Shown: one piece after another, positions 1-64,000 of the stretch
Numbering within the stretch: the stretch's first letter is position 1
Layout of the letters: each line of letters begins with the position of its first letter
Source of the DNA: Sphingosinicella flava
GTDB lineage: Bacteria; Pseudomonadota; Alphaproteobacteria; Sphingomonadales; Sphingomonadaceae
Assembly: GCF_016025255.1 (NCBI RefSeq)
Contig: NZ_CP065592.1
Location: 1,407,122 to 1,471,121, forward strand
Length of the DNA stretch: 64,000 nt
Direction of reading: 5' to 3'
The notes under the pieces: generated by a model
Told to the model about the DNA's origin: nothing
The model's input: the letters and a program-made list of their open reading frames with translations, nothing else
The model's database searches: none
Translations under genes and position numbers: made by a program

Positions 1-350
1 AGTTCCATCGCCGCGTCGACCTGGGCGGGATTGCGGACCATGAAGGCGAGCCGTCCGCCGGCGGTCGAAATGTCGCCGATCTCGATGCGCGGGTTTGCCC
101 GGCGCATTTCGGTGCGGATCGTTTCTTCCATCGTCGCGATGCGCTGGTTCGCCACATCGCTGGTATCCGCTTCAAGAAGGATGTGGCTCCCGCCCGCCAG
201 GTCGAGACCCAGGTTGATGCGGGCATTGGGCAGCCAGCCCGGAATCTGATTGGCGACGCGCTCGGGAAGCAGGCTGGGGATCGCGAAGGCGATGCCGATC
301 AGGCAGATGAGGGTGATCCCCCACACTTTCCAGCGGGAAATGTCGAGCAT
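1..350 (-). CDS. secD: Protein translocase subunit SecD, N-terminal part (cut by window edge)
   Basis: SecD works with SecF and YajC at the SecYEG translocon, using the proton motive force to help pull exported proteins across the inner membrane. Reading leftward from the ATG at 350, the product starts MLDISRWKVWGITLICLIG, a first membrane helix, followed by the SecD signature INLGLDLAGGSH. Only about 116 residues lie in the window; the C-terminal export domains lie beyond position 1. The start codon overlaps the yajC stop (TGATG), so translation is probably coupled in a yajC-secD operon. Identification is firm; the rest of the gene cannot be seen. Confidence 0.93.
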   Translation of the reverse strand, partial: MLDISRWKVWGITLICLIGIAFAIPSLLPERVANQIPGWLPNARINLGLDLAGGSHILLEADTSDVANQRIATMEETIRTEMRRANPRIEIGDISTAGGRLAFMVRNPAQVDAAME

Positions 351-682
351 CAGTCGTTCGCCGGCTTGCCGCCCGCCGGGCGGATGTCCGAAAGCATGCT
401 CTTGACGACGCGGACCTTGACGCCGGACGCGATCTCAAGCTCGATCTCGGCCTCGTCGACCTTCGTCACCTTGCCGATCAGGCCGCCGCTGGTCACTGCC
501 ACGTCGCCCTTCTTCACGCCTTCGACCATCGAGCGATGCTGCTGCATGCGCTTCTGCTGCGGCCGGATGAGCAGGAAGTAGAAGACGACGAAGATCAGGA
601 CGAGCGGCAAAACCTGGACGATGAATCCCGCGCCCGAAGGCGCCGCGCCGGTGGTGGCTGCATAAGCGGGTGTCACGAGCAT
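350..682 (-). CDS. yajC: Preprotein translocase accessory subunit YajC
   Basis: This 110-aa protein has a short periplasmic N-terminus rich in Ala and Thr, then one membrane helix (about residues 22-40) ending in the family motif FYFLLIRPQQKR, and a cytoplasmic tail with GVKKGDVAVTSGG. YajC binds SecD-SecF and the Sec channel in the inner membrane. Length and motif order are normal for the family. The stop overlaps the secD start by one base, the usual alphaproteobacterial arrangement. Confidence 0.95.
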   Translation of the reverse strand: MLVTPAYAATTGAAPSGAGFIVQVLPLVLIFVVFYFLLIRPQQKRMQQHRSMVEGVKKGDVAVTSGGLIGKVTKVDEAEIELEIASGVKVRVVKSMLSDIRPAGGKPAND

Positions 683-795
683 CTTATCTTTAGTCCCTGA
701 TTAGGGCCGGCGCCCCCCTGGGTGCCGTGAAAGGTTGCGCGCCTATCATGGTGACGCCCCCGCGCGCAAGCAAGGGCGCGCATTCGCTCTAATGG

Positions 796-860
796 GCTCC
801 TGCGGAAGCAGGAGCTCAGCAGCACCGGTCTCTCAACTGGGCTCCTGCTTTCGCAGGAGC
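796..860. repeat. Two copies of a GC-rich hairpin
   Basis: Two near-identical palindromes lie between yajC and the convergently oriented end of the thioesterase gene: GCTCCTGC-GGAA-GCAGGAGC at 796-815 and GCTCCTGC-TTTC-GCAGGAGC at 841-860. Each has a perfect 8-bp stem and a 4-base loop. They may act as bidirectional terminators or be copies of an extragenic palindromic repeat. Neither is followed by a clear U-tract, so the terminator role is uncertain. Confidence 0.7.
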
Positions 861-870
861 ACGAATGGGA

Positions 871-1344
871 TCATCGCCCGCTCAATATGATCAATGTCGA
901 CGTTCCGTGCGCCAGCACCCGGCCTTCGCCGTCCCGCAGATAGGCTTCCGCCGTCGCGATCTGCCGTCCCATGGACACCACCCGGCCTTCGCAGAAGACC
1001 GTGCCGCAGTCCGCGCGGATGGGCCGGGTGAAATTGGCCTTGGTCTCGACCGTCGCATAGCCGACGCCCGCATCCAGCATCGTATGGACCGCACAGCCGG
1101 TGGCACTGTCGATCAGGGTCAGCGCGAAGCCGCCATGCACACCGCCCAAAGGGTTGAGCAGCGTTTCGTCCGGCGTGCCGGTGAAGACCACGCGTCCTTT
1201 CTCCACTTCCGTCACCGCCATCCGCATCGGCTGCGCGATGGGCGGCGCGGGCAGCTTTCCGGCTGCCAGCGCCTCGATCATTTCAAGCCCGCTCATCCCC
1301 GCCGCTTCTTCCGGCGTGGCGACGCCGTACCGCGTTGCACCCAT
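871..1344 (-). CDS. PaaI-type hotdog-fold acyl-CoA thioesterase
   Basis: A 157-aa single-domain hotdog protein. The conserved NPLGGVHGGFALTLIDSATG segment (about residues 63-82) matches the PaaI/YdiI-like acyl-CoA thioesterase helix, which carries the substrate-binding HGG and the catalytic acidic residue. Such enzymes hydrolyse acyl- or aryl-CoA thioesters in the cytoplasm; the substrate cannot be told from sequence. The ATG at 1344 is chosen because AGGAGG sits six bases upstream (1351-1356); a longer in-frame extension to 1428 lacks such a site. The gene stands alone, running away from the tRNA. Confidence 0.85.
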   Translation of the reverse strand: MGATRYGVATPEEAAGMSGLEMIEALAAGKLPAPPIAQPMRMAVTEVEKGRVVFTGTPDETLLNPLGGVHGGFALTLIDSATGCAVHTMLDAGVGYATVETKANFTRPIRADCGTVFCEGRVVSMGRQIATAEAYLRDGEGRVLAHGTSTLIILSGR

Positions 1345-1453
1345 CGGCTTCCTCCTAGATTTCGGATAGCAGCTATCCTGCGCCATCCCGCTGTCAATAT
1401 GATCGACATGCCTTGCCTTCGCGGCCAAGTAGACCTAGAGGCGCTTTTCCGGT

Positions 1454-1530
1454 CGGAGCGTAGCGCAGCCTGGTAGCGCATCACACTGGGGGTGTGGGGG
1501 TCGCAGGTTCGAATCCTGTCGCTCCGACCA
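1454..1530 (+). tRNA. tRNA-Pro (anticodon GGG)
   Basis: A 77-nt cloverleaf with encoded CCA. The acceptor stem CGGAGCG pairs with CGCTCCG before ACCA; the D arm contains AGCCTGGTAGC; the anticodon arm TCACA-CTGGGGG-TGTGG places T at 33 and GGG at 34-36; the T arm contains GGTTCGAATCC. GGG reads the CCC (and CCU) proline codons. All arms fold without mismatches apart from a U-G pair in the anticodon stem. Confidence 0.95.
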
Positions 1531-1554
1531 TCCTTCTCTCCCCATTCCTACACC

Positions 1555-1580
1555 CGTCATTCCGGCGAAAGCTGGAATCT
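1555..1580. repeat. Single copy of the sphingomonad-type palindromic repeat
   Basis: The segment begins CGTCATTCCGGCGAAAGC and continues TGGAATCT, forming a short imperfect hairpin (TTCCGGC/GCTGGAA). The same motif recurs, usually as inverted pairs, at 2719-2803, 3434-3499, 20136-20206 and 50174-50246, with a variant at 56116-56206, always between genes. This is REP/BIME-like behaviour. This copy is unpaired and follows the tRNA. Confidence 0.8.
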
Positions 1581-1711
1581 CGTGACGAAGAATGCACTTT
1601 CCTGCCGAGCCTCCGGCTTCCGCTGGGACGACGGGCAGGACACAAATTCATTTTCCTACACGAACCTTTATGGTTATCTAACTTCGCTCCTCTTCACCAA
1701 GGAGCATGAAA

Positions 1712-2251
1712 ATGGATCCCATCCCCCTCATTGACGAAGTCATCGCCCGCGAAGGCGGTTATTCCCATCATCCCGCCGATAAGGGCGGACCGACACGCTG
1801 GGGCGTGACCGAGGCGGTCGCCCGCAGTCACGGCTATCGCGGCGACATGAAGGCTTTTCCGCGCGAAGAGGCCGTCGCCATCTACCGCCGCCTCTATTGG
1901 CTGCGCCCCGGCTTCGACCGCATCGCCATCCACGCGCCCAGGCTGGCCGCCGAATTGTTCGATACCGGCGTCAACATGGGCCCGCCCATCGCGGCGGGCT
2001 TCCTCCAGCGCGCCTTGAACGCCCTCAATCGCGGCGCGAGCGACTTTCCCGACATTCCGGTCGATCGCCGGATCGGCGACCGCACCGTCGCGGCCTTGGA
2101 GGCCTTCCTCGCCACGCGCGGAAGGGCCGGGGAAGACGTATTGCTGAAGGCCGTCGAGGCGCTTCAGGGCGAACGCTATCTGAGCCTCGCCGAAAGCCGT
2201 CCGGCCAATGAAGCCTTTCTCTACGGCTGGCTCGCCAACCGCCTCGGCTGA
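1712..2251 (+). CDS. GH108-type endolysin (muramidase), GTA/phage-like
   Basis: A 179-aa peptidoglycan hydrolase. The N-terminus shows the glycoside hydrolase 108 motif EGGYSHHPADKGGPTRWGVT (from residue 14), whose first Glu is the expected catalytic acid. The C-terminal half resembles the predicted peptidoglycan-binding domain paired with this family. It has no signal peptide, so it would need a holin to reach the wall. The ATG at 1712 is preferred over 1706 because GGAG at 1701-1704 is seven bases from 1712 but only one from 1706. The next gene encodes a 3TM holin, so the two form a lysis cassette like those of gene transfer agents. Confidence 0.85.
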   Translation: MDPIPLIDEVIAREGGYSHHPADKGGPTRWGVTEAVARSHGYRGDMKAFPREEAVAIYRRLYWLRPGFDRIAIHAPRLAAELFDTGVNMGPPIAAGFLQRALNALNRGASDFPDIPVDRRIGDRTVAALEAFLATRGRAGEDVLLKAVEALQGERYLSLAESRPANEAFLYGWLANRLG

Positions 2252-2306
2252 AAACAGCGCCACACCATCAATTTCATCAGCTTCATTACCTTTGCAGGAG
2301 AAAACA

Positions 2307-2711
2307 ATGTCCCTCATCGAAGGCATCATCAGTCCCCTCGCCAAACTGATCGACAAGATCATTCCCGACCCCGAAGCGCGCGACCGCGCCAAGCTGGAAC
2401 TCATCAAGCTGGAGGGCAGTCAGGAAATGGAGGCGGTGAAGACCCAGCTTACCGCCATCGTCGCGGAAGCCCATTCGGCCGATCCCTGGACGAGCCGTGC
2501 CCGGCCGAGCTTCCTCTACATGATGTACGCCCTCATCCTCTGGGCGATCCCGATGGGCCTGATCTCCGCCGCCAACCCCGGAATGGGCGAGGCCATCGTG
2601 CGCGGCATGACCGCCTATCTGCGCGGCATCCCGGAAGAACTCTACGCCCTCTTCGGCACCGGCTACCTCGGCTACACCGCCGCCCGCGAATGGGGGAAGG
2701 CGCGGAAATAG
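2307..2711 (+). CDS. 3TM holin of the GTA type
   Basis: A 134-aa protein. An amphipathic, charged N-terminal half (IDKIIPDPEARDRAKLELIK, about residues 13-32) precedes a helical region and hydrophobic segments (FLYMMYALILWAIPMGLIS; ALFGTGYLGYTAAREWGK). This is the layout of the GTA_holin_3TM family, which forms lesions that let endolysin reach the murein. CAGGAG at 2295-2300 supports the ATG at 2307. It lies 55 bp behind the endolysin gene and is presumably co-transcribed. No capsid or terminase gene is present in the window. Confidence 0.8.
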   Translation: MSLIEGIISPLAKLIDKIIPDPEARDRAKLELIKLEGSQEMEAVKTQLTAIVAEAHSADPWTSRARPSFLYMMYALILWAIPMGLISAANPGMGEAIVRGMTAYLRGIPEELYALFGTGYLGYTAAREWGKARK

Positions 2712-2718
2712 CCGCCAC

Positions 2719-2803
2719 CGTCATCCCGGCGGAAGCCAGGATCTCACTTCCTGAAAAGGACGCCCTGACCAAGAAGGAGATTCCAGCTTGCGCTGGAATG
2801 ACG
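2719..2803. repeat. Inverted pair of palindromic extragenic repeats
   Basis: A forward copy (CGTCATCCCGGCGGAAGCC, from 2719) and a reverse copy (TTCCAGCTTGCGCTGGAATG, then ACG, ending 2803) face each other across about 30 bp between the holin and hslV. The pair could fold into one long hairpin. It is the same family as the copies at 1555, 3434 and 20136. Confidence 0.8.
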
Positions 2804-2883
2804 TTTAAGATGGGGCAGGCGCGCGGTTGCACCCTCCCTCCCCGCCTCCCATATCGCAGCTCCTATTCAATGCGGGGACAGGC

Positions 2884-3432
2884 ATGAGCGAAGACAAGAT
2901 CGGCTGGCACGGAACGACGATCCTTGGCGTGCGCAAGAACGGCAAGGTGATCGTCGCGGGCGATGGGCAAGTGTCGCTCGGCCAGACCGTGATCAAGCCC
3001 AATGCGCGCAAGGTGCGCCGGCTGGGCGACGGTTCCGTCATCGGCGGCTTCGCGGGCGCCACGGCCGATGCCTTCACGCTGTTCGAGCGGCTGGAGCGCA
3101 AGCTCGAACAACATCACGGCCAGCTGATGCGCGCGGCGGTCGAGCTTGCCAAGGATTGGCGGACCGACAAATTCCTCCGCAACCTTGAAGCGATGATGAT
3201 CGTTGCCGACAGGCAAGTGACCCTCATCCTCACCGGCAATGGCGACGTTCTGGAACCGGCGAGCGGAGTCGCGGCGATCGGATCGGGCGGCAATTATGCT
3301 TTGTCCGCCGCTACCGCGCTCTTTGATTATGAAGAAGATGCCGAGGTCATTGCCCGCAAGGCCATGAAGATCGCCGCCGATGTCTGCGTCTACACCAACG
3401 AAAACCTGACCCTGGAAACGATCCAACTCTAA
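2884..3432 (+). CDS. hslV: ATP-dependent protease proteolytic subunit HslV
   Basis: HslV is the dodecameric threonine protease of the cytosolic HslVU machine. The 182-aa product reads [20 protein letters not shown]; the first Thr of TTIL (residue 11) is expected to become the catalytic N-terminus after propeptide removal. The [13 protein letters not shown] and [18 protein letters not shown] segments are typical. The ATG at 2884 is chosen because it gives the family's short propeptide; earlier in-frame ATGs add low-complexity sequence. hslU follows 80 bp downstream, with a repeat pair in between. Confidence 0.95.
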
Positions 3433-3433
3433 C

Positions 3434-3499
3434 CGTCATTCCAGCGAAAGCTGGAATCTCCCTTCCTTTAAACACCTCCAGCTTCCGCTGGAATGACGG
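3434..3499. repeat. Inverted repeat pair between hslV and hslU
   Basis: A forward copy (CGTCATTCCAGCGAAAGC at 3434) and a reverse copy (CCAGCTTCCGCTGGAATGAC, ending 3499) of the extragenic palindrome fill nearly the whole hslV-hslU gap. In the transcript they could pair into a long stem, possibly stabilising or attenuating the upstream message and so setting the HslV:HslU ratio. This role is inference. Confidence 0.8.
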
Positions 3500-3512
3500 C
3501 TCGGAAAAGAAA

Positions 3513-4814
3513 ATGAACGACACTCTGACTCCCAAGGCGGTTGTCGCCGCCCTCGACGAACATATCATCGGCCAGACCGAGGCGAAACGCGCGGTGGCCG
3601 TCGCGCTCCGCAACCGCTGGCGCCGCCAGCGCCTGTCGGACGAACTTCGCAACGAAGTGACGCCCAAGAACATCCTGATGATCGGGCCGACCGGCTGCGG
3701 CAAGACGGAGATCAGCCGCCGTCTCGCCAAGCTCGCCGACGCGCCGTTCGTGAAGGTGGAAGCGACCAAATTCACCGAGGTCGGCTATGTCGGCCGTGAT
3801 GTCGAGCAGATCGCCCGCGATCTTGTCGAGGAAGCCGTACGCCTGGAACGCGACCGTCGCCGAGCCGCGGTCAAGGACGCTGCCGAGGCCGCCGCCATGG
3901 ACCGCCTGCTCGACGCGCTGACCGGCAAGGGCGCGAGCGAAGCGACGCGCGAGAGCTTCCGCCGCCGCTTCGACGAAGGCCATCTGAAGGACAGCGAAGT
4001 CGAGATCGACGTGTCCGAAGCCCCCGGTACGCCGTTCGAGATCCCCGGCATGGGCGGGCAGGTCGGCATGATCAATCTCTCCGACATGATGGGCAAGGCG
4101 TTCGGCCAGCAAGCCAAGAAGCGCCGCCGCCTCAAGGTGCCGGACGCTTGGGTAAAGCTTGTCGAAGAGGAAGCCGACAAGCGTCTCGACACCGACGACG
4201 TGAACCGCGTGGCGCTCGCCGACGCCGAAGCGAACGGCATCGTCTTCTTGGACGAAATCGACAAGATCGCGGTTTCGGACGTGCGCGGCGGCTCCGTCAG
4301 CCGGGAAGGCGTGCAGCGCGACCTGCTGCCACTGATCGAAGGCACGACCGTGTCGACCAAATACGGCCCGATGAAGACCGACCACATCCTCTTCATCGCG
4401 TCCGGCGCCTTCCATGTCGCCAAGCCGTCCGATCTGCTGCCCGAACTGCAGGGCCGCCTCCCCATCCGCGTCGAATTGAAGGCGCTGACGGAAGAGGATT
4501 TCGTGGCGATCCTGCACGACACGCGCGCCAGCCTGACCGAGCAATATCGCGCCCTCATCGGCACGGAAGGGGTGGAAATCAGCTTCACCGACGACGGCAT
4601 CCGCGCACTCGCCCGAATCGCGGCGGAGGTGAACGGGCAGGTCGAAAATATCGGCGCCCGCCGCTTGCAGACGGTGATGGAAAAATTGCTGGAGGATATC
4701 AGCTTCCATGCCGAGGACCGGCAGGGAACGACCGTGGTGATCGATGCCGCTTATGTCGAAAGCCAATTGTCGGCGATCGCGCGCGACACCGACCTCAGCA
4801 AATATGTCTTGTAA
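3513..4814 (+). CDS. hslU: ATP-dependent protease ATPase subunit HslU
   Basis: A 433-aa AAA+ unfoldase that caps HslV. Residues 58-65 (GPTGCGKT) are Walker A; VFLDEIDK (about 244-251) is Walker B; the C-terminus ends in SKYVL, the tail that docks into and activates HslV. The I-domain spans roughly residues 110-240 and contains long charged helices. Length is normal. It belongs to an operon with hslV. Its start is immediately downstream of the palindromic repeat pair. Confidence 0.96.
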
Positions 4815-4919
4815 CCCGCCGCGAACCGTTCGTTCCGCGTCCAGCACGGTTCGTCGATAACGGCGTACAGAAAGATCTCTTAACCATCTATCTCCCGATT
4901 CTCGCAAGGAGATTGTTTG

Positions 4920-5381
4920 ATGTTCGACAAGAAGTTGCTTTTCGTTGCCGCCGCCTTCGCCTTCCCTGCTGCGGCTAGCGCACAGGTCGCGAGCGTCGGT
5001 CTCGGCGCCGGTGTGAATGCAAGCACGCAAGGTTTGACAGGCGGGGTGACGGACACGGTGAACAGCGCGGCCGATACCGTTCAGCAGACCGCCGACAAGG
5101 TGATGCCGGAAGTCTCGGCCAACGCCACCGTGGAAGCAGGCCCGGTCGTCGCGGCCACCGCGACCGACGTGACGGCGGGCAAGGCCGTCCTCGATCCAAA
5201 AGGCGGCACCGTCGGCAAGATCGAGTCGGTGAATGCCGAAGGCGCTGTCGTCGCTACCGGGAAGAGCCGCGTGCTGCTGCCACTCAAGAGCTTTGCCAAG
5301 AACAATGTCGGTCTCGTCATTTCCCTCACCCAGGCGGAACTCGACGCCCAGGCCGCTGCTTCGGCATCCGCGGGCAATTGA
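4920..5381 (+). CDS. Secreted PRC-barrel-like protein, paralogue of the 62831-63328 product
   Basis: A 153-aa exported protein: signal peptide MFDKKLLFVAAAFAFPAAAS with predicted cleavage after ASA, an Ala/Thr/Asn-rich middle (about 25-75), then a small beta-rich domain VLDPKGGTVGKIESVNAEGA and LLPLKSFAKNNVGLVISLTQ, ending QLDAQAAASASAGN-like. The DxxG..VGxxxxV pattern resembles PRC-barrel modules. The protein near the end of the window has the same order of parts and the same ending motif. The ATG at 4920 has AAGGAG at 4906-4911. An intrinsic terminator follows. No function is known to me. Confidence 0.75.
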   Translation: MFDKKLLFVAAAFAFPAAASAQVASVGLGAGVNASTQGLTGGVTDTVNSAADTVQQTADKVMPEVSANATVEAGPVVAATATDVTAGKAVLDPKGGTVGKIESVNAEGAVVATGKSRVLLPLKSFAKNNVGLVISLTQAELDAQAAASASAGN

Positions 5382-5400
5382 GCCCATCTGCCACCAGGAA

Positions 5401-5429
5401 GCCGCGCCGGATCGTCCGGCGCGGCTTTT
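5401..5429 (+). terminator. Rho-independent terminator
   Basis: GCCGCGCCGGA (5401-5411), loop TCG, then TCCGGCGCGGC (5415-5425) form a perfect 11-bp GC stem, followed by TTTTCCTT. It lies 20 bp behind the secreted-protein gene and before nfuA, so it separates the two transcripts. Confidence 0.9.
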
Positions 5430-5466
5430 CCTTGATCCGCCGCCTCCCCGCGCCCAAATGGGGGCC

Positions 5467-6036
5467 ATGCTGATCCAGACCGAAACCACGCCCAACCCGG
5501 CGACCCTGATGTTCCTGCCCGGCCGCGAGGTCATGGGCGCCGGCACCCGCGATTTCACCACGCCGGAAGAGGCGGAGGCATCGCCGCTTGCCGAAGCGAT
5601 TTTTTCGACCGGCGAAGTCGACGGCGTCTTCTTCGGCCGCGATTTCATCTCCGTTACCGCCGCACCGGGAGTCGAATGGGCGCGGCTGAAGCCGGAAATC
5701 CTCACCGTCCTGCTCGACCATTTTTCCAGCGAGGCGCCGCTTTTCCGCCCCGGCAGCGCGGCGGACATCGCTGTCCCCGCCTCGGATATCCCTGACAATC
5801 CCGAGGATGCCGACATCGTCGCCCAGATCCGCGACCTGATCGACACCCGCATCCGCCCGGCAGTGGCGCGCGACGGCGGCGACATCGTCTATCGCGGCTA
5901 TGACAAGGGACGGGTCTATCTCGCCATGCAGGGCGCCTGCGCGGGCTGCCCTTCCTCCACCATGACCCTGAAGCAAGGCATCGAAAGCCTCCTCAAGCAC
6001 TATGTGCCGGAGGTCGAAACGGTCGAAGCCGTCTGA
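5467..6036 (+). CDS. Nfu-type iron-sulfur cluster carrier
   Basis: A 189-aa protein with an Nfu N-terminal domain (IQTETTPNPATLMFLPG, residues 2-18) and a C-terminal NifU domain holding the cluster-binding motif CAGC (Cys158 and Cys161). Nfu proteins carry a 4Fe-4S cluster from the assembly scaffold to client enzymes in the cytoplasm. A second in-frame ATG lies at 5458, but family members normally begin with the MxIQTE sequence, so 5467 is preferred. The stop overlaps the tsaB start (TGATG). MiaB, a radical-SAM client, is encoded 4 kb away. Confidence 0.92.
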   Translation: MLIQTETTPNPATLMFLPGREVMGAGTRDFTTPEEAEASPLAEAIFSTGEVDGVFFGRDFISVTAAPGVEWARLKPEILTVLLDHFSSEAPLFRPGSAADIAVPASDIPDNPEDADIVAQIRDLIDTRIRPAVARDGGDIVYRGYDKGRVYLAMQGACAGCPSSTMTLKQGIESLLKHYVPEVETVEAV

Positions 6037-6635
6037 TGCTGCTGGTGATCGACAGCGCGACGGAGGCCTGCTCGGTCGCGCTTCTTGATGGCGACGCCGT
6101 CGTCGCGGAACGGCACGAAATCGTGGGCCGCGGCCATGCCGAACGGCTGATCCCGATGATCGCCGAAGTGATCGGCGGCAGCCGCCCTGAAGCAATTCTG
6201 GTCGATTGCGGCCCGGGCAGCTTCACCGGCATCCGGGTCGGCCTCGCCGCCGCGCACGGGCTGGCGATCGGCTGGGGCATTCCGGTCCAGGGCTATTCCT
6301 CGCTCGCCCTTATCGCGGCGGGGCAGGCTTTCCCGGAATTGACGGTTGCGCTGAACGGCGGACACGGGCAGCTTTTCGTCCAGACCTATGTTCGCGAACC
6401 GCTCCGTGCCCTGGGCCCGCTCCAGTCGCTGCTTCCCGAAGCTGCGGCCACGCATGCGCCTGACGGCCCGGTCGCCGGGAGCGGCGCCGCGCTCCTCATT
6501 GCCACGCGCTGTTCCGGCGAACCGATCGAGGCTTATCCCCGCGCGTCCGACGCCAAGTTGCTGCCCCTCGATCTTCGCATTCTGCCTCCACGTCCTCTCT
6601 ATGGGCGAGGGCCGGATGCCAGGCCCATGGCATGA
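6036..6635 (+). CDS. tsaB: tRNA threonylcarbamoyladenosine biosynthesis protein TsaB
   Basis: TsaB is the non-catalytic scaffold of the TsaBDE complex, which makes t6A at position 37 of ANN-decoding tRNAs. The 199-aa product starts MLLVIDSATEACSVALLDGD and has the GPGSFTGIRVGLAAAHGLA motif (about 64-82), diagnostic of the family. It is slightly short at the C-terminus compared with enterobacterial TsaB. The start overlaps the nfu stop and the stop overlaps the rimI start (ATGA), so the three genes look translationally coupled. Confidence 0.92.
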   Translation: MLLVIDSATEACSVALLDGDAVVAERHEIVGRGHAERLIPMIAEVIGGSRPEAILVDCGPGSFTGIRVGLAAAHGLAIGWGIPVQGYSSLALIAAGQAFPELTVALNGGHGQLFVQTYVREPLRALGPLQSLLPEAAATHAPDGPVAGSGAALLIATRCSGEPIEAYPRASDAKLLPLDLRILPPRPLYGRGPDARPMA

Positions 6636-7108
6636 CGCGGCCTGATCCCGTCCGCATCGAAGCCGGCGGCATCGCCGATCTCGACGCCGTCATGGCCGTG
6701 ATGTCCGATAGTTTCGATCCAAGCTTCGGCGAAGCATGGACCGCCCCGCAATGCGCCGGCATTCTGCCCATGGCGGGGGTCTGGCTGTCCCTTGCGCGGA
6801 TTGGCGACACGGTGGCGGGTTTCAGCTTGGGCCGCATCGTCCTGCGAGAGGCGGAATTGCTGCTTCTTGCCGTCCGCCGCGACTTTCAGGGAATCGGGGT
6901 CGGTAAAAAGCTGGTCGATCATTTCATCGCCGACTCGCGCGCAAGGAATGCGGAGCATCTTCATCTTGAGGTTCGGGACGGCAATGCTGCGGTGCGTCTC
7001 TACGAAGCCGCGGGTTTTCATCGGGTTGGCACGCGCAGAAACTATTATTGCGGAACCGACGGCGCCCTTTTTCATGCGCTTACCTTGTCGAGATCGTCCA
7101 ATATTTGA
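6632..7108 (+). CDS. rimI: Ribosomal-protein-alanine N-acetyltransferase (RimI-like GNAT)
   Basis: A 158-aa GNAT acetyltransferase. The acetyl-CoA loop is visible as [19 protein letters not shown] (about 86-104), followed by [20 protein letters not shown], the standard RimI segment. RimI acetylates the N-terminal Ala of ribosomal protein S18. Pairing with tsaB is a common bacterial arrangement and supports RimI over other GNATs. It overlaps the end of tsaB by four bases. Confidence 0.88.
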
Positions 7109-7218
7109 TCGATTCCGCCTTCGTTTGCGCTCTCGACTTGCCATTCCGAATCAAAGGTTCCATTGGACACTTGGCGGCCCCCACCCGCACCAGAATAGCA
7201 ACAGGGGAACACTATCCA

Positions 7219-7635
7219 ATGAATGAACTCGAAAACGCGCAGGAGACGCTTATTACGCTGACCGCGGACATCGTCTCCGCTCACGTCAGCAACAACAGCG
7301 TGTCGGTCAGCGATCTTCCTCAGCTGATCCAAAATGTCCATGCCGCGCTGGCAGGGCTTGGCGGTCAGGCCGCGGAACCGGAAGTGAAGCAGGCGCCGGC
7401 GGTTTCCGTCCGTGCATCGGTGAAGCCCGATTACATCGTCTGCCTGGAAGACGGCAAGAAGCTGAAAATGCTGAAGCGGCACCTGATGACCCACTATAAT
7501 ATGACGCCTGACGAATATCGTCAGAAATGGGGTCTTCCTGCCGACTATCCGATGGTCGCGCCGAACTATGCCGAGCAGCGGCGCTCGCTCGCCAAGAAGA
7601 TCGGCCTCGGCACCTCGCGCCGGACCAAGAAATAA
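7219..7635 (+). CDS. MucR/Ros-family zinc-finger transcriptional regulator
   Basis: A 138-aa regulator. The prokaryotic zinc-finger DNA-binding part is [20 protein letters not shown] (about 75-94), with Cys, Asp, His and His in the metal-ligand positions, as in MucR rather than the C2H2 of Ros; [20 protein letters not shown] follows. The N-terminal helices (about 1-50) are the oligomerisation region. MucR proteins bind AT-rich DNA and act as global, H-NS-like silencers in alphaproteobacteria. The start at 7219 gives the normal length. A hairpin terminator follows directly. Confidence 0.9.
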
Positions 7636-7642
7636 GGGTTTC

Positions 7643-7674
7643 AAGCGGCGGGAGGTTGTGGTCCCGCCGCTTTG
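7643..7674 (+). terminator. Rho-independent terminator after mucR
   Basis: AAGCGGCGGGA (7643-7653), an eight-base loop, then TCCCGCCGCTT (7662-7672) form an 11-bp perfect stem ending in a short T run. It sits eight bases behind the mucR stop and ahead of the fur-family gene. Confidence 0.85.
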
Positions 7675-7705
7675 ACCTCCCCGGCAAACAGTCTACATCG
7701 CCGTC

Positions 7706-8128
7706 ATGAGCCGCAGAATCGACGTCGAGGCGCTGTGCGCCGAAAAAGGCCTCCGTATCACGGAGCAGCGCCGGATCATCGCGCGCGTTCTTTCGGAATC
7801 CGAAGATCATCCCGATGTCGAGGCGTTGCACGCCCGCGCCTCCGCCATCGACAGCGGCATCTCCATCGCCACCGTCTACCGCACCGTCCGCTTGTTCGAG
7901 GAAGCGGGCATCCTCGAGCGCCACGATTTCGGCGACGGACGCGCCCGCTACGAAGCGGCGGCCGAAGCGCATCACGATCATCTCATCAATGTCGAGACCG
8001 GCGAAGTGATCGAATTCGTGGACGACGAATTGGAAGCGCTCCAGCGCAAGATCGCGGAGAAACTGGGCTTCCGCCTCGTCGATCACCGCATGGAGCTTTA
8101 TGGCGTCAAGACCGACCGGAAGGACTGA
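7706..8128 (+). CDS. Fur-family metalloregulator
   Basis: A 140-aa Fur-superfamily repressor. A winged-helix domain (LRITEQRRIIARVLSE; SIATVYRTVRLFEEAGILER) occupies residues 15-75, and a metal-binding dimer domain with AHHDHLINVETGEVIEF follows. The C-terminus lacks the CxxC structural zinc pairs of E. coli Fur. In alphaproteobacteria this subtype may sense iron or manganese (Mur); sequence alone does not decide. The plsC-family gene follows after nine bases and may be co-transcribed. Confidence 0.88.
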   Translation: MSRRIDVEALCAEKGLRITEQRRIIARVLSESEDHPDVEALHARASAIDSGISIATVYRTVRLFEEAGILERHDFGDGRARYEAAAEAHHDHLINVETGEVIEFVDDELEALQRKIAEKLGFRLVDHRMELYGVKTDRKD

Positions 8129-8137
8129 TCGCGCCTT

Positions 8138-8881
8138 ATGCGCATGATCTTCCGGATCGCAGCCATCGTTCTTGGGCTGATCGTCTGCCTGCCCTTGCAT
8201 CATCTCTGGAAGCTGGCAGGCCACCTATCGCCGTGGCCTCGCCTATTTCTAGGCTGGACGGCGCGGTGCGCGGGAGCTCGCGTGACTGTGGAGGGCACGC
8301 CGCTCCGCCGCGACGTGCTGTTCCTCGCCAATCATTTGAGCTGGCTCGACATCCTCGTCGTCGCGAGCGCGAGCGGCGCCGCCTTCGTCTCCAAAGATGA
8401 GGTCAGGAAATGGCCGGTCATCGGCTGGCTGGCGAGCCTCCACAATACGATCTACGTGGCGCGAAGTGACCGGAACGGGGTCAAAGGCCAGGCCGACCAG
8501 CTCCGCGCGGCCCTCGCCACCGGTCAACCGGTCGCGCTTTTTCCGGAAGGCACCACGGAAGGCGGGCATGAAATATTGCCTTTCCGCGCCAGCTTGCTCT
8601 CCGCCGTCTTTCCAGCCCTACCTGATCTCAAAGTGCAGCCTGTCGCACTTGATTATGGCGTCCTGGCGCAGAAAATTGCCTGGGTCGGGAAAGAACCTGC
8701 TGTCGCCAATGCCCGCCGCATTCTTTCCCGGCCAGGCACGATCCCGGTAATTGTCCATTTCCTAACGCCTATCGATCCGCATGATGTGCCGAACCGGAAA
8801 GCCTTGGCGGAACAGAGCCAGGCCGAGGTTCAGGCCGCGCTGTTCCCCAATGGCCCGGCCGGAAAGACGTCTGAAAACTGA
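8138..8881 (+). CDS. 1-acyl-sn-glycerol-3-phosphate acyltransferase (PlsC family)
   Basis: A 247-aa membrane-bound acyltransferase that would convert lysophosphatidate to phosphatidate, or a related lysolipid substrate. One N-terminal hydrophobic helix (about 5-22) is followed by the HX4D motif NHLSWLD (His66, Asp71) and the LFPEGTTEGG block (about 139-148), the two catalytic and binding motifs of the family. An ATG two codons further in is an alternative start. The 3' end overlaps the convergent ArsR-type gene by 52 bp. Confidence 0.9.
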   Translation: MRMIFRIAAIVLGLIVCLPLHHLWKLAGHLSPWPRLFLGWTARCAGARVTVEGTPLRRDVLFLANHLSWLDILVVASASGAAFVSKDEVRKWPVIGWLASLHNTIYVARSDRNGVKGQADQLRAALATGQPVALFPEGTTEGGHEILPFRASLLSAVFPALPDLKVQPVALDYGVLAQKIAWVGKEPAVANARRILSRPGTIPVIVHFLTPIDPHDVPNRKALAEQSQAEVQAALFPNGPAGKTSEN

Positions 8882-9528
8882 CGCTCGCCGATTGAGGTAA
8901 ATTCCAGGATTCGCCCTTCTCCACGAACGAGCCATTTCTTTTGCCGCATCATGTGAAGGATGGCGGCGCCTAAGGCGCCGCCAAGGTGATGGCGCCTTTC
9001 GCTCCAGTCGAGGCAAGGCCGGCACAGGGGACGACGGGCTTTCCCCAGCGCTGTCACATCCATGCCGAGACCGTTCAGGAAAGCGCGTCCCTTTTCAGTC
9101 ACGCCGTCCAATCCCAGCGAAACAAAGTCCCGGCTAGTCAGAGAATGCGCCATCCTGACGCCTGCCGCACCCGCGAGGTGATCGTAGCAGATGCGGGCTT
9201 GGCGAAGCAGCGGCTCACGCGGGCCGGTGCGGACGCGCACGGCGCCGGTCCGCTGCGCGGCCGAGAAAAGGCTTTCGATCAGATCGGCGATGTCCGATCC
9301 CGACAGACGATAATAGCGATGCCGCCCCTGCCTTTCGACCGCGAGCAACCCGCCGGCAAGAAGCTTACTCAAATGTTCGCTGGCGGTCTGACGCGTGACG
9401 CCCGCAGTTTCGGCCAGCTCGCCCGCCGCCAAGGCCCTGCCGTCCATGAGGGCGGCCAAAATGTTGGCGCGCGCCGGATCTCCGATCAGTGCCGCCACAG
9501 GTGCGATTTGAGGCCCTTGCTTCATCAT
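8830..9528 (-). CDS. ArsR-type winged-helix regulator with long C-terminal domain
   Basis: A 232-aa protein. Residues 10-75 are an ArsR-like HTH (IGDPARANILAALMDG; AGVTRQTASEHLSKLLAGGL; a wing with RQGRHRYYRLS). The remaining 150 residues are an uncharacterised extension with a Cys pair (RRPLCRPCLDWSERRHHLGG), a plausible metal or thiol sensor. Its start overlaps the stop of the upstream 9525-10259 gene (ATGA), with the ribosome-binding site AAGGAGA inside that gene's last codons, so the two are co-translated. Target genes are unknown. Confidence 0.82.
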   Translation of the reverse strand: MMKQGPQIAPVAALIGDPARANILAALMDGRALAAGELAETAGVTRQTASEHLSKLLAGGLLAVERQGRHRYYRLSGSDIADLIESLFSAAQRTGAVRVRTGPREPLLRQARICYDHLAGAAGVRMAHSLTSRDFVSLGLDGVTEKGRAFLNGLGMDVTALGKARRPLCRPCLDWSERRHHLGGALGAAILHMMRQKKWLVRGEGRILEFTSIGERQFSDVFPAGPLGNSAA

Positions 9529-10259
9529 TCTCCTTTGAAGCCGACAACACCGGCATAGGGCAATTCGCGACCGAGGCGAAGCAAGTCGAGCGCCCGGTCC
9601 ACCACTTCCCCGGGAGTACCGGATGGCCGTTCTGAAGGCGCGAAAGGCAGCATCAGGCTTTCCAGGGCTTCGACGAGGTCGAACATGGCAAGATCGTCCA
9701 AAGCTTCTCCCTGCCCGTCAAAATGGTCGCGTAGCCGCTTTGCCCAGGATTCCTTGCGGACGCAGCTTTCGGCCGAGAAACGGCGCAGGCATACGGCATA
9801 GGGGCCATCGATCCAATCGCCCCATTCCTTTTCGCCGGCTTGACGCGCCGCTCTCCTGTCCAGCTCATCATTTGGGAAGCAGGCGGGAAAAGCGCGGGGG
9901 GCATGCGGCTCCCGGTTCAGCTCGGCGATGAAGTCGGTAATGAATTTTTCCTTGTTCAGCGCCGCCGCCTCGGCAGCCGAGCAGCCCGCCCGCATCGAGA
10001 GCGCCGCCCTGCGGCACCACCAGGTTGCAGCCGGGGAATACCAGTCGGTGCCGCCCAGGGGAGGAGCAGCCGGACAATGACCCAGCGCCGCGCCAAGTGC
10101 GCTCCACCAGTCTCCTTGAGTTGATTGGCTGTAAATCACGCCGGGAAAGGCCTTCTCGGCCAGCAAGTCGTCCAATATTTCAGACACGGGGCCGACGAGA
10201 ACGGCGAATTGCGATTTTTCAACAAACCAGCGACGGACATAAGCGGCAGAGTTTTTCAT
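9525..10259 (-). CDS. Conserved protein of unknown function paired with ArsR regulator
   Basis: A 244-aa cytoplasmic protein without membrane segments, rich in Trp and Cys. It resembles the DUF6058 (so-called natural product biosynthesis) family in the segment [20 protein letters not shown], but this recall is tentative. It is the first gene of a two-gene operon with the ArsR-type regulator and runs divergently from miaB, leaving about 107 bp for two promoters. No catalytic motif is recognisable. Function remains unknown. Confidence 0.65.
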
Positions 10260-10366
10260 CGTGTCCTTGTAGCATCATCACTTGCCCGATGGTTCGGGAG
10301 AGACCGAATGATCGGGCGAATGCTCGATGCTTCCGCCCGGGCGCCCAATCCCTTATAGGCGGAGCG

Positions 10367-11692
10367 ATGAACCGCGATCCCAAGACTTTTCACGTCAAGA
10401 GCTTCGGCTGCCAGATGAACGTTTATGACGGCGCCCGCATGGCCGAGCTGCTCGAGGCGCAGGGCATGACGGCCACCGACGGGGCGGAGGCGGATCTCGT
10501 CGTGCTCAATACCTGCCACATTCGCGAGAAGGCGGCGGAAAAGGTCTATTCCGACATCGGCCGGCTGAAGCGGGAGGATGGATCGCGCCCGATGATCGCG
10601 GTGGCCGGTTGCGTGGCGCAAGCCGAGGGCGCCGAAATCCCGCGCCGCGCGCCGAGCGTCGACATCGTCGTCGGCCCGCAAGCCTATCACCGGCTGCCCG
10701 ATCTTTTGAACGAGGCCAAAACCGGCAAGCGCGCGCTCGACACGGACATGCCGATCGAGTCGAAATTCGGCGCGCTGCCTGCCCGCCGGAAACAGGCGCC
10801 GAGCGCCTTCCTGACGGTGCAGGAGGGCTGCGACAAATTCTGCACCTATTGCGTCGTCCCCTATACGCGCGGCGCAGAGGTTTCGCGCGATTGGGCGGCC
10901 ATCGTCGACGAGGCGAAAGCGTTGGTCGACGGGGGCGCGCGTGAGATCACGTTGCTCGGCCAGAATGTGAATGCCTGGACCGGAGAAGACGACAAAGGCC
11001 GCCTGCAAGGCCTCGACGGCCTGATCCGCGCGCTCGACAAGCTCCCCGGCCTCGCGCGTATCCGCTACACGACCAGCCACCCGAACGACATGACCGAGGG
11101 CCTGATCCAGGCTCATGGGGATGTCGAGAAGCTGATGCCTTATCTGCACTTGCCCGTTCAGGCGGGAAACGACCGGGTGCTGAAGGCAATGAACCGCAGC
11201 CACACCACGGCAAGCTACCTCGCCATCCTGGACCGCGTCCGGAAGGTGCGGCCCGACATCGCATTGTCCGGCGATTTCATCGTCGGCTTCCCCGGTGAGA
11301 CCGAGGCGGAGTTTCAGGATACGCTGAATCTCGTTTCGGCCGTGAACTATGCGCAGGCTTACTCGTTCAAATATTCCCCGCGCCCCGGAACCCCGGCGGC
11401 GGACATGGAGAATCAGGTGGCCGCAGAGGTGATGGACGAGAGGCTTCAGCGGCTGCAGGCCCTGATCAACACGCATCAGATTGCCTTCAATCAGGGAACC
11501 GTGGGAAAACGTACGCAGGCGCTGCTTGAACGGCAGGGCAAGAAGCCCGGCCAGCTGATCGGCAAATCGCCCTGGCTTCAATCCGTCCATCTCGAAACTG
11601 TCGCGAAGATCGGCGATATCGTGGATGTCGAAATCCTGTCCGCCGGGCCGAACAGCCTTGCGGGCGCCGAATTAATGGAGAAAGCCGCCTGA
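10367..11692 (+). CDS. miaB: tRNA-2-methylthio-N6-dimethylallyladenosine synthase MiaB
   Basis: A 441-aa radical-SAM methylthiotransferase that converts i6A37 to ms2i6A37 in tRNA. The N-terminal UPF0004 domain shows cluster ligands Cys15 (FGCQMNVYD), Cys50 ([10 protein letters not shown]) and Cys82 (AGCVAQAEG). The radical-SAM motif CDKFCTYC holds Cys155, Cys159 and Cys162, followed by [13 protein letters not shown] domain ends the protein. The ATG at 10367 is used, with GGAG at 10361-10364. The stop overlaps the phoH start (TGATG). Confidence 0.96.
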
Positions 11693-12681
11693 TGCCGCAG
11701 AAGAAACTCGATCCCGCCACGCCCCGCGCGCGCCTTGAGATCGAGTTCGCCGAGCCGCACCTGCTCGGCCCTCTGTTCGGCGAGTTCGACCGCAATCTCG
11801 TCGCCATCGAGGATCGCCTCGGCGTCTACATCGCCGCGCGCGGCAACCGCGTGCAGGTGGAGGGCGAACCCGAAGCCGCCGCCCGCGCCCGCGACGTGCT
11901 GCAGGGGCTCTACAATCGGCTGAACGAAGGCCAGGACATCGATGCCGAGGCCGTGAGCGCCGTCATCGCCATGTCCGGCCAGCCGGTGCTGGAGGGCATC
12001 GTCTCCGACGTGTCGGAGCCGCCCAAGGTAATGATCCGGACGCGCAAGAAGACGATCGTCCCGCGCTCCCACACACAAGCCACCTATATGGAAGCGCTGG
12101 GCCGCGACGACCTGATCTTCGCGCTTGGGCCGGCAGGCACCGGCAAGACCTATCTCGCCGTCGCGCAGGCCGTGCAGCAATTGATCGGCGGCTCTGTCGA
12201 CCGCCTCATCCTCTCCCGTCCCGCCGTCGAAGCGGGCGAGCGCCTGGGCTTCCTCCCCGGCGACATGAAAGAAAAGGTCGATCCCTACCTCCGTCCGCTC
12301 TACGATGCGCTTTACGACATGCTCCCCGCCGAACAGGTGGAGCGCCGCATCGCGTCGGGCGAGATCGAGATCGCGCCGATCGCCTTCATGCGCGGGCGGA
12401 CGTTGGGAGACGCCTTCATCATTCTCGACGAGGCGCAGAATACCACGCCCCAGCAGATGAAGATGTTCCTGACCCGCTTCGGCATGAGGAGCCGCATGGT
12501 CGTCTGCGGCGATCCGCTGCAGGTGGATTTGCCCAATCCGGGCATGTCCGGCCTTGCCGACGCCGTGGAGAAATTGGAAGGCATTCCCAAGATCGCCACA
12601 ATCCGCTTCGGCGCGGGCGACGTCGTCCGCCACCCGCTCGTCGGCCGGATCGTCGAAGCTTATGAGGGGCCGCTGACGTGA
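11692..12681 (+). CDS. PhoH-like P-loop protein (PhoL/YbeZ type)
   Basis: A 329-aa PhoH-family ATPase. The Walker A motif GPAGTGKT is at 146-153 and the Walker [10 protein letters not shown] at about 242-250. The N-terminal 100 residues carry a KH-like nucleic-acid-binding region. In bacteria this protein is encoded next to YbeY and CorC, as here, and is linked to ribosome quality control and RNA metabolism; the precise activity is unsettled. Translation is coupled to miaB by a one-base overlap. Confidence 0.93.
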
Positions 12682-12721
12682 GGCCGGTTCCCCAAATCCT
12701 CCCCCTTGCAGGGGAGGTTTT

Positions 12722-13237
12722 ATGATTCTTGTCGAGTCCGATGCCGGGGAGGAATGGGACAGTCGCACCGACTGGCCTGCTCTTGCTTTACGATCGGTCG
12801 AAACCGCGATCCGGCACAGCGACCGCCCCCAACTGATCGACAGCGCGCTCTCCATTGAAATCTCGGTCAAGTTCGCGACCGATGAAGAAGTGCGCGTGCT
12901 GAATGCCGCCTATCGCGGCAAGGACAAGCCCACCAACGTCCTGTCCTTCCCGATGTTCGAGGCCGAACTCCTCGACTCGCTCGCCACCGCCGACGGCGGG
13001 GAGGTGCTTTTGGGCGATATCGTGCTCGCCCACGGCGTCTGCGTTTCGGAAGCGGCGGACAAGGAGGTTGCAGTGGAGACCCATGCGGCCCATCTGATCG
13101 TCCACGGGACGCTCCACTTGCTCGGCTACGACCATTTGGAGGATGGAGAAGCCGAGGCGATGGAGACGACCGAAAAGGCCGCGCTCTCCGCCATCGGCAT
13201 CGCCGATCCCTATTCTGTTGAAGAGGTGCAATCTTAA
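12722..13237 (+). CDS. ybeY: Endoribonuclease YbeY (16S rRNA maturation)
   Basis: A 171-aa single-domain metalloprotein. The zinc-binding signature HGTLHLLGYDH supplies His128, His132 and His138, and the KPTNVLSFP segment (about 69-77) is the other family hallmark. YbeY is a single-strand RNase needed for 16S rRNA 3'-end processing and 70S quality control. A small GC hairpin-like stretch separates it from phoH; corC follows after five bases. Confidence 0.94.
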   Translation: MILVESDAGEEWDSRTDWPALALRSVETAIRHSDRPQLIDSALSIEISVKFATDEEVRVLNAAYRGKDKPTNVLSFPMFEAELLDSLATADGGEVLLGDIVLAHGVCVSEAADKEVAVETHAAHLIVHGTLHLLGYDHLEDGEAEAMETTEKAALSAIGIADPYSVEEVQS

Positions 13238-13242
13238 AAGAA

Positions 13243-14136
13243 ATGGACGAGGATTCCAGTAGCATCGCCCGGGAAAACGGGCGCACTTTTTGGGGAGGGC
13301 TGCGGCACTTCCTGTTCGGCGATGATGGCGAGGCGACGCTCCGCGACCAGATCGAGGAAGCGATCCAGAGTCACGAGGGCGAAAAGCCCGTCGTCGGCGA
13401 CCTGACGCCGGTGGAGCGGCAGATGCTCCTCAACCTCCTCCACTTCGGCGAGAGCACGGTATCCGACATTGCCGTGCCGCGCGGCGATATCATCGCCGTG
13501 CCGTCCACCGCTACGTTCGACGCCCTGGTCGCGGCCTTCGCCGATGCGGGCCACAGCCGTCTTCCGGTCTACAAGGACAGCCTCGATCACGTTATCGGCA
13601 TGGTTCATGTGAAGGATGTGTTCGCGCTGAAGGTCGACGGCGCCACGCCTCCAGACGACATCGCCGCCCTTATCCGCACCCCGCTCTTCGTGCCGGAGTC
13701 GATGGGGGTTCTCGACCTTCTCGCCCGCATGCGGGGCGAGCGGGTCCACCTTGCGATCGTCGTCGACGAATTCGGCGGCACCGAAGGCCTCGTCACCATC
13801 GAGGATGTCGTCGAGGAAATCGTCGGCGAGATCGAGGACGAGCATGACGAGACGCCCGAAGGCATGCTGGTTCCGCTGGAGGACGGTATCTGGGACGCCG
13901 ATGCGCGCACCGAGCTCGAGGAGGTCGCCGAACATGTCGATGCCCGCCTTGCGGTGGTCGAGGAGGATGTCGACACCCTTGGCGGCCTCGCCTTCGTCCT
14001 TGCGGGCCATGTCCCCCAGGCGGGTGAGATCGTCGAGCATCCGAGCGGTTGGAAGCTGGAAATCACCGCCAGCGACACTCGCCGCGTCAACCGCCTTCGC
14101 CTCCACGCGCCCGAGGAGATTGCCGCCGTCGAGTGA
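13243..14136 (+). CDS. CorC/TlyC-family CBS-domain protein
   Basis: A 297-aa cytoplasmic protein with two CBS domains (about 70-130 and 135-195, with SRLPVYKDSLDHVIGMVHVK and RVHLAIVVDEFGGTEGLVTI) and a C-terminal CorC_HlyC domain (about 205-290). The family regulates or mediates Mg/Co ion transport; here no membrane domain precedes the CBS pair, as is usual for the ybeY-linked form. It ends the miaB-phoH-ybeY-corC operon. The apolipoprotein N-acyltransferase gene that often follows is absent. Confidence 0.92.
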   Translation: MDEDSSSIARENGRTFWGGLRHFLFGDDGEATLRDQIEEAIQSHEGEKPVVGDLTPVERQMLLNLLHFGESTVSDIAVPRGDIIAVPSTATFDALVAAFADAGHSRLPVYKDSLDHVIGMVHVKDVFALKVDGATPPDDIAALIRTPLFVPESMGVLDLLARMRGERVHLAIVVDEFGGTEGLVTIEDVVEEIVGEIEDEHDETPEGMLVPLEDGIWDADARTELEEVAEHVDARLAVVEEDVDTLGGLAFVLAGHVPQAGEIVEHPSGWKLEITASDTRRVNRLRLHAPEEIAAVE

Positions 14137-14315
14137 AATCTTCGCCTTGCCAGGTGCCGCCACTCCCGCAAGGCCGGAGAGGCGTAAGGGAGGACGTCGC
14201 CGCGCGGGGCGGGCGCGTCATGGCTTCCGGGCCGCTCGCCGTCTGGCGCGAGCGCCTGTCGGGCGCCGCCCTCATCACGGTCGGTGGCGCGCTGTCGCTG
14301 GTGAAGCGCGCCTGA
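14133..14315 (+). pseudogene. Possible C-terminal remnant of a LysE/RhtB-type exporter
   Basis: About 60 codons of open frame directly behind corC end in VWRERLSGAALITVGGALSL-VKRA. This resembles the last membrane helix and basic tail of LysE/RhtB amino-acid exporters (W-x-R-x-SGAxLIxxGxxL). The upstream part does not look like a membrane protein, so if real this is a decayed fragment, not a working gene. The match is short and the call is tentative. Confidence 0.3.
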
Positions 14316-14319
14316 TCCC

Positions 14320-15363
14320 TTACATCGCGCCCATGAGGCCGATCCCGGCCAAGAACAGTATAAAGGCCAAGAACGCGAAGAGGAGCAGCATCGCCGTCCG
14401 CCACAGGGCGCCGAAGCGGGAAAGGGCGTAGGCGCCTTTAAGCTGCCGGTACATGTGAAGCGGCGGGATGATCAGGATGAGGAACCCGATCCAGCCTTCC
14501 AGCAAACCGATGACGCGCAGGAACGAAAGAGTGACCGTCCCCAGCGTCATGAAGGCGATGGAATAAGTGACGAAGACCGTATGGTCGTACATGCGGTGCC
14601 GCCGTCCCCGGAAGAGAAAGAGCAGCGCTACAAACGGCACCGACAGCGGGATGAGCGCCCAGGAAAATTTATACGCATTGTTCTGCAGCTTGTAGAGAAG
14701 GAGATCCGGATTGGCGCGGGCCTTTTCGATGGCGTGGCGGATCCAGTCCGCCCCTTCAACTCGCAAGGTACCGGTGTCGCCGGTCGCGATCTTCAATGCG
14801 GACGTCTCCCGCTGCGTATCGGCGATTTCCTCCCGGATCCCGCGCGTATCCTCCCCCTTTGCCGCAGCGGCATCGCGCTGCTTTTCCAATTCCGCCAGCC
14901 GGGCATCCGCTTTGACGCGTTCGGCTTGGATCTCCGCCTTGTCCGGCGGGGCGAAGTTGGTCTCGAACGGCCCGCCGATCGTGCTGAACGTGACGAACAT
15001 CAGGAAAGCGGAAAAAAGGAATAATGCCATCGGGGACACGAACTTCGCCCGCTCACCCTCGACATACCGCCGCGTGAGATCGCCGGGCCGCCAGGCGAGC
15101 AGAGGCAAGGTCCGCCACACCTTCCCATCCAGATGCAGAATGCCGTGAGCGAGATCGTGCCACCAGGCCATGAGCGAACGGTGGACATGGCCCGCCTGCC
15201 CGCAGGCATGGCAATAGTCCCCCGCAAGTGCCGTCCCGCAATTGAGGCATTGGCCGCCATAGCCATGCGCCGCTTCGCCCGCCTTGGGCTCTACCGCCCG
15301 CGCGACCATGCCGCCCGTCGCGAGATCGCCGATTGCTTCGATGCCTTCACCGCCCATTGTCAC
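14320..15363 (-). CDS. DUF3667-type membrane protein with N-terminal zinc ribbon
   Basis: A 347-aa protein. The N-terminal zinc ribbon CLNCGTALAGDYCHACGQ (about 38-55) is followed by the DUF3667 motif WHDLAHGILHLDGKVWRTLP and RPGDLTRRYVEGERAKFVSP, then a first membrane helix (FLFSAFLMFVTFSTIGG). A charged, Ala/Glu-rich coiled coil (about 145-195) is inserted before at least four further C-terminal helices. The role of the family is unknown. The gene is convergent with the corC operon and divergent from the toxin-antitoxin pair. Confidence 0.85.
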   Translation of the reverse strand: MTMGGEGIEAIGDLATGGMVARAVEPKAGEAAHGYGGQCLNCGTALAGDYCHACGQAGHVHRSLMAWWHDLAHGILHLDGKVWRTLPLLAWRPGDLTRRYVEGERAKFVSPMALFLFSAFLMFVTFSTIGGPFETNFAPPDKAEIQAERVKADARLAELEKQRDAAAAKGEDTRGIREEIADTQRETSALKIATGDTGTLRVEGADWIRHAIEKARANPDLLLYKLQNNAYKFSWALIPLSVPFVALLFLFRGRRHRMYDHTVFVTYSIAFMTLGTVTLSFLRVIGLLEGWIGFLILIIPPLHMYRQLKGAYALSRFGALWRTAMLLLFAFLAFILFLAGIGLMGAM

Positions 15364-15431
15364 CCCATCCGTTTCCGTCCATCATGCCGGAACCAGGAGA
15401 GAGGGTCGAGACGAGAAAGCAGCTTGTTTCG

Positions 15432-15443
15432 TTTGTATACAAA
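15432..15443. promoter_or_regulatory. Perfect 12-bp palindrome, likely antitoxin operator
   Basis: TTTGTATACAAA lies 15 bp upstream of the antitoxin start and is AT-rich against GC-rich surroundings. ParD/CopG-type ribbon-helix-helix antitoxins repress their own operon by binding such short palindromes over the promoter. Its position would let a bound dimer block transcription initiation. This role is inferred from family behaviour. Confidence 0.55.
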
Positions 15444-15458
15444 GATTACATCCCAGGC

Positions 15459-15707
15459 ATGAGCAACAGCGCTGTCATCTCCGCCCGTGTCGATGCCGAC
15501 ACTCTCGCCCTCGTCGACAAAGTGTCCAAGGCCCACGGCCGCAGCCGCGCCTGGTTCGCCGCCCGCGCCATCCAGAAGATGGCCGAGAGTGAGGCGGAAT
15601 TCCTCGCCTTCGTCCAGGAAGGCATTGATTCCGCCGACCGGGGCGAGCTGATTCCGCATGAAGAAATTTTTGAAAGGCTGAAAGCCCGGCGGAAGTCTCG
15701 CGCTTGA
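15459..15707 (+). CDS. ParD/CopG-like ribbon-helix-helix antitoxin
   Basis: An 82-aa protein. Residues 4-45 (SAVISARVDADTLALVDKVS, then KAHGRSRAWFAARAIQKMAE) are a ribbon-helix-helix DNA-binding domain, and the acidic C-terminal tail is the expected toxin-binding part. The ATG at 15459 follows AGG at 15455; longer upstream extensions lack homology. The stop overlaps the toxin start (TGATG), so antitoxin is made first and the two are coupled. It probably represses its own promoter through the palindrome at 15432. Confidence 0.85.
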   Translation: MSNSAVISARVDADTLALVDKVSKAHGRSRAWFAARAIQKMAESEAEFLAFVQEGIDSADRGELIPHEEIFERLKARRKSRA

Positions 15708-15994
15708 TGCGGCGGATCCAATGGTCGGCAGCATCGGAGCGTGACCTTGAGGCGATCGACGATTATTGGTCAGCTTATTCAGAAGACCAGGCCGATGCCA
15801 TTCTCGATCGCATAAGAGAGGCTGGCGACTTTCTTGCCGGCCTGCCGTTCGCAGGATCACTCATCGATGTGGGCCCCGCACGCAAGTGGCGGGTCAAGAG
15901 CAGCCGTTACGTGCTGATCTACCGGCTTGACGAGCAGAGCATCCAGATCCTCCGCGTCCGCCATGATCAAGAGAATTGGGCCGATCCGGAATGA
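15707..15994 (+). CDS. ParE/RelE-family toxin
   Basis: A 95-aa ParE/RelE-superfamily toxin. The family order is visible: WSAASERDLEAIDDYWSA at the N-terminus, an amphipathic helix pair, KWRVKSSRYVLIYRLDEQSI, and the final ILRVRHDQENW. ParE types poison gyrase and RelE types cleave mRNA; sequence alone does not separate them, although the pairing with a ParD-like antitoxin favours ParE. ATG at 15707 overlaps the antitoxin stop. Its own stop overlaps the nadD start (ATGA). Confidence 0.85.
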   Translation: MRRIQWSAASERDLEAIDDYWSAYSEDQADAILDRIREAGDFLAGLPFAGSLIDVGPARKWRVKSSRYVLIYRLDEQSIQILRVRHDQENWADPE

Positions 15995-16632
15995 CCCTCA
16001 CCGGCCTCCTCGGCGGCTCCTTCAATCCCGCCCATCGCGGGCATCGCAAGATCAGCCGCCAGGCGCTGGACGCGCTTGGCCTCGACGAAATCTGGTGGCT
16101 GGTTTCCCCCGGCAATCCGCTGAAGACCGGGGAAGGCATGGCGCCGCTCTCCGCTCGCTTTGCTTCCGCGCGAACGGCCGCGCGCGGCCTCCCGATCCGC
16201 GTTACCGCCATCGAACGGCAGCTTGGTACGCGCTACACGGCGGATACGCTGAAGGCGCTCCGCCGCCGCTTTCCCGACCGGCATTTCGTCTGGCTGATGG
16301 GCGCGGACAATCTGGCCCAGTTCCACAAGTGGAAGGATTGGCGGAAAATCGCCAGGATGGTCCCGATTGCGGTTCTCGCCCGGCCCGGATATAAGGATGA
16401 CGCCCAGGCGGCACGCGCAATGGGTTGGTTGCGGCGCTTCGTCCGGCCCGCAGGCCAGGCTCGGCACTGGACGAAGTGGAGACTGCCGGCTCTCGTGCTG
16501 CTCGATCTGCCGCTCGACCCGACCTCCGCCACGGCCCTGCGCGCCGCGCGCCCCGGCTGGCACCAAAAGTTCCCCGGAACGTTCCAAACCACGGCCCTGC
16601 GCGACGGCGTGACGCGCAGGCGATTGAGATAA
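15991..16632 (+). CDS. nadD: Nicotinate-nucleotide adenylyltransferase NadD
   Basis: A 213-aa enzyme that makes nicotinate adenine dinucleotide from NaMN and ATP, in NAD synthesis. The nucleotidyltransferase motif GGSFNPAHRGHRKISRQAL (about residues 7-25) contains the (H/T)xGH signature; FVWLMGADNLAQFHKWKDW is the NadD-specific segment. The start at 15991 overlaps the toxin stop by four bases, so in its present state nadD is read through from the toxin-antitoxin transcript. An earlier in-frame ATG at 15976 lies inside the toxin gene. rsfS follows. Confidence 0.92.
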   Translation: MTLTGLLGGSFNPAHRGHRKISRQALDALGLDEIWWLVSPGNPLKTGEGMAPLSARFASARTAARGLPIRVTAIERQLGTRYTADTLKALRRRFPDRHFVWLMGADNLAQFHKWKDWRKIARMVPIAVLARPGYKDDAQAARAMGWLRRFVRPAGQARHWTKWRLPALVLLDLPLDPTSATALRAARPGWHQKFPGTFQTTALRDGVTRRRLR

Positions 16633-16641
16633 GGAGGCATT

Positions 16642-17040
16642 TTGCCCGACCCATCCCCCGCCCCGTCCATCGGCGGCAAAGACCAGGTGGAAAAGCTGCA
16701 TGAGCTGGTCCTCGGCTCCCTCGACGACGATCAAGCCGTCGAAGTGGTCAGCATTCCCCTCTCCGGAAAATCCAGCATCGCCGACTATATGGTCGTCGCG
16801 AGCGGCCGTTCGACGCGCCAGGTCGCGTCCATGGCGCAGAAGCTGCAGGAGAGGATCAAGCGCGAGCTGGGCCGCAATGTCCGCATCGAGGGCCTGCCGA
16901 TTGCCGATTGGGTGCTGATCGACGCCGATGACGTCATCGTCCACCTCTTCCGCCCGGAAGTGCGCACCTTCTATAATCTGGAGCGTATGTGGGCGTTTGA
17001 GGAAAACGGCGCGCAAGCCTCGGCTCCCGCCGGGGCGTGA
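16642..17040 (+). CDS. rsfS: Ribosomal silencing factor RsfS, TTG start
   Basis: A 132-aa RsfS/DUF143 protein. It binds ribosomal protein L14 and blocks subunit joining when nutrients run short. The conserved core is visible as SSIADYMVVASGRSTRQVAS (about 50-69) and GLPIADWVLIDADDVIVHLF. No ATG is available; a TTG at 16642 preceded by AAGGAGG (16631-16637) fits best. The C-terminus has a short Ala-rich tail. It lies between nadD and rlmH, the standard order. Confidence 0.92.
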   Translation: MPDPSPAPSIGGKDQVEKLHELVLGSLDDDQAVEVVSIPLSGKSSIADYMVVASGRSTRQVASMAQKLQERIKRELGRNVRIEGLPIADWVLIDADDVIVHLFRPEVRTFYNLERMWAFEENGAQASAPAGA

Positions 17041-17098
17041 TATCTAATGTGCTTCTCCCCCTTGATGGGGGAGGGCTATTCACGCGGGCAAGGCTTTG

Positions 17099-17521
17099 AT
17101 GCTCCTTCACATCATCGCGCGCGGCCGCATTGGGCGCAGTCCGGAAAGCGAACTTGTCGACCGCTACCTGAAGCGCTTGGCCTGGCCTACGAAGGTCACC
17201 GAGCTTCCTGAAACCGGCGGCAAGGTTCCGCCGCCCCCTGACAACAGCGTCACCATTCTCCTTGACGAGAAGGGCGAGCAGCTGGGCTCCATGGTTTTTG
17301 CCGGCTATCTCGAAAAATGGCGCGACGGCGGGCGGCGCGAAGCCCGCTTCCTGATCGGCGGCGCCGATGGCTTCAACGACGATGACCGCGCACAGGCCGA
17401 CCTCCTCATCGCCTTCGGCAAGGCGACCTGGCCCCACCTTCTTGCCCGCGTCATGCTCGCCGAACAGCTCTGGCGCGCGACGAGCATCCTTGCAAACCAC
17501 CCTTATCATCGCGAAGGATAA
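17099..17521 (+). CDS. rlmH: 23S rRNA pseudouridine-1915 N3-methyltransferase RlmH
   Basis: A 140-aa SPOUT methyltransferase acting on pseudouridine 1915 of 23S rRNA in assembled 70S ribosomes. The knotted SAM-binding end is visible as FLIGGADGF (about 82-90) and the ending LAEQLWRATSILANHPYHRE. The ATG at 17099 is used in place of an overlapping TTG three bases earlier. The EnvC-like gene starts four bases behind its stop. Confidence 0.94.
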   Translation: MLLHIIARGRIGRSPESELVDRYLKRLAWPTKVTELPETGGKVPPPPDNSVTILLDEKGEQLGSMVFAGYLEKWRDGGRREARFLIGGADGFNDDDRAQADLLIAFGKATWPHLLARVMLAEQLWRATSILANHPYHREG

Positions 17522-17525
17522 AAGG

Positions 17526-18665
17526 GTGGACGCCCGCCTGATCCTTCTCGCCGCTCTCCTCATGCCGCTGGCCGCCGCAGACGCCATGCAGGCGCCGTTG
17601 ACGGCGGACGAAGCGCAGCGGGAAGCCGCTGCCGCCGCTGCCGATGCCCGGCGGCTGGAACAAAGCGCGGCGCAGGCCCGCGACACTGCGGCCAAGGCCC
17701 GGCTGGAGTCGGACCTTCTCGTCGCGCGGATCGAAGCGGCTGAAGCGGGAATTACCGCCGCGGATGCCCGGCTTGCGGCCATCGAGGATGCCCGCCGTGC
17801 CGCCGCCGCGCGCCTTGCCGAAAGGCAGCAGCCTGTCGCCGAACTGACCGCCGCCCTTGCCGCCATGGCGCGCCGTCCGGCCGCTTTGGCGTTTGCGGAG
17901 CCGGGATCTCTCAAGAAGGCCGCGCGCATGCGCGCCGTCCTCGACGCCGTCCGTCCCGCTCTGCGCGCAAAATCCGCGGCCTTGCTGGCGGACCTTGACC
18001 GGATCGCCACGCTGAAGCGGGCGGCCGCCAGGACACGCGCCGATCGCGCCGCGCATCGCCTCGCACTCACCAACCAGCGAAGCGCGCTCGCCGCCATCGA
18101 AGCCCAGGCCCTTGCCCGTAGCGCGGCGCTTTCGGATCAGGCGTTCGGCCGGTCGAACCGCGCGCTGGCCTTGAGCGGTGAGGTCTTCGAGCTGAGATCT
18201 GAAAGGGAAAGGCAACGCCTTGAGGAGCGCGCCGCCGCCAGCCTCGCGATCCTTCCCGGCCCACCGACCGGCGCTGGCGGTCAACCGCCTCGGCGGCCGA
18301 CCCGCTCCCCCTACGCCCTTCCCGCCGCGGGCAAACTCCTGTCCGGGATGGGGGAGGTATCGGCCGCTGGCATTCATAACCGGGGCTTGACCTTCGCCGT
18401 CACGGCGGACCGGGATGCCGTCGCTCCGGCAGGTGGACGCGTGGTCTATGCGGGCAGCTTTCGCAGCTATGGCGAAATCGTCATCGTCGACCATGGCGGC
18501 GGCTGGACCAGCCTCGTCACCGGCCTTGCCACGTTGAGCGTCCGCGCCGGCGACCGGGTCGCGACCGGCCAGCCGATCGGACGGACGGGGCGGCGTCCCG
18601 TGACCGTCGAGCTGCGCCGCGACGGCCGCCCCTTCCCCATCGCGCCGCTCGCCGCGCTCGGCTGA
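17526..18665 (+). CDS. EnvC-like murein hydrolase activator (degenerate LytM domain)
   Basis: A 379-aa exported protein. A GTG start with AAGGA seven bases upstream opens a signal peptide (LILLAALLMPLAAADA), followed by about 220 residues of Ala/Arg-rich coiled coil and a C-terminal M23/LytM fold (FAVTADRDAVAPAGGRVVYA; GDRVATGQPIGRTGRRPVTV). The zinc ligands of active LytM enzymes are replaced: HxGxD is NRGLT, and the HxH site reads TVEL. That is the EnvC pattern, in which the protein activates amidases at the division site instead of cutting murein itself. It is followed by ctpA. Confidence 0.85.
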   Translation: MDARLILLAALLMPLAAADAMQAPLTADEAQREAAAAAADARRLEQSAAQARDTAAKARLESDLLVARIEAAEAGITAADARLAAIEDARRAAAARLAERQQPVAELTAALAAMARRPAALAFAEPGSLKKAARMRAVLDAVRPALRAKSAALLADLDRIATLKRAAARTRADRAAHRLALTNQRSALAAIEAQALARSAALSDQAFGRSNRALALSGEVFELRSERERQRLEERAAASLAILPGPPTGAGGQPPRRPTRSPYALPAAGKLLSGMGEVSAAGIHNRGLTFAVTADRDAVAPAGGRVVYAGSFRSYGEIVIVDHGGGWTSLVTGLATLSVRAGDRVATGQPIGRTGRRPVTVELRRDGRPFPIAPLAALG

Positions 18666-18750
18666 CCGCTCGTTCATCGGCGGTTGCTTTTCGGATCGCT
18701 AAAAAGAGCGTAGCATTGCGTTCATGAAAACATCATCGCCCGGGAGTCCC

Positions 18751-20097
18751 ATGGCCAAGAACCTCATCCGCTCGCTCGGCCTCCTCACGGCGGTGGCGCT
18801 CGTCCCTGTCGCGACCGCCAGCCTTGCCGCACCCGATGTCGACGCCAGCACCTATCAGGAGCTTGAAGCGTTCATGCGCGTCTTCAACGAGGTGCGCGGC
18901 GCCTATGTCGAGGAGGTGGACGACAAGACCCTGATCCGCGGTGCCATCGACGGCATGCTCAGCAGCCTCGATCCGCATTCCGGCTATCTCGACGAACGCG
19001 ACTTCGACCGGCTCATCACCTCGACCGACGGCGAATATGGCGGGCTCGGCCTCACCGTGGGGATGGAGGACGGCGCGGTGAAGGTCGTCGCCGCAACCGA
19101 AGATACGCCTGCCGACAAGGCCGGGATTAAGCCCGGCGACTTCCTGACCCATTTGAACGGCAAGCTCATCTATGGCGGCACGCTCGACGAAGCGGTCGAT
19201 CAGATGCGCGGCCCACCGGGCACCGACATCACCGTGACCGTCTTCCGTCCCGGCCGTGAAAAGCCGATGGAATTGAAGATGACGCGCGCGATGATCGAAT
19301 TGAAGGCGGTCAAGTGGGACGTGAAGGACAATGTGGGCATCATCAACGTCAACGCCTTCAATCGCACGACGACGCCGCTCACCGTCCAGGCGATGGCCGA
19401 CATCGAAAAGAAGCTCGGCCACGCGCCGCTCGGCTATATTCTCGATCTGCGCTCCAACCCGGGTGGCCTGGTCGACGAAGCGGTTGGCCTATCGGACGTG
19501 TTTCTGGAGAGCGGCGAGGTGGTCTCCTCGCGCGGCCGCAAGGCGTCGGACACGGAGCATTATTATGCCAAGCCCGGCGACCTCGCCAAGGGCCGCCCTG
19601 TCATCGTCCTGATCGACGCGGGCAGTGCTTCGGCCTCCGAAATCGTCGCGGGCGCGCTGCAGGATCACAAGCGGGCGATCATCATGGGCGAACGCAGCTT
19701 CGGCAAGGGCTCGGTCCAAACCCTGCTGCCCTTGAGCCGCACCACCGGCCTCCGCCTTACCACCGCGCGTTATTATACGCCCAAGGGCCGTTCGGTGCAG
19801 GAAGGCGGCATCACGCCCGATCTTCCCGTGCCGCAACTGTCCGATCCCGATTACAAGAATCGTCCGCGCATTCGCGAAGCCGATCTGCGCCGCCACCTCA
19901 TCAACGAGCTTAAGGTGGAGGACGACGTGATCCAGGACGACGGCAAGCCGGACCCTCGTTTCTCCGCGACCGCCGAGGAATTGGAGAAGAAGGGGATCGA
20001 GGATTTCCAGCTCCATTACGCGCTGAGCACCATTTCCCGTCTGGGCTCCTTCCAGCAGGCGGCGGCTCCCGCTGCGAAGAAGGCGGGCGCGCGGTAA
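18751..20097 (+). CDS. C-terminal processing peptidase CtpA (S41 family)
   Basis: A 448-aa periplasmic serine protease. A signal peptide (IRSLGLLTAVALVPVATASL) is followed by the N-terminal helical region, a PDZ domain (about 75-160, with GGLGLTVGMEDGAVKVVAAT) and the S41 catalytic core. The nucleophile lies in GSASASE (291-297) and the general base Lys319 in SFGKGSVQT. Such enzymes trim C-termini of envelope proteins and control murein hydrolases. The ATG at 18751 follows GGGAG; an ATG at 18724 is possible. Placement behind an EnvC-like gene supports a cell-wall role. Confidence 0.93.
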   Translation: MAKNLIRSLGLLTAVALVPVATASLAAPDVDASTYQELEAFMRVFNEVRGAYVEEVDDKTLIRGAIDGMLSSLDPHSGYLDERDFDRLITSTDGEYGGLGLTVGMEDGAVKVVAATEDTPADKAGIKPGDFLTHLNGKLIYGGTLDEAVDQMRGPPGTDITVTVFRPGREKPMELKMTRAMIELKAVKWDVKDNVGIINVNAFNRTTTPLTVQAMADIEKKLGHAPLGYILDLRSNPGGLVDEAVGLSDVFLESGEVVSSRGRKASDTEHYYAKPGDLAKGRPVIVLIDAGSASASEIVAGALQDHKRAIIMGERSFGKGSVQTLLPLSRTTGLRLTTARYYTPKGRSVQEGGITPDLPVPQLSDPDYKNRPRIREADLRRHLINELKVEDDVIQDDGKPDPRFSATAEELEKKGIEDFQLHYALSTISRLGSFQQAAAPAAKKAGAR

Positions 20098-20135
20098 CGG
20101 AACTGCAGGCGCCTCTTGCCCGCGTCTCCCGCTTC

Positions 20136-20206
20136 CGTCATTCCGGCGAAAGCCGGAATCTTGAGGATTGTCGGAACGACGAAAATCCAGCTTTGCTGGA
20201 ATGACG
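20136..20206. repeat. Inverted pair of palindromic extragenic repeats
   Basis: A forward copy (CGTCATTCCGGCGAAAGCCG, from 20136) faces a reverse copy (TCCAGCTTTGCTGGAATGAC, ending 20206) between ctpA and dsbB. It is the same family as the copies at 1555, 2719 and 3434. Confidence 0.8.
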
Positions 20207-20228
20207 ATGATAAGCGGGTGGGGATGGC

Positions 20229-20720
20229 ATGACATCACTTCAAAAAGCGCGCTGGCTGGCTTTGCTGGTTCCATCCGCTCTCCTTGCGGGGGCCTATGGA
20301 TCGCAGCTGATCGGCGGCCTTTATCCATGCGAGATGTGCTGGTGGCAGCGTTATCCGCATTTCGCGGCGATCCCGCTCGCCCTCACCGCTTTCCTGCTCC
20401 GCAGGGGGCCGGACAAGGGCCGCAGCTTCGTCTGGCTCGCCGCGCTCGCCATCCTGGTAAGCGGCGGCATCGGCGTCTATCATGCCGGTGTCGAATGGGG
20501 CATTTTCGAAGGGCTGACGACCTGCAGCGCGGGCGGCCAGGCGGGCGCATCCAATGCCGACCTTCTGGCGGATATTATGGCGACGCCGCTCGTTCGTTGC
20601 GATGAAGTCCAATGGTCGTTCCTCGGCCTGTCGCTCGCCGGCTGGAACGCCCTTATTTCCATTGGAGCGGCTTTGGTGATCCTATGGCTCAGCCTCAAAC
20701 GACCCAAGACCTTCGCATGA
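20229..20720 (+). CDS. dsbB: DsbB-type disulfide bond formation protein
   Basis: A 163-aa inner-membrane protein with four predicted helices. The first periplasmic loop carries CEMC (Cys34, Cys37) just after YP, as in DsbB, and the second loop has the distal Cys pair (LTTCSAGG and LVRCDEVQW). DsbB reoxidises DsbA and passes electrons to ubiquinone. The neighbouring coq7 gene makes ubiquinone, and the four-base stop-start overlap suggests coupled synthesis. Confidence 0.9.
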   Translation: MTSLQKARWLALLVPSALLAGAYGSQLIGGLYPCEMCWWQRYPHFAAIPLALTAFLLRRGPDKGRSFVWLAALAILVSGGIGVYHAGVEWGIFEGLTTCSAGGQAGASNADLLADIMATPLVRCDEVQWSFLGLSLAGWNALISIGAALVILWLSLKRPKTFA

Positions 20721-21259
20721 CGGCTCCTGGCTGGCGGCCCGGTGGGCGGCGCCCGGACGTTCCGTCCATGCTTCGCGTCGACCAAGCGGGCGAATATGGC
20801 GCGACCCGCATCTATGCGGGCCAGCTCGCCGTCCTCGGCGATCGCCATCCCGCCGCGCGCCTCATCGCCGGCATGGCATTGCAGGAGGAACTTCACCTCA
20901 AGCATTTCGACGCCATGCTGGCGGATCGCGGCGTGCGTCCGACCCTGCTCCAGCCCTTATGGAATGTCGCGGGCTTCGCACTGGGTGCCGCCACCGCCCT
21001 GATCGGTCCGGAAGCCGCCATGGCCTGCACCGCCGCCGTCGAGACCGAAATCGACAAGCATTATGCCGAGCAACTGGCATCGCTCGGCGACGAGGAGCCC
21101 GAGCTTTCCGGCACGATCCGCGAATTCCAGGCCGAAGAGCTGGAGCATCGCGACACCGCCATCGCGGCGGGCGCCGAAAATGCCTTTGGCTATCCCGTCC
21201 TGTCCGCTGTCATTCGCGCGGGATGCCGCGCCGCCATCGCCCTTTCGAAAAGGATCTGA
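20717..21259 (+). CDS. Demethoxyubiquinone hydroxylase (COQ7 family)
   Basis: A 180-aa di-iron monooxygenase that hydroxylates 2-polyprenyl-3-methyl-6-methoxy-1,4-benzoquinol in ubiquinone synthesis. The iron ligands are visible in EYGATRIYAGQLAVL, QEELHLKHF, ETEIDKHYAEQL and QAEELEHRDTA, two ExxH units and two single Glu. The ATG at 20717 overlaps the dsbB stop; an in-frame ATG 33 bases earlier is possible but lies inside dsbB. A secreted-protein gene follows after three bases. Confidence 0.92.
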   Translation: MTAPGWRPGGRRPDVPSMLRVDQAGEYGATRIYAGQLAVLGDRHPAARLIAGMALQEELHLKHFDAMLADRGVRPTLLQPLWNVAGFALGAATALIGPEAAMACTAAVETEIDKHYAEQLASLGDEEPELSGTIREFQAEELEHRDTAIAAGAENAFGYPVLSAVIRAGCRAAIALSKRI

Positions 21260-21262
21260 TCC

Positions 21263-21763
21263 ATGCTGAAGTTTAGCCTCGCCGCCGCCGGCGCCTTGAT
21301 CGCCCTTTCTGCCGCGCCCGCTCCGGCACAGACCCAGGGGCCGCAGGATGTTCGCGTCAACCAGCTCATCATCTACGGCAACGACGCTTGTCCTGCGAGT
21401 ACCGAGAATGAGATCATCGTCTGCGCCAAGCGCCCGGAAGAGGATCGCTACCGCATCCCCGAAAATCTTCGCGAGGGCGACGACGCGCGCAATAACGCCT
21501 GGACGAACCGGGTGGAAGAACTCTCTTATGTCGGCCGCAGCGGCACCGGCAGCTGCTCGCCCACGGGCCCCGGCGGCTGGACGGGCTGTTTCGGCCAGCT
21601 TCTCAACCAAGCGCGCCTGGAACGCGAGAATCGCGACGAGATCGACTGGAACCGCCTGATTGAAGAAGCCCGCCAGGAGCGCCTCGGCCGCATTGACACG
21701 GAAGCCGCCCAAGTCGAAGCCGACATCAAGGCCCGCGAGGAGGAAAACGCCCGCCCGCGTTGA
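21263..21763 (+). CDS. Conserved secreted protein of unknown function
   Basis: A 166-aa exported protein. The signal peptide (MLKFSLAAAGALIALSAAPAP) ends near AQTQ. The mature part has four Cys (DACPAS, IIVCAKRP, TGSCSPTG, TGCFGQLL) that could form two disulfides, consistent with the dsbB gene just upstream, and ends in a charged helix. It begins three bases behind coq7, so it is probably the last gene of the dsbB-coq7 operon. I do not recognise the family beyond a pattern common in sphingomonads. Confidence 0.75.
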   Translation: MLKFSLAAAGALIALSAAPAPAQTQGPQDVRVNQLIIYGNDACPASTENEIIVCAKRPEEDRYRIPENLREGDDARNNAWTNRVEELSYVGRSGTGSCSPTGPGGWTGCFGQLLNQARLERENRDEIDWNRLIEEARQERLGRIDTEAAQVEADIKAREEENARPR

Positions 21764-21772
21764 GCGGCGGGA

Positions 21773-22669
21773 TTATCGCACTTCCTCGATGCGACGGACA
21801 ACATCCGGCCAGTTCACCATGTACAAGGCCGCGAATAGGCGGCCGAGGTGACTTGTGGGTGGATGCGTTCCGTCCCTCAATCCCTGATGATAAGCGGCAT
21901 GCGCTACTTTGCCGAACAGGAATTGCACTTTCGTGGCGGGAAGCGTCCAATTGTAAAATCCGTCATTATCCCATTCCTGATAAGATTCCCCACTGTGGTC
22001 ACAGCATAAGGTGGCAATCGGCCTCCGGTCTGAATTGGCCACATACGGGAATGGCGTTTCGTGGATCTCGGCAATGGGGTTGTTATTATAGATACCCTTT
22101 TCCCTGACGGACTGCGTCATATAGACCAAATTACTGTTGAGGCTGATCTCCAGCATCGGCCCTTCGGTTCCGGGTGTCCAATAGCGTCCATTCACATTCT
22201 TCGTTTGTGAAAGGTTCAGCCGAATGGGTACCGCGTAGACGGAAAATGTTCCCTGCATGATGCCGTGGCGGTTCTGGTCGATCCATATGGACGGATGCAG
22301 ACTGGCGCCGCGAATATTGCGCAGAGAAGGCTGGCTCAACACTTCCTGAGCAATCAGCCGGAGCTTGCGTTCGAAGAGAGCGGCTTCCTTCTTCGGGATC
22401 GTCTTCTTCTGCAGGACAACCTTCATCTCGTCGATAAACCCTAGGGCTGTATCATCGGTTAGTTCAGTTGGTGCCGATTCTTCTACTCCGTCATTCCAGT
22501 AGGATACCATGTGATCAAACAGGAATTTTGATCCATCCGCGAAACGGCCGGTTTGGAGCGCGTCCTGAGCAGGAACGTCTTCCGTTTCCCGAGCGATCAC
22601 TGGCTGGGCAAAGATGCTGGCGGCAAGCGCGCCGACCATAAACGGACTCTGCCGAAAACGCACAGTCAT
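21773..22669 (-). CDS. Secreted hypothetical protein, relatively AT-rich
   Basis: A 298-aa protein with a signal peptide (FMVGALAASIFAQPVIARE). The mature part shows no motif I know; it is rich in Asn, Tyr and Trp toward the C-terminus (YQEWDNDGFYNWTLPATK) and has a Cys pair (TLCCDHSG). Base composition is lower in GC than the neighbours, suggesting a later arrival. It is convergent with the dsbB-coq7 operon and divergent from blaI. Confidence 0.6.
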   Translation of the reverse strand: MTVRFRQSPFMVGALAASIFAQPVIARETEDVPAQDALQTGRFADGSKFLFDHMVSYWNDGVEESAPTELTDDTALGFIDEMKVVLQKKTIPKKEAALFERKLRLIAQEVLSQPSLRNIRGASLHPSIWIDQNRHGIMQGTFSVYAVPIRLNLSQTKNVNGRYWTPGTEGPMLEISLNSNLVYMTQSVREKGIYNNNPIAEIHETPFPYVANSDRRPIATLCCDHSGESYQEWDNDGFYNWTLPATKVQFLFGKVAHAAYHQGLRDGTHPPTSHLGRLFAALYMVNWPDVVRRIEEVR

Positions 22670-22747
22670 TCTCCATGAAAAAGAAGTGTCGATGCGTTAC
22701 CGCATTTCCGCTGAACCCGGAAGCATGCAATCAGGCTTGCGCGATCA

Positions 22748-22776
22748 CTACAAATGTAGCATGTTACATTCGTAAC
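22748..22776. promoter_or_regulatory. Two adjacent inverted repeats upstream of blaI (BlaI/MecI-type operator)
   Basis: CTACA-AA-TGTAG (22748-22759) and GTTAC-ATTC-GTAAC (22763-22776) are perfect 5-bp inverted repeats just before the ribosome-binding site of blaI. BlaI/MecI dimers recognise TACA/TGTA-type palindromes, often in tandem over their own promoters. The spacing and content fit autoregulation of blaI-blaR1. Confidence 0.7.
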
Positions 22777-22787
22777 AGGAGTGAAGC

Positions 22788-23162
22788 ATGATTGAGTCGC
22801 TGCCCCGCCGTGAACGTGAGATTTTCGAAACCCTTCTGCGCCTTGGTGAAGCCACGGCCGTCGAAATCCGCCAAGCCATGGCCGATCCGCCGAGCCACAG
22901 CGCGGTGCGCACGATGCTGACGCGGCTCGAAGCCAAGGGCGCGATCACTCACCGCACGCAGGACAATGCCTATGTCTATAAAAGCGTACCCCAAGCGGCC
23001 AAGGTCCGCGAGTCGGCGCTAAAGCAGCTCGTGAAGAATTTCTTCGACGGGTCCGCCGCCGGTGCCGCGACAGCCTTGCTGGGCCTCACAAAGCATATGG
23101 ACAATGACGAACTCGACGCCCTGCAAAAGGCGATCGACGCAGCCAAGGAGCGCCAGAAATGA
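22788..23162 (+). CDS. BlaI/MecI/CopY-family repressor
   Basis: A 124-aa winged-helix repressor: LPRREREIFETLLRLGEATA and the recognition helix SHSAVRTMLTRLEAKGAITH, followed by a dimerisation/cleavage region (QLVKNFFDGSAAGAATALLG). In the classical system it is cut when the partner M56 sensor-protease is triggered. AGGAG precedes the ATG, and a double palindrome lies over the promoter. The stop overlaps the start of the M56 gene (ATGA). The usual beta-lactamase gene is not adjacent. Confidence 0.9.
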   Translation: MIESLPRREREIFETLLRLGEATAVEIRQAMADPPSHSAVRTMLTRLEAKGAITHRTQDNAYVYKSVPQAAKVRESALKQLVKNFFDGSAAGAATALLGLTKHMDNDELDALQKAIDAAKERQK

Positions 23163-24757
23163 GCTTCGACTTCCTCATCGAAATGGGCTGGAAATCGGCC
23201 CTCATCGCGGGCATCGCCCTTGTCGCCGGCTTGGTGCTCAAATCCCGTTCGCCGGGAGACCGCGCGGCGATCCTGCGCTTGGCCGTCGGCCTTATCCTTC
23301 TCCTGCCGCTGATTTCCCTGGCAGGTCCGGCGCTGCAGATGGAAAATCCCATCGCCACCGCCGAAATGGCGCCGGTCATCGCGCAAAGCGATGCTGCGGA
23401 CCTTTCGGCGCTTCCCGCAACGGCGCCGGCACCTTCTTCTCTTCCGGATAATCCCGGTTTTCTGATCGGCCTCGCCTATCTCGCCGGTCTGCTCCTCCTC
23501 GGCCTGCGCCTCGCGAGCGGCTACGTCACCCTGCAACGCTGGACCTGGGCCGCGCGTGAGGTCGACTCGCCCGTCTGGCGCGAGGCGCTCGAACGCGCCC
23601 GCGCCAGTGCCGGAGACAAAAGGGGCACCCGCCTTCTCCTCTCCAGCAGCGTCCCTGCGCCGCTTTCCTGGGGCTGGGCACAGCCAGTAATCCTCATCGA
23701 TAACGAAACCTATGAACGGCCGGACGACGCTTATGCCGTCCTCGCCCACGAAATGGCGCATGTCGTCCGTGCGGACTGGGTGGCCTTGATGCTCTCCCGC
23801 CTCGCAGTCGCCTTCTTCTGGTTCAACCCGCTCATTTGGTATCTTGAGCGCGAAATGGTGCAGCAGTCGGAGGAAGCCGCCGACGCTCAGGCTGTCGCCG
23901 AGGTCGAGCCCGCCCACTATGCTCAGACGCTGATGAGCTGCATCATGCACAGCCGCGGCGGCATGGTTCCGGCGAACAGCATCCGTCCATCGCGCAGCGG
24001 CCTCTCGCGCCGTATCTATGCCGTCCTCGACGGCCGCGGCCGCGCCATCCGTTCCGGCTCCAAATGGACGCTGGCCGCGATGATCGGCTGCGCGGCCCTG
24101 GCCGCTCCGCTGGCGGCGTTGGAGCTGGTTGCTCCAACTCCCCCTGCGCCACCGGAGGCGCCGTTGGCGCCCGCTCCCGCCGTTGCAACATTGGGCTCAG
24201 CGCCGGTCGCCGCCCCTGCTCCAGCCGCGGCGCCGCGGCCGGTGGACCCTGTCCCTTCGGCCGGTGAAATCAGGGACGATATCGCGCGGGCGCGTGCCGA
24301 GGCGCGCCATGCCCGTGAACAGGCGCAGATTGCCAGGGACCGCGACCTGCGCGATCTCGATAAAGAGCTTGCCGGGCTCGACGAGACCATCGCGCGTGAA
24401 ATGCGCGGCTCCATGGCGCATGCGCGGGGTGCCGCCGCCCATGCGGTCGACGGCAGGGCCATCGCCGCCGCCGTGCAAAAGGAAGTCAGGCACAGCATGG
24501 CCATGAGTTCTCGCGACATGGAAAAAGCAGCGCGCGACATGGAAAACGGCGCCCGCGACATGGAACGCGAAGCCGACCGCCTTCGCGATGCCCGCTATCG
24601 CGAGCAGCAGATCGCCAAGGCCGCCGCCGAGGGCAAGACGGTGACGCATCAGGATCTGCTCAATGCCATTCCGAAGATGAAGAATGGCGCGCAGGGCATG
24701 CGCAAGGGCGCGCGAAAAATGCGGGAAGGCGCGCAGAAGATGCGCGAAGGCGCCTGA
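23159..24757 (+). CDS. BlaR1-like M56 membrane metalloprotease without penicillin sensor
   Basis: A 532-aa protein. Membrane helices near residues 10-30, 38-58 and 100-120 precede the M56 zinc motif HEMAHVVRADW (His197, Glu198, His201); a further helix lies near 300. In place of the periplasmic penicillin-binding domain of BlaR1 there is a Pro/Ala-rich linker and a charged helical tail with short repeats (RDMEKAARDMENGARDME; GAQGMRKGARKMREGAQKM). It is likely the signal-sensing protease for the co-encoded BlaI-type repressor, but the inducer is probably not a beta-lactam bound in the classical way. Confidence 0.87.
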   Translation: MSFDFLIEMGWKSALIAGIALVAGLVLKSRSPGDRAAILRLAVGLILLLPLISLAGPALQMENPIATAEMAPVIAQSDAADLSALPATAPAPSSLPDNPGFLIGLAYLAGLLLLGLRLASGYVTLQRWTWAAREVDSPVWREALERARASAGDKRGTRLLLSSSVPAPLSWGWAQPVILIDNETYERPDDAYAVLAHEMAHVVRADWVALMLSRLAVAFFWFNPLIWYLEREMVQQSEEAADAQAVAEVEPAHYAQTLMSCIMHSRGGMVPANSIRPSRSGLSRRIYAVLDGRGRAIRSGSKWTLAAMIGCAALAAPLAALELVAPTPPAPPEAPLAPAPAVATLGSAPVAAPAPAAAPRPVDPVPSAGEIRDDIARARAEARHAREQAQIARDRDLRDLDKELAGLDETIAREMRGSMAHARGAAAHAVDGRAIAAAVQKEVRHSMAMSSRDMEKAARDMENGARDMEREADRLRDARYREQQIAKAAAEGKTVTHQDLLNAIPKMKNGAQGMRKGARKMREGAQKMREGA

Positions 24758-24840
24758 CCGGGCAGCGGGGCACTCCGCTTCGCCATTGAGGCGCGCGCCG
24801 ACATTGTCCTGCACGGATCGTTTCTCACCGGAAGCGCGTT

Positions 24841-24871
24841 CTCCAGACACGTGCGTATTTGTAGTCTGGAG
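24841..24871 (+). promoter_or_regulatory. Stem-loop overlapping the ribosome-binding site of the L,D-transpeptidase gene
   Basis: CTCCAGAC (24841-24848) and GTCTGGAG (24864-24871) form a perfect 8-bp stem around a 15-base loop. The last four bases of the stem are the GGAG ribosome-binding site, five bases before the ATG at 24877. Folding in the mRNA would mask the site. Alternatively the inverted repeat could be a protein operator. Confidence 0.55.
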
Positions 24872-24876
24872 TATCC

Positions 24877-26397
24877 ATGCATAAGACGATGTTGGGGTTT
24901 TCCCTCGCTGCCGCGCTCGCCGCGACAGCCGCTTGCGACAGCGGCACCACCAGTTCCGGCGGTGCCGCCGCGCAAACCGCGCCGCAGGCGGTCAGGCCGG
25001 AAGAGCTTCGCGCCGCCGTGTCGGACCCCGACGTCCGCGCTTTTTATGAAGCGCGCCAGTGGCAGGCCGCATGGAACGAGGAACAGGGCGCAGCCCTCAC
25101 CAAAGCGGTGGGCGAAGCGCCCCGCCATGGCCTCGCCGCAGCCAGCTTTTTGGATGAAAAGGCCGCTGCGGGCGGCGCCGCCGCGCGGGAGGCGGCGCTC
25201 ACCAAGGCCGCGCTCCATTATGCCGACGCGCTCGCGCATGGCGTTGTGGACCCGAAATCGATCGCTGACGTCTACACGCTCGAGCGGCCAAAGGTCGATG
25301 TGGCGAAGGGCCTCAATGGAGCGATCACGAATGGCCAGGTCGCGCAATGGCTGGCAAGCCTCGCTCCCCAGGATGCCGAATATAAAGCTCTGTCGGACGC
25401 CTATCTGGGCTATGTAAAACGGGCCGTGCAGGAAAAGCGCCAACCCATTCCGGAGGGTGCTGCCTTGAAGGCCGGGGGCAGCGACCCGCGCGTTCCCGCC
25501 ATCGCGGCCGCCCTCCGCTCCAGCGGCTTCCTGAACGAGGACGTGGAGGGCAATCGATATACGCCGGCGCTTGCCCAAGCCGTGGGGCGGATGCAGGCCG
25601 CTTATGGATTGAAGGCCGATGGCGTACTCGGCGCGTCCACCCTCGCCGTTTTGAATGGCGGGGCGACGGAGCGGGCCCGCACCCTCGCCATCAACCTGGA
25701 ACGCCGCCGTTGGCTCGCCCGGGAAGCGCCCGCGACCCGCATCGACGTCAATACGGCGGCCACCTTTCTGTCCTATTTGCGCGATGGCCAGGAAGTGGAC
25801 CGCCGACGCGTCGTCGTCGGCCAGCCCGGCTGGGAAACGCCCCGCTTGGGCTCGCCGATCGTACGGCTGATCGCCAATCCGCCGTGGCGCGTGCCGGAAT
25901 CGATTCAGGAGGACGAACTGGCGGGCAAGAGCCAGGATTATCTGCGGCGCAACAAGTTCAGCTTCGAAGGCGGCCAGCTTGTTCAAGCCGCGGGCCCGAC
26001 ATCCGCGCTCGGGCAGGTCAAGTTCGACATGGACAATGATCAGGCCATCTATCTTCACGACACGCCCGCCAAAGCCTTGTTCAATGAGGATGAGCGGCAC
26101 CGGAGCCACGGCTGCATCCGCGTCCAGGACGCGATCGGCTTCGCTCGCCTGATCGCGGAGCAACAGGGAAAACTGCAGGATTTCGACAAGGGGCTGGGAA
26201 CCGGCAAGGAGACGGCGATCGACCTTCCGCAACGCATTCCGGTACGCTTGCTCTACCATACCGCTTATGTGGAGAACGGACAGGTGCGCTTCAGCCCTGA
26301 TGCTTATGGTTGGGATGACATGCTGGCCGAAAAACTGGGCATGGAAAAACGCACGCGCGCAGCCAATCGCGTGCACAGCATCGATGTCGGACCCTGA
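24877..26397 (+). CDS. YcbB-type L,D-transpeptidase (lipoprotein signal)
   Basis: A 506-aa cell-wall enzyme. The N-terminus has a lipoprotein-like signal ending LAATAAC (Cys20). A scaffold domain, a peptidoglycan-binding domain (about 215-265, QAVGRMQAAYGLKADGVLGA) and a YkuD catalytic domain follow, with the nucleophile in HRSHGCIRV (His411, Cys413). It would form 3-3 crosslinks in murein, which are insensitive to most penicillins. It lies behind the blaI/M56 pair, so the three may answer to wall stress. A terminator hairpin follows. Confidence 0.92.
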   Translation: MHKTMLGFSLAAALAATAACDSGTTSSGGAAAQTAPQAVRPEELRAAVSDPDVRAFYEARQWQAAWNEEQGAALTKAVGEAPRHGLAAASFLDEKAAAGGAAAREAALTKAALHYADALAHGVVDPKSIADVYTLERPKVDVAKGLNGAITNGQVAQWLASLAPQDAEYKALSDAYLGYVKRAVQEKRQPIPEGAALKAGGSDPRVPAIAAALRSSGFLNEDVEGNRYTPALAQAVGRMQAAYGLKADGVLGASTLAVLNGGATERARTLAINLERRRWLAREAPATRIDVNTAATFLSYLRDGQEVDRRRVVVGQPGWETPRLGSPIVRLIANPPWRVPESIQEDELAGKSQDYLRRNKFSFEGGQLVQAAGPTSALGQVKFDMDNDQAIYLHDTPAKALFNEDERHRSHGCIRVQDAIGFARLIAEQQGKLQDFDKGLGTGKETAIDLPQRIPVRLLYHTAYVENGQVRFSPDAYGWDDMLAEKLGMEKRTRAANRVHSIDVGP

Positions 26398-26418
26398 CCG
26401 CAAAGAGGCGTGGTAAAG

Positions 26419-26449
26419 GGAACCTGTCCGCAAGCGGCGGGCAGGTTCC
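26419..26449 (+). terminator. Hairpin terminator after the L,D-transpeptidase
   Basis: GGAACCTG (26419-26426) pairs with CAGGTTCC (26442-26449), with further inner pairing of the loop (CCGC with GCGG). The run of T is short (TTC after the stem), so it may be an imperfect or Rho-assisted terminator. Confidence 0.5.
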
Positions 26450-26594
26450 AGCTTCTCGGATTTCAAGAAAGCTGATCAGCTTCTCATATCGCGGCTGTGC
26501 CCGGCGCACATCGTCGCTGGTTCCAGCTTGCGGAGATTGCCTGTCGCTCCAGATGAACGCAGATACTGCCGCCGGCCCGTATCAAGAACGATAA

Positions 26595-26756
26595 TTAACG
26601 GCCCGAGGGAATGAAGAGTCCCGTCCATTCCAGCGCCGTGAAATGATGGAAAAGCTGCTTCGCCTCCATGACCAGCATGAAGCGGTAATAGCCGTCGAAC
26701 GCCATATTGTCGCCGACGATACAGATGAGGATAAAGACCAGCACCGCTTTCAGCAT
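26595..26756 (-). CDS. Small membrane protein, 53 aa, unknown function
   Basis: A short gene reading MLKAVLVFILICIVGDNMAF, then FDGYYRFMLVMEAKQLFHHF, and ending FIPSGR. It has one N-terminal membrane helix (residues 3-18) and an aromatic, amphipathic remainder. Codon use is normal for the genome and the ORF is intact. The ribosome-binding site is weak. A TTTA-N7-TTAAC sequence, close to a CtrA box, lies about 25 bp upstream. I do not recognise a named family. Confidence 0.5.
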   Translation of the reverse strand: MLKAVLVFILICIVGDNMAFDGYYRFMLVMEAKQLFHHFTALEWTGLFIPSGR

Positions 26757-26869
26757 GCGATCATGCTAACCAAACAAGGTTAACGGCAGGTAAACCATAC
26801 TGGCTCGATCGCTGACCGCTTTGCCGACACATGTCAGGGCCGGGCGGTCAGGCCACCCGGCCCAGCAGA

Positions 26870-27139
26870 TTATTGCGCGTTCACTGCTTCGGCATTGATG
26901 TCCGAATCGTCGATCTTGTCCGCGACGTCATCGGCCTTTTCCTCGAGCGCGTCGGCACGATCTTCAAGCTGGTCCTGGCGGACTTCGTTGGTCGTGTTGT
27001 CGGCCATATCCTGGACGACGGCGGCCTGGTTTTCATACATATCCGATGCGTTGTCGGCCGCGGCGTCGTCGCCTTTGCCGCCGCAAGCTGCGAGGGCCAG
27101 GAAGGCCGCACCGGTAAGAGCTTTCGAAATCATCTTCAT
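26870..27139 (-). CDS. Small acidic lipoprotein
   Basis: An 89-aa protein with a lipobox at FLALAACGG (Cys19). The mature part is strongly acidic and helical, with the regular pattern RQDQLEDRADALEEKADDVA, suggesting a short coiled coil anchored in the membrane. Possible homology to small sphingomonad lipoproteins; function unknown. Transcribed away from the M15 peptidase gene. Confidence 0.75.
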   Translation of the reverse strand: MKMISKALTGAAFLALAACGGKGDDAAADNASDMYENQAAVVQDMADNTTNEVRQDQLEDRADALEEKADDVADKIDDSDINAEAVNAQ

Positions 27140-27446
27140 GGCATTCTGCCCCTTTGTTTATCCACTGAAAGGAAAAGGACGCCCAATTTACAGGACGTCC
27201 GCCACCACGCGCCTATTCGCGCAATCTCCCTTCCAACAGGCCACAATGCTCGACCATAATTTTGGTTCCGCTCCCGCAATGGCGCGATCCAGGCACAGGC
27301 TTCATCCTTGACGGAGCGCCTCCCTGTCTTGTCTTATCGTTTTGGCTCTGCGCAGCGGCGGAAAAGCTGGAACGTTTCGTCTCTCATACCAATCCCCTTA
27401 TCCCCATTCGACTTCACATCCGCCCTTGCCGTCTTATGTTGCCGCG
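27140..27446. other. Divergent intergenic region
   Basis: About 307 bp between the start of the lipoprotein gene (minus strand) and the start of the M15-like gene (plus strand), so it must hold two promoters. On the minus strand GGAAC-N16-CATT (27246-27270 region) is one base from the general-stress consensus. I see no open frame with coding character, no RNA gene and no repeat. Confidence 0.4.
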
Positions 27447-28076
27447 ATGCGCGCGACCGTCATTGCAGCCCTGTCCTTGATTTCCTTTGTCCTTTCGTCC
27501 CCCGCCTTGTCCCAAACGGTGGCGGAGGGGCAGAGTCATGCCGATTATCTCGCATGGCTCGCCCGCGATCCGGCGGCGCGCGCGCAGGTCATTTCGTTCA
27601 AGACCTTCCTTGAAGCCAAGGATTTGGATGAAGTCCTGCCAACGTGGCAGCTCGTCCGCACGGCGAGCATGTGGCGGGAATGCAACGGCCCCCGCTTCGA
27701 AGTCGCCCCCTTCACCGAATGGCAGCATCTCGCCAAGACGCTTTCTTTCGTGAAAAGCCATGTTCAGCCCGTCGTCGGCCCGGTCGAGGCCCTCTCCGGA
27801 TTCCGCAATGAAACTTTGAACCAATGTTCGGGCGGCGCGAAGCAGAGCGCCCATCGTCACTTCTATGCCCTCGACCTCACCCCTCTCGAACCGATCGGCC
27901 GCGCCGGCATGATCAAAAGCATCTGCTCGATCCACGGCTTTCGCGGTCGCGATTACGATATCGGCCTCGGCTTCTACAGCGGCATGCGCTTCCATGTGGA
28001 CTCGAAAGGCTTCCGCATGTGGGGCGCGGACGGCAAGGGCGCGACCAGTCCCTGCGCGACCGGCAATTATAGCTGA
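27447..28076 (+). CDS. Exported M15-like (D,D-carboxypeptidase-type) peptidase
   Basis: A 209-aa exported protein: signal peptide [20 protein letters not shown], then a domain with [33 protein letters not shown] and [15 protein letters not shown]. The H-x6-D and later H match the zinc ligands of peptidase M15A / YcbK-like D,D-peptidases, which trim peptidoglycan stems. The start is set by the signal peptide; earlier in-frame starts add sequence without a clear role. lepA follows 38 bp downstream. Confidence 0.78.
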
Positions 28077-28114
28077 TTGGCGGAACCGCGCGGCGATGCT
28101 ATCGCGCGCCCAAC

Positions 28115-29935
28115 ATGACTGAGCTATCCAAGATCCGCAATTTTTCCATTATCGCGCATATCGACCATGGGAAGTCGACGCTGGCCGACCGGTTGATTCA
28201 GCGGACGGGGGGGCTGAGCGAGCGGGAGATGTCGAGCCAGGTGCTCGATAATATGGACATTGAGAAGGAGCGCGGCATCACGATCAAGGCGCAGACGGTG
28301 CGCCTGGATTACACCGCGAAGGACGGACAAGCCTATATCCTGAACCTCATGGACACGCCCGGCCACGTGGACTTCGCCTATGAAGTCTCCCGCAGCCTCG
28401 CCGCTTGCGAAGGCGCGCTGCTCGTCGTCGACGCGGCGCAGGGGGTGGAGGCGCAGACGCTCGCCAACGTCTACCAATCGATCGAGCACGACCATGAAAT
28501 CGTGCCGGTCATCAACAAGATCGACCTCCCCGCCGCGGAGCCGGACAAGGTGAAGGCGGAGATCGAGGACATTATCGGCCTCCCCGCCGACGACGCGGTG
28601 CTCGCGTCCGCGAAGAGCGGCATCGGCATCGACGAAATATTGGAAGCCATCGTCCACAAAATCCCGCCCCCCAAGGGCGACCGCGACGCGCCCCTCAAAG
28701 CCATGCTCGTCGACAGCTGGTACGACCCCTATCTGGGCGTCGTCATCCTGATCCGCGTCATCGACGGGGTGATCAAGAAGGGCCAAAGCATCAAGTTCAT
28801 GCAGGCCGGCACCCAGCACCTGGTCGACCGCGTCGGCGCCTTCCGCCCGAAGATCGAAACCCTGCCCGAGCTTGGCCCGGGCGAAGTCGGCTTCATCACC
28901 GCGCAGATCAAGGAAATCGCCCAGACCCGCGTCGGCGACACGATCACCGACGTGAAGCGCCCCGCCGCGGAAGCGCTCGCGGGCTTCAAGGAAGTCCAGC
29001 CCGTCGTCTTCTGCGGCCTGTTCCCGGTCGACGCCGCCGATTTCGAAAAGCTCCGCGAAAGCATCTCCAAGCTCCGCCTCAACGACGCCAGCTTCTCCTT
29101 CGAAATGGAAAGCTCGGCGGCATTGGGCTTCGGCTTCCGCTGCGGCTTCCTCGGCCTCCTCCACCTCGAGATCATCCAGGAGCGGCTGACCCGCGAATAT
29201 GACCTCGATCTCATCACCACCGCGCCGAGCGTCGTCTACCGCCTGCACCTTCGCCACACCAAGGACGAGGCCGCGAAGACGATCGAGCTCCACAACCCGG
29301 CCGACATGCCCGATCCCAACCGGATCGAAAGCATCGAGGAACCGTGGATCGAAGCGACCATCTACGTCCCCGACGAATATCTGGGGCCCATCCTGAAATT
29401 GTGCCAGGACCGCCGCGGTATCCAGAAGAATCTGACCTATGTCGCCGGCCGCGCCCAGCTCACCTACGAACTGCCCTTGAACGAAGTGGTGTTCGATTTC
29501 TACGACCGCCTGAAGAGCATCAGCCGCGGCTATGCGAGCTTCGACTATCACCAGATCGGCCACCGCGAGGGCGACCTCGTCAAGATGAACATCCTGGTGA
29601 ATGCGGAAGCCGTCGACGCTTTGTCGATGATCGTCCACAGGAGCCAGGCCGAAGCGCGCGGCCGCCACATGTGCGAGCGGCTGAAGGATCTGATCCCCCG
29701 CCACCTGTTCAAAATCCCGATCCAGGCCGCGATCGGCGGCAAGGTGATCGCCCGCGAGACCATCGCGGCGCTGCGCAAGGACGTCACCGCCAAATGCTAT
29801 GGCGGCGACGCCACGCGCAAGCGGAAGCTGCTGGAAAAGCAGAAGGAAGGGAAGAAAAGGATGCGGGAATATGGGTCGGTGTCGATCCCGCAGGAGGCGT
29901 TTATCGCGGCGCTGCGGATGGGTGACGAAAGCTAG
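28115..29935 (+). CDS. lepA: Elongation factor 4 (LepA)
   Basis: A 606-aa translational GTPase. G1 [14 protein letters not shown] (about 14-27), G2 [11 protein letters not shown]3 DTPGHVDF and G4 NKIDLP are intact. The LepA-specific C-terminal domain ends [20 protein letters not shown]. The protein acts on stalled or mistranslocated ribosomes. It is the last ordinary gene before the accessory region. The coding sequence has typical high GC. Confidence 0.97.
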
Positions 29936-30168
29936 GCCGCACTGGCTTAGCGCCGCCGACGCGAGGCGACGCGCAAGCTAACGCCTGAGACGGCGTGCGA
30001 CCGGACGGCGGGGCGGCTGGCCCCCGTCCAGCCGAACCCGTCCGACGACGGCGCGGCTTTGCCGCGACGGACTTGTGCCCCTATCTGATTCATTACATCG
30101 AGCTGTATTCATAAGAAGTTGACCAAGTGCTGTAGGTCGTCGTTAAAATGCAAACGGGGGGAACCTGA
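29936..30168. other. Junction between lepA and the RT-nitrilase gene
   Basis: The first 130 bp are GC-rich and contain short palindromes such as GGCGCGGCTTTGCCGCG, which resembles GGCGCCGGCTTTGCCG at 35164. From about 30070 the sequence becomes AT-rich, marking the edge of the inserted segment. No gene is seen. Confidence 0.5.
30119..30149 (+). promoter_or_regulatory. Promoter-like sequence for the RT-nitrilase gene
   Basis: TTGACC (30119-30124) and TAAAAT (30144-30149), separated by 19 bp, resemble sigma-70 -35 and -10 boxes, 20 bp before the ATG at 30169. A purine-rich GGGGGGAA follows as ribosome-binding site. The spacer is slightly long. Confidence 0.4.
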
Positions 30169-33100
30169 ATGCACTATCTAGCGCCGGACCTTGACCTTGT
30201 TTCGCAAGAATACGTCCTTGTTCAGGCTTGGAAAAAAACGGCTGCCTATATCCGCTACCACAATTGGTTTGCCGATACCCTAGAGCTAGATCGCACGGCC
30301 GCAGATCTTCCGAGGTTTATCGGTCGACTTTCCCAGCGGTTGAAAGCCGGAAGCTATCAGGCGCGCGAAATTCGTATTGTGCCAGCACCAAAGAGTCACG
30401 CTTGGGCGATTAACAAAGAAGGCGAATGGAAACCGCTGAATAGACGCGACGTTAGGGTTCGGCCGCTAGCCCACGTCTCCCTTGCCGACCAAGTAGTCTC
30501 AACGGCAATTCTCCTTTGTTTAAGCGAGAGGGTCGAAACGCGGCAGGGGAATCCGATTTCTAATCTTCACAATCCAGAGCAGCGAGCCTCGATCCTATCT
30601 TATGGAAATCGCTTATTCTGTGACTTTGATCGAGAAAGGCAAAGTCTTGTTCATAGGTGGGGATCATCCAAACTGTATCGTGCTTATTTTCAGGATTATC
30701 GCTCATTTCTCATGCGATCAGAAGTGGTTGCAGATGGCTTGAAGGTTGAGCGCCGCACTTTCGTTTTGCAAACTGATTTGAAGCAGTTCTACGATCGAGT
30801 TCGCCCGTGTCTTCTGCAAGAAAAGATACGAAATTTCTTGAAAGAAGATGACGATCCTCGATTTCGCGATCTTGTCTCTCAATTCTTTTCTTGGCGATGG
30901 GCCGAAGCATCGCAGCCGAAAGCGGAGCGATATGCTCGAGCTACAGGTCTAGATGCCTATTCTGAGATAGCACTGCCGCAGGGGTTGGTATCGGCCGGTT
31001 TTTTCTCAAATGTCGTGTTGATTGATTTCGACGCAAAATTGCGAAGCCATTTCGGAAACGAGGTCGTGCCCGGCATTTGGCTGGAAGATGCCTGTCGTTA
31101 CGTGGATGACCTTCGTTTAACTGTTACCGTGGCGCCCGGCATCGATGTCGCTGAAATCCAAGCACGCCTCTACTTTTGGCTCGGGAGCCTTCTTGAAAAA
31201 GAAGCTCCAGGATTGGTTCTGGCCCACGAAAAGACCAAGACTGCGGAATTCGGCGGAGAAGACCAGCAACTCATCCGCCAGTCTCGAAAGATGGAAAGAA
31301 TTCAAGCTGCGATCTCGGGAGGTTTTGACGCTGCGGGAGGCGAGGAAGTAATTCAAGCGATTGAAGCGCTCGTCCGCTCGCAGGTCACTCTAAACTCCGC
31401 CAGCGACGAGGGCCGCCCTGTGTCGCTACGGGCGTTTTCAGACGTCCGCGACGAAACGATAGGCCGTTTCGCTGCGGCTCGCTTTCGACTGACATACCGA
31501 TCCCTTCGGCCCCTACTTGAAAACCGCAGCGTCACAGATTTGAACGACATTGGCGAAGAAACTTTCCGACGACAGCGTCTGACGCAGGAGGAATTGGATG
31601 AGGAAGCTCGAGCCTTCGCTCTCACATTAATTGATCGATGGGTTGCAGACCCGGCCAACGTTCGACTTTTGCGTGTAGCTCTGGACCTGTGGCCATCACC
31701 GCAAATCTTGAGAGAGGTATTGCGACTGCTTGAACCCTATATAGACGGCACATTACGACAAAACCTTCCCCGAGAAATTGCCTATTACTGCTTAGCAGAG
31801 ATTTTACGAGCGGGCGCGACGGAGACCGGATTTGTCGAAGATGATGAAGCCTTTCCAAAAGGCGTGAATTTAGAAGGCTATCGCCATCTTCTAACCGAGA
31901 CAGCTCTTAAAGTCAGCATGAGCAAGGCTAAGGCGGTACCTTGGTTCCTCAAGCAACAAGCCCAGCTCTTCCTCGCCGTTCATGCTAGGGAACGCGCAAA
32001 ATTACCACGACAGCGGACCGGAGAAGATCGCTATCGTCGAATGATTAGATTTCTCGTCGGGGAGCATGCCACCTTCGCCGACGCCGAATATGCAATTCTC
32101 GCGATAGTAGCGAGGCGGTCGTTTCTCTCACGAGAAGAGGCGGTAGAGCTGACACGACTCTCGATCACCGAAGAACGCTTTTCGGAAATCGCGGCGCGGG
32201 ACATCGAGTTTGCACGGGATGTCTATCGGGCGGTTAACATCTCAATCGCTTCCACCACCGGGATCGCAGAAGATTTGGGTGTAGCAGAGTGGTCAACAGC
32301 TCAAGATCGACGACCACTCAAGGATATCGTTGCGAGCGATCCCCAAAATCCTCTGCGTAATGAGATCGGTGTTCTCAGCTTTGCCCTAGCATTTATTCGT
32401 GAGGTCAAAGCCAAACGAGTCCCGCCAATCGTCACTCCGGCTACCGTGCAGGTGGCGTTGGAGAAGAAGGGTGCCTACCACGTCAGCCGAGAGCTGAGCT
32501 TTCAATCAGTTGCCACAACTCCAACCTACCGGTCAATTTATACTCCACCCGATTGGGCCCCAGTTGGCCAGGAGTGGCGGTTCCAACTCGGTTATCTCCT
32601 TAGATATATCCTGACCGCGCGCGTTGATTTCACGGTCGCAGTTAGACCATTGTCGTGGAAAGAGGCTGAGCCTATCTATCGACCAACGCGTGGCCACTGG
32701 TTTCAGCGGCTTTATGGCTTTTATAATGGTCATGAAGCATTCGGAGACGATTGGCTCCCAATCTCCCAGTTCACCCAAGACTTTTTATTTTCGCTTCTTA
32801 TTTGGCCGGGTTGCCACACGAGCAGCCCAAATGCGGATACGCTGGCAGTTGACGCAACAGAGGCATTGGTCGAACGAGAACTCGACAAAGCGCTGAGAAT
32901 GGTCGGAAAAGCGACCGGGATTCTGATGCTACCCGTCGCTGCACCGATTCCAGGGATCTGCTCTGATAAACGACCGCTTCGAGGCTGCGTTGTCCAATCG
33001 GTGACACCCCAGGACGGTGACTTCAAGACCTTCGGTCTTGAGCTTGCCGACCCTACTATCAGACGCAAACATCGAAATCATTTGTCGACTGCATTGGCAG

Positions 33101-33855
33101 CAGTGGAAAAGATGCTCGACCTCCGAGATACACACAAAAACCAGAACAAGCGCTTGGACTGGCTCATACTCCCTGAGCTCTCAGTGCATCCGCGAGACAT
33201 TGCTACGCATCTTGTTCCCTTCGCTCGAGCTTTCAAAACTGCAATCCTCGCAGGCCTGACCTATGAGCCTGTTATTCCGGGCGGACTATTGGTGAATTCT
33301 GCTATTTGGATCATCCCCCGGATAGTTCAGGGGCAGGGCCTCCAAACTATTATTCGGCGACAGGGAAAGAAGTTTCTTTCACCAATGGAAACGCCATTCA
33401 ACACTCCAACACCAATGATTGATGGATTTCGACCCTGCCAGTGGCTTATCGGGTATGAATGGACCTCTGATCCTAACGCCGATCCGCTGTGGCTGACCGG
33501 CTCCATATGCTACGATGGTACCGATCTGGATCTCGTATCGGATTTGCGAGGCAGGTCAGATATTTTCGCCATCCCCGCACTAAACCGTGATGTCGGAACC
33601 TTCGACCAAATGGCACAAGCGCTCCATTATCACATGTATCAGTTGGTAGTTATTGCCAACAACGGTGCATTCGGTGGCAGCAACGCTCACCTCCCGAAAG
33701 GCGAAGCATATCAGAGACAAATTTTCCACACCCACGGCCAGCCGCAAGCCAGCATCTCTTTTTTTGAGGTCGATGACATCGCAGACATGAAAGCTCGTCG
33801 TCAGCTTGGGTTCGAAGGAGCGGAAAAGTGGAAATATCCTCCGGCCGGGTATTAA
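30169..33855 (+). CDS. Reverse transcriptase-nitrilase fusion, DRT1-type defence protein
   Basis: A 1228-aa protein. The RT part shows motif A QTDLKQFYDR (202-209), motif B ALPQGLVSAGFFSN (268-281) and motif C RYVDDLRLT (YVDD 311-314), so the polymerase site looks intact. About 600 helical residues follow. The C-terminal domain is a carbon-nitrogen hydrolase: Glu1003 in LILPELSVH, Lys1067/1068 in RRQGKKFLSP and Cys1114 in GSICYDGTD form the Glu-Lys-Cys triad. RT plus C-terminal nitrilase in one long chain is the hallmark of class 1 defence RTs (UG1/UG5, DRT1). Phage defence is inferred from family. It stands alone, is AT-rich, and has no adjacent maturase-intron structure. Confidence 0.85.
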   Translation: MHYLAPDLDLVSQEYVLVQAWKKTAAYIRYHNWFADTLELDRTAADLPRFIGRLSQRLKAGSYQAREIRIVPAPKSHAWAINKEGEWKPLNRRDVRVRPLAHVSLADQVVSTAILLCLSERVETRQGNPISNLHNPEQRASILSYGNRLFCDFDRERQSLVHRWGSSKLYRAYFQDYRSFLMRSEVVADGLKVERRTFVLQTDLKQFYDRVRPCLLQEKIRNFLKEDDDPRFRDLVSQFFSWRWAEASQPKAERYARATGLDAYSEIALPQGLVSAGFFSNVVLIDFDAKLRSHFGNEVVPGIWLEDACRYVDDLRLTVTVAPGIDVAEIQARLYFWLGSLLEKEAPGLVLAHEKTKTAEFGGEDQQLIRQSRKMERIQAAISGGFDAAGGEEVIQAIEALVRSQVTLNSASDEGRPVSLRAFSDVRDETIGRFAAARFRLTYRSLRPLLENRSVTDLNDIGEETFRRQRLTQEELDEEARAFALTLIDRWVADPANVRLLRVALDLWPSPQILREVLRLLEPYIDGTLRQNLPREIAYYCLAEILRAGATETGFVEDDEAFPKGVNLEGYRHLLTETALKVSMSKAKAVPWFLKQQAQLFLAVHARERAKLPRQRTGEDRYRRMIRFLVGEHATFADAEYAILAIVARRSFLSREEAVELTRLSITEERFSEIAARDIEFARDVYRAVNISIASTTGIAEDLGVAEWSTAQDRRPLKDIVASDPQNPLRNEIGVLSFALAFIREVKAKRVPPIVTPATVQVALEKKGAYHVSRELSFQSVATTPTYRSIYTPPDWAPVGQEWRFQLGYLLRYILTARVDFTVAVRPLSWKEAEPIYRPTRGHWFQRLYGFYNGHEAFGDDWLPISQFTQDFLFSLLIWPGCHTSSPNADTLAVDATEALVERELDKALRMVGKATGILMLPVAAPIPGICSDKRPLRGCVVQSVTPQDGDFKTFGLELADPTIRRKHRNHLSTALAAVEKMLDLRDTHKNQNKRLDWLILPELSVHPRDIATHLVPFARAFKTAILAGLTYEPVIPGGLLVNSAIWIIPRIVQGQGLQTIIRRQGKKFLSPMETPFNTPTPMIDGFRPCQWLIGYEWTSDPNADPLWLTGSICYDGTDLDLVSDLRGRSDIFAIPALNRDVGTFDQMAQALHYHMYQLVVIANNGAFGGSNAHLPKGEAYQRQIFHTHGQPQASISFFEVDDIADMKARRQLGFEGAEKWKYPPAGY

Positions 33856-33959
33856 TTTCCCAGTTGCAGTGACCGCTGCGCATTTCTCGACCAAGGCGAA
33901 GCGGCGCTACGCGCCGGTCGCCTTGCCCTCGGTGCTTCGCGCTCTAGGACAAGCAAACC

Positions 33960-34048
33960 GTCACGGGAGTGAATCCCGTGACGTCGAACGGGTCGCCCTT
34001 TGCTCTGCTTCGGACGCCCGTCGGCCGGCCTTGCGCGGCTCTTCGCCT
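33960..34048. repeat. Direct repeat, copy A, containing a hairpin
   Basis: Begins GTCACGGG-AGTGAAT-CCCGTGAC (8-bp hairpin) and continues GTCGAACGGGTCG, then imperfectly to CGGCTCTTCGCCTA. The first 36 bases are identical to copy B at 35076-35111. It lies between the converging ends of the RT-nitrilase gene and the 34047-35006 gene. Confidence 0.8.
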
Positions 34049-35006
34049 ATGATGCGGCGTCGCTGTCACGACGGCGCTCATAGTCGCGGCGCGCTTCGGC
34101 TTCCCATTTCAATTGTTCTTCGGCGGCTTGCCTGCGCTCTTCTTCCCGCAACGCTTCCTGCTCCTTGTAGCTGAGCGTGTCGCTGCCGATGATGGCGCCG
34201 GTGGGTTCGGTGCTGAAGCCGTCATGCTGCGCCAGCAGGTCGCGCGGCGGGTGGAGGGGGCCGACCGGCTCGCCCATGTCCTGCCACTGGGTGCGCCGGG
34301 CGAGGTCCATCACCCGGGAGAAGGGCGTTTCGGCGATGTCGATCAGGCCGTAGCCGTCCTTGCGGAATGCCCGCATCACGTCGAACCCGTCCGTGCCGAG
34401 GAGATCGAGCATCACTTCGATGAAGGTGAGTTGGCGCAGGTAGAAATCGGCGGCGGCGATCTGTCCGTTCAGCCTCGCCTCCCGCTCCGCCTTCACCTTC
34501 AGCATATATTTGCGGGCGATGCCGGTGAGCCAGGCCTTCGTGTCGGCCGCGGACCCGGCGGCGGATTGCGCGGGCGGGGCGGGGGGCGCGGAGAGGGCGC
34601 GGCGGGAGGCGGCGCGGCTCCACGGCTGCGGCGGGGCCCAGGCGGCCTGGCGCTCCGCGAGGCCGATGCCTTCGGCGACGCGCCTGGTGCCCCTGTCCTT
34701 CGCGATGGCCATGGCGGCTTCCCAGGCGGCGGCGAAGCTTTCCCCGCCCGGCGCCTTGCGCAGCTGCTCCGCGCCCCATGCCGCGCTGCCGACCGCGGCG
34801 GCGGCGCGGCGGGGGGAGCCGGTGGCGGCGAGGGCGGCGATGAAGGCGCGCTGGCGGTCCGCGTTCCAGCCGTCGACCCGCTCCGTCTTGCGCGGGACGG
34901 GGATGAATTGGAGGGCGGGGAAGCGGGCGAACGGGTCTTCGCCGGGGGCGCCGTGCGCGCCGCAACGGTCGCATTGGAGGGTGAGGATGAAGGCGGCGGG
35001 GTGGCG
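34047..35006 (-). CDS. CxxC-containing hypothetical protein; 5' end unresolved
   Basis: An open frame of 319 codons with no ATG, GTG or TTG near its start; the first ATG is at 34712 (221 aa). The upstream part still looks coding: TLQCDRCGAHGAPGEDPFAR is a possible zinc knuckle, followed by GWNADRQRAFIAALAATGSP and GESFAAAWEAAMAIAKDRG, which resembles a helix-turn-helix. An ATG at 35010 lies one frame off, so a one-base deletion near 35008 may have broken the gene. The C-terminus is charged and helical. Flanked by copies A and B of a direct repeat. Function unknown. Confidence 0.6.
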   Translation of the reverse strand, partial: RHPAAFILTLQCDRCGAHGAPGEDPFARFPALQFIPVPRKTERVDGWNADRQRAFIAALAATGSPRRAAAAVGSAAWGAEQLRKAPGGESFAAAWEAAMAIAKDRGTRRVAEGIGLAERQAAWAPPQPWSRAASRRALSAPPAPPAQSAAGSAADTKAWLTGIARKYMLKVKAEREARLNGQIAAADFYLRQLTFIEVMLDLLGTDGFDVMRAFRKDGYGLIDIAETPFSRVMDLARRTQWQDMGEPVGPLHPPRDLLAQHDGFSTEPTGAIIGSDTLSYKEQEALREEERRQAAEEQLKWEAEARRDYERRRDSDAAS

Positions 35007-35075
35007 TCATGGTTCGTCATGACGCTGTCCTGTAACCTAAAAGGTTCGTGTAGGAAAATGTTGGGTGGGCGGGGC

Positions 35076-35156
35076 GTCACGGGAGTGAATCCCGTGACGT
35101 CGAACGGGTCGTCCTTTGGACGCCCGTCGGCCGATCGCTACGCGGCTCTTCGCCTA
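35076..35156. repeat. Direct repeat, copy B
   Basis: The first 36 bases repeat copy A exactly, including the GTCACGGG/CCCGTGAC hairpin; the rest matches with small gaps to CGGCTCTTCGCCTA. A second palindrome with GGCGCCG/CGGCGCC arms follows at about 35164-35190 and probably terminates the minus-strand gene at 35209. Confidence 0.8.
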
Positions 35157-35208
35157 AGGGACGGCGCCGGCTTTGCCGTCGGCGCCCCTTAGGCTCGGCC
35201 GCTACGGC

Positions 35209-35748
35209 TTAGTAAGCCTCGCTTGTCATCTTCGCTTGCGACGCGCTGTGGCCGCCATGGCGGTAGAGGATGTCGCGGGCGCGGGCCGGGTCGATGCGGT
35301 TGGCGCTGGTGTCGACCGAGACGAAGACGCCGCCATCCTTGATGCGATCGCTGTAATAATCCGCGTCTTCCTTGCCGACGCCGTGCTTGGTCAGCACTTC
35401 GTTCAAGGTGCCCGCGGCGGCCCCGGCGAGCGCGCCGATCGCGGCGGCTTCGGGAACGGCGGAGGCGGCGATGGCGCCCGCGGCCGCGAGCGGGCCGACG
35501 CCCGGAATGGCGAGCGCCGCGATGCCGAGGCCCGCGCCCAAGGCGCCGCCGCCGAGGATGCCGCGCAGGACGTTGCGGTGATGCTCGTCGGTCACTTCGC
35601 CGTCGCCGGAGCGCGTCGTCGTCGTGCCGCCATGATGGGCGATGATCGAAAAGTCGCTGTCGTCGACGCCGAGGGCGCGCAGTTCGGACACGGCGCGTTC
35701 CGCCTCGGCATGGCTGTCGAAGACGGCGGTTACGGGGGTGCTGTGCAT
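35209..35748 (-). CDS. General-stress-type protein with glycine-zipper hydrophobic domain
   Basis: A 179-aa protein. Residues 1-40 (PVTAVFDSHAEAERAVSELR) match the YflT/GSP17M-like stress domain; a hydrophobic Gly/Ala-rich middle (about 70-120, GALGAGLGIAALAIPGVGPL) could insert in membranes as a hairpin; the C-terminus has YYSDRIKDGGVFVSVDTSAN. GGAG eight bases ahead of the ATG at 35748 fixes the start. Homologues are typical of stress regulons in sphingomonads. Monocistronic. Confidence 0.75.
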   Translation of the reverse strand: MHSTPVTAVFDSHAEAERAVSELRALGVDDSDFSIIAHHGGTTTTRSGDGEVTDEHHRNVLRGILGGGALGAGLGIAALAIPGVGPLAAAGAIAASAVPEAAAIGALAGAAAGTLNEVLTKHGVGKEDADYYSDRIKDGGVFVSVDTSANRIDPARARDILYRHGGHSASQAKMTSEAY

Positions 35749-35900
35749 AGAATCTCCTAAGGATCGCCAGGGACGCGAGGGGCGTCCGATGCGGGTAGAA
35801 CAAAGGCGGGCCCGCAAGGTTGCTCGGCTCGGCGGAAAGGCGAACGGGTCGTCGCTTTGGAAAGGCAGGAGCTTAATCGTTCCGCACGCGTTTTGACGGC

Positions 35901-36311
35901 ATGGACAAATTCTTCACCGCGGCGGCGGGACGCATTTCGCAATGGGCGGGGCAGCCCGCCGCCTTCATCCTGGCGGTGACGATCATCCTCGTCTGGGGCG
36001 CGTCCGGGCCGGTATTCGGATGGTCGGACACCTGGCAGCTCGTCATCAACACCGGCACGACGATCGTCACCTTCCTGATGGTGTTCCTGATCCAGAACAG
36101 CCAGAACCGGGACGCGGCAGCGATGCAGGCGAAGCTGGATGAGCTGATCCGATCGGTCGACAAGGCGCGCGGCGCCTTCATCGGGATCGAGCATCTGACC
36201 GACGCCCAGATCGAGGCGATCCGCGCCGCGCTGGAACGCGAGAATGGCGACGCGTCGGACAAGGCGGGAACCGCCGACGACAGCGTGGAGACCCTGCTCG
36301 AACGGCGGTGA
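35901..36311 (+). CDS. Low-affinity iron permease family protein
   Basis: A 136-aa membrane protein with two helices (about 21-40 and 48-68; AAFILAVTIILVWGASGPVF and TGTTIVTFLMVFLIQNSQNR). The motif FLMVFLIQNSQNRDAAAMQ followed by KLDELIRSVDKARGAFIGIE is diagnostic of the low-affinity iron permease family. The C-terminal tail is charged. Transport by the bacterial members is not well established. Confidence 0.85.
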   Translation: MDKFFTAAAGRISQWAGQPAAFILAVTIILVWGASGPVFGWSDTWQLVINTGTTIVTFLMVFLIQNSQNRDAAAMQAKLDELIRSVDKARGAFIGIEHLTDAQIEAIRAALERENGDASDKAGTADDSVETLLERR

Positions 36312-36333
36312 GGGCGGCGCCTATTCCGGCGAT

Positions 36334-36796
36334 TTATCTCGGGGATGCGGGCGCGGCGCACTTCGCCGCGGACAGCTGATTGGCGACGACCTTGTTCATC
36401 CGCATCGCAATGCCCACGATCTGCTGGTCGCGGAGCGCGATTTCGGCCTCCAATTGACGGCAGGTGAGCGTGGCCAATTGACGGCAGGTGAGCGTGGCGT
36501 CGAGCGGCGTCGACACGTCCGTTTTCTTCATCTTCGTCGCGGCTTCCAGCGCGCCGGTCGATCTCGCCATGATTGGTCTCGGCATCGGCCTTGGTGGTGG
36601 CCATCTGGGCCTGCGCCGCCGCCATCGATGCGGCGCCGCCCGCGACCGGGATCATGGCGCCCAGCACACCCGCGACTTCCAGCGCCTGCGTCGCCGCGCC
36701 CTTCACATAGGGCTTGTCGAGCGCTTCCTGGTTGATCGCATCATATTGCGCCTGCCGCGCCTGCCCTTCGGTGCCGCTTGCACGCCCGGCCGTGAC
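36334..36796 (-). pseudogene. Frameshifted remnant of an Ala-rich secreted-protein gene
   Basis: Two frames together give a continuous-looking protein: GQARQAQYDAINQEALDKPY and GVLGAMIPVAGGAASMAAAQ in one, then MARSTGALEAATKMKKTDVS, LTCRQLEAEIALRDQQIVGI and a stop in the other. There is no start codon before the upstream stop at 36797-36799. Composition and the LTC motif resemble the two genes at 37243 and 37743, but the order of blocks differs. A 24-bp tandem duplication lies inside. Confidence 0.6.
36451..36498. repeat. Perfect 24-bp tandem duplication
   Basis: Two identical 24-bp units (each beginning CAATTGACGGCAGGTGAGCG) at 36451-36474 and 36475-36498 add eight in-frame codons (LTCRQLAT) within the decayed gene. 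A recent slippage or duplication event. Confidence 0.9.
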
Positions 36797-36915
36797 TCAA
36801 ATTCCCTTAAATTTCCGTCCCAATATCATCCAGCATCAATGGATTAAGGCGCGATCAACGGGACCGATGCAACTCCCCTTCCCGCCGGTTCGTTGACGCA
36901 TGAGAGGAGATGGCG

Positions 36916-37122
36916 ATGGCCGACAATCTGAGCGCGGGCGACAAGGTGTCATGGAAAAGCCATGGCGGCACGGCGCATGGCAAGGTGGTGAAGAAGCAGA
37001 CGAGCCCTGGACAGATCAAGGGGCACAAAGTCGCCGCGTCGAAGGACAATCCGCAATATATTGTCGAAACCGATGACGGAAAACGCGCCGCGCATAAAGC
37101 GAAGGCGCTGAAGAAGGAGTGA
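36916..37122 (+). CDS. DUF2945 / HVA1-type small protein
   Basis: A 68-aa basic protein: GDKVSWKSHGGTAHGKVVKK and NPQYIVETDDGKRAAHKAKA match the hypervirulence-associated TUDOR (DUF2945) domain. GGAG at 36906-36909 is six bases from the ATG at 36916, so this start is preferred over 36910. Homologues often sit among stress genes. Function is not established. Confidence 0.85.
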   Translation: MADNLSAGDKVSWKSHGGTAHGKVVKKQTSPGQIKGHKVAASKDNPQYIVETDDGKRAAHKAKALKKE

Positions 37123-37242
37123 AATCCTTCATCTCCCCTTCATGCTGGCCATGTGATAGCCGATGCAAGGTCCGCTTCGAAGTCCTGCGCCGGCACGCCG
37201 GATGACGGGATCTTTGCGGCAGGGTGCCGTTGGGGAGATTTT

Positions 37243-37746
37243 ATGGCCGTCCGATCCGTTCATATCGCCATGGCGGGGCTTTCCGCCGCACTTGCCGCCC
37301 CTGCCCTCTCGCAAGGCGCGCCGGCCGAGACGGCCATTCCCGATCCGCTCGCCGCGCTGATGGCGCCGCCCCCGCCCGCCGCCCGGCAGGGCGACGACAC
37401 GCTGACGTGCGAGGCGCTCGCCGCCGAAGCCGTGGCGCTGAAGGACGACATGGCGCGGATGGGCCAGCAGACCGTGGCCGCCGCCAATGCCCAGGCCACG
37501 ACCCAAAAGCGCATCGGGCAAGGCGCGGTCGCTGCGCAGGCGCTGGGCCAGGTCGTGCCGATGGGCGGCGTCGTCGCACAGGGGATCGCGCAAGCCGGAA
37601 CCGCCCAGGCCAATGGCGCCATGGCGTCAGCCTCGACCCGGATGGCCCGCATGCAGGCGGCCTATGCCCGGCTGCGCCAGGTCGAAACGCTTCAGGGCCA
37701 GCGTTGCACCCCGGCGCAAAGTCCGGCGCAAGGGACGCCGCAATGA
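37243..37746 (+). CDS. Secreted Ala/Gln-rich protein, unknown function
   Basis: A 167-aa exported protein: signal peptide VHIAMAGLSAALAAPALSQG, then DDTLTCEALAAEAVALKDDM and a helical, Ala/Gln-rich body with VPMGGVVAQGIAQAGTAQAN, ending in a Cys (GQRC) that may pair with the first. GGGGAG precedes the ATG at 37243. The downstream gene overlaps by four bases and encodes a protein with the same LTC-x2-(L/I)A opening and Gly/Ala body, so the two are tandem relatives. Confidence 0.7.
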   Translation: MAVRSVHIAMAGLSAALAAPALSQGAPAETAIPDPLAALMAPPPPAARQGDDTLTCEALAAEAVALKDDMARMGQQTVAAANAQATTQKRIGQGAVAAQALGQVVPMGGVVAQGIAQAGTAQANGAMASASTRMARMQAAYARLRQVETLQGQRCTPAQSPAQGTPQ

Positions 37747-38186
37747 GGGTGCTCCTCCTCTCGCTGGCGCTGATCGGCACGGCGGCACCGGCGCAGGACG
37801 CGCCCGGCGCGCTTGCGAGGGACGATGCACTCACTTGCACCCAGATCGCCGACCAGCTGATGGCGCTGACCGGCGGCGTCACCGCCAATGTCGCCCGCGC
37901 GCAGGAGATGGCGGCATCCGGCGCGCCCGACATGGTGGGGCAGACGATCGCGGGCCAGGCGCTTGGCGCTGTCGCAAGCGTGATCCCCGGCCCGGCGGCC
38001 TCCATCGTCGGCGGCGCCGCCGCGCAGGTTCAGGCGGCCAATGCCGAGCGGCAGCGGAAGGAAGCGCCCAAGAAGCAGGCCGAGCTCGACGCGCTGGAAG
38101 CGCCGCGCATGGCCGGCCTCGACCGCATGCTGCATCTCCACGAATTGCACCAAGCCCGCTGCGCCGCTACGCCCGCCAAGCAATAA
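37743..38186 (+). CDS. Secreted paralogue of the preceding protein
   Basis: A 147-aa exported protein: signal peptide MRVLLLSLALIGTAAPAQDA, then DDALTCTQIADQLMALTGGV, ALGAVASVIPGPAASIVGGA and a basic C-terminal helix with HLHELHQARC. Two Cys flank the body. Translation is coupled to the upstream gene (ATGA). Its stop lies 16 bp before the insertion sequence, so the transposon landed in the 3' intergenic space and left this gene whole. Confidence 0.7.
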   Translation: MRVLLLSLALIGTAAPAQDAPGALARDDALTCTQIADQLMALTGGVTANVARAQEMAASGAPDMVGQTIAGQALGAVASVIPGPAASIVGGAAAQVQAANAERQRKEAPKKQAELDALEAPRMAGLDRMLHLHELHQARCAATPAKQ

Positions 38187-38194
38187 GAAGGGGA

Positions 38195-38202
38195 TAAATA
38201 AA
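38195..38202. repeat. Target-site duplication, left (TAAATAAA)
   Basis: The eight bases TAAATAAA immediately precede the insertion sequence and are repeated exactly at 42261-42268. Eight-base duplications are characteristic of the IS1595 family. Confidence 0.9.
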
Positions 38203-38224
38203 GGAATTATATACGAAACTAGAC
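38203..38224 (+). repeat. Left terminal inverted repeat (IRL)
   Basis: Reads GGAATTATATACGAAACTAG then AC; it pairs with IRR at 42238-42260 over 22-23 bases with one indel and one mismatch. Confidence 0.88.
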
Positions 38225-38281
38225 AATTCCGCTTGTCCTGCCTGCCGATTTATGGCAGATGATTAGACAGGGAGGGACGGA

Positions 38282-39229
38282 ATGACGAGGAAGGCCCCCG
38301 GAAGAAGTGACCGCGCTGTCACCGTTATTAAACTTTTCCAAATGTTTCCAGATGAGGCGACGAGCCGCAAGTGGCTTGAGAATAATCGCTGGCCGAACGG
38401 TGAGCGTCATTGCCCGCACTGCGGTTCGCTAAAGACTTCGACCGTCCTGAATGAGCGCCCGATGCCCTACCACTGCGGCGAGTGCCGACAGTATTTCAGC
38501 GTTAAGACCGGTACCGTGATGCAGTCGAGCAAGGTTGCGCTGCAAAAGTGGGTCATCGCCATGTACCTGATGTCCAGGAGCCTGAAGGGCGTGTCGAGCA
38601 TGCAGTTCTACCGCGACCTCGGCCTCACCCAGAAGACCGCTTGGCTGCTGGCCCAGAAAGTTCGGCAGGGTTGGATTGATGGCGGCGGCAACCTGGCCGG
38701 TAAAGTGGAGGTTGACGAAACCTACATCGGCGGCAAAGAGCGGAATAAGCACGGGGACGAGCGCCTGAAAGGCGGTAGGGGTGCGGTGGAGAAAGCGGCA
38801 GTGATCGGCGCCAAGGAGCGCAACGGAAAGGTCCGCGCCAGCGTGATCGCGAAGACTAAGACCGCCTCTCTAGACGGCTTCGTTCGGGAGAATGTTGAGC
38901 CGGGCGCGACCGTCTTTACTGATGAGCACAGCGGCTATCGGCACTTCTTCGCGTCATTCACCCACCGTTCCGTCCGGCATGGTGTCGGCGAGTACGTCAA
39001 CGGCATGGCCCACACCAACGGCATTGAGAGCTTCTGGGCGATGCTGAAGCGCGGCTACAAGGGCACCTATCACAAGATGAGCGCGAAGCACCTGTCGCGC
39101 TACGTCGTCGAATTTGCGGGCCGCCACAACTTCCGCGACCTTGACACCCTCGCCCAGATGACGATGCTGGCGAAGGGTCTGGACGGCAAGCGCCTGCGCT
39201 ACAATGATCTGGTTGCCGACCATGGGTAA
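38282..39229 (+). CDS. IS1595-family (ISXO2-like) transposase
   Basis: A 315-aa transposase. The N-terminal zinc ribbon has CPHCGSLK and CGECRQYF (about 43-74); a helix-turn-helix follows; the DDE-type core shows EVDETYIGGKE (first Asp about 150), VFTDEHSGYRH (second Asp) and AHTNGIESFWAMLKRGYKG (Glu-x6-Lys). All catalytic residues are present, so it is probably active. It starts 79 bp inside the left end. Its stop overlaps the start of the methyltransferase gene. Confidence 0.94.
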   Translation: MTRKAPGRSDRAVTVIKLFQMFPDEATSRKWLENNRWPNGERHCPHCGSLKTSTVLNERPMPYHCGECRQYFSVKTGTVMQSSKVALQKWVIAMYLMSRSLKGVSSMQFYRDLGLTQKTAWLLAQKVRQGWIDGGGNLAGKVEVDETYIGGKERNKHGDERLKGGRGAVEKAAVIGAKERNGKVRASVIAKTKTASLDGFVRENVEPGATVFTDEHSGYRHFFASFTHRSVRHGVGEYVNGMAHTNGIESFWAMLKRGYKGTYHKMSAKHLSRYVVEFAGRHNFRDLDTLAQMTMLAKGLDGKRLRYNDLVADHG

Positions 39230-41120
39230 TGAAAGGGTCACAGAGGATTTTGTTCGCGACTGGTTCAAGAATGATCCATTGTTCAGCGCCATCAAGCTGG
39301 ACGAGCAAAAGGCTACGGTCGCGAAGGCGAGAAAGTGTCTGGCGAACGCCTCCAAGAAGATGACCGGCAAGGGTGGCTCGCCCGAGTTCATCATCAGCTT
39401 CCCGGCGCTCCCGGACGACATCATCGTTGTCGAGTGCAAGGCTGACACCAAGTTCCATGCGAGCGACACCGGCGACAATCCTACCGCCTTCGCTGTCGAT
39501 GGCGCGCTGCACTATTCAGCCTTCCTGTCCAAAGAGTACAATGTGGCCTCGATCGCTGTCAGCGGCGATAAGAAGGGCAAGCTCAAGATTTCCAGCTTCT
39601 ACCAGAAAATGGGTGAGGCCGAGGTCAAGGAGATTGAGGCGAAGGAGGGCGTTCCAGAGCTTCTGGACATCTTTTCCTTTATCACACTCTTCAAGGGTGA
39701 GACTCAGGCCCAGAATATTGAATCGGCCGAAATCACCAAGACGGCTATTGAGCTTAACAAGGAGCTGAATGACTATTCGATAGTGGAATATGAGCGCTGC
39801 ACCTTGGTGAGCGCGATCTTGCTTGCCTTGCAGAACGATGCGTTCAAGGCGGGCTACAAAGCCAAGGCCCATAAGGTTCACCCGAAGACGAAAATACCGG
39901 CACCTACGCCCGAGCGATTGGCGGAGTTCATCGTTTCCAGCATCCGGGACGTGCTGAAAGATCACGACATTGACGCTGAACGCGTCGCCTCGATGATTGG
40001 CGAATACGAGAAGATCAGGAACCACTCCATCGCCAAGTCCCCCCGCATCAAGAAGAAGAAGGCGTCGGAGCAGCAGGACAATTATGTCCTTCGGGACATC
40101 ACTGAGCGGCTCCAGAAAACCGTGCTTCCCCTCATCACCTTAGGTGACAAGGGCTATGACGTTTTGGGCCGGTTCTATCGCGAATTTATCCGCTATGCCG
40201 GCACAGATAAAAAGACCGGCTTGGTTCTGACTCCGCAGCACATCACCGAGTTTTTCTGCGATGTGGTAAACCTGAATGTGAACGATGTAGTGTTCGATTC
40301 CTGCTGCGGCAGCGGCGGATTTTTGATCTCCGCCATGAAGCACATGCTGCAGAAGGCCGGGGCCGATCAAAAGAAGAAGCGGGAGATCAAGGAAAACCAG
40401 TTGATCGGTATCGAGAGCCGGACGGACATGTTCACGTTCGCTTGCTCCAACATGATGATGAGCGGCGACGGCAAGTCACATATCTATCAAGGCGATTCTT
40501 TCGCGGACGAGATTGTCGAGGAGGTCCGAACCTTCGAGCCCACCGTGGCCTTCCTGAACCCGCCTTACGACGTCGGTGAGGGTGGCCAGTTGGAGTTCAT
40601 CGAGAACGCGCTCAATTGCCTTCAACCTGGTGGCCGGTGCGCGGCTATCGTGCAGATGAGTTGCGCGACCTCTACTGCACCCCGTACGGTAATCGTGCGC
40701 GACCGGTTGCTCGCCAATCATTCGCTGACCGGCGTGTTTTCAATGCCAGATGACCTGTTCCACCCAGTGGGTGTGATTACCTGCATCATGACGTTTGAGG
40801 CCCATAAGCCTCACCCGTCCGGCTTCAAGACGTTCTTCGGCTACTTCAAGGACGATGGCTTCCGGAAGACGAAGCACATGGGCCGGGTCAATCGGGGCGA
40901 TTGGGATACGATCAAAGTCACCTGGCTGAGCGCCTATTTGAACCGTGAAAGCAAGCCGGGCCTGAGTGTCGTGCGGGCCGTTGCCGGGTCGGACGAATGG
41001 TGCGCGGAAGCCTATATGGAGACCGACTACACCAAGCTCACTCCATCGGATTTCGAGCGGGCAGTCAGAGATTATGCAATCCATAAGCTCTCCGTCGATG
41101 CGCTTGGAGAGTCGGAATGA
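39222..41120 (+). CDS. BcgI-A-like fused restriction endonuclease / N6-adenine methyltransferase
   Basis: A 632-aa R-M subunit. Residues 50-75 carry a PD-(D/E)xK-type nuclease site, SPEFI (Glu55) with VVECKAD (Glu71, Lys73). A helical region leads to a gamma-class N6-adenine methyltransferase: motif I FDSCCGSGGFL (358-368) and motif IV NPPYDV (446-451). Size, order and a following S subunit match type IIB BcgI (A subunit 637 aa by memory). Such enzymes cut both sides of a bipartite site and methylate it. The start at 39222 overlaps the transposase stop; an ATG at 39204 is possible. Confidence 0.85.
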   Translation: MGNERVTEDFVRDWFKNDPLFSAIKLDEQKATVAKARKCLANASKKMTGKGGSPEFIISFPALPDDIIVVECKADTKFHASDTGDNPTAFAVDGALHYSAFLSKEYNVASIAVSGDKKGKLKISSFYQKMGEAEVKEIEAKEGVPELLDIFSFITLFKGETQAQNIESAEITKTAIELNKELNDYSIVEYERCTLVSAILLALQNDAFKAGYKAKAHKVHPKTKIPAPTPERLAEFIVSSIRDVLKDHDIDAERVASMIGEYEKIRNHSIAKSPRIKKKKASEQQDNYVLRDITERLQKTVLPLITLGDKGYDVLGRFYREFIRYAGTDKKTGLVLTPQHITEFFCDVVNLNVNDVVFDSCCGSGGFLISAMKHMLQKAGADQKKKREIKENQLIGIESRTDMFTFACSNMMMSGDGKSHIYQGDSFADEIVEEVRTFEPTVAFLNPPYDVGEGGQLEFIENALNCLQPGGRCAAIVQMSCATSTAPRTVIVRDRLLANHSLTGVFSMPDDLFHPVGVITCIMTFEAHKPHPSGFKTFFGYFKDDGFRKTKHMGRVNRGDWDTIKVTWLSAYLNRESKPGLSVVRAVAGSDEWCAEAYMETDYTKLTPSDFERAVRDYAIHKLSVDALGESE

Positions 41121-42073
41121 CCTGCCTCGTCTCCGACATTTTCGATGTCCGATACGGTCATTCGCTGGAGCTGAACGCCCTAGAGCCAGCGAGCGCTAGC
41201 GAAGGCGTTGCGTTCGTTTCCAGACAAATGGGCAACAATGGCATTTCTGCCTTTGTCGCACCTGTTCCGGATCTTGAGCCAGCGCCGGCTGGCGACATCA
41301 CGTGTGCCCTCGGCGGCAACGGTGTCCTCACAACCTATGTGCAAGAGGCAGAATTCTATTGCGGCCGAGACGTTGCGGTCCTGCGGCCCAAGACCCCGCT
41401 TACGAAGCAGGAAATCATATTCTATTGCATGTGCATCAAGGCGAACCGCTATCGGTTCAACTACGGGCGGCAGGCCAACAAGACACTCTCGAAATTGCTG
41501 GTGCCTTCTGCAGACGAAATCCCGGGGTGGGTGAATAAGGCCAGCTTGGACAAATTCGCTGGGATGAGAGAGGCGTTAGACCCGGCGACCGCTCCGAAAC
41601 TCACCGACCGGAAATGGGCTGAGTTCACCTACAGCGCTCTGTTCGACATTGAGCGCGGCAAGGGACCAAGAAAATCCACCCTGACGGAGAGCGGCTCCAC
41701 GCCCTTCATAACGTCCACCGACAGAAACAACGGTCTGACTGGCTACACGCCTCAGGGCCCGCAACACGCTGGGAACGTAATCACCGTCAATCGAAACGGA
41801 AGTGTGGCGGAGGCTTTCTACCAGCCGTCGCCCTTCGCCACGACGGAAGACGTGCATGTCTTCGTCCCGAAATTTGACCTCAACAAATACACTGCGATGT
41901 TTCTGACGCCCCTGATCCGCATGGAAAAATATCGCTTCAGCTATGGTCGAAAGTGGGGGCTAGCGCGGATGAGGGCGTCACTAATCCGACTCCCCATCAC
42001 TGCGAAGGGCGATCCCGACTGGGCCTTCATGGAGGCCTATATCAAGTCTCTCCCCTACAGTAAGAGCATCTAG
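41117..42073 (+). CDS. BcgI-B-like DNA specificity subunit
   Basis: A 318-aa protein made of two related halves, each ending in a similar motif (KANRYRFNYGRQANKTLSKL at about 112-131 and MEKYRFSYGRKWGLARMRAS at about 273-292). These are the conserved segments following two target-recognition domains, as in type I HsdS and BcgI-B. It would direct the partner to a bipartite sequence. The start overlaps the upstream stop (ATGA), giving coupled synthesis of the two subunits. Confidence 0.82.
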   Translation: MTCLVSDIFDVRYGHSLELNALEPASASEGVAFVSRQMGNNGISAFVAPVPDLEPAPAGDITCALGGNGVLTTYVQEAEFYCGRDVAVLRPKTPLTKQEIIFYCMCIKANRYRFNYGRQANKTLSKLLVPSADEIPGWVNKASLDKFAGMREALDPATAPKLTDRKWAEFTYSALFDIERGKGPRKSTLTESGSTPFITSTDRNNGLTGYTPQGPQHAGNVITVNRNGSVAEAFYQPSPFATTEDVHVFVPKFDLNKYTAMFLTPLIRMEKYRFSYGRKWGLARMRASLIRLPITAKGDPDWAFMEAYIKSLPYSKSI

Positions 42074-42075
42074 CT

Positions 42076-42243
42076 ATGACCGAGAAAACCGTAAACCCAC
42101 GTGGGCGTCCGATCACCAACAAGATCAAACAAATCCCCGCACCCCCAGAGGACATCGCGAAGGCCATTTTCAAGGCGGCGGACAAGGCCATTAACCCAAG
42201 AAGCCCAAGGGAAAGCCGAGGGCCAAGTAGGGTCCGCGTCTAG
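42076..42243 (+). CDS. Short basic passenger protein, probably frameshifted at its end
   Basis: A 55-aa open frame: NPRGRPITNKIKQIPAPPED then IAKAIFKAADKAINPRSP. The GRPI-x-N-K-I...PEDIAKAIF pattern resembles tiny GRP-type proteins seen beside phage and plasmid genes. In the current frame the stop (TAG) lies inside the right inverted repeat, but one frame over the tail would read PKKPKGKPRAK and stop at 42228-42230, before the repeat. A one-base deletion near 42195 therefore looks likely. Function unknown. Confidence 0.55.
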   Translation: MTEKTVNPRGRPITNKIKQIPAPPEDIAKAIFKAADKAINPRSPRESRGPSRVRV

Positions 42244-42260
42244 TTGCGTATATAATTTCC
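42238..42260 (-). repeat. Right terminal inverted repeat (IRR)
   Basis: The last 23 bases of the element, ending ATATAATTTCC, are the inverted counterpart of IRL at 38203-38224. Confidence 0.88.
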
Positions 42261-42268
42261 TAAATAAA
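42261..42268. repeat. Target-site duplication, right (TAAATAAA)
   Basis: Exact copy of 38195-38202, abutting the right end of the insertion sequence. It lies 12 bp before the GNAT start codon. Confidence 0.9.
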
Positions 42269-42280
42269 AGGGGGCAGGTG

Positions 42281-42877
42281 ATGCGAATGCATCTGAAAAA
42301 GGCGCCGCTGGAAGGCGCCCATATCCGGCTTGAGCCGGTTTCGGAAAGCCACCGCGATGCGATGCGGGCGATGGTGGAGGGCGATCCCGACGCCTGGTCG
42401 ATCCTCCTGACGAACGGCCAGGGCGAGGCTTTCGGCGATTATTTCGCGACGATGTGCGGCCCATCGGCGGACCCCCATCGCATCGCCTTTGCCTTGAAGC
42501 GCCTGTCCGACGGCGCGATCGTCGGCACCACCAGTTTCTACGACATCGCGCCCCGCCACGGCACGGTGGAAATCGGCGGCACCTATTACCGCCCCGACGC
42601 ACGCGGCGGCATCGTCAATCCGGAGGCCAAATATCTCCTCCTCGCCCACGCGTTCGGCAATGGCGCGCTCCGCGTCCAGCTCCGCACCGACGCGCGCAAC
42701 GCCCGCAGCCAGGCGGCGATCGAGAAACTGGGCGCGAAGAAGGAAGGCGTGATCCGCCGCCAGTTCATCACCTGGAACGGCCACCATCGCGACAGCGTCA
42801 TCTATTCGATCATCGCCGAGGAATGGCCGGAGGTGAAAGCGGGATTGGAACGGCGGCTCTCCACTTTTACCGGCTAA
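42281..42877 (+). CDS. GNAT-family acetyltransferase (RimJ/RimL-like)
   Basis: A 198-aa acetyltransferase of the Acetyltransf_3 type: LEGAHIRLEPVSESHRDAMR at the start, GTTSFYDIAPRHGTVEIGGT, then NGALRVQLRTDARNARSQAA and IEKLGAKKEGVIRRQFITWN, typical of RimL-like enzymes. ATG 42281 follows a GGGGGCAGG stretch; 42287 is an alternative. The insertion sequence ends 20 bp upstream, so the original promoter has been displaced and expression now depends on the element or on new sequences at its end. Confidence 0.85.
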   Translation: MRMHLKKAPLEGAHIRLEPVSESHRDAMRAMVEGDPDAWSILLTNGQGEAFGDYFATMCGPSADPHRIAFALKRLSDGAIVGTTSFYDIAPRHGTVEIGGTYYRPDARGGIVNPEAKYLLLAHAFGNGALRVQLRTDARNARSQAAIEKLGAKKEGVIRRQFITWNGHHRDSVIYSIIAEEWPEVKAGLERRLSTFTG

Positions 42878-42925
42878 ATTTTTCCAAGCCGCTCAACCAA
42901 TCGCGCGCTCGGCAGTTGGCGCGGC

Positions 42926-43915
42926 ATGACAGATCAACACGATGAGTCGGGGCGCGGACGCGAGGCCGACAAGCCCACCCAAATCCCCGCACGCGGATGG
43001 AAGGATATCGTGGTCCGGGCCTGGAAGGAATCCGGGCAGGACAATATGAGCCTGGTTTCCGCAGGCGTCGCCTTTTACGCCTTTCTCGCCATGGTGCCGC
43101 TGCTCGCCGCATTCGTGCTGAGCTATGGCCTGTTCGCGGCGCCCGCGACGATGATGGGGCATGTCCGGGGCCTGTTCCAGGTTTTGCCGCGCGACGCCGC
43201 CGCCATTATCGGCGAACAATTGGTGAGCGTCACCAGCCAGGCCGCGAGCAAAACCGGGCTGGGCCTCCTCTTCGCGCTCGGCCTTGCCCTTTACGGCGCG
43301 ATGAAGGGCGCGGCGGCGATGATCACCGCGCTCAACATCGCTTATGACGAGGACGAAACGCGCGGGTTCATCCGCAAGACCTTGGCCGCCCTGGCGATCA
43401 CCATAGGGGCGGTGGTGACCGGCCTCGTCGCCGTCGCCGCCATCGGCGCGCTGGCGGCGGTGGACCGCCTGCTGCCCGGCGCGCCGCCCCTGCTGCCGAC
43501 CCTGATCCGCATCGGATTCTGGATTGCCGCAGCGGCGGTGGCGAGCGGCGCGGTGGCGGCGCTGTACCGTTACGCGCCCGATCGCGAGGCGGCGAAGTGG
43601 CGCTGGCTCACGCCAGGCTCCATCGTCGCGACCGCCGGCTGGCTGCTGATGACCCTGGGTTTCGGCATCTACACGGCCAATTTCGGCAATTACAACGCGA
43701 CCTATGGCGCGCTTGGCGCGGTCGTCGTGCTTTTGATGTGGCTCTATTTGTCCGCTTATGTCCTGCTGCTCGGCGCCGAGCTCAATGCCGAGATGGAGCA
43801 TCAGACGCGGAAGGATACGACCACCGGGCCGGACAGGCCGATGGGCGCGCGCGATGCCGAAATGGCCGACACGGTCGGCGCCGCGACCGGCACCAACGGC
43901 AAGAAGAGCCGTTAA
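42926..43915 (+). CDS. YihY/BrkB-family membrane protein
   Basis: A 329-aa protein with six predicted membrane helices and the YihY motifs MSLVSAGVAFYAFLAMVPLL (about 36-55), GAMKGAAAMITALNIAYDED and TYGALGAVVVLLMWLYLSAY. A hydrophilic tail ends the protein. Once thought to be RNase BN, the family is now regarded as a membrane protein of uncertain role, possibly in lipid or envelope homeostasis. Confidence 0.88.
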   Translation: MTDQHDESGRGREADKPTQIPARGWKDIVVRAWKESGQDNMSLVSAGVAFYAFLAMVPLLAAFVLSYGLFAAPATMMGHVRGLFQVLPRDAAAIIGEQLVSVTSQAASKTGLGLLFALGLALYGAMKGAAAMITALNIAYDEDETRGFIRKTLAALAITIGAVVTGLVAVAAIGALAAVDRLLPGAPPLLPTLIRIGFWIAAAAVASGAVAALYRYAPDREAAKWRWLTPGSIVATAGWLLMTLGFGIYTANFGNYNATYGALGAVVVLLMWLYLSAYVLLLGAELNAEMEHQTRKDTTTGPDRPMGARDAEMADTVGAATGTNGKKSR

Positions 43916-43921
43916 GCCGCC

Positions 43922-44253
43922 ATGACCAAGAAAAAGAAGAAGACGCATCCGGGCGACAAGGCCATCCGCGCGATCAAGCGCGCGGACAAGGCCGCGGCCG
44001 AAGCGACGGCGCCTTACCGGCGGCACGGGGCGATCCGCACCCTTTCCGCCTTCTCGGAAATTGGCGACCAGCCGCCGCCCCAGGCGATCGCCTGGGGCGC
44101 GCCGGCGCGCGCATGATCATCGCCCACATTCTGGCGACCGTCGCCAAGGACATCGTGAAGCGCCGCGTCGACCGCACCCGCCCCCGCCTGCTGATCGAGG
44201 AGGGCCGGTACGTCACCGACCGGCTGCTGCGCCTGTTCGGCCCGAAGGCATGA
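43922..44253 (+). pseudogene. Frameshifted, truncated PAP2-type phosphatase
   Basis: Two overlapping frames give parts of one protein: ADKAAAEATAPYRRHGAIRT...SEIGDQPPPQ in the first, and GARMIIAHILATVAKDIVKR-RVDRTRPR in the second. The latter holds the PAP2 motif KX6RP. The frame changes near 44095-44113, and the SGH and SRX5H catalytic motifs are missing altogether. The gene has lost at least a frame and its C-terminal half. It ends before a new intergenic region. Confidence 0.65.
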
Positions 44254-44377
44254 CGCCGGCAAGCCGGCAGACCGTGGGCACAGGAACGGGGATAAGATGC
44301 CGTTCAGGCGCTTGGCGGCATGCGGGCTTTGGTCTAGCCATAGCTGGAAACCAAGCCGCCCGTTAGGAGATGCCCCC

Positions 44378-46288
44378 TTGTCCATCCGCCTCATGCCGCT
44401 GCTGCTCGCCGGAGCCGCGTCCTTCATCCTCGCCGCCTGCACGCCCGCCGGAAAAACGGCGCCGAATGCGGGGACGGCCGCGGTGCTGAGCGCGCCGGAC
44501 GCGCGCGACATTCACTCTTATGCCCGCCCCGAAGTGGCGCGCGTCACCCATGTCGCGCTCGACCTCCGCGCCGATTTCGCGGCGAAACGGATGGCGGGGA
44601 CGGCGGCCCTAGATGTCGCCGCATCGCCGGGCGCGACGGAAATCGTCCTCGACAGCAAGGGGCTGGAGATCGCGTCGGTCACCGACCGCGCCGGACGGCC
44701 TTTGCAATGGGCAGTGGGGGCGAACGACCCCAATATCGGCGCCCCGCTGACCGTACAGCTGAACGGCGCGAACCGCATCGTCATCACGTATAAAAGCGCG
44801 CCCGATGCCGCCGCCCTGCAATGGCTGGCACCGGAGCAGACCGCGGGCAAGAAGCTGCCCTTCCTGTTCAGCCAGGGCCAGGCGATCCTCAACCGCACCT
44901 GGATCCCGACGCAGGACAGCCCCGGCATCCGCCAGACCTGGGAGGCGCGCATCGTCGTGCCCGAAAATATGGTCGCGGTGATGAGCGGCGAGCGCCTGAC
45001 GCCCAGGGGCGAGGCCGTGGCGGGCGGCGGCAAGGCCTATCGCTTCCGCATGGACAAGGCGGTCGCGCCCTATCTGATCGCCATCGCGGCGGGCGACATC
45101 GCCTTCCAGCCGCTTGGGCCGCGCACCGGCGTCTATGCCGAACCCGCGACGTTGAAGGCGGCGGCGGACGAACTCGTCGATACCGAGAAGATGGTCGAGG
45201 CGGCCGAAAGCCTTTACGGGCCCTATCGCTGGGGCCGCTACGACATGATCGTTCTTCCCCCCGCTTTCCCATTCGGCGGCATGGAAAATCCGACGCTCAC
45301 CTTCCTGACGCCGACGATGATCGCGGGCGACCGGTCGCTCGTCTCGCTGATCGCGCACGAATTGGCGCACAGCTGGTCGGGCAATCTCGTCACCAATGCG
45401 CAATGGGCGGATTTCTGGCTGAACGAGGGTTTCACCACTTATTTCGAAAGCCGGATCATGGAGGCGCTTTACGGCAAGCAGCGCGCCGACCAGAATATCG
45501 CGCTCGGCTGGGATTCGCTGCAGGACACGATCCAGGGCGCGGGCGGCCCCGCCTCGCCCAATACCCGCCTCCACCTCGACCTCACCGGCCGCGATCCGGA
45601 CGACGGGATGAGCGACATCGCTTATGAAAAGGGCGCCGCCTTCCTCCGCACCATCGAGAACACGGTCGGGCGCCAGCGCTTCGACGCTTGGCTTCGTTCC
45701 TATTTCGACCGCCATGCCTTCCAGCCGATCACGGCGTCCCTGTTCCTGCAGGACATCCGCGCCAATCTGGTGCGCGGGGATGCGGCGCTGGAAGGGAAGC
45801 TGATGCTGGACGAGTGGGTCTATCAGCCGGGCATTCCCGCCAATGTCATCGCCCCGCCGACCGCGGCCTTTGCCGCCGTCGATGCGGCGGTGAAAGCCTA
45901 TATGGCAAGCGGTCAGCCGCCGAAGACTTTCAGCAACTGGAATACGCAGGAACGGCTTCGCTTTCTCGATGCCCTCCCACGCGATCTGGGCAGCGGCAAG
46001 CTCGAAGAGCTGAACGACGCGCTTACTTTGTCGGAGAGCGGCAATAGCGAGATTCTGTTCGCCTGGCTGCAGCTCGCCATCGCCAACCGCTACGACCCGG
46101 TGGTGCCAGTGCTGGAAAACTTCCTGACGTCCATGGGCCGCCGCAAATTCGTCGCGCCGCTCTTCGCCGCACTCGCGCGGCAGGGCGAATGGGGCCTGCC
46201 GATCGCCCGCCGCATCTACGCCAAGGCGCGCCCGGGCTACCATTCCGTAACGTCCGGCACGGTGGACGAGACGCTGAAGGGGTCGTGA
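44378..46288 (+). CDS. M1-family aminopeptidase, lipoprotein
   Basis: A 636-aa zinc aminopeptidase. A TTG start at 44378 with GGAG upstream gives a lipoprotein signal (MPLLLAGAASFILAAC); the ATG at 44393 is an alternative. The exopeptidase motif GGMENPTLTF, the zinc motif HELAHSWSG (His327, Glu328, His331) and NEGFTTYFE (Glu350) have the correct spacing. A C-terminal helical leukotriene-A4-hydrolase-like domain follows. It probably digests peptides in the periplasm. It is monocistronic. Confidence 0.9.
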   Translation: MSIRLMPLLLAGAASFILAACTPAGKTAPNAGTAAVLSAPDARDIHSYARPEVARVTHVALDLRADFAAKRMAGTAALDVAASPGATEIVLDSKGLEIASVTDRAGRPLQWAVGANDPNIGAPLTVQLNGANRIVITYKSAPDAAALQWLAPEQTAGKKLPFLFSQGQAILNRTWIPTQDSPGIRQTWEARIVVPENMVAVMSGERLTPRGEAVAGGGKAYRFRMDKAVAPYLIAIAAGDIAFQPLGPRTGVYAEPATLKAAADELVDTEKMVEAAESLYGPYRWGRYDMIVLPPAFPFGGMENPTLTFLTPTMIAGDRSLVSLIAHELAHSWSGNLVTNAQWADFWLNEGFTTYFESRIMEALYGKQRADQNIALGWDSLQDTIQGAGGPASPNTRLHLDLTGRDPDDGMSDIAYEKGAAFLRTIENTVGRQRFDAWLRSYFDRHAFQPITASLFLQDIRANLVRGDAALEGKLMLDEWVYQPGIPANVIAPPTAAFAAVDAAVKAYMASGQPPKTFSNWNTQERLRFLDALPRDLGSGKLEELNDALTLSESGNSEILFAWLQLAIANRYDPVVPVLENFLTSMGRRKFVAPLFAALARQGEWGLPIARRIYAKARPGYHSVTSGTVDETLKGS

Positions 46289-46378
46289 CCTTCAAGGGCT
46301 TAGGTGCATAAAAAGGCGTTAACCAAACATCAAACCTCTCCCTTTATGCAGGGCCGGCAATGATGCGCGGGGAGGGGG

Positions 46379-48673
46379 ATGAAGCAGGCTGAACTGGCCC
46401 GCATGAACGAGGCGGACTTCCTGGCGGTGCTCGCCGGGGATCGGCCGCTCTCGCGCCTCATCGACCTTCGCCACCAGCGCAAGCGCGTCTTCGCCGACGC
46501 GTCCTTGGTCTTCGCCTTTTGCGCCGTCGCCCTCGCTTCGCTCGCCGGATGGGTGGCGGGCGGGGCGATCGGTTTCGCCTTCGCCGCGCCGTGGCTGCTG
46601 CTGACCGGCGCCGCGCACTGGCTTTCGCTGCAACGCGCGCGGCGCGACCGTCACCATCAAGAACGCCGGCCAATGCCCGCGACCGCCGCGGAAGGGGCGG
46701 GATTGGGCCTCCTATGGTCGTCGCTTCCGGCCTGGGCGCTGGCGAGCGGGGCGCCCGCCTTGCCGCTCGGCCTGACGGTCGCCGCCGCGATCATGGCCGG
46801 AACCCTCGCCTCGGCGGAGCCGGCCTTTGCCCTGTCGTGGATCGCCGTCCTGTTCGCGTCGCAATCCTGGGGGCTGTGGAGCGCGAGCGGCGGCGATCTC
46901 ATCCTCATGATGGCGCTGACCGGGAATGTCGCGGTGGCGGGGCTCGGCGTCCTGCTGGTCCAGCATTGGGTGCGGCAGCAGGGCAAGGATGCCCAGCGCA
47001 TCGCCGACGAATGCGAGACGGTCGGCCTCCTTCTCCGCGAATATGAGCAGCGCGGCGCGGGCTGGCTGTGGCAGGTCGATAGCGGCAATCGCATCCTCTA
47101 TCTCTCCCGCCGGATCACGAATTTGCTCGGCCGGGCGCCCGCGCAAGTGATCGGCCAGCCGCTTCCCGCGGTGCTCGGCGGCGGCGGCGCGCTGGGCCAG
47201 GCCCTTCTCGCGCGCACGGCTTTTTCCGCGCTCGAAATGGAAATCCGCACCAATCAGGGCGATCGCTGGATTTCCCTGACCGGCGACCCGATCGTCGACG
47301 GCGACGGCCTCTTCCAGGGCTTTCGCGGCGTCGGCGCCGACGTGACCGAGGCGCGGCGGACCAAGGAGCGGCTGACCAATCTCGCCAACATGGACGTCCT
47401 GTCGGGCCTCCCCAATCGCAGCCGCGTCCGCGAGCTGCTCGGCGATGCGCTGGCGGCGGCGCAAGGCTCCGGCATTCCCTGCGCGGTCCTGTTCCTCGAC
47501 CTCGACGGCTTCAAGCCGGTCAACGACACGTTCGGCCACATGACGGGCGACACGGTGCTGAAATCCGTCGCCCAGCGCCTCGTCCGCGAAGTGGGCGGCA
47601 TGGGCGAGGTCGGCCGCATCGGCGGCGACGAATTCGCGGTCGTCGTGCCCGACGCGCAGAGCCGCGCCCGCGTCGACGCGCTCGGCGCGCGGCTGATCGC
47701 CGCCGTGTCCGAACCCTATCAGGCCGACAGCGCGAAAATCCGCATCGGCCTGTCGATCGGCTGCGCCTTCGGCCCGGTCGACGGGCAGAGCGTCGACGAC
47801 CTCATCCAGAAAGCCGACATGGCGCTGTACCAGGCCAAGGCGCGCGGCCGCGGCATGTGCTGCGCCTTCGACGCGAGCATGCAGAAGGAAGCCGAACAAC
47901 GGCTGCGGCTGGAGGAAGACCTGCGCCATGCCCTCCCCGGCAACCAGTTCCGCCTCACCTACCAGCCCCTGGTCCGGGCGTCCGACCAGCGCCTCGTCGG
48001 CTTCGAGGCGCTCATTCGCTGGCACCATCCGGTGCGCGGCCTCATCTCCCCGCTCGACTTCATTCCATTGGCCGAGGAAACCGGCATCATCACCCATCTC
48101 GGCGACTGGGTGATCGAGGAAGCGTGCCGCGCCGCCGCCCACTGGCCCGACCATATCAGCGTCGCGGTGAACCTCTCGCCGCGCCAGCTCGTCCTGCCCG
48201 CCCTTCCCAACGCGGTGAGCGAGAGCCTCACCCGCCACCGGATCAAGCCCAACCGGCTTGAGCTGGAAGTGACCGAGAGCGTCTTCCTCGGCGACACGCA
48301 CGGCGCTCTCGACGTGCTGCGCCGCCTCCGCCAATTGGGCGTCGGCATCGCGCTCGACGATTTCGGCACCGGCTATTCCTCACTCGGCTATTTGAACAAG
48401 ACCGTGTTCCACAAGCTGAAGATCGACGGCTCCTTCGTCCGGGAGGCGGCGAAGAACAAGGAAACGGTGGCGATCATCCAGTCGATCGTCACCCTCGCCA
48501 ACAGCTTCCGGATGACGATCACCGCCGAAGGGGTCGAAACGATGGCCGATTTCGAGCGCATGCGCGACATGGGCTGCCACCAGATCCAGGGCTATCTGTT
48601 CGGCCGCCCGATGGATTTCGACAAGGCGACCGAATTGGTGCGCGGCGGCGGCAATGCGCGGATGAGCGCCTGA
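46379..48673 (+). CDS. Membrane GGDEF-EAL cyclic-di-GMP protein with PAS domain
   Basis: A 764-aa protein. Several N-terminal helices (about 45-95 and 110-190) precede a PAS domain (about 210-325), a GGDEF domain with intact GGDEF at 415-419, and an EAL domain with EAL at 543-545 and DDFGTGYSSL. The RxxD inhibitory site nine residues before GGDEF reads GGMG, so product feedback is absent. Both cyclase and phosphodiesterase could be active; the net direction is unknown. A TTAA-N7-TCAA sequence lies about 50 bp upstream. Confidence 0.93.
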   Translation: MKQAELARMNEADFLAVLAGDRPLSRLIDLRHQRKRVFADASLVFAFCAVALASLAGWVAGGAIGFAFAAPWLLLTGAAHWLSLQRARRDRHHQERRPMPATAAEGAGLGLLWSSLPAWALASGAPALPLGLTVAAAIMAGTLASAEPAFALSWIAVLFASQSWGLWSASGGDLILMMALTGNVAVAGLGVLLVQHWVRQQGKDAQRIADECETVGLLLREYEQRGAGWLWQVDSGNRILYLSRRITNLLGRAPAQVIGQPLPAVLGGGGALGQALLARTAFSALEMEIRTNQGDRWISLTGDPIVDGDGLFQGFRGVGADVTEARRTKERLTNLANMDVLSGLPNRSRVRELLGDALAAAQGSGIPCAVLFLDLDGFKPVNDTFGHMTGDTVLKSVAQRLVREVGGMGEVGRIGGDEFAVVVPDAQSRARVDALGARLIAAVSEPYQADSAKIRIGLSIGCAFGPVDGQSVDDLIQKADMALYQAKARGRGMCCAFDASMQKEAEQRLRLEEDLRHALPGNQFRLTYQPLVRASDQRLVGFEALIRWHHPVRGLISPLDFIPLAEETGIITHLGDWVIEEACRAAAHWPDHISVAVNLSPRQLVLPALPNAVSESLTRHRIKPNRLELEVTESVFLGDTHGALDVLRRLRQLGVGIALDDFGTGYSSLGYLNKTVFHKLKIDGSFVREAAKNKETVAIIQSIVTLANSFRMTITAEGVETMADFERMRDMGCHQIQGYLFGRPMDFDKATELVRGGGNARMSA

Positions 48674-48791
48674 CCCCAAAACCATTGCGGCGGGGATGCT
48701 AGACTTTGCGGACTGGATATGCTGACCAGTAGCCGGGGTGCCCGTTGTTTCTTGGTGGTTTCCATGAAGCCAGGCATTGGGGAGAATGAAC

Positions 48792-50102
48792 ATGAATTTT
48801 CCGGCTTTTCGCGCCATTGGGCTGCTCATCGCGCAGCTTTTCGCCTGCTCCGCCGCACTGGCGGCCCCCGCCGAAGCGCCGGCGATGTGGAAGAACGGGC
48901 GGTGGTTCGATGGCACCCAATTCGTCAAGCGCACCATGTACAGCACGCAAGCGGGCCTGCTGACCACGCGGAAACCCCCCAAGGTCGGAAGAACGGTGGA
49001 CCTTCAGGGCAAATATGTCGTCCCCGCTTATGGCGATGCCCATACCCATATTATCGGCGATGAAGATCAACTGGATGCCAAGATCGCGGCCTTCCTGCGG
49101 GAAGGCATCTTCTACGCCAAGAACCCCAATGCGATACCGGATTTCCTGACCCCGAAGATGCGGAGCATGATCAACCGCAAGGACAGTATCGACGTGGTCT
49201 TCGCCAATGGCGGCCTGACCGGGAGCGGCGCGCATCCGGCACCCCTGCACGACAATTTGGCCGACAGGGGGCTTCTGCAGGGCCTTGGACGCGCGGACAT
49301 GCCCGGGCGCGCCTATCACATCATCGACGATGAGGACGATCTGGCCGCCAGCTGGCCGAAAATTCTGGCCGGAAAGCCCGATTTCATCAAGGTGTTCCTG
49401 AATGGCGGAACCCGCCTGCGCCTCGGCAGCGAAGCCGGCACCAAGGCCGGCATATCCCCCGCGATGCTGAAATCGATCATCCGCCGCGCCCATGATGCCG
49501 GGCTAAGAGTGATGGCGCACGTCGAAACTGCGGACGATTTCGCGGCGGCCGTCGAAGCGGGCGTGGATGAAACCGCCCATCTTCCCCATTTCGGGCCGCG
49601 CGGCGCGCGCGAAAATGCGGCGGCCTATACCATCACGCCGGAGGTGGCGGCGCAGGCCGGCGCGCGCGGCGTGACCGTCATCGGCACGGCCAGCGTGCTG
49701 CAGCGGATGCACGGCGCGGAATGGCCGGAAGAAGCACGCACGAGCGTGGCCGCCCTGCACCGGAAGAATATCGCGCTGCTCCGCCAGCATGGCGTGCGCA
49801 TCGCGATCGGCAGCGACGGCATGGGCGGCGAAACCGGAATTCCCACCGCGGCGGGCGAAGCGGCCTATTTCTATACCTATGGCCTGGCGGACAATCTCGA
49901 CTTGCTGCGCATGTGGTCTGTCGTCACTCCGCAAACGATCTTTCCGGATCGCAAGATCGGCAAGCTGGAAGAGGGTTACGAAGCCAACTTCCTGGCGCTC
50001 GACGGCGATCCTCTCGCCGATCCCAAGAACCTGCACCGCATCGGCCTGCGGGTGAAGGGGGGCGCGGTGCTGGCCCTTGATGGCGGCACAGCGGCCGATT
50101 GA
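48792..50102 (+). CDS. Exported metal-dependent amidohydrolase
   Basis: A 436-aa protein. The start at 48792 has GGGGAG seven bases upstream and opens a signal peptide (FRAIGLLIAQLFACSAALAA). The amidohydrolase barrel shows DAHTHII (first metal pair), PDFIKVFLNGG (bridging Lys), RVMAHVETADD (His), ETAHLPHF (His) and AIGSDGMGGE (Asp). All five ligand positions are filled. The substrate cannot be predicted; related periplasmic enzymes are called Xaa-Pro dipeptidases or imidazolonepropionase-like proteins. Confidence 0.85.
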   Translation: MNFPAFRAIGLLIAQLFACSAALAAPAEAPAMWKNGRWFDGTQFVKRTMYSTQAGLLTTRKPPKVGRTVDLQGKYVVPAYGDAHTHIIGDEDQLDAKIAAFLREGIFYAKNPNAIPDFLTPKMRSMINRKDSIDVVFANGGLTGSGAHPAPLHDNLADRGLLQGLGRADMPGRAYHIIDDEDDLAASWPKILAGKPDFIKVFLNGGTRLRLGSEAGTKAGISPAMLKSIIRRAHDAGLRVMAHVETADDFAAAVEAGVDETAHLPHFGPRGARENAAAYTITPEVAAQAGARGVTVIGTASVLQRMHGAEWPEEARTSVAALHRKNIALLRQHGVRIAIGSDGMGGETGIPTAAGEAAYFYTYGLADNLDLLRMWSVVTPQTIFPDRKIGKLEEGYEANFLALDGDPLADPKNLHRIGLRVKGGAVLALDGGTAAD

Positions 50103-50173
50103 CGGGCAGCGCAGCAGAGGTGAAAAGCGCTCCGTCCATTCGCGTGTTCGGGCCCTTACCCCTTCTTCGTCCC

Positions 50174-50246
50174 GAGACCCCGGCCTTCGCCGGGATGACG
50201 TAAGACAAACCCCTGCCCCGTCATTCCGGCGAAGGCCGGAATCTGG
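50174..50246. repeat. Pair of palindromic extragenic repeats
   Basis: A reverse copy (CGGCCTTCGCCGGGATGACG, ending 50200) and a forward copy (CGTCATTCCGGCGAAGGCCG, from 50219) lie back to back between the converging amidohydrolase and fumarase genes. Same family as at 1555 and 20136. Confidence 0.8.
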
Positions 50247-50266
50247 TCCCGTAGAAGCCTCGATCT

Positions 50267-51784
50267 TTACGCCCGCTCCAGCGCCTTCTTCGCGATCTTT
50301 TCCCGCCACACCAGCGGGGCGAGATGGTGGACGCTCTGCCCCTCGCTATCCACCGCGACCGTCACCGGCATGTCCGCGACCTCGAATTCGTAGATCGCCT
50401 CCATGCCCAAATCCTCGAAGCCGACGACCTTCGATCCCTTGATCGCGCGGGCGACGAGATAGGCGGCGCCGCCGACGGCCATCAGGTAGGCGGACTTGTG
50501 GTCGCGGATGGCGTCGATGGCCATGGGGCCGCGCTCGGCCTTGCCGACCATGGCGAGCAGGCCCTGTTCCAGCATCATGCGCGTGAACTTGTCCATGCGG
50601 GTCGCGGTGGTGGGGCCGGCCGGGCCGACCACTTCCTCGCCGACCGGGTCGACCGGCCCGACATAATAAATGACGCGGCCCTTGAATTCGACCGGCAGCT
50701 CCTCGCCGCGGTCGAGCATGTCCTTGATGCGCTTGTGCGCGGCGTCGCGGCCGGTGAGCATCTTGCCGCTGAGGAGCAGGCGGTCGCCATGCTTCCAGCT
50801 CTGCACCACCTCCGGCGTCAGTGCGTCGAGATTGACGCGCTTGGCTTCCTTGGACGGCGTCCAGTTGACGTCGGGCCAGTCCTCCAGCTTCGGCGTTTCG
50901 AGATAGGCCGGGCCGGAACCATCCAGCACGAAATGCGCATGACGGGTCGCCGCGCAGTTCGGGATCATCGCGATCGGCTTCGAAGCGGCGTGCGTCGGCC
51001 AGTCGAGGATCTTCACGTCGAGGATCGTCGCGAGGCCGCCCAGCCCCTGCGCGCCGATGCCGAGCGCATTCACCTTGTCGAACAATTCGATCCGCAATTC
51101 CTCAAGTCTGTTCTGGGGCCCGCGCGCCTTCAACTGCGCCATGTCGATCGCGCCCATCAGGCTTTCCTTGGCGAGCAGCATCGCTTTCTCCGCCGTGCCG
51201 CCAATGCCGATGCCGAGCATTCCGGGCGGGCACCAGCCCGCGCCCATCTGCGGCACCATTTCCAGCACCCAGTCGACGATGGAGTCGGACGGGTTCAGCA
51301 TCTTGAACTTGGACTTGTTTTCAGAGCCGCCGCCCTTCGCCGCGACGGTAACGTCCACCCTGTTCCCCGGCACCATCTCCACGTGCAGGACGGACGGCGT
51401 ATTGTCCTTCGTATTCACCCGCCCGAACGCGGGGTCGGCGAGGATCGAGGCGCGGAGCGGGTTTTCCGGGTTGCGATAGGCGCGGCGCACGCCCTCATCC
51501 ACCACCTGTTGCAGGCTGAGGGCGCTGTCGAGCCGGCAATCCTGCCCCCATTTCACGAAGACGGTGACGATGCCGGTATCCTGGCAGATCGGCCGGTGCC
51601 CTTCCGCGCACATGCGGCTGTTGGTCAGGATCTGCGCGATGGCGTCCTTCGCGGCGGGCGATTCCTCCGCCTCATAAGCCGCGCCCAGCGCCCGGATATA
51701 ATCCATCGGGTGATAATAAGAAATGTACTGAAGCGCATCGGCAACGCTCTCGATGAGGTCCGCTTCCCAGATGATGGTGGTCAA
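50267..51784 (-). CDS. Fumarate hydratase, class I (iron-sulfur)
   Basis: A 505-aa enzyme interconverting fumarate and malate in the TCA cycle. Cluster-ligand cysteines are visible in RPICQDTGIVTVFV, GAGWCPPGML and IPNCAATRHAHF. The C-terminal fumarase domain contains GKMLTGRDAAHKRIKDML and VGPVDPVGEEVVGPAGPTTA. A TTG at 51784 (LTTIIWEADLIESVADALQY) is taken as start because family members begin with this segment; the next in-frame ATG, at about 51706, would remove conserved sequence. Confidence 0.94.
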   Translation of the reverse strand: MTTIIWEADLIESVADALQYISYYHPMDYIRALGAAYEAEESPAAKDAIAQILTNSRMCAEGHRPICQDTGIVTVFVKWGQDCRLDSALSLQQVVDEGVRRAYRNPENPLRASILADPAFGRVNTKDNTPSVLHVEMVPGNRVDVTVAAKGGGSENKSKFKMLNPSDSIVDWVLEMVPQMGAGWCPPGMLGIGIGGTAEKAMLLAKESLMGAIDMAQLKARGPQNRLEELRIELFDKVNALGIGAQGLGGLATILDVKILDWPTHAASKPIAMIPNCAATRHAHFVLDGSGPAYLETPKLEDWPDVNWTPSKEAKRVNLDALTPEVVQSWKHGDRLLLSGKMLTGRDAAHKRIKDMLDRGEELPVEFKGRVIYYVGPVDPVGEEVVGPAGPTTATRMDKFTRMMLEQGLLAMVGKAERGPMAIDAIRDHKSAYLMAVGGAAYLVARAIKGSKVVGFEDLGMEAIYEFEVADMPVTVAVDSEGQSVHHLAPLVWREKIAKKALERA

Positions 51785-51973
51785 GGTGACAAATCCTGCT
51801 GCTGGCAATCGCCGCGCTTCTAGCGCCCGACGAGCGGAAGCGGGAGAGTATTATTGCACGGGTTCGATCCAGGCGGCGATAGTGAAACGTAACGACGCGC
51901 CGCCGGGCCGTTCCGGCAAGCGAAGGGCGCATGCGCATTGTGCGCCGCGCCGATCCGTGGGAGGCAGGGGATC

Positions 51974-52672
51974 ATGTCCATCATCCGCATCGACCGCCGC
52001 TTCCGGGGACCGCCTGACAGCGGCAATGGCGGCTATGTCGCGGGCCGCCTCGCCGCCGCGCTCGGCGGCAGCGGCGGCGTCGTCACCCTGCGCAGCCCGC
52101 CGCCGCTCGATACCGATCTGCGCATCGACATAGCGGGCGACGATGCCGCTTTGCTGCACGAGTCCGTTCCGGTGGCCGTCGCCACCCGCATGGCCGTCCA
52201 TGTCGACGTCCCGCCGCCGCCGGGCCTGGCCGAAGCCGAAGCGGCGGAAGCGGGCTTTACCGGTTTTGACCGGCATATCTTTCCCGGCTGCTTCGTCTGC
52301 GGCCCGGACCGGGCTTGCGGCGATGGGCTGCGGCTCTTTGCGGGCCGCATACGGGACGGGGGTGAGCGGGTGGCGGCCGCCTGGACGCCCGCCGCGGACC
52401 TTGGCGACGGCGCGGGGCGCGTCGCCATTCCCTTCCTGTGGGCGGCGCTCGATTGCCCGGGTTATTTCGCGGTAGAGGCACTGGCGGGCCGCGCCGTGCT
52501 CGGCCGGATCGGCGCGGTCGTCCGGGATGCGCCGGAGACCGGCGAACCCTTGATCGTCACCGGCTGGGCCATCGCCCATGACGGGCGCAAGCATCGCGCG
52601 GGCACCGCCATCCACCGGGCGGATGGACGCCTGGCCGCAGCGGCCGTCGCGACGTGGATCTCGATTTCTTAG
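51974..52672 (+). CDS. Hotdog-fold thioesterase-like protein
   Basis: A 232-aa protein with two halves that resemble tandem hotdog domains. The first opens SIIRIDRRFRGPPDSGNGGY, and GxGNGGYVAG recalls the substrate helix of thioesterase superfamily members. A CFVCGPDRACGDGLRLF segment (about 99-115) suggests a metal or disulfide site. The second half has FLWAALDCPGYFAVEALAGR. No catalytic residues can be assigned with confidence. It stands alone, divergent from fumarase. Confidence 0.65.
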   Translation: MSIIRIDRRFRGPPDSGNGGYVAGRLAAALGGSGGVVTLRSPPPLDTDLRIDIAGDDAALLHESVPVAVATRMAVHVDVPPPPGLAEAEAAEAGFTGFDRHIFPGCFVCGPDRACGDGLRLFAGRIRDGGERVAAAWTPAADLGDGAGRVAIPFLWAALDCPGYFAVEALAGRAVLGRIGAVVRDAPETGEPLIVTGWAIAHDGRKHRAGTAIHRADGRLAAAAVATWISIS

Positions 52673-52712
52673 GATGAGGCAGGAAGGGCGCGGTGTGCGC
52701 CCTTCCCATCGA

Positions 52713-53093
52713 TCATTGCTTTTTCTTGCCGCGCGCCTTGGCGCCGTCGCTCGATTTCCTGGCCGAAGCGGCCTTGGCGGATTTTCCGGACCGCCCGGCC
52801 GTCTCGCCGTCGCGGCTCCAGCGGAACAGGGGAACGGCCGCCGCGGCGACCGCGCCGAGCACCGCGCCGCCGACCGCGAGCGCGGCGACTGGACGTTCGC
52901 GCGCCTTGTCCGCGACGCGGGTCGCGCCATCCGACATTTGCTGCGACATTTGCGCGAAGGACCGGCGCCACGAGCCGCCCTCTTCCTGGCCCATCTGGCC
53001 TCCCTCCTGGTCCATGCGGCCCTCCTGCTGGCTCATGTGAGACTCCTCGTTGCTGGTGGCGTGCTTCATCGCCTTATTGGGGATACGGGACAT
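52713..53093 (-). CDS. Small membrane-anchored stress-type protein under an EcfG-like promoter
   Basis: A 126-aa protein. The N-terminal half is polar and Gln/Met-rich (MDQEGGQMGQEEGGSWRRSF), followed by one hydrophobic helix (PVAALAVGGAVLGAVAAAAV, about 75-94) and a very basic Lys/Ala tail with KKK. This resembles YqjD/ElaB-type membrane anchors of ribosomes, but the match is only in layout. GGAG precedes the ATG at 53093. A perfect GGAAC-N17-CGTT promoter lies 33 bp further upstream, linking it to the general stress response. Confidence 0.7.
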   Translation of the reverse strand: MSRIPNKAMKHATSNEESHMSQQEGRMDQEGGQMGQEEGGSWRRSFAQMSQQMSDGATRVADKARERPVAALAVGGAVLGAVAAAAVPLFRWSRDGETAGRSGKSAKAASARKSSDGAKARGKKKQ

Positions 53094-53125
53094 TGTTTTC
53101 ACTCCAGATACTGCTTGCCTGAGCA

Positions 53126-53151
53126 AACGAGTCCGCTGCCGCGCGGGTTCC
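53126..53151 (-). promoter_or_regulatory. EcfG-type general-stress promoter
   Basis: On the minus strand, GGAAC (53151-53147) is followed 17 bases later by CGTT (53129-53126), an exact match to the alphaproteobacterial EcfG (sigma-EcfG) consensus, and it points at the small membrane protein gene whose ATG is at 53093. The pattern is short, but its position and direction both fit. Confidence 0.65.
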
Positions 53152-53338
53152 GCGAAGGATGAGAAGCGGGCCGCGAGCCGTCTCTCGAACCCGTTCCCGG
53201 AAGGGCCGCGCCGCGCCCTGGTTCGGGGCGTGGCGGACGATTTCGTCCCGTTCCCGAAAGAAGCCGCGCAAATCCGCCAATGCGACGAAATGATATGGTT
53301 AAAACCGATTTATTTCTTGCGTCTCAATCCGGATCAGG

Positions 53339-53384
53339 CACTATAGGTTGTGGCGTCGCCATAGGGGGCACGCTAGACATTGTG
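53339..53384 (+). promoter_or_regulatory. Pair of NrdR-like boxes upstream of nrdA
   Basis: CACTATAGGTTGTG (53339-53352) and CGCTAGACATTGTG (53371-53384) match the NrdR consensus CACTATATATTGTG at 12/14 and 11/14 positions. Their starts are 32 bp apart, the three-turn spacing typical of NrdR repression sites. They lie about 160-200 bp before the nrdA start. The 448-bp intergenic region (53094-53541) holds nothing else recognisable except a 12-bp CTTGGATCCAAG palindrome at 53492. Confidence 0.65.
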
Positions 53385-53541
53385 AAAGGGGCAGCGCGCC
53401 ATCATATTGGCGCGAAAGGCCGCTTCGTGCCCTGTGGATATCGGGGACAAGCGGAAATAGCGCCCCCGGCCCCCTCCAAAAGGCGCTAAGGCTTGGATCC
53501 AAGTCCGAGTCCATAACGGAACGAAACAAGGGGATGAAACG

Positions 53542-55440
53542 ATGGACCTTCTAGGCAGCAGCGAAGTGGAGTCGGGCGACGTGGCCGTGACCGTTGAGGC
53601 GCCGAAAAAGGAGAAGGCCAAGGTCGATTCCAAATCGGTCGCCGCGCGCGCCTTCGATGTCGTGACCGACGAGAGCCGCGACGCGCTCCTCACCGAATTC
53701 GGCAAGGACACGCTCCGCGACCGCTATCTCCTTCCCGGTGAAAATTATCAGGATCTCTTCGCGCGCGTCGCTTGCGCCTATGCCGACGATCAGGATCACG
53801 CCCAGCGGCTTTACGACTATATCTCGAAATTGTGGTTCATGCCCGCGACGCCGGTCCTTTCGAACGGCGGCACCGGGCGCGGCCTGCCTATTTCCTGCTA
53901 TCTGAACAGCGTCGACGACAGCCTGCAGGCGATCACCGAAATCTGGAACGAGAATGTCTGGCTCGCCAGCAGAGGCGGCGGCATCGGCACTTATTGGGGC
54001 AATGTCCGCGGCATCGGCGAGCCGGTCGGCCTCAACGGCAAGACCAGCGGCATCATCCCCTTCGTCCGGGTGATGGACAGCCTGACGCTGGCGATCAGCC
54101 AGGGGTCGCTGCGCCGCGGTTCGGCCGCCGTCTATCTCGACATCAGCCATCCGGAGATCGAGGAGTTCCTTGAGATCCGCAAACCCTCCGGCGACTTCAA
54201 CCGCAAGGCCTTGAACCTCCACCATGGCGTGCTCGTCACCGACGCCTTCATGGAAGCGGTGCGCGACGGCGCGGAGTGGGAGTTGAAGAGCCCGAAGGAC
54301 GGATCGGTGCGTGGGCGTGTCGACGCCCGGGCGCTCTTCCAGAAGCTCGTCGAAACCCGCCTCGCGACCGGCGAGCCCTATATCGTCTTCGCCGACCATG
54401 TGAACAAGGCGATGCCGAAGCATCATCGCGACTTGGGCCTCAAGGTCTCGACATCGAACCTCTGCTCGGAAATCACGCTGCCGACGGGCCGCGACCATCT
54501 TGGCCAGGACCGCACGGCGGTGTGCTGCCTCTCTTCGCTCAATCTCGAAACCTGGGACGAGTGGAACGGCGACAAGATGTTCATCGAGGACGTCATGCGC
54601 TTCCTCGACAATGTGCTGCAGGATTATATCGACCGCGCGCCGGACGAGATGGCGCGTGCCAAATACAGCGCCAGCCGCGAACGCTCGGTGGGCCTCGGCG
54701 TGATGGGTTTCCATTCCTTCCTCCAGGCGCGCGGCCTGCCGTTCGAAGGCGCGATGGCGAAATCGTGGAACATGCGCATCTTCAAGCATATCGCGGCCCA
54801 GGCCCAGGAAGCCTCGATGATGCTCGCCAAGGAGCGCGGCCCCTGCCCCGACGCCGCCGACATGGGCGTGATGGAGCGCTTTTCCTGCAAGATGGCGATC
54901 GCGCCGACCGCGTCGATCAGCATCATCTGCGGCGGCACCTCCGCCTGCATCGAGCCGATCCCGGGCAACGTCTACACCCACAAGACGCTGTCGGGCAGCT
55001 TCTCGATCCGCAACCCGCACCTGGAGAAATTGCTGATCGAGAAAGCGAAGAATTCGGACGCCGTGTGGAATTCGATCCTCGAGCAGGGCGGCAGCGTCCA
55101 GCATCTCGACTTCCTCACCCAGGAGGAAAAGGACACGTTCAAGACCAGCTTCGAGATCGACCAGCGCTGGCTGATCGAGCTCGCCGCCGACCGCACGCCC
55201 TATATCGACCAGGCCCAGTCGCTGAACCTGTTCATCCCGGCCGATGTCGACAAATGGGATCTCTTGATGCTCCACTTCCGCGCCTGGGAACTCGGCATCA
55301 AGTCGCTTTACTATCTCCGTTCCAAGTCGGTGCAGCGCGCCGGCTTCGCGGGCGGCGTCGAGGCGGACAACACGCCGGAGCTGAAGGAAATCCAGCTCGC
55401 GGCGACCACCGATTATGACGAGTGCCTGGCGTGTCAGTGA
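53542..55440 (+). CDS. nrdA: Ribonucleoside-diphosphate reductase, alpha subunit (class I)
   Basis: A 632-aa catalytic subunit that reduces ribonucleoside diphosphates. The allosteric and catalytic core is visible: PATPVLSNGGTGRGLPISCY (first active-site Cys), SNLCSEITLP (radical-relay Cys), and a C-terminal YDECLACQ with the redox-shuttle Cys pair. It lacks the N-terminal ATP-cone of E. coli NrdA, so canonical dATP feedback is not expected here. nrdB lies about 1.9 kb downstream. NrdR-like boxes lie upstream. Confidence 0.96.
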   Translation: MDLLGSSEVESGDVAVTVEAPKKEKAKVDSKSVAARAFDVVTDESRDALLTEFGKDTLRDRYLLPGENYQDLFARVACAYADDQDHAQRLYDYISKLWFMPATPVLSNGGTGRGLPISCYLNSVDDSLQAITEIWNENVWLASRGGGIGTYWGNVRGIGEPVGLNGKTSGIIPFVRVMDSLTLAISQGSLRRGSAAVYLDISHPEIEEFLEIRKPSGDFNRKALNLHHGVLVTDAFMEAVRDGAEWELKSPKDGSVRGRVDARALFQKLVETRLATGEPYIVFADHVNKAMPKHHRDLGLKVSTSNLCSEITLPTGRDHLGQDRTAVCCLSSLNLETWDEWNGDKMFIEDVMRFLDNVLQDYIDRAPDEMARAKYSASRERSVGLGVMGFHSFLQARGLPFEGAMAKSWNMRIFKHIAAQAQEASMMLAKERGPCPDAADMGVMERFSCKMAIAPTASISIICGGTSACIEPIPGNVYTHKTLSGSFSIRNPHLEKLLIEKAKNSDAVWNSILEQGGSVQHLDFLTQEEKDTFKTSFEIDQRWLIELAADRTPYIDQAQSLNLFIPADVDKWDLLMLHFRAWELGIKSLYYLRSKSVQRAGFAGGVEADNTPELKEIQLAATTDYDECLACQ

Positions 55441-55562
55441 TGAAATCCCCTCTCCCCTTGCGGGAGAGGGCTAGGGAGAGGGGTCGCGCAGCGACAAAAC
55501 CTCCTCAGTGGCATCAAGCCGTTGAAAGCCCCCTCTCTCCAACCTCTCTCCCGCGAGGGGAG
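55441..55562. repeat. GC-rich palindromic repeats after nrdA
   Basis: Two inverted pairs: CCCTCTCC...GGAGAGGG and CTCTCTCC...GGAGAGAG. Similar sequences recur at 57121-57340. They are of the common extragenic palindrome type in GC-rich genomes and may terminate nrdA transcription. Confidence 0.65.
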
Positions 55563-55580
55563 AGAGGCTAAAGGATGATT

Positions 55581-55691
55581 GGTTCCCCGAGCGGGGGGAA
55601 CCTGCCCGTGTCCGGCCTCCTTGCGGGACACGGGCGCCTACGGGGAAGCGGCGCCTAGCGGCCTGGACACGGGACCGCGCGCCGCTTCCCC
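55581..55691. other. Cluster of three tandem hairpins with alternative pairing
   Basis: GGTTCCCC/GGGGAACC (55581-55602), GCCCGTGTCC/GGACACGGGC (55604-55635) and GGGGAAGCGGCGC/GCGCCGCTTCCCC (55642-55691) are perfect stems of 8, 10 and 13 bp within 111 bases. GGACACGGG occurs again at 55664-55672, so the second stem could form with either copy. No open frame runs through the structure. It could be a structured RNA or a mobile palindrome; no known riboswitch core is recognised. Confidence 0.5.
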
Positions 55692-55788
55692 GGATAGGAA
55701 TGAAGGACGAGAGATGAGGACGAAAACCGCCAATGCCGCTTCCGACATCCGCGCCGCGCGGGCGGATGCGGCTATGGGCGGCGCGGCG

Positions 55789-56040
55789 TCAGTCGCCCCC
55801 CTCCTCCTCGAAGATATTCACCGCGACGTCGGCATTGGCGGACAGGCGCACCGTGTCGCCCTCGACGGCTGCGACGAGGCCGGTCGCGATGAAATGATGG
55901 TGCCCCTCGTGGGAACCCTGCCCGGCGCTGTCCTTGGTGAGCTTGATGCGATCGCCCTCAACCTTGTCGACGGTGCCGACCGTCACTCCGTCCGCGCCGA
56001 CCACTTGCGCATGTTCCCTGATCTGGCTGACATCGACCAT
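55789..56040 (-). CDS. DUF2171 protein
   Basis: An 83-aa protein starting VDVSQIREHAQVVGADGVTV, then GTVDKVEGDRIKLTKD and a HEGHHHF cluster; the DUF2171 family (PRC-barrel-like) has exactly this layout. CAGGAGA nine bases upstream fixes the ATG at 56040; longer upstream frames run into repeat sequence. Function is unknown; homologues often occur with stress genes. It is convergent with nrdA. Confidence 0.85.
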   Translation of the reverse strand: MVDVSQIREHAQVVGADGVTVGTVDKVEGDRIKLTKDSAGQGSHEGHHHFIATGLVAAVEGDTVRLSANADVAVNIFEEEGGD

Positions 56041-56115
56041 GAAGATTCTCCTGCTGGTTGCGAGAGGGGGAACGCGCCGAACGCGGAAGGGTGCCAAGCC
56101 ATTCTCGCTTCTCTG

Positions 56116-56206
56116 CGTCATGCCGGACTTGATCCGGCATCCATGAACACGGACCTTTCCGGAAAAGACGGTGTTCATAGACTCCGGATCAAGTCCGGAG
56201 TGACGG
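56116..56206. repeat. Long imperfect palindrome (repeat variant)
   Basis: The arms CGTCATGCCGGACTTGATCC (56116) and GGATCAAGTCCGGAGTGACG (ending 56205) are largely complementary, with an inner TGAACAC/GTGTTCA pair. It is a variant of the palindromic repeat family and lies between the divergent DUF2171 and membrane-protein genes. Confidence 0.75.
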
Positions 56207-56227
56207 AAAAGGGAAGGCTGGAAGGCC

Positions 56228-56494
56228 ATGTGGACGCATGTCATCATCGTGGACCTGCTCGCCCTGATCCTGTTCGTCCTCGGCTTTCATCTGGCGTTCC
56301 GGCAGCGGCTGGTGCGCGGCGCCTGGGCGAAGTGGCGCGGCACCCCGCCGCCCCGGCCGCGCGCGAAGGGCGCGGACGCGGACCCCGCCCATTACGCCCT
56401 CATCATCTCGGGCGTGATGGTGATGGCGTTCGGCGCGATCCTCTTCTTCTTCACGACCGTCTACGGCCTCTTGACCGGCACGCAGGGGCCGTAA
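56228..56494 (+). CDS. Small two-helix membrane protein
   Basis: An 88-aa protein with two membrane helices: VIIVDLLALILFVLGFHLAF (about 5-24) and YALIISGVMVMAFGAILFFF (about 56-75), joined by a basic, Pro-rich loop. I do not recognise a named family. The next gene, a lipoprotein, overlaps at its stop (GTAA), suggesting a two-gene unit. Confidence 0.7.
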   Translation: MWTHVIIVDLLALILFVLGFHLAFRQRLVRGAWAKWRGTPPPRPRAKGADADPAHYALIISGVMVMAFGAILFFFTTVYGLLTGTQGP

Positions 56495-56784
56495 GGGCCG
56501 CCGCGACCGCAGCCTTTGCGGGCCTCGCCCTTTCCGCCTGCGCCGCGCGCCAGACAAGCGAGGCGGTCGCCGCCGACGCGCCGGGCTTCCTCCTTGGCCT
56601 CTGGCACGGCTTCATCTTCCCGGTCGCCTGGATCGTCTCGCTCTTCTTCCAGGACGTCGCGGTCTATGCGGTGCCGAACAATGGCGGCTGGTACGATTTC
56701 GGCTATTTCCTCGGCATCGTCGTCTTCGGCGTCGGCGCGCGGAAGAGCAAGGTCGTGTATAAGACGCGGAGGGTGAGGGGATGA
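56491..56784 (+). CDS. Small lipoprotein-like membrane protein without a standard start codon
   Basis: About 97 codons from GTA at 56491: RAAATAAFAGLALSACAARQ is a lipoprotein signal, then GFLLGLWHGFIFPVAWIVSL (a membrane segment) and VPNNGGWYDFGYFLGIVVFG, typical of a conserved family in sphingomonads. No ATG, GTG or TTG is in frame near the signal. A G-to-A change converting GTGA to GTAA would explain both the odd start and the TAA stop of the preceding gene. Expression is uncertain. Its stop overlaps the DUF559 gene (ATGA). Confidence 0.6.
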   Translation, partial: VRAAATAAFAGLALSACAARQTSEAVAADAPGFLLGLWHGFIFPVAWIVSLFFQDVAVYAVPNNGGWYDFGYFLGIVVFGVGARKSKVVYKTRRVRG

Positions 56785-57347
56785 TGGCGCTTCGTCTTTC
56801 GCCCCATCTGCCTACCGAAACTGTGGCGCGCGCCCGTGGGCTTCGCCGCGACGCGACCGATGCAGAGCGGGCGCTTTGGAGTGGGCTACGTCACGCATTT
56901 TCGCACGTGCGCTTTCGCCGCCAGGTGCCGGTTGGGCCCTATTTCGCCGACTTTGCCTCGCACGGCGCGAAGCTCATCGTCGAGGTGGATGGCGGCCAGC
57001 ATGCTGAAGCGGCGGGCTATGATACCGCTCGCACTGCTTTCCTGATGGCGGAAGGTTATTCCGTCCTTCGCTTCTGGAATAATGAAGTCCTGGTAAATTT
57101 GCCGGGAGTCCTCGAAACAATCGCCAATCACCTCCCTTCTCCCCCTGTGGGAGAAGGTGGCCCGCAGGGCCGGATGAGGGGTGCGCGACAAAGTCGCGCG
57201 CGGACCTCCGGTCCGCACCCCCACCCCGTCCCTCCCCACAAGGGGGAGGGAGGAAATATTACCTCTTCGTCCCCATATTCACCCTCACCCTCCCGCGCTG
57301 TGCGCGGGCCCCTCCCTCTCCCGCAGGGAGAGGGGTTCAAGGAGTAA
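56781..57347 (+). CDS. DUF559 (Vsr-like endonuclease fold) protein with repeat-derived tail
   Basis: A 188-aa frame. Residues 15-115 are DUF559: LRRDATDAERALWSGLRHAF, FRRQVPVGPYFADFASHGAK, LIVEVDGGQHAEAAGYDTAR and YSVLRFWNNEVLVNLPGVLE, with the Vsr-like D-x-E-V-D-G-x-H core. The last 75 residues (LPSPPVGEGGPQGRMRG onward) are translated palindromic repeats, probably acquired when repeats inserted at the 3' end. DUF559 proteins are small standalone nuclease-like proteins of unknown role. Confidence 0.8.
   Translation: MMALRLSPHLPTETVARARGLRRDATDAERALWSGLRHAFSHVRFRRQVPVGPYFADFASHGAKLIVEVDGGQHAEAAGYDTARTAFLMAEGYSVLRFWNNEVLVNLPGVLETIANHLPSPPVGEGGPQGRMRGARQSRARTSGPHPHPVPPHKGEGGNITSSSPYSPSPSRAVRGPLPLPQGEGFKE
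57121..57340. repeat. Tandem cluster of palindromic repeats
   Basis: Several GC-rich inverted repeats in 220 bp, for example CCTTCTCCCCC...GGGAGAAGG, CCTCCCC...GGGGGAGG and CCTCTCCCG...CGGGAGAGG arms. They overlap the 3' end of the DUF559 gene and end ten bases before the nrdB start, so they may shape nrdB expression. Confidence 0.7.
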
Positions 57348-57352
57348 CGCCC

Positions 57353-58399
57353 ATGTCCCTTCTTCAAGCCTCGAAACAGTATAAGCCGTTCGAATATCCC
57401 TGGGCGTTCGAATATTGGAAGCGTCAGCAGCAGCTCCACTGGCTGCCCGAGGAAGTGCCGCTCGGCGAGGATTGCCGCGATTGGGCGCAGAAATTGACCG
57501 ATCATGAGCGCAACCTGCTCACCCAGATCTTCCGCTTCTTCACCCAGGCCGACGTGGAAGTGCAGGATTGCTACCACGAAAAATACGGCCGCGTGTTCAA
57601 GCCCACGGAAGTGAAGATGATGCTGACCGCCTTCTCCAACATGGAGACGGTGCACATCGCGGCCTACAGCCACCTGCTCGACACGATCGGCATGCCGGAA
57701 ACCGAATATTCGGCCTTCCTCCAGTATAAGGAGATGAAGGACAAGCACGATTACCTCTCGACCTTCGGCGTCGACACGGACGAGGATATCGCCAAGACGC
57801 TCGCCATGTTCGGCGGCTTCACCGAGGGGTTGCAGCTCTTCGCTTCCTTCGCGATGCTGATGAACTTCCCGCGCTTCAACAAGATGAAGGGCATGGGCCA
57901 GATCGTCAGCTGGTCGGTCCGCGACGAGACGCTCCACTGCGAAGGCATCATCCGCCTGTTCCACACCTTCGTGAAGGAACGGAATTGCTTCACCCCGCAG
58001 GTGAAGGACGACATCATGGACATGTGCCAGAAGACGGTGCGGATCGAGGATGCGTTCATCGATCTCGTCTTCGAAATGGGCCCCGTCCCTGGCATGACGC
58101 CAAAGGACATCAAGCGCTACGTCCGCTACATCGCCGATTGGCGCCTGGGGCAATTGGGCCTCAAGCCCATCTACATGATCGAGGAGCACCCGCTCCCCTG
58201 GCTCGCGCCGCTCCTCAATGGCGTCGAGCACGCCAACTTCTTCGAAACCCGCGCCACCGAATATTCCAAGGCCGCGACCAAGGGCAATTGGACCGAGGTG
58301 TGGGACAATTTCGACCGCCGGAAAGCCGCCAAGGCCAACGATGTGGCCGAGGAAGGCGATGCGGGCGTCGACATGTTCGGACAGGCGGCTGCGGAGTAA
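57353..58399 (+). CDS. nrdB: Ribonucleoside-diphosphate reductase, beta subunit (class I)
   Basis: A 348-aa di-iron/tyrosyl-radical subunit partnering nrdA. Metal ligands and radical Tyr are visible: TQADVEVQDCYHEKY (Asp), SNMETVHIAAYSHLL (Glu-x2-His-x3-Tyr, the radical Tyr), FTEGLQLFASFAM (Glu) and WSVRDETLHCEG (Glu-x2-His). The C-terminal tail docks on NrdA. A TAACG before the ATG is preceded by CAAGGAG, giving a good ribosome-binding site. Only five bases separate it from the next gene. Confidence 0.96.
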   Translation: MSLLQASKQYKPFEYPWAFEYWKRQQQLHWLPEEVPLGEDCRDWAQKLTDHERNLLTQIFRFFTQADVEVQDCYHEKYGRVFKPTEVKMMLTAFSNMETVHIAAYSHLLDTIGMPETEYSAFLQYKEMKDKHDYLSTFGVDTDEDIAKTLAMFGGFTEGLQLFASFAMLMNFPRFNKMKGMGQIVSWSVRDETLHCEGIIRLFHTFVKERNCFTPQVKDDIMDMCQKTVRIEDAFIDLVFEMGPVPGMTPKDIKRYVRYIADWRLGQLGLKPIYMIEEHPLPWLAPLLNGVEHANFFETRATEYSKAATKGNWTEVWDNFDRRKAAKANDVAEEGDAGVDMFGQAAAE

Positions 58400-58404
58400 G
58401 ACAG

Positions 58405-59706
58405 ATGTCGCTACGTCTTCTCGGACAAGAAGCATTCGTAGAAGCTAAACGAGCTGTATTTTTTCCCTCGAAGGCAATCACCAGCCCTGAACATCTATTT
58501 GGTCGATCCAAACAATTGGACCAAATCTCTCGCGCATTCGCTAGCGATGGCAAGCAGGTGTTCATTTATGGAGAGCGGGGTGTTGGGAAAACGTCACTCG
58601 CGAAGACCGCGGCTATCATACATCAAAGCTCAGATAACGATCCTGCGATTGTAAGCTGCGAGGCCACCAGTACTTTCCGACAGATTATGGAAGACGTAGC
58701 TATAGCCTGTCTGCCCACCGAAAATTTAATAAATAAGGTCACAAGTACTCGGGGTATCAATATCGGGGTCAAGGGCATGAACATTGAACTTGCCCAGCAG
58801 ATAGAGAGTGGCTCTATTCCACCCATAACTAACATCAACAGAGCAATTGCTATATTGAAGTATATTGCACTGAAGCACTCAAATAAGCCTATAGTAATTA
58901 TAGATGAGTTTGATAGGATAGAAGATCCTGCTCAGAAGAAGTCATTTGCGGAATTCATAAAGCAAATTTCGGATCAGGATCTTCCAATCAAATTCATTTT
59001 TTGTGGCATATCGAGGGATATCGAAAGTTTAATTGGCCAGCACTTTTCTGCTGGCAGGTATATGGCTCCAGTCGAATTGGGCCCTCTCCCGCATGACGCT
59101 CTCTGGCAGATTTTCGATCAGGCCGAAATCACTTTCGGTATTACTATAGATAGAGAGCTTAAGATTCGCGCGGGCCGGATCGCTGACGGCTATCCTTATT
59201 TTATGCATCTAATCGGCGATTGTTTGTTGTGGAACATGTACGCGGAACAGCCGCAAGCTGACGTCGCGACCCCCGAAATTTTCGAAAAGTCTGTTCAACA
59301 GGCAGTTGAAGATGCGGAACCGATGTTGCGAGATTGCTATGACACGGCAACAAAGAAATATGCCAATGAAGATTATCACGAAATACTATGGGCAGTCAGC
59401 GCTGTAACGGTTTTCCCGAAGAAATGGGACGAGATTTACGATAAATATTATAGGAATATAATCCACGCAAACACCCCAGAAAGCATGCTGACCAAGGACC
59501 AATTTTATAAGAGAATTCTTAAGCTAACTAAAGAATCTCACGGGGAAATATTAAGAACGAATGAGAATGGATGGTACGAGTTTCGTGAAAATGTAGTCAG
59601 AAGCTACGTGAGACTTAGAGCGGTAGAGGCTGGCGTCGATCTGGATGTAGACCTGCCCGGACCTTTAGCGGGCGCTTCACAGATTGGTTCTCTGGCTAAG
59701 GCATAG
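58405..59706 (+). CDS. AAA/STAND-like P-loop ATPase, AT-rich, unknown role
   Basis: A 433-aa protein. Residues 27-60 (EHLFGRSKQLDQISRAFASD and VFIYGERGVGKTSLAKTAA) form the leader and Walker A (GERGVGKTS); KPIVIIDEFDRIEDP (about 161-175) is Walker B; FIFCGISRDIES is sensor-1-like. The C-terminus is a winged-helix-like region (FYKRILKLTKESHG). Base composition is much richer in AT than the nrd genes, indicating acquisition. It starts five bases behind nrdB and is followed by a 72-aa protein. The layout recalls ATPases of small defence modules; function unproven. Confidence 0.75.
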   Translation: MSLRLLGQEAFVEAKRAVFFPSKAITSPEHLFGRSKQLDQISRAFASDGKQVFIYGERGVGKTSLAKTAAIIHQSSDNDPAIVSCEATSTFRQIMEDVAIACLPTENLINKVTSTRGINIGVKGMNIELAQQIESGSIPPITNINRAIAILKYIALKHSNKPIVIIDEFDRIEDPAQKKSFAEFIKQISDQDLPIKFIFCGISRDIESLIGQHFSAGRYMAPVELGPLPHDALWQIFDQAEITFGITIDRELKIRAGRIADGYPYFMHLIGDCLLWNMYAEQPQADVATPEIFEKSVQQAVEDAEPMLRDCYDTATKKYANEDYHEILWAVSAVTVFPKKWDEIYDKYYRNIIHANTPESMLTKDQFYKRILKLTKESHGEILRTNENGWYEFRENVVRSYVRLRAVEAGVDLDVDLPGPLAGASQIGSLAKA

Positions 59707-59714
59707 GAGGTGAT

Positions 59715-59933
59715 ATGGCAGATGTGAGCGTGAATAGCGTCAAACCTAGCGAAGTTTCGGATGAGATGGTGGCGCTTTACCTGCTAGCTTCTGTGGCCAC
59801 CCACGAGGGTGGAGTATCTGTGACTATCAAGGATGGGATACCTCTCATTCATGGCGCAGATAAGAAATGGATCCTGGAAAACTACGTTGATTGCCTCAAG
59901 AGCATAATTCGCCGCGAGGTTCGAGGAGTTTAA
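59715..59933 (+). CDS. Small protein encoded with the ATPase
   Basis: A 72-aa acidic protein, VNSVKPSEVSDEMVALYLLA... GVSVTIKDGIPLIHGADK; no domain recognised. The ribosome-binding site GGAGGTGAT (59707-59715 region) is an almost complete anti-Shine-Dalgarno match, so it should be translated well, above its upstream partner. It is AT-rich like the ATPase and lies eight bases behind it. It could be a co-factor, inhibitor or effector of the ATPase. Confidence 0.65.
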   Translation: MADVSVNSVKPSEVSDEMVALYLLASVATHEGGVSVTIKDGIPLIHGADKKWILENYVDCLKSIIRREVRGV

Positions 59934-60054
59934 GTCAACGTTGATCGAGGACTGACGAAAGTACCAGCCTGAGTTCTTGCCACTTAGTAGAGAGTGGCTG
60001 GCGTCCAATGACACCAGGTGAAAGAGCAGGGCGGCGGGCTGCGCCGCCCTGCTG

Positions 60055-60456
60055 TCAATGCCAGGTGGTCGGGGTCGCCGCCTCCGGCTTCGCGACGATC
60101 TGGTAATCGTCGCGATAGAGGATCTGGCCGGGGCGGTGGGTCGCGACCTTCGTGACCGGCACGCCGCATTCGCGGAGCAGCCACGCCATTACGAAGGCGT
60201 GCGCAATCATCTCGCGGGCATCGTCCACGAACCAGCAGATGCCGTCCGACCGCCAGCGCTTCCGCGACTTGACGAGGAAGCAGCCCCGGCGCGGCACCGG
60301 CAGGTTGGCGTTGAACCAGCCGATCTCTTCCCACAAGGCCGCGCGCAGCACTTCGGGCACATCCATGTCCCGCGCGCAGTCATAGGCTGGCCCGAACAGG
60401 CCATAATGGACCCCGCGGCGGACCTGCCACCACGGCGTGATGAAACGGATATACAT
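60055..60456 (-). CDS. Conserved hypothetical protein, 133 aa
   Basis: A Trp/Arg-rich cytoplasmic protein: MYIRFITPWWQVRRGVHYGL, FGPAYDCARDMDVPEVLRAA and GCFLVKSRKRWRSDGICWFV. Normal GC content. There is no signal peptide or membrane segment. The pattern is familiar from sphingomonad genomes but I cannot name a family. Convergent with the ATPase module. Confidence 0.65.
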   Translation of the reverse strand: MYIRFITPWWQVRRGVHYGLFGPAYDCARDMDVPEVLRAALWEEIGWFNANLPVPRRGCFLVKSRKRWRSDGICWFVDDAREMIAHAFVMAWLLRECGVPVTKVATHRPGQILYRDDYQIVAKPEAATPTTWH

Positions 60457-60763
60457 GATGACCCTCGCGCCGGGACGCGCCCGGCGGATCGCTTTTCAGA
60501 AATGGGAAGTGACGGCCGCGCTTAGGCGCCGGCGGTCAGCGTGGGGCGTCCGCCCCTTTCAGTGAGGGCGGAGGCGCGAGATGAATTCTAAACATCGTCG
60601 ACCTCATTCGTTTCGGGAGCGCGCCGATAATCTCCCGCCCGGCGGATGTAAAGCGGCGATTGGGTAAAGGGCGGGGCGATCCGGCCCCGCCGGAACGTGT
60701 CATCCCCCTTTGCGCTCGCGGGCATTTCCTGTATTATACACATAATACACAAGGAGAGCGCCC
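60457..60763. other. Intergenic region
   Basis: 307 bp between divergent genes. It contains a GC hairpin (GGGGCGTCCGCCCC at 60542-60555) and, at its right end, the 20-bp operator at 60730-60749. GGAAC-N16-CGCT at 60692-60716 is one base from the EcfG consensus. No gene was found. Confidence 0.5.
60730..60749. promoter_or_regulatory. 20-bp inverted repeat in front of the SnoaL-like gene
   Basis: TGTATTAT-ACAC-ATAATACA is a perfect 8-bp inverted repeat with a four-base spacer, just before the ribosome-binding site AAGGAG. It is strongly AT-rich against its surroundings and most likely a repressor operator over the promoter. The regulator is unknown. Confidence 0.6.
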
Positions 60764-61255
60764 ATGTTCGCCATTCTTCTCGCCGCAGCGCTGGCGGATG
60801 CGCAACCGGCGCCCGTGCAAATCCCCGAAGGCGCGGCGCTGACCCAGGCGATCGCGGCGCGGGACGATGAATTCTTCGCTTTGTTCTTTAGCGGGTGCGA
60901 TCCGGCGCGGCTCGCCACGATGGTCGCCGGCGATCTCGAATTCTATCATGACCGGGGCGGGGTCGTCGCCCGGTCCGGCGCGGCCCTCGTCGCCAACTAT
61001 GAAAAGCAGTGCGAGGCGCGGAAGGCGCCGGACGCATGGCGATCGCGGCGGGAATTGGTGCGCGCCAGCCTCCATGTCGATCCGGTGCCGGGATATGGCG
61101 CGATCGAGGATGGCGAGCATCTCTTCTACGAACGGCAGGGGGACGGGCCCGAACGCCTCGCCGGCCGCGCCCGCTTCACCCAGCTCTGGGTGCTTTCGCC
61201 CGACGGCTGGCGCCTCTCCCGCGTGCTGAGCTACGCCCACCGCAAGGCCGAATAG
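60764..61255 (+). CDS. Exported SnoaL/DUF4440-like protein
   Basis: A 163-aa protein with a short signal peptide (MFAILLAAALADAQPA). The mature part has ALTQAIAARDDEFFALFFSG, MVAGDLEFYHDRGGVVARSG and LWVLSPDGWRLSRVLSYAHR, the NTF2/SnoaL-like order of DUF4440. AAGGAG lies seven bases ahead of the ATG. Its function is unknown; members bind small hydrophobic ligands. A perfect inverted repeat overlaps the promoter. Confidence 0.8.
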   Translation: MFAILLAAALADAQPAPVQIPEGAALTQAIAARDDEFFALFFSGCDPARLATMVAGDLEFYHDRGGVVARSGAALVANYEKQCEARKAPDAWRSRRELVRASLHVDPVPGYGAIEDGEHLFYERQGDGPERLAGRARFTQLWVLSPDGWRLSRVLSYAHRKAE

Positions 61256-61411
61256 GCGCCGCACGTGGAGACGCGCCGGAGTTAACGCTTCCCATTTTCA
61301 GGGGAACGGCCGAGCCAAGGAAGAGCCGAAATCACCGTCGCCGGTCTGTTTTTGTCCAACGGACGCCGTTCTGCTATGCTCAAGCATCTTCCATTACGAA
61401 GGGAGGGGGGC

Positions 61412-61804
61412 ATGAAGATTGCCGGCGCGGTTGTTGCGGGCGTAATCATCGCATTTCTTTGCATTTTCGGGCTGGAAGCTGTCAGCCACAGCCTCTTTCC
61501 CTTGCCGGCCGGAATCGATGTCTCCGATCCGGCGCAGCTGGCGGGCATGATGGACAAGATCCCGACGGGGGCGAAGGTCGCGGTGGTGGCTGGCTGGTTC
61601 GTCGGCGCGTTGGCCGGCGCCTGGGTTGCGTGCCGGATCGCGGGGCGCGCGCTCGCGGGCTGGATCGTCGCAATTCTCGTCGCGGTGAGCGGGGTCGCCA
61701 CCATGCTGATGATCCCGCACCCGGCCTGGATGTGGGCGGCGGGCATCCTCCTGCCGCCCCTCGCGGCTTATATCGCCCAGCGTCTGGCCCGGGTCGCGGT
61801 CTAG
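61412..61804 (+). CDS. Four-helix membrane protein of unknown function
   Basis: A 130-aa protein with four membrane helices: GAVVAGVIIAFLCIFGLEAV, AVVAGWFVGALAGAWVACRI, LAGWIVAILVAVSGVATMLM and WAAGILLPPLAAYIAQRLAR. A periplasmic loop follows the first helix. GGGAGGGGG precedes the ATG at 61412. No motif is known to me. Confidence 0.7.
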   Translation: MKIAGAVVAGVIIAFLCIFGLEAVSHSLFPLPAGIDVSDPAQLAGMMDKIPTGAKVAVVAGWFVGALAGAWVACRIAGRALAGWIVAILVAVSGVATMLMIPHPAWMWAAGILLPPLAAYIAQRLARVAV

Positions 61805-61993
61805 AGTTTCGCGCGGGGGGGGGCGTTCATTTCCCCCCTTTCGGCCGCAAGGCCGCAATCGGGAGACGCGACCGCGAACTCAAAGTCTTATGCAACGAAC
61901 TCATACCCGGCTCGTTCGGCCATAATCGCAATGACTTGGCGGCATTTTGCAGGTGATCCTCACCGGCGGCTTTCGAGCGCATGGAGACCGCCG

Positions 61994-62266
61994 ATGCACC
62001 CCTCATACCCTTCGCTCGTTCCCCATGCGATCGCCGGTGCCGGGCACCAGGGGCGTATCCGGCCATCCGCCAGCCGTGGCGGGGAGAGGCGGGAGACGGC
62101 GTGCGAATGCCGGGCCATGGCCACGCTCAGTCTCGACAAGGCGGAGGCGCTTCCGTCCGGCCCCGGGCGCGAAAAATACGAACGTTCCGCCGCGATCTGG
62201 ACCGGTCTCGCCATGGATATGGACAGGATCGAAGGCCGCGCGGCCGTCGATGGGACCGGCGCATGA
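61994..62266 (+). CDS. Possible 90-aa protein coupled to the LuxR-type gene
   Basis: GGAG seven bases ahead of ATG 61994 and a four-base overlap with the next gene (ATGA) suggest translation. The N-terminal half is basic and low in structure; the C-terminal half (MATLSLDKAEALPSGPGREK) looks more protein-like. No homology is recognised, so it may be a leader peptide that couples to the regulator. Confidence 0.4.
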   Translation: MHPSYPSLVPHAIAGAGHQGRIRPSASRGGERRETACECRAMATLSLDKAEALPSGPGREKYERSAAIWTGLAMDMDRIEGRAAVDGTGA

Positions 62267-62496
62267 CGGCCTTTCCCGCTTTCCCCATGCCCTATATGAC
62301 CAACCGGGAGCGCGAGGTGCTCGGCCATGTTTCGAAGGGCTGGTCGTCCAAGCAGGTCGCGCTCCTGATCGGCGCGGCGCCCCGCACGGTCGAGTCCCAC
62401 ATCGCCAATTTGAAGATCAAGCTGGGCGCGAAGAACAGCTCGCACATGATCCTGCTCGCCTTTCAATGCGGCGCGCTCGATGGGCCGGCGGATTAG
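62263..62496 (+). CDS. LuxR-type HTH transcription factor, 77 aa
   Basis: A single LuxR/GerE helix-turn-helix: MTNREREVLGHVSKGWSSKQ, then IGAAPRTVESHIANLKIKLG and NSSHMILLAF. There is no receiver or ligand-binding domain, so it is a minimal regulator that may dimerise with a partner. The start overlaps the preceding short gene. Confidence 0.85.
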   Translation: MTAFPAFPMPYMTNREREVLGHVSKGWSSKQVALLIGAAPRTVESHIANLKIKLGAKNSSHMILLAFQCGALDGPAD

Positions 62497-62528
62497 GTTT
62501 TCGGGCGCCGCGTCCCTATATAGGCTCC

Positions 62529-62723
62529 ATGACATCCTCCCCCACGACGCTCGAACGGGCGTTCGCGCTGGCCCGCTCGGGCGAATGCGCGTCCGTCGCC
62601 GATATCCGCGCCCGCCTGAAGCAGGAGCGGCACGATCAGGTCGAGGCGCACCTTGCGGGCGCCGCGATCAACCGCCAGCTGCGCGCCTTGTGCGGAGAGG
62701 CGCGCCGCTCCGAACTGGCCTGA
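62529..62723 (+). CDS. Small 64-aa protein, unknown
   Basis: A helical, Arg/Ala-rich protein: TSSPTTLERAFALARSGECA, SVADIRARLKQERHDQVEAH and ending RSELA. The layout is that of a small nucleic-acid-associated protein and is common in sphingomonads, but no family can be named. It lies 32 bp behind the LuxR gene. A hairpin follows (62743-62765). Confidence 0.65.
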   Translation: MTSSPTTLERAFALARSGECASVADIRARLKQERHDQVEAHLAGAAINRQLRALCGEARRSELA

Positions 62724-62830
62724 GCGGGCGGCTAAACCCCCGATGAACGGAATGTAGTTTCCGGTTCATGCAACAAGGGGCGTTCCGGGCGGTTTTAAAC
62801 CCCCGATGTGCAACAGCATCGGGAGTTTCC

Positions 62831-63328
62831 ATGCGTAAGTCTATCAGTCTCTTTCTTCTTTCCGCCGCGCTCGCCGCGACGCCCGCCGCCGCCCAGCTGG
62901 GCGGCCTTGGCGGCTCCGTGGGCGCCAATGCCGGGGTCGGCGCCAATGCAGGCGTCAATTCCGGCGCCGCCGTGAACGGGGTGCAGGGCACGCTCGGCAA
63001 CACCGTCAACCGCGTCGACGGAACGGTGAACGGCACGCTCAATCGCACCACCAATGCGCTCACCCGCAACCTGACGGTCGCCAGCCGCGCCGATGTGCGC
63101 ACGGGGCTTGAGGTGCGCGATTCCCGCGGCCGCCGCATCGGCACGGTCCAGTCGGTCAGCGGCGACACCGCGGTCGTCGTTCAGGGCAATCGCAGCTATC
63201 GCGTCCCCCTCGCCTCGCTCTACCGCAATGCGACGGGGCGGGTGAACAGGCTGGTCACCAACCTCAGCCGCACGCAACTGGACGCGTCGGCGGGGGTCAA
63301 CGCCAACGCTTCCGCCAGCCGCCGCTAA
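62831..63328 (+). CDS. Secreted PRC-barrel-like protein, paralogue of 4920-5381
   Basis: A 165-aa protein: signal peptide SISLFLLSAALAATPAAAQL, then Gly/Asn/Ala-rich repeats (GVGANAGVNSGAAVNGVQGT), a PRC-barrel-like core (VRDSRGRRIGTVQSVSGDTA; SYRVPLASLYRNATGRVNRL) and a tail TQLDASAGVNANASASRR. The same parts in the same order make up the 4920-5381 product. Role unknown. Confidence 0.78.
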   Translation: MRKSISLFLLSAALAATPAAAQLGGLGGSVGANAGVGANAGVNSGAAVNGVQGTLGNTVNRVDGTVNGTLNRTTNALTRNLTVASRADVRTGLEVRDSRGRRIGTVQSVSGDTAVVVQGNRSYRVPLASLYRNATGRVNRLVTNLSRTQLDASAGVNANASASRR

Positions 63329-63386
63329 AAGCCGGCATCGGATGAAAGAAGGGGCGCCCCGCACCATGCGGCGGCGCCCCGATCCG

Positions 63387-63818
63387 TTAGAAGCCGGCAA
63401 ATGCTTCATTCCCCACCAGCCCCAGCCGTTCGATCCCCGCGCTTTTGATCGCGGCAAGCACGCGGTCGTAATCCTCATAGCGCGCGGCGCCGTCGGCGCG
63501 GAGGTGGAGCTGCGCGGCGGCATCGGCCTTCGCTGCGGCGAGGCGGGCCGGAAGGGCGCTTTCCGGGATCGCCGCGCCGTCCCAGGTCAGGCCGCCGTCC
63601 GCCATCAACGACAGCCAGTGAATGACGGGATCGGCCGCGACTGGCGGCGGCGGACCCTGCGGCAAGTCCACCGCCACCTTGTGCGTGCCGATCGGGATGG
63701 TGACGATGAACATGATGAGCAGCACCAGCATCACGTCGATCAAAGGCGTGGTGTTGAGATCCTTGATCGGCGCGGCGTGACCGGCGTTGAAGACGGGGAC
63801 GGGGCGATAATTCCGCAT
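63387..63818 (-). CDS. ExbD/TolR-family biopolymer transport protein
   Basis: A 143-aa protein with one membrane helix: APIKDLNTTPLIDVMLVLLI, whose Asp in PLIDVMLVLLIMFIV is the proton-carrying residue of ExbD, followed by a periplasmic domain (ARYEDYDRVLAAIKSAGIER). Together with ExbB it powers TonB-dependent uptake. AGAGGAG precedes the ATG at 63818. No exbB or tonB gene lies within the window. Confidence 0.88.
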   Translation of the reverse strand: MRNYRPVPVFNAGHAAPIKDLNTTPLIDVMLVLLIMFIVTIPIGTHKVAVDLPQGPPPPVAADPVIHWLSLMADGGLTWDGAAIPESALPARLAAAKADAAAQLHLRADGAARYEDYDRVLAAIKSAGIERLGLVGNEAFAGF

Positions 63819-63832
63819 GGCGCTCTCCTCTA

Positions 63833-63859
63833 TGGTATGTGACAACGTAACACATACCA
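63833..63859. promoter_or_regulatory. 9-bp inverted repeat upstream of the exbD-family gene
   Basis: TGGTATGTG and CACATACCA (63833-63841 and 63851-63859) flank a nine-base spacer just upstream of the ribosome-binding site of the minus-strand gene. The size and place suggest an operator, possibly for a metal-sensing repressor; the regulator is unknown. Confidence 0.45.
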
Positions 63860-63860
63860 C

Positions 63861-64000
63861 ATCGCTTCAAAACTATTTCCTGATAGCCATTGCCTTGGGG
63901 CACAATGCGGGCATGGGTGCACGAGCCCGTCGCGCCGACGGTGGCGGCGTCCACAACTCAGGCGGATGCAGGAGAGACCTGTCCAAAGCAGGGACAGTTG
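63861..64000. other. Window edge, no gene recognised
   Basis: About 140 bp upstream of the exbD-family gene, partly AT-rich (CAAAACTATTTCCTGATAGC). A short frame opens with ATG at 63914 and runs off the window, but it is too short to judge. Confidence 0.3.

Follow-up and report, generated by a model that had tools for sequence, protein, structure and literature searches.

Introduction

IS copies that carry passenger genes have been described; on these, the available part of PMC3129680 refers to Siguier (2009), a paper on IS1595. The movement of restriction-modification (R-M) systems between genomes is an old question, and there are reports of R-M genes moving inside insertion sequences and transposons (PMC4176335, in the available part). 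Among R-M enzymes, BcgI, CspCI, NgoAVIII and BsaXI consist of a fused R-M subunit and a specificity subunit (S) with two recognition domains, as set out in the accessible portion of PMC3874165.

Here, a unit at 38203-42260 of the window (the whole stretch of 64,000 nucleotides that was analyzed) was compared with these systems. With IS1595 transporter IS (tIS) it shares an IS1595 transposase, short inverted ends, 8-bp duplications and passenger genes, and with the BcgI-like enzymes a fused R-M subunit and an S with two recognition domains. The unit is most probably a passenger-carrying IS1595 element ('transporter IS') with a BcgI-like type IIB (multimeric type IIG) R-M operon as its cargo.

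Element ends and gene layout

The whole element comprises 4,058 bp (38203-42260). The left terminal inverted repeat, GGAATTATATACGAAACTAGAC (38203..38224, + strand, 22 nt), could be aligned with its counterpart in 7 other copies; the right one (42238..42260, - strand, 23 nt), which reads GGAAATTATATACGCAACTAGAC when reversed, is 1 base longer. Directly outside both ends lies the exact 8-bp target duplication TAAATAAA (38195..38202 and 42261..42268), so that the duplications and inverted ends claimed from the sequence-only reading were confirmed. Duplications of 8 bp are typical for the IS1595 family, and the element has both these and the terminal inverted repeats of that family. Ends were scored by combining an exact 8-nt duplication with an anchored inverted-end score; on this scale the element reached 18, and the top score of 400 random placements in the window was 12 for a 4-kb span and 15 for an 8-kb span. 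The element has a GC content of 0.56, vs. 0.63 for the remainder of the window.

Alignment of 8 left ends revealed a conserved subterminal stretch (38229..38268, + strand), a GCTTG box followed by an A+T-rich box with a partial end repeat (ATTAGACA), which, to judge by its sequence, is likely the operon promoter. Four genes follow in an operon-like run, all on the + strand: the transposase (T), A, S and a gene for a 55-aa protein. The earlier claim of an intact IS1595 transposase, a fused nuclease-methyltransferase, a two-domain S and a short protein was borne out, as all were found between the ends. T (38282..39229) encodes an IS1595-family DDE transposase of 315 aa with a zinc ribbon, as in that family, and matched PF12762 (1.2e-42), PF12760 (7.9e-09) and NF033547 (3.7e-55), all above curated cut-offs. 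Its D, D, E and Cys4 motifs were kept, by eye, in seven unbroken copies including the window. By sequence, the transposase and the ends form one mobile unit, and A and S are passenger genes between the ends that are unrelated to transposition. The T and A frames overlap by 8 nt, those of A and S by 4 nt, and the small gene begins 2 nt past the S stop. A single promoter just inside the left end would transcribe every gene of the element, and translation of A may be coupled to that of the transposase.

Restriction-modification genes

Gene A (39222..41120, + strand) encodes 632 aa from the ATG at 39222, which by homology is most likely the start, not 39204. Its product matched N6_Mtase of Pfam (1.1e-28) and REase_MTase_IIG of PADLOC (4e-103), and at sequence level it is a PD-(D/E)XK-like nuclease and an N6-adenine methyltransferase fused in one polypeptide, with a separate S (41117..42073, + strand, 318 aa) that has two target-recognition domains. 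S matched Methylase_S in two stretches and PADLOC Specificity_II (2.4e-45). The A residues P54, E71, K73, D359 and NPPY (446-449; numbering from ATG 39222) were invariant in 37 aligned A proteins, and P54, E71 and K73 belong to the nuclease part. An AlphaFold model of A (mean pLDDT 89.2) had type I M subunits as its best fold matches, followed by BsaXI (type IIB) and by BpuSI and DrdV (type IIG) over 645-728 columns; against full-length type IIB/IIG enzymes, query TM-scores were ~0.4 and rmsd 13-20 Å. The comparison of predicted folds supports the methylase core of A and barely addresses the domain arrangement. The type IIB assignment put forward earlier was thus partly supported: protein families, residues and gene layout point to a BcgI-like type IIB R-M system, and the fold is consistent with it, though a poor guide to how the domains are arranged.

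Median pN/pS was 0.18 for T, 0.20 for A, 0.36 for S and 0.30 for the small gene, rough values at a median pS of 0.73-0.81, near saturation. Pairwise identity among copies was 42-84% for S, 74-85% for T and 68-90% for A. The higher variability of S is as expected if specificity changes, and would suit a protective or epigenetic cargo, in which A and S mainly methylate (shielding the element from host restriction or altering host expression) and the nuclease is negligible; restriction fits this variability too. Two related elements, L056 and L041, also favor such a cargo, as the cargo family scan found no nuclease family beside their methyltransferases. P54, E71 and K73 are invariant in 37 sequences, however, and pN/pS of A is low, and a cargo of this kind is improbable.

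An addiction module, as the sequence-only reading had suggested, is likewise unlikely. In such a module, loss of the element would leave the nuclease behind and kill cells as methylation dilutes, and the element would be kept. A and S look intact, some R-M systems have been described in these terms and mobile elements are reported to bear R-M genes (PMC4176335, in the available part). In BcgI-like enzymes, however, nuclease and methylase are one polypeptide, and according to the accessible portion of PMC3874165 both subunits are needed for cleavage and for methylation; with a shared complex both activities would be lost together, which disfavors addiction. By analogy with these enzymes, addiction through this enzyme type would be unlikely. 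Under the preferred reading, a transporter IS with a type IIB operon, A2S complexes would methylate a bipartite site in host DNA and cleave incoming DNA that lacks the modification. BcgI-like type IIB systems have a 2RM:1S stoichiometry and cleave to both sides of such a site.

Copies of the element

Relatives of A were sought with a six-sequence A alignment in genome_contigs (84,980 species), from which the best 80 of at least 540 relatives were kept, and in viral contigs, which gave 20 loci; the total of 100 loci was searched for transposase. A transposase on the same strand and no more than 2 kb upstream of A was found at 11 of the 86 loci with >1 kb of upstream sequence (best 80 of at least 540, plus 20 viral). 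In this same set, it was present at 7 of 8 loci with an A identity of 65% or more, 1 of 21 at 45-65% and 3 of 57 below. Three distant IS1595 transposases upstream of A (L107, Rickettsiales; L165 and L174, Bacteroidota) were left out of the copy count.

Seven further contigs share the left end and contain the cassette, either complete or truncated at a contig boundary (T 74-82% and A 69-79% identical to the window). Gene order was that of the window as far as each contig reaches, with S and the small gene after A in six of the seven, L182 being the exception. A search for other copies with different 8-bp duplications had been proposed, and such copies were found: duplications were exact in a Sphingomonas MAG (L101, TTTTTTTA), in a member of the Rhizobiales (L103, the same as G582; CTTTTTTT) and in Sphingorhabdus (L106, AAAAAAAG), and had one mismatch in Stagnimonas (L104, TTTTTGTG/TTTTTGTT), where the transposase is frameshifted. 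One IMG/VR contig (L181) has good ends with no matching duplication, and another (L182) is cut inside A, so that the right end is missing. The right end is also missing from a contig of 4,012 bp that was assigned to Obscuribacter, perhaps by a binning error (L102), and that starts two bases inside the end. In L159, another type IIB element, 26 nt of the ends match and the duplications differ at one position, and the exact-duplication scan gave a weak 13-point pair. A solo right end, preceded by an apparent small-gene tail, was seen in an IMG/VR contig that was found by a pattern scan of viral contigs (L210:11195-11218), with no transposase in the 14 kb examined.

At E values up to 1e-20, A was found in only one of 26 genomes of the genus, namely that of the window. 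Close relatives with these genes at the locus but free of the IS ends had been named as evidence against the cargo reading, and A is absent from the other 25 genomes. In the one relative whose flanks were examined (G172), the flanking genes are in the same order with no element between them, and the gene nearest the site differs. In a phylum sample, A was found at E up to 1e-60 in 7 of 398 genomes; besides the window, a close transposase lay beside A only in G582, and L262 has a distant transposase on the other strand (~1.5 kb of upstream sequence per locus). No plasmid matched the whole element in a near-identity search. The best relative of A was 40% identical in plasmids and 32% in phages among the matches listed. 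By annotation and transposase search, no IS1595 gene or transposase was found in five plasmid neighborhoods (H1, H2, H3, H6 and H8, which are not simply the five best plasmid matches) or in one unannotated phage record.

In Methylobacterium (L105), A (67%) and S (38%) were found with neither transposase nor end, and A/S genes therefore occur outside the element too. This is the evidence that resident R-M genes might merely be located between inverted repeats by chance. Against it, the unit is found at unrelated loci with the same ends, 0 of 400 random placements reach its end score, and no other genome among the 26 of the genus has A; chance framing is extremely improbable. The earlier proposal that the R-M system travels as transposon cargo held up, as the unit recurs with different duplications and other R-M genes are paired with IS1595 elements. 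Transposition may carry the element to chromosomes and other replicons, and the selective benefit would be host defense. The copies with their own duplications, and four near-identical copies of a related element in one genome (G692, below), lend indirect support to transposition activity. Identity of T and of A was weakly correlated (r = 0.21 over 15 pairs of six copies), which gives little ground for simple co-descent of the two and with which exchange between elements would agree. This weak correlation counts against the transporter IS reading, as do the missing duplication in L181, the frameshift in L104, the A and S genes standing alone in L105, the low TM-scores and the presence of a single element copy in the window's genome.

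Cargo of related IS1595 elements

An order-level transposase search supplied 60 of 86 other places (the 58 best, plus G245 and G128, chosen for adjoining A-like genes) and a class-level search 29 places, apart from the window and G582; five loci found through A and the window itself brought the set scanned for ends to 95 stretches. Ends with exact 8-bp duplications were found in 73 of them. The end-score cut-off of 11 admits chance pairs (33 and 56 of 400 random placements), and 8 of the 73 elements, with scores under 16, are uncertain. The remaining 65 scored above every random placement and measured 1,822 to 4,260 bp; all 65 exceed the length that a transposase gene requires, and extra DNA is therefore the rule in this sample. 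Target duplications of IS1595 elements (L101 and L103 included) were 74.5% A+T vs. 37.8% in the flanks. A terminator-like hairpin with a T-run adjoined 11 of 72 elements vs. 34 of 2,906 random sites, on the left side in 10 of the 11.

Cargo was scanned for frames of 170 aa or more, with known A/S and duplicate copies set aside. Other R-M genes were found to occupy the same position as A/S in related elements: a D12 methyltransferase with a NotI-type REase (1e-39; L231), a C5 methyltransferase with a GIY-YIG protein (L235), an N6_N4 methyltransferase with PADLOC REase_II (3.3e-84; L240-L243, genome G692), methyltransferase-HNH fusions (L237, L249 and L250) and a type IIB system with KilA-N (L159). 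Methyltransferase genes were also seen in L056 (N6, 807 aa; L055, for which no ends were found, has a like gene), L090 (D12) and L041 (N6_N4). Cargo other than R-M included P63C, BRO-N, DUF3800, SocA-like and EamA proteins, and many frames had no family. In L251 (5656-6474), the cargo matches PADLOC UzuA with a GIY-YIG domain, at an end score of 15, inside the random range. The four IS1595 copies in G692 are identical over 2,746 bp, and exact duplications flank two of them. The remaining two share a swapped flank, the 8 nt to the left of one being the same as the 8 nt to the right of its partner, a pattern that recombination would leave.

Elements were searched for a same-strand frame of 100 aa or more with its start between 60 nt before and 150 nt after the transposase stop. 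This rule, which favors long frames, picked out a frame in 34 of 73 elements, and in 25 of these the start lies no later than +3. Among 15 elements with R-M or methyltransferase cargo, the first frame starts at or before +3 in 12; L231 starts at +7 and L249 at +12, and L090 is without such a frame. The first frame after the transposase is another gene in L041, L159, L237 and L250. Cargo may be expressed from the transposase promoter.

In a transposase tree of 75 rows, built by a quick method, a group with a support of 99 unites the window and the six other unbroken type IIB rows; it lies within a 25-row group (support 98). R-M or methyltransferase cargo was carried by 17 of 75 rows, 13 of 25 within the 25-row group and 4 of 50 outside, with 9 changes of state. 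With the six rows found only via A removed, the counts were 8 of 20 in the window's clade vs. 3 of 49 outside (8 changes of state; Fisher P = 0.0014, ignoring relatedness), where the 8 include the window as the starting case and the 3 include L056, picked for its A-like gene, which works against the contrast. R-M or methyltransferase cargo has been gained or lost repeatedly among IS1595 elements.

A broader reading, which we hold tentatively as a real possibility somewhat short of probable, is that one IS1595 clade is a specialized R-M delivery platform. It would have a translationally coupled slot in which R-M or defense genes were swapped many times, a conserved small regulator often near the right end, and a habit of inserting into A+T runs, including some terminator tails, that limits host harm. 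As part of the same tentative reading, the swapped genes would be type IIB systems, methyltransferase-HNH fusions, NotI-type and C5-GIY-YIG systems and other methyltransferase-REase pairs.

Small protein

The 55-aa protein (42076..42243, + strand) has RGRP and PEDIAKAIF motifs; no family was found for it in Pfam, NCBIfam or PADLOC. RGRP is the core of AT-hook motifs. In the window, the tail of the protein (42190-42243) reads unlike all six other complete copies, and a small indel is possible. A motif built on this protein and two of its relatives was found in 9 of 73 IS1595 elements and 0 times in 907 kb of flanks, a count that leans towards elements, since some of the sequences behind the motif were among those scanned. 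An ATPE-x-(V/I/L)-A-x-A-like motif was seen in small proteins near the right end in L229, L235, L236, L238, L246 and the type IIB elements.

That the 55-aa protein is an R-M subunit was considered and rejected: relatives occur in IS1595 elements with other cargo (L229, L236, L238 and L246), and one lies beside another R-M type (L235). As relatives accompany other IS1595 cargo, the protein is not evidently part of the R-M system. It may instead regulate the element, by binding the end or the promoter, rather than act in restriction.

Comparison with known systems

IS1595 passenger genes and R-M genes on transposons are known kinds. What is new is that IS1595 elements have been paired with R-M systems repeatedly, of which no description was found in the titles, abstracts and papers searched, a literature in which coverage of subscription papers is thin. 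Antiviral systems may travel among genomes on IS1595 elements of this kind, and a compact element with a whole R-M operon is a direct, testable vehicle. The transposases also mark cargo slots in which unrecognized defense genes may sit, and offer a search handle for them.

Unlike the described tIS, the window element has a multi-gene R-M operon as its passenger, with the first frame overlapping the transposase, and R-M or methyltransferase cargo recurs across several lineages of related elements. Unlike in BcgI-like systems, A and S are encoded within an insertion sequence, the likeness being one of described layout. R-M systems are also carried by plasmids, prophages, integrons, ICEs and transposons, whereas here one transposase family repeatedly encloses unrelated R-M types.
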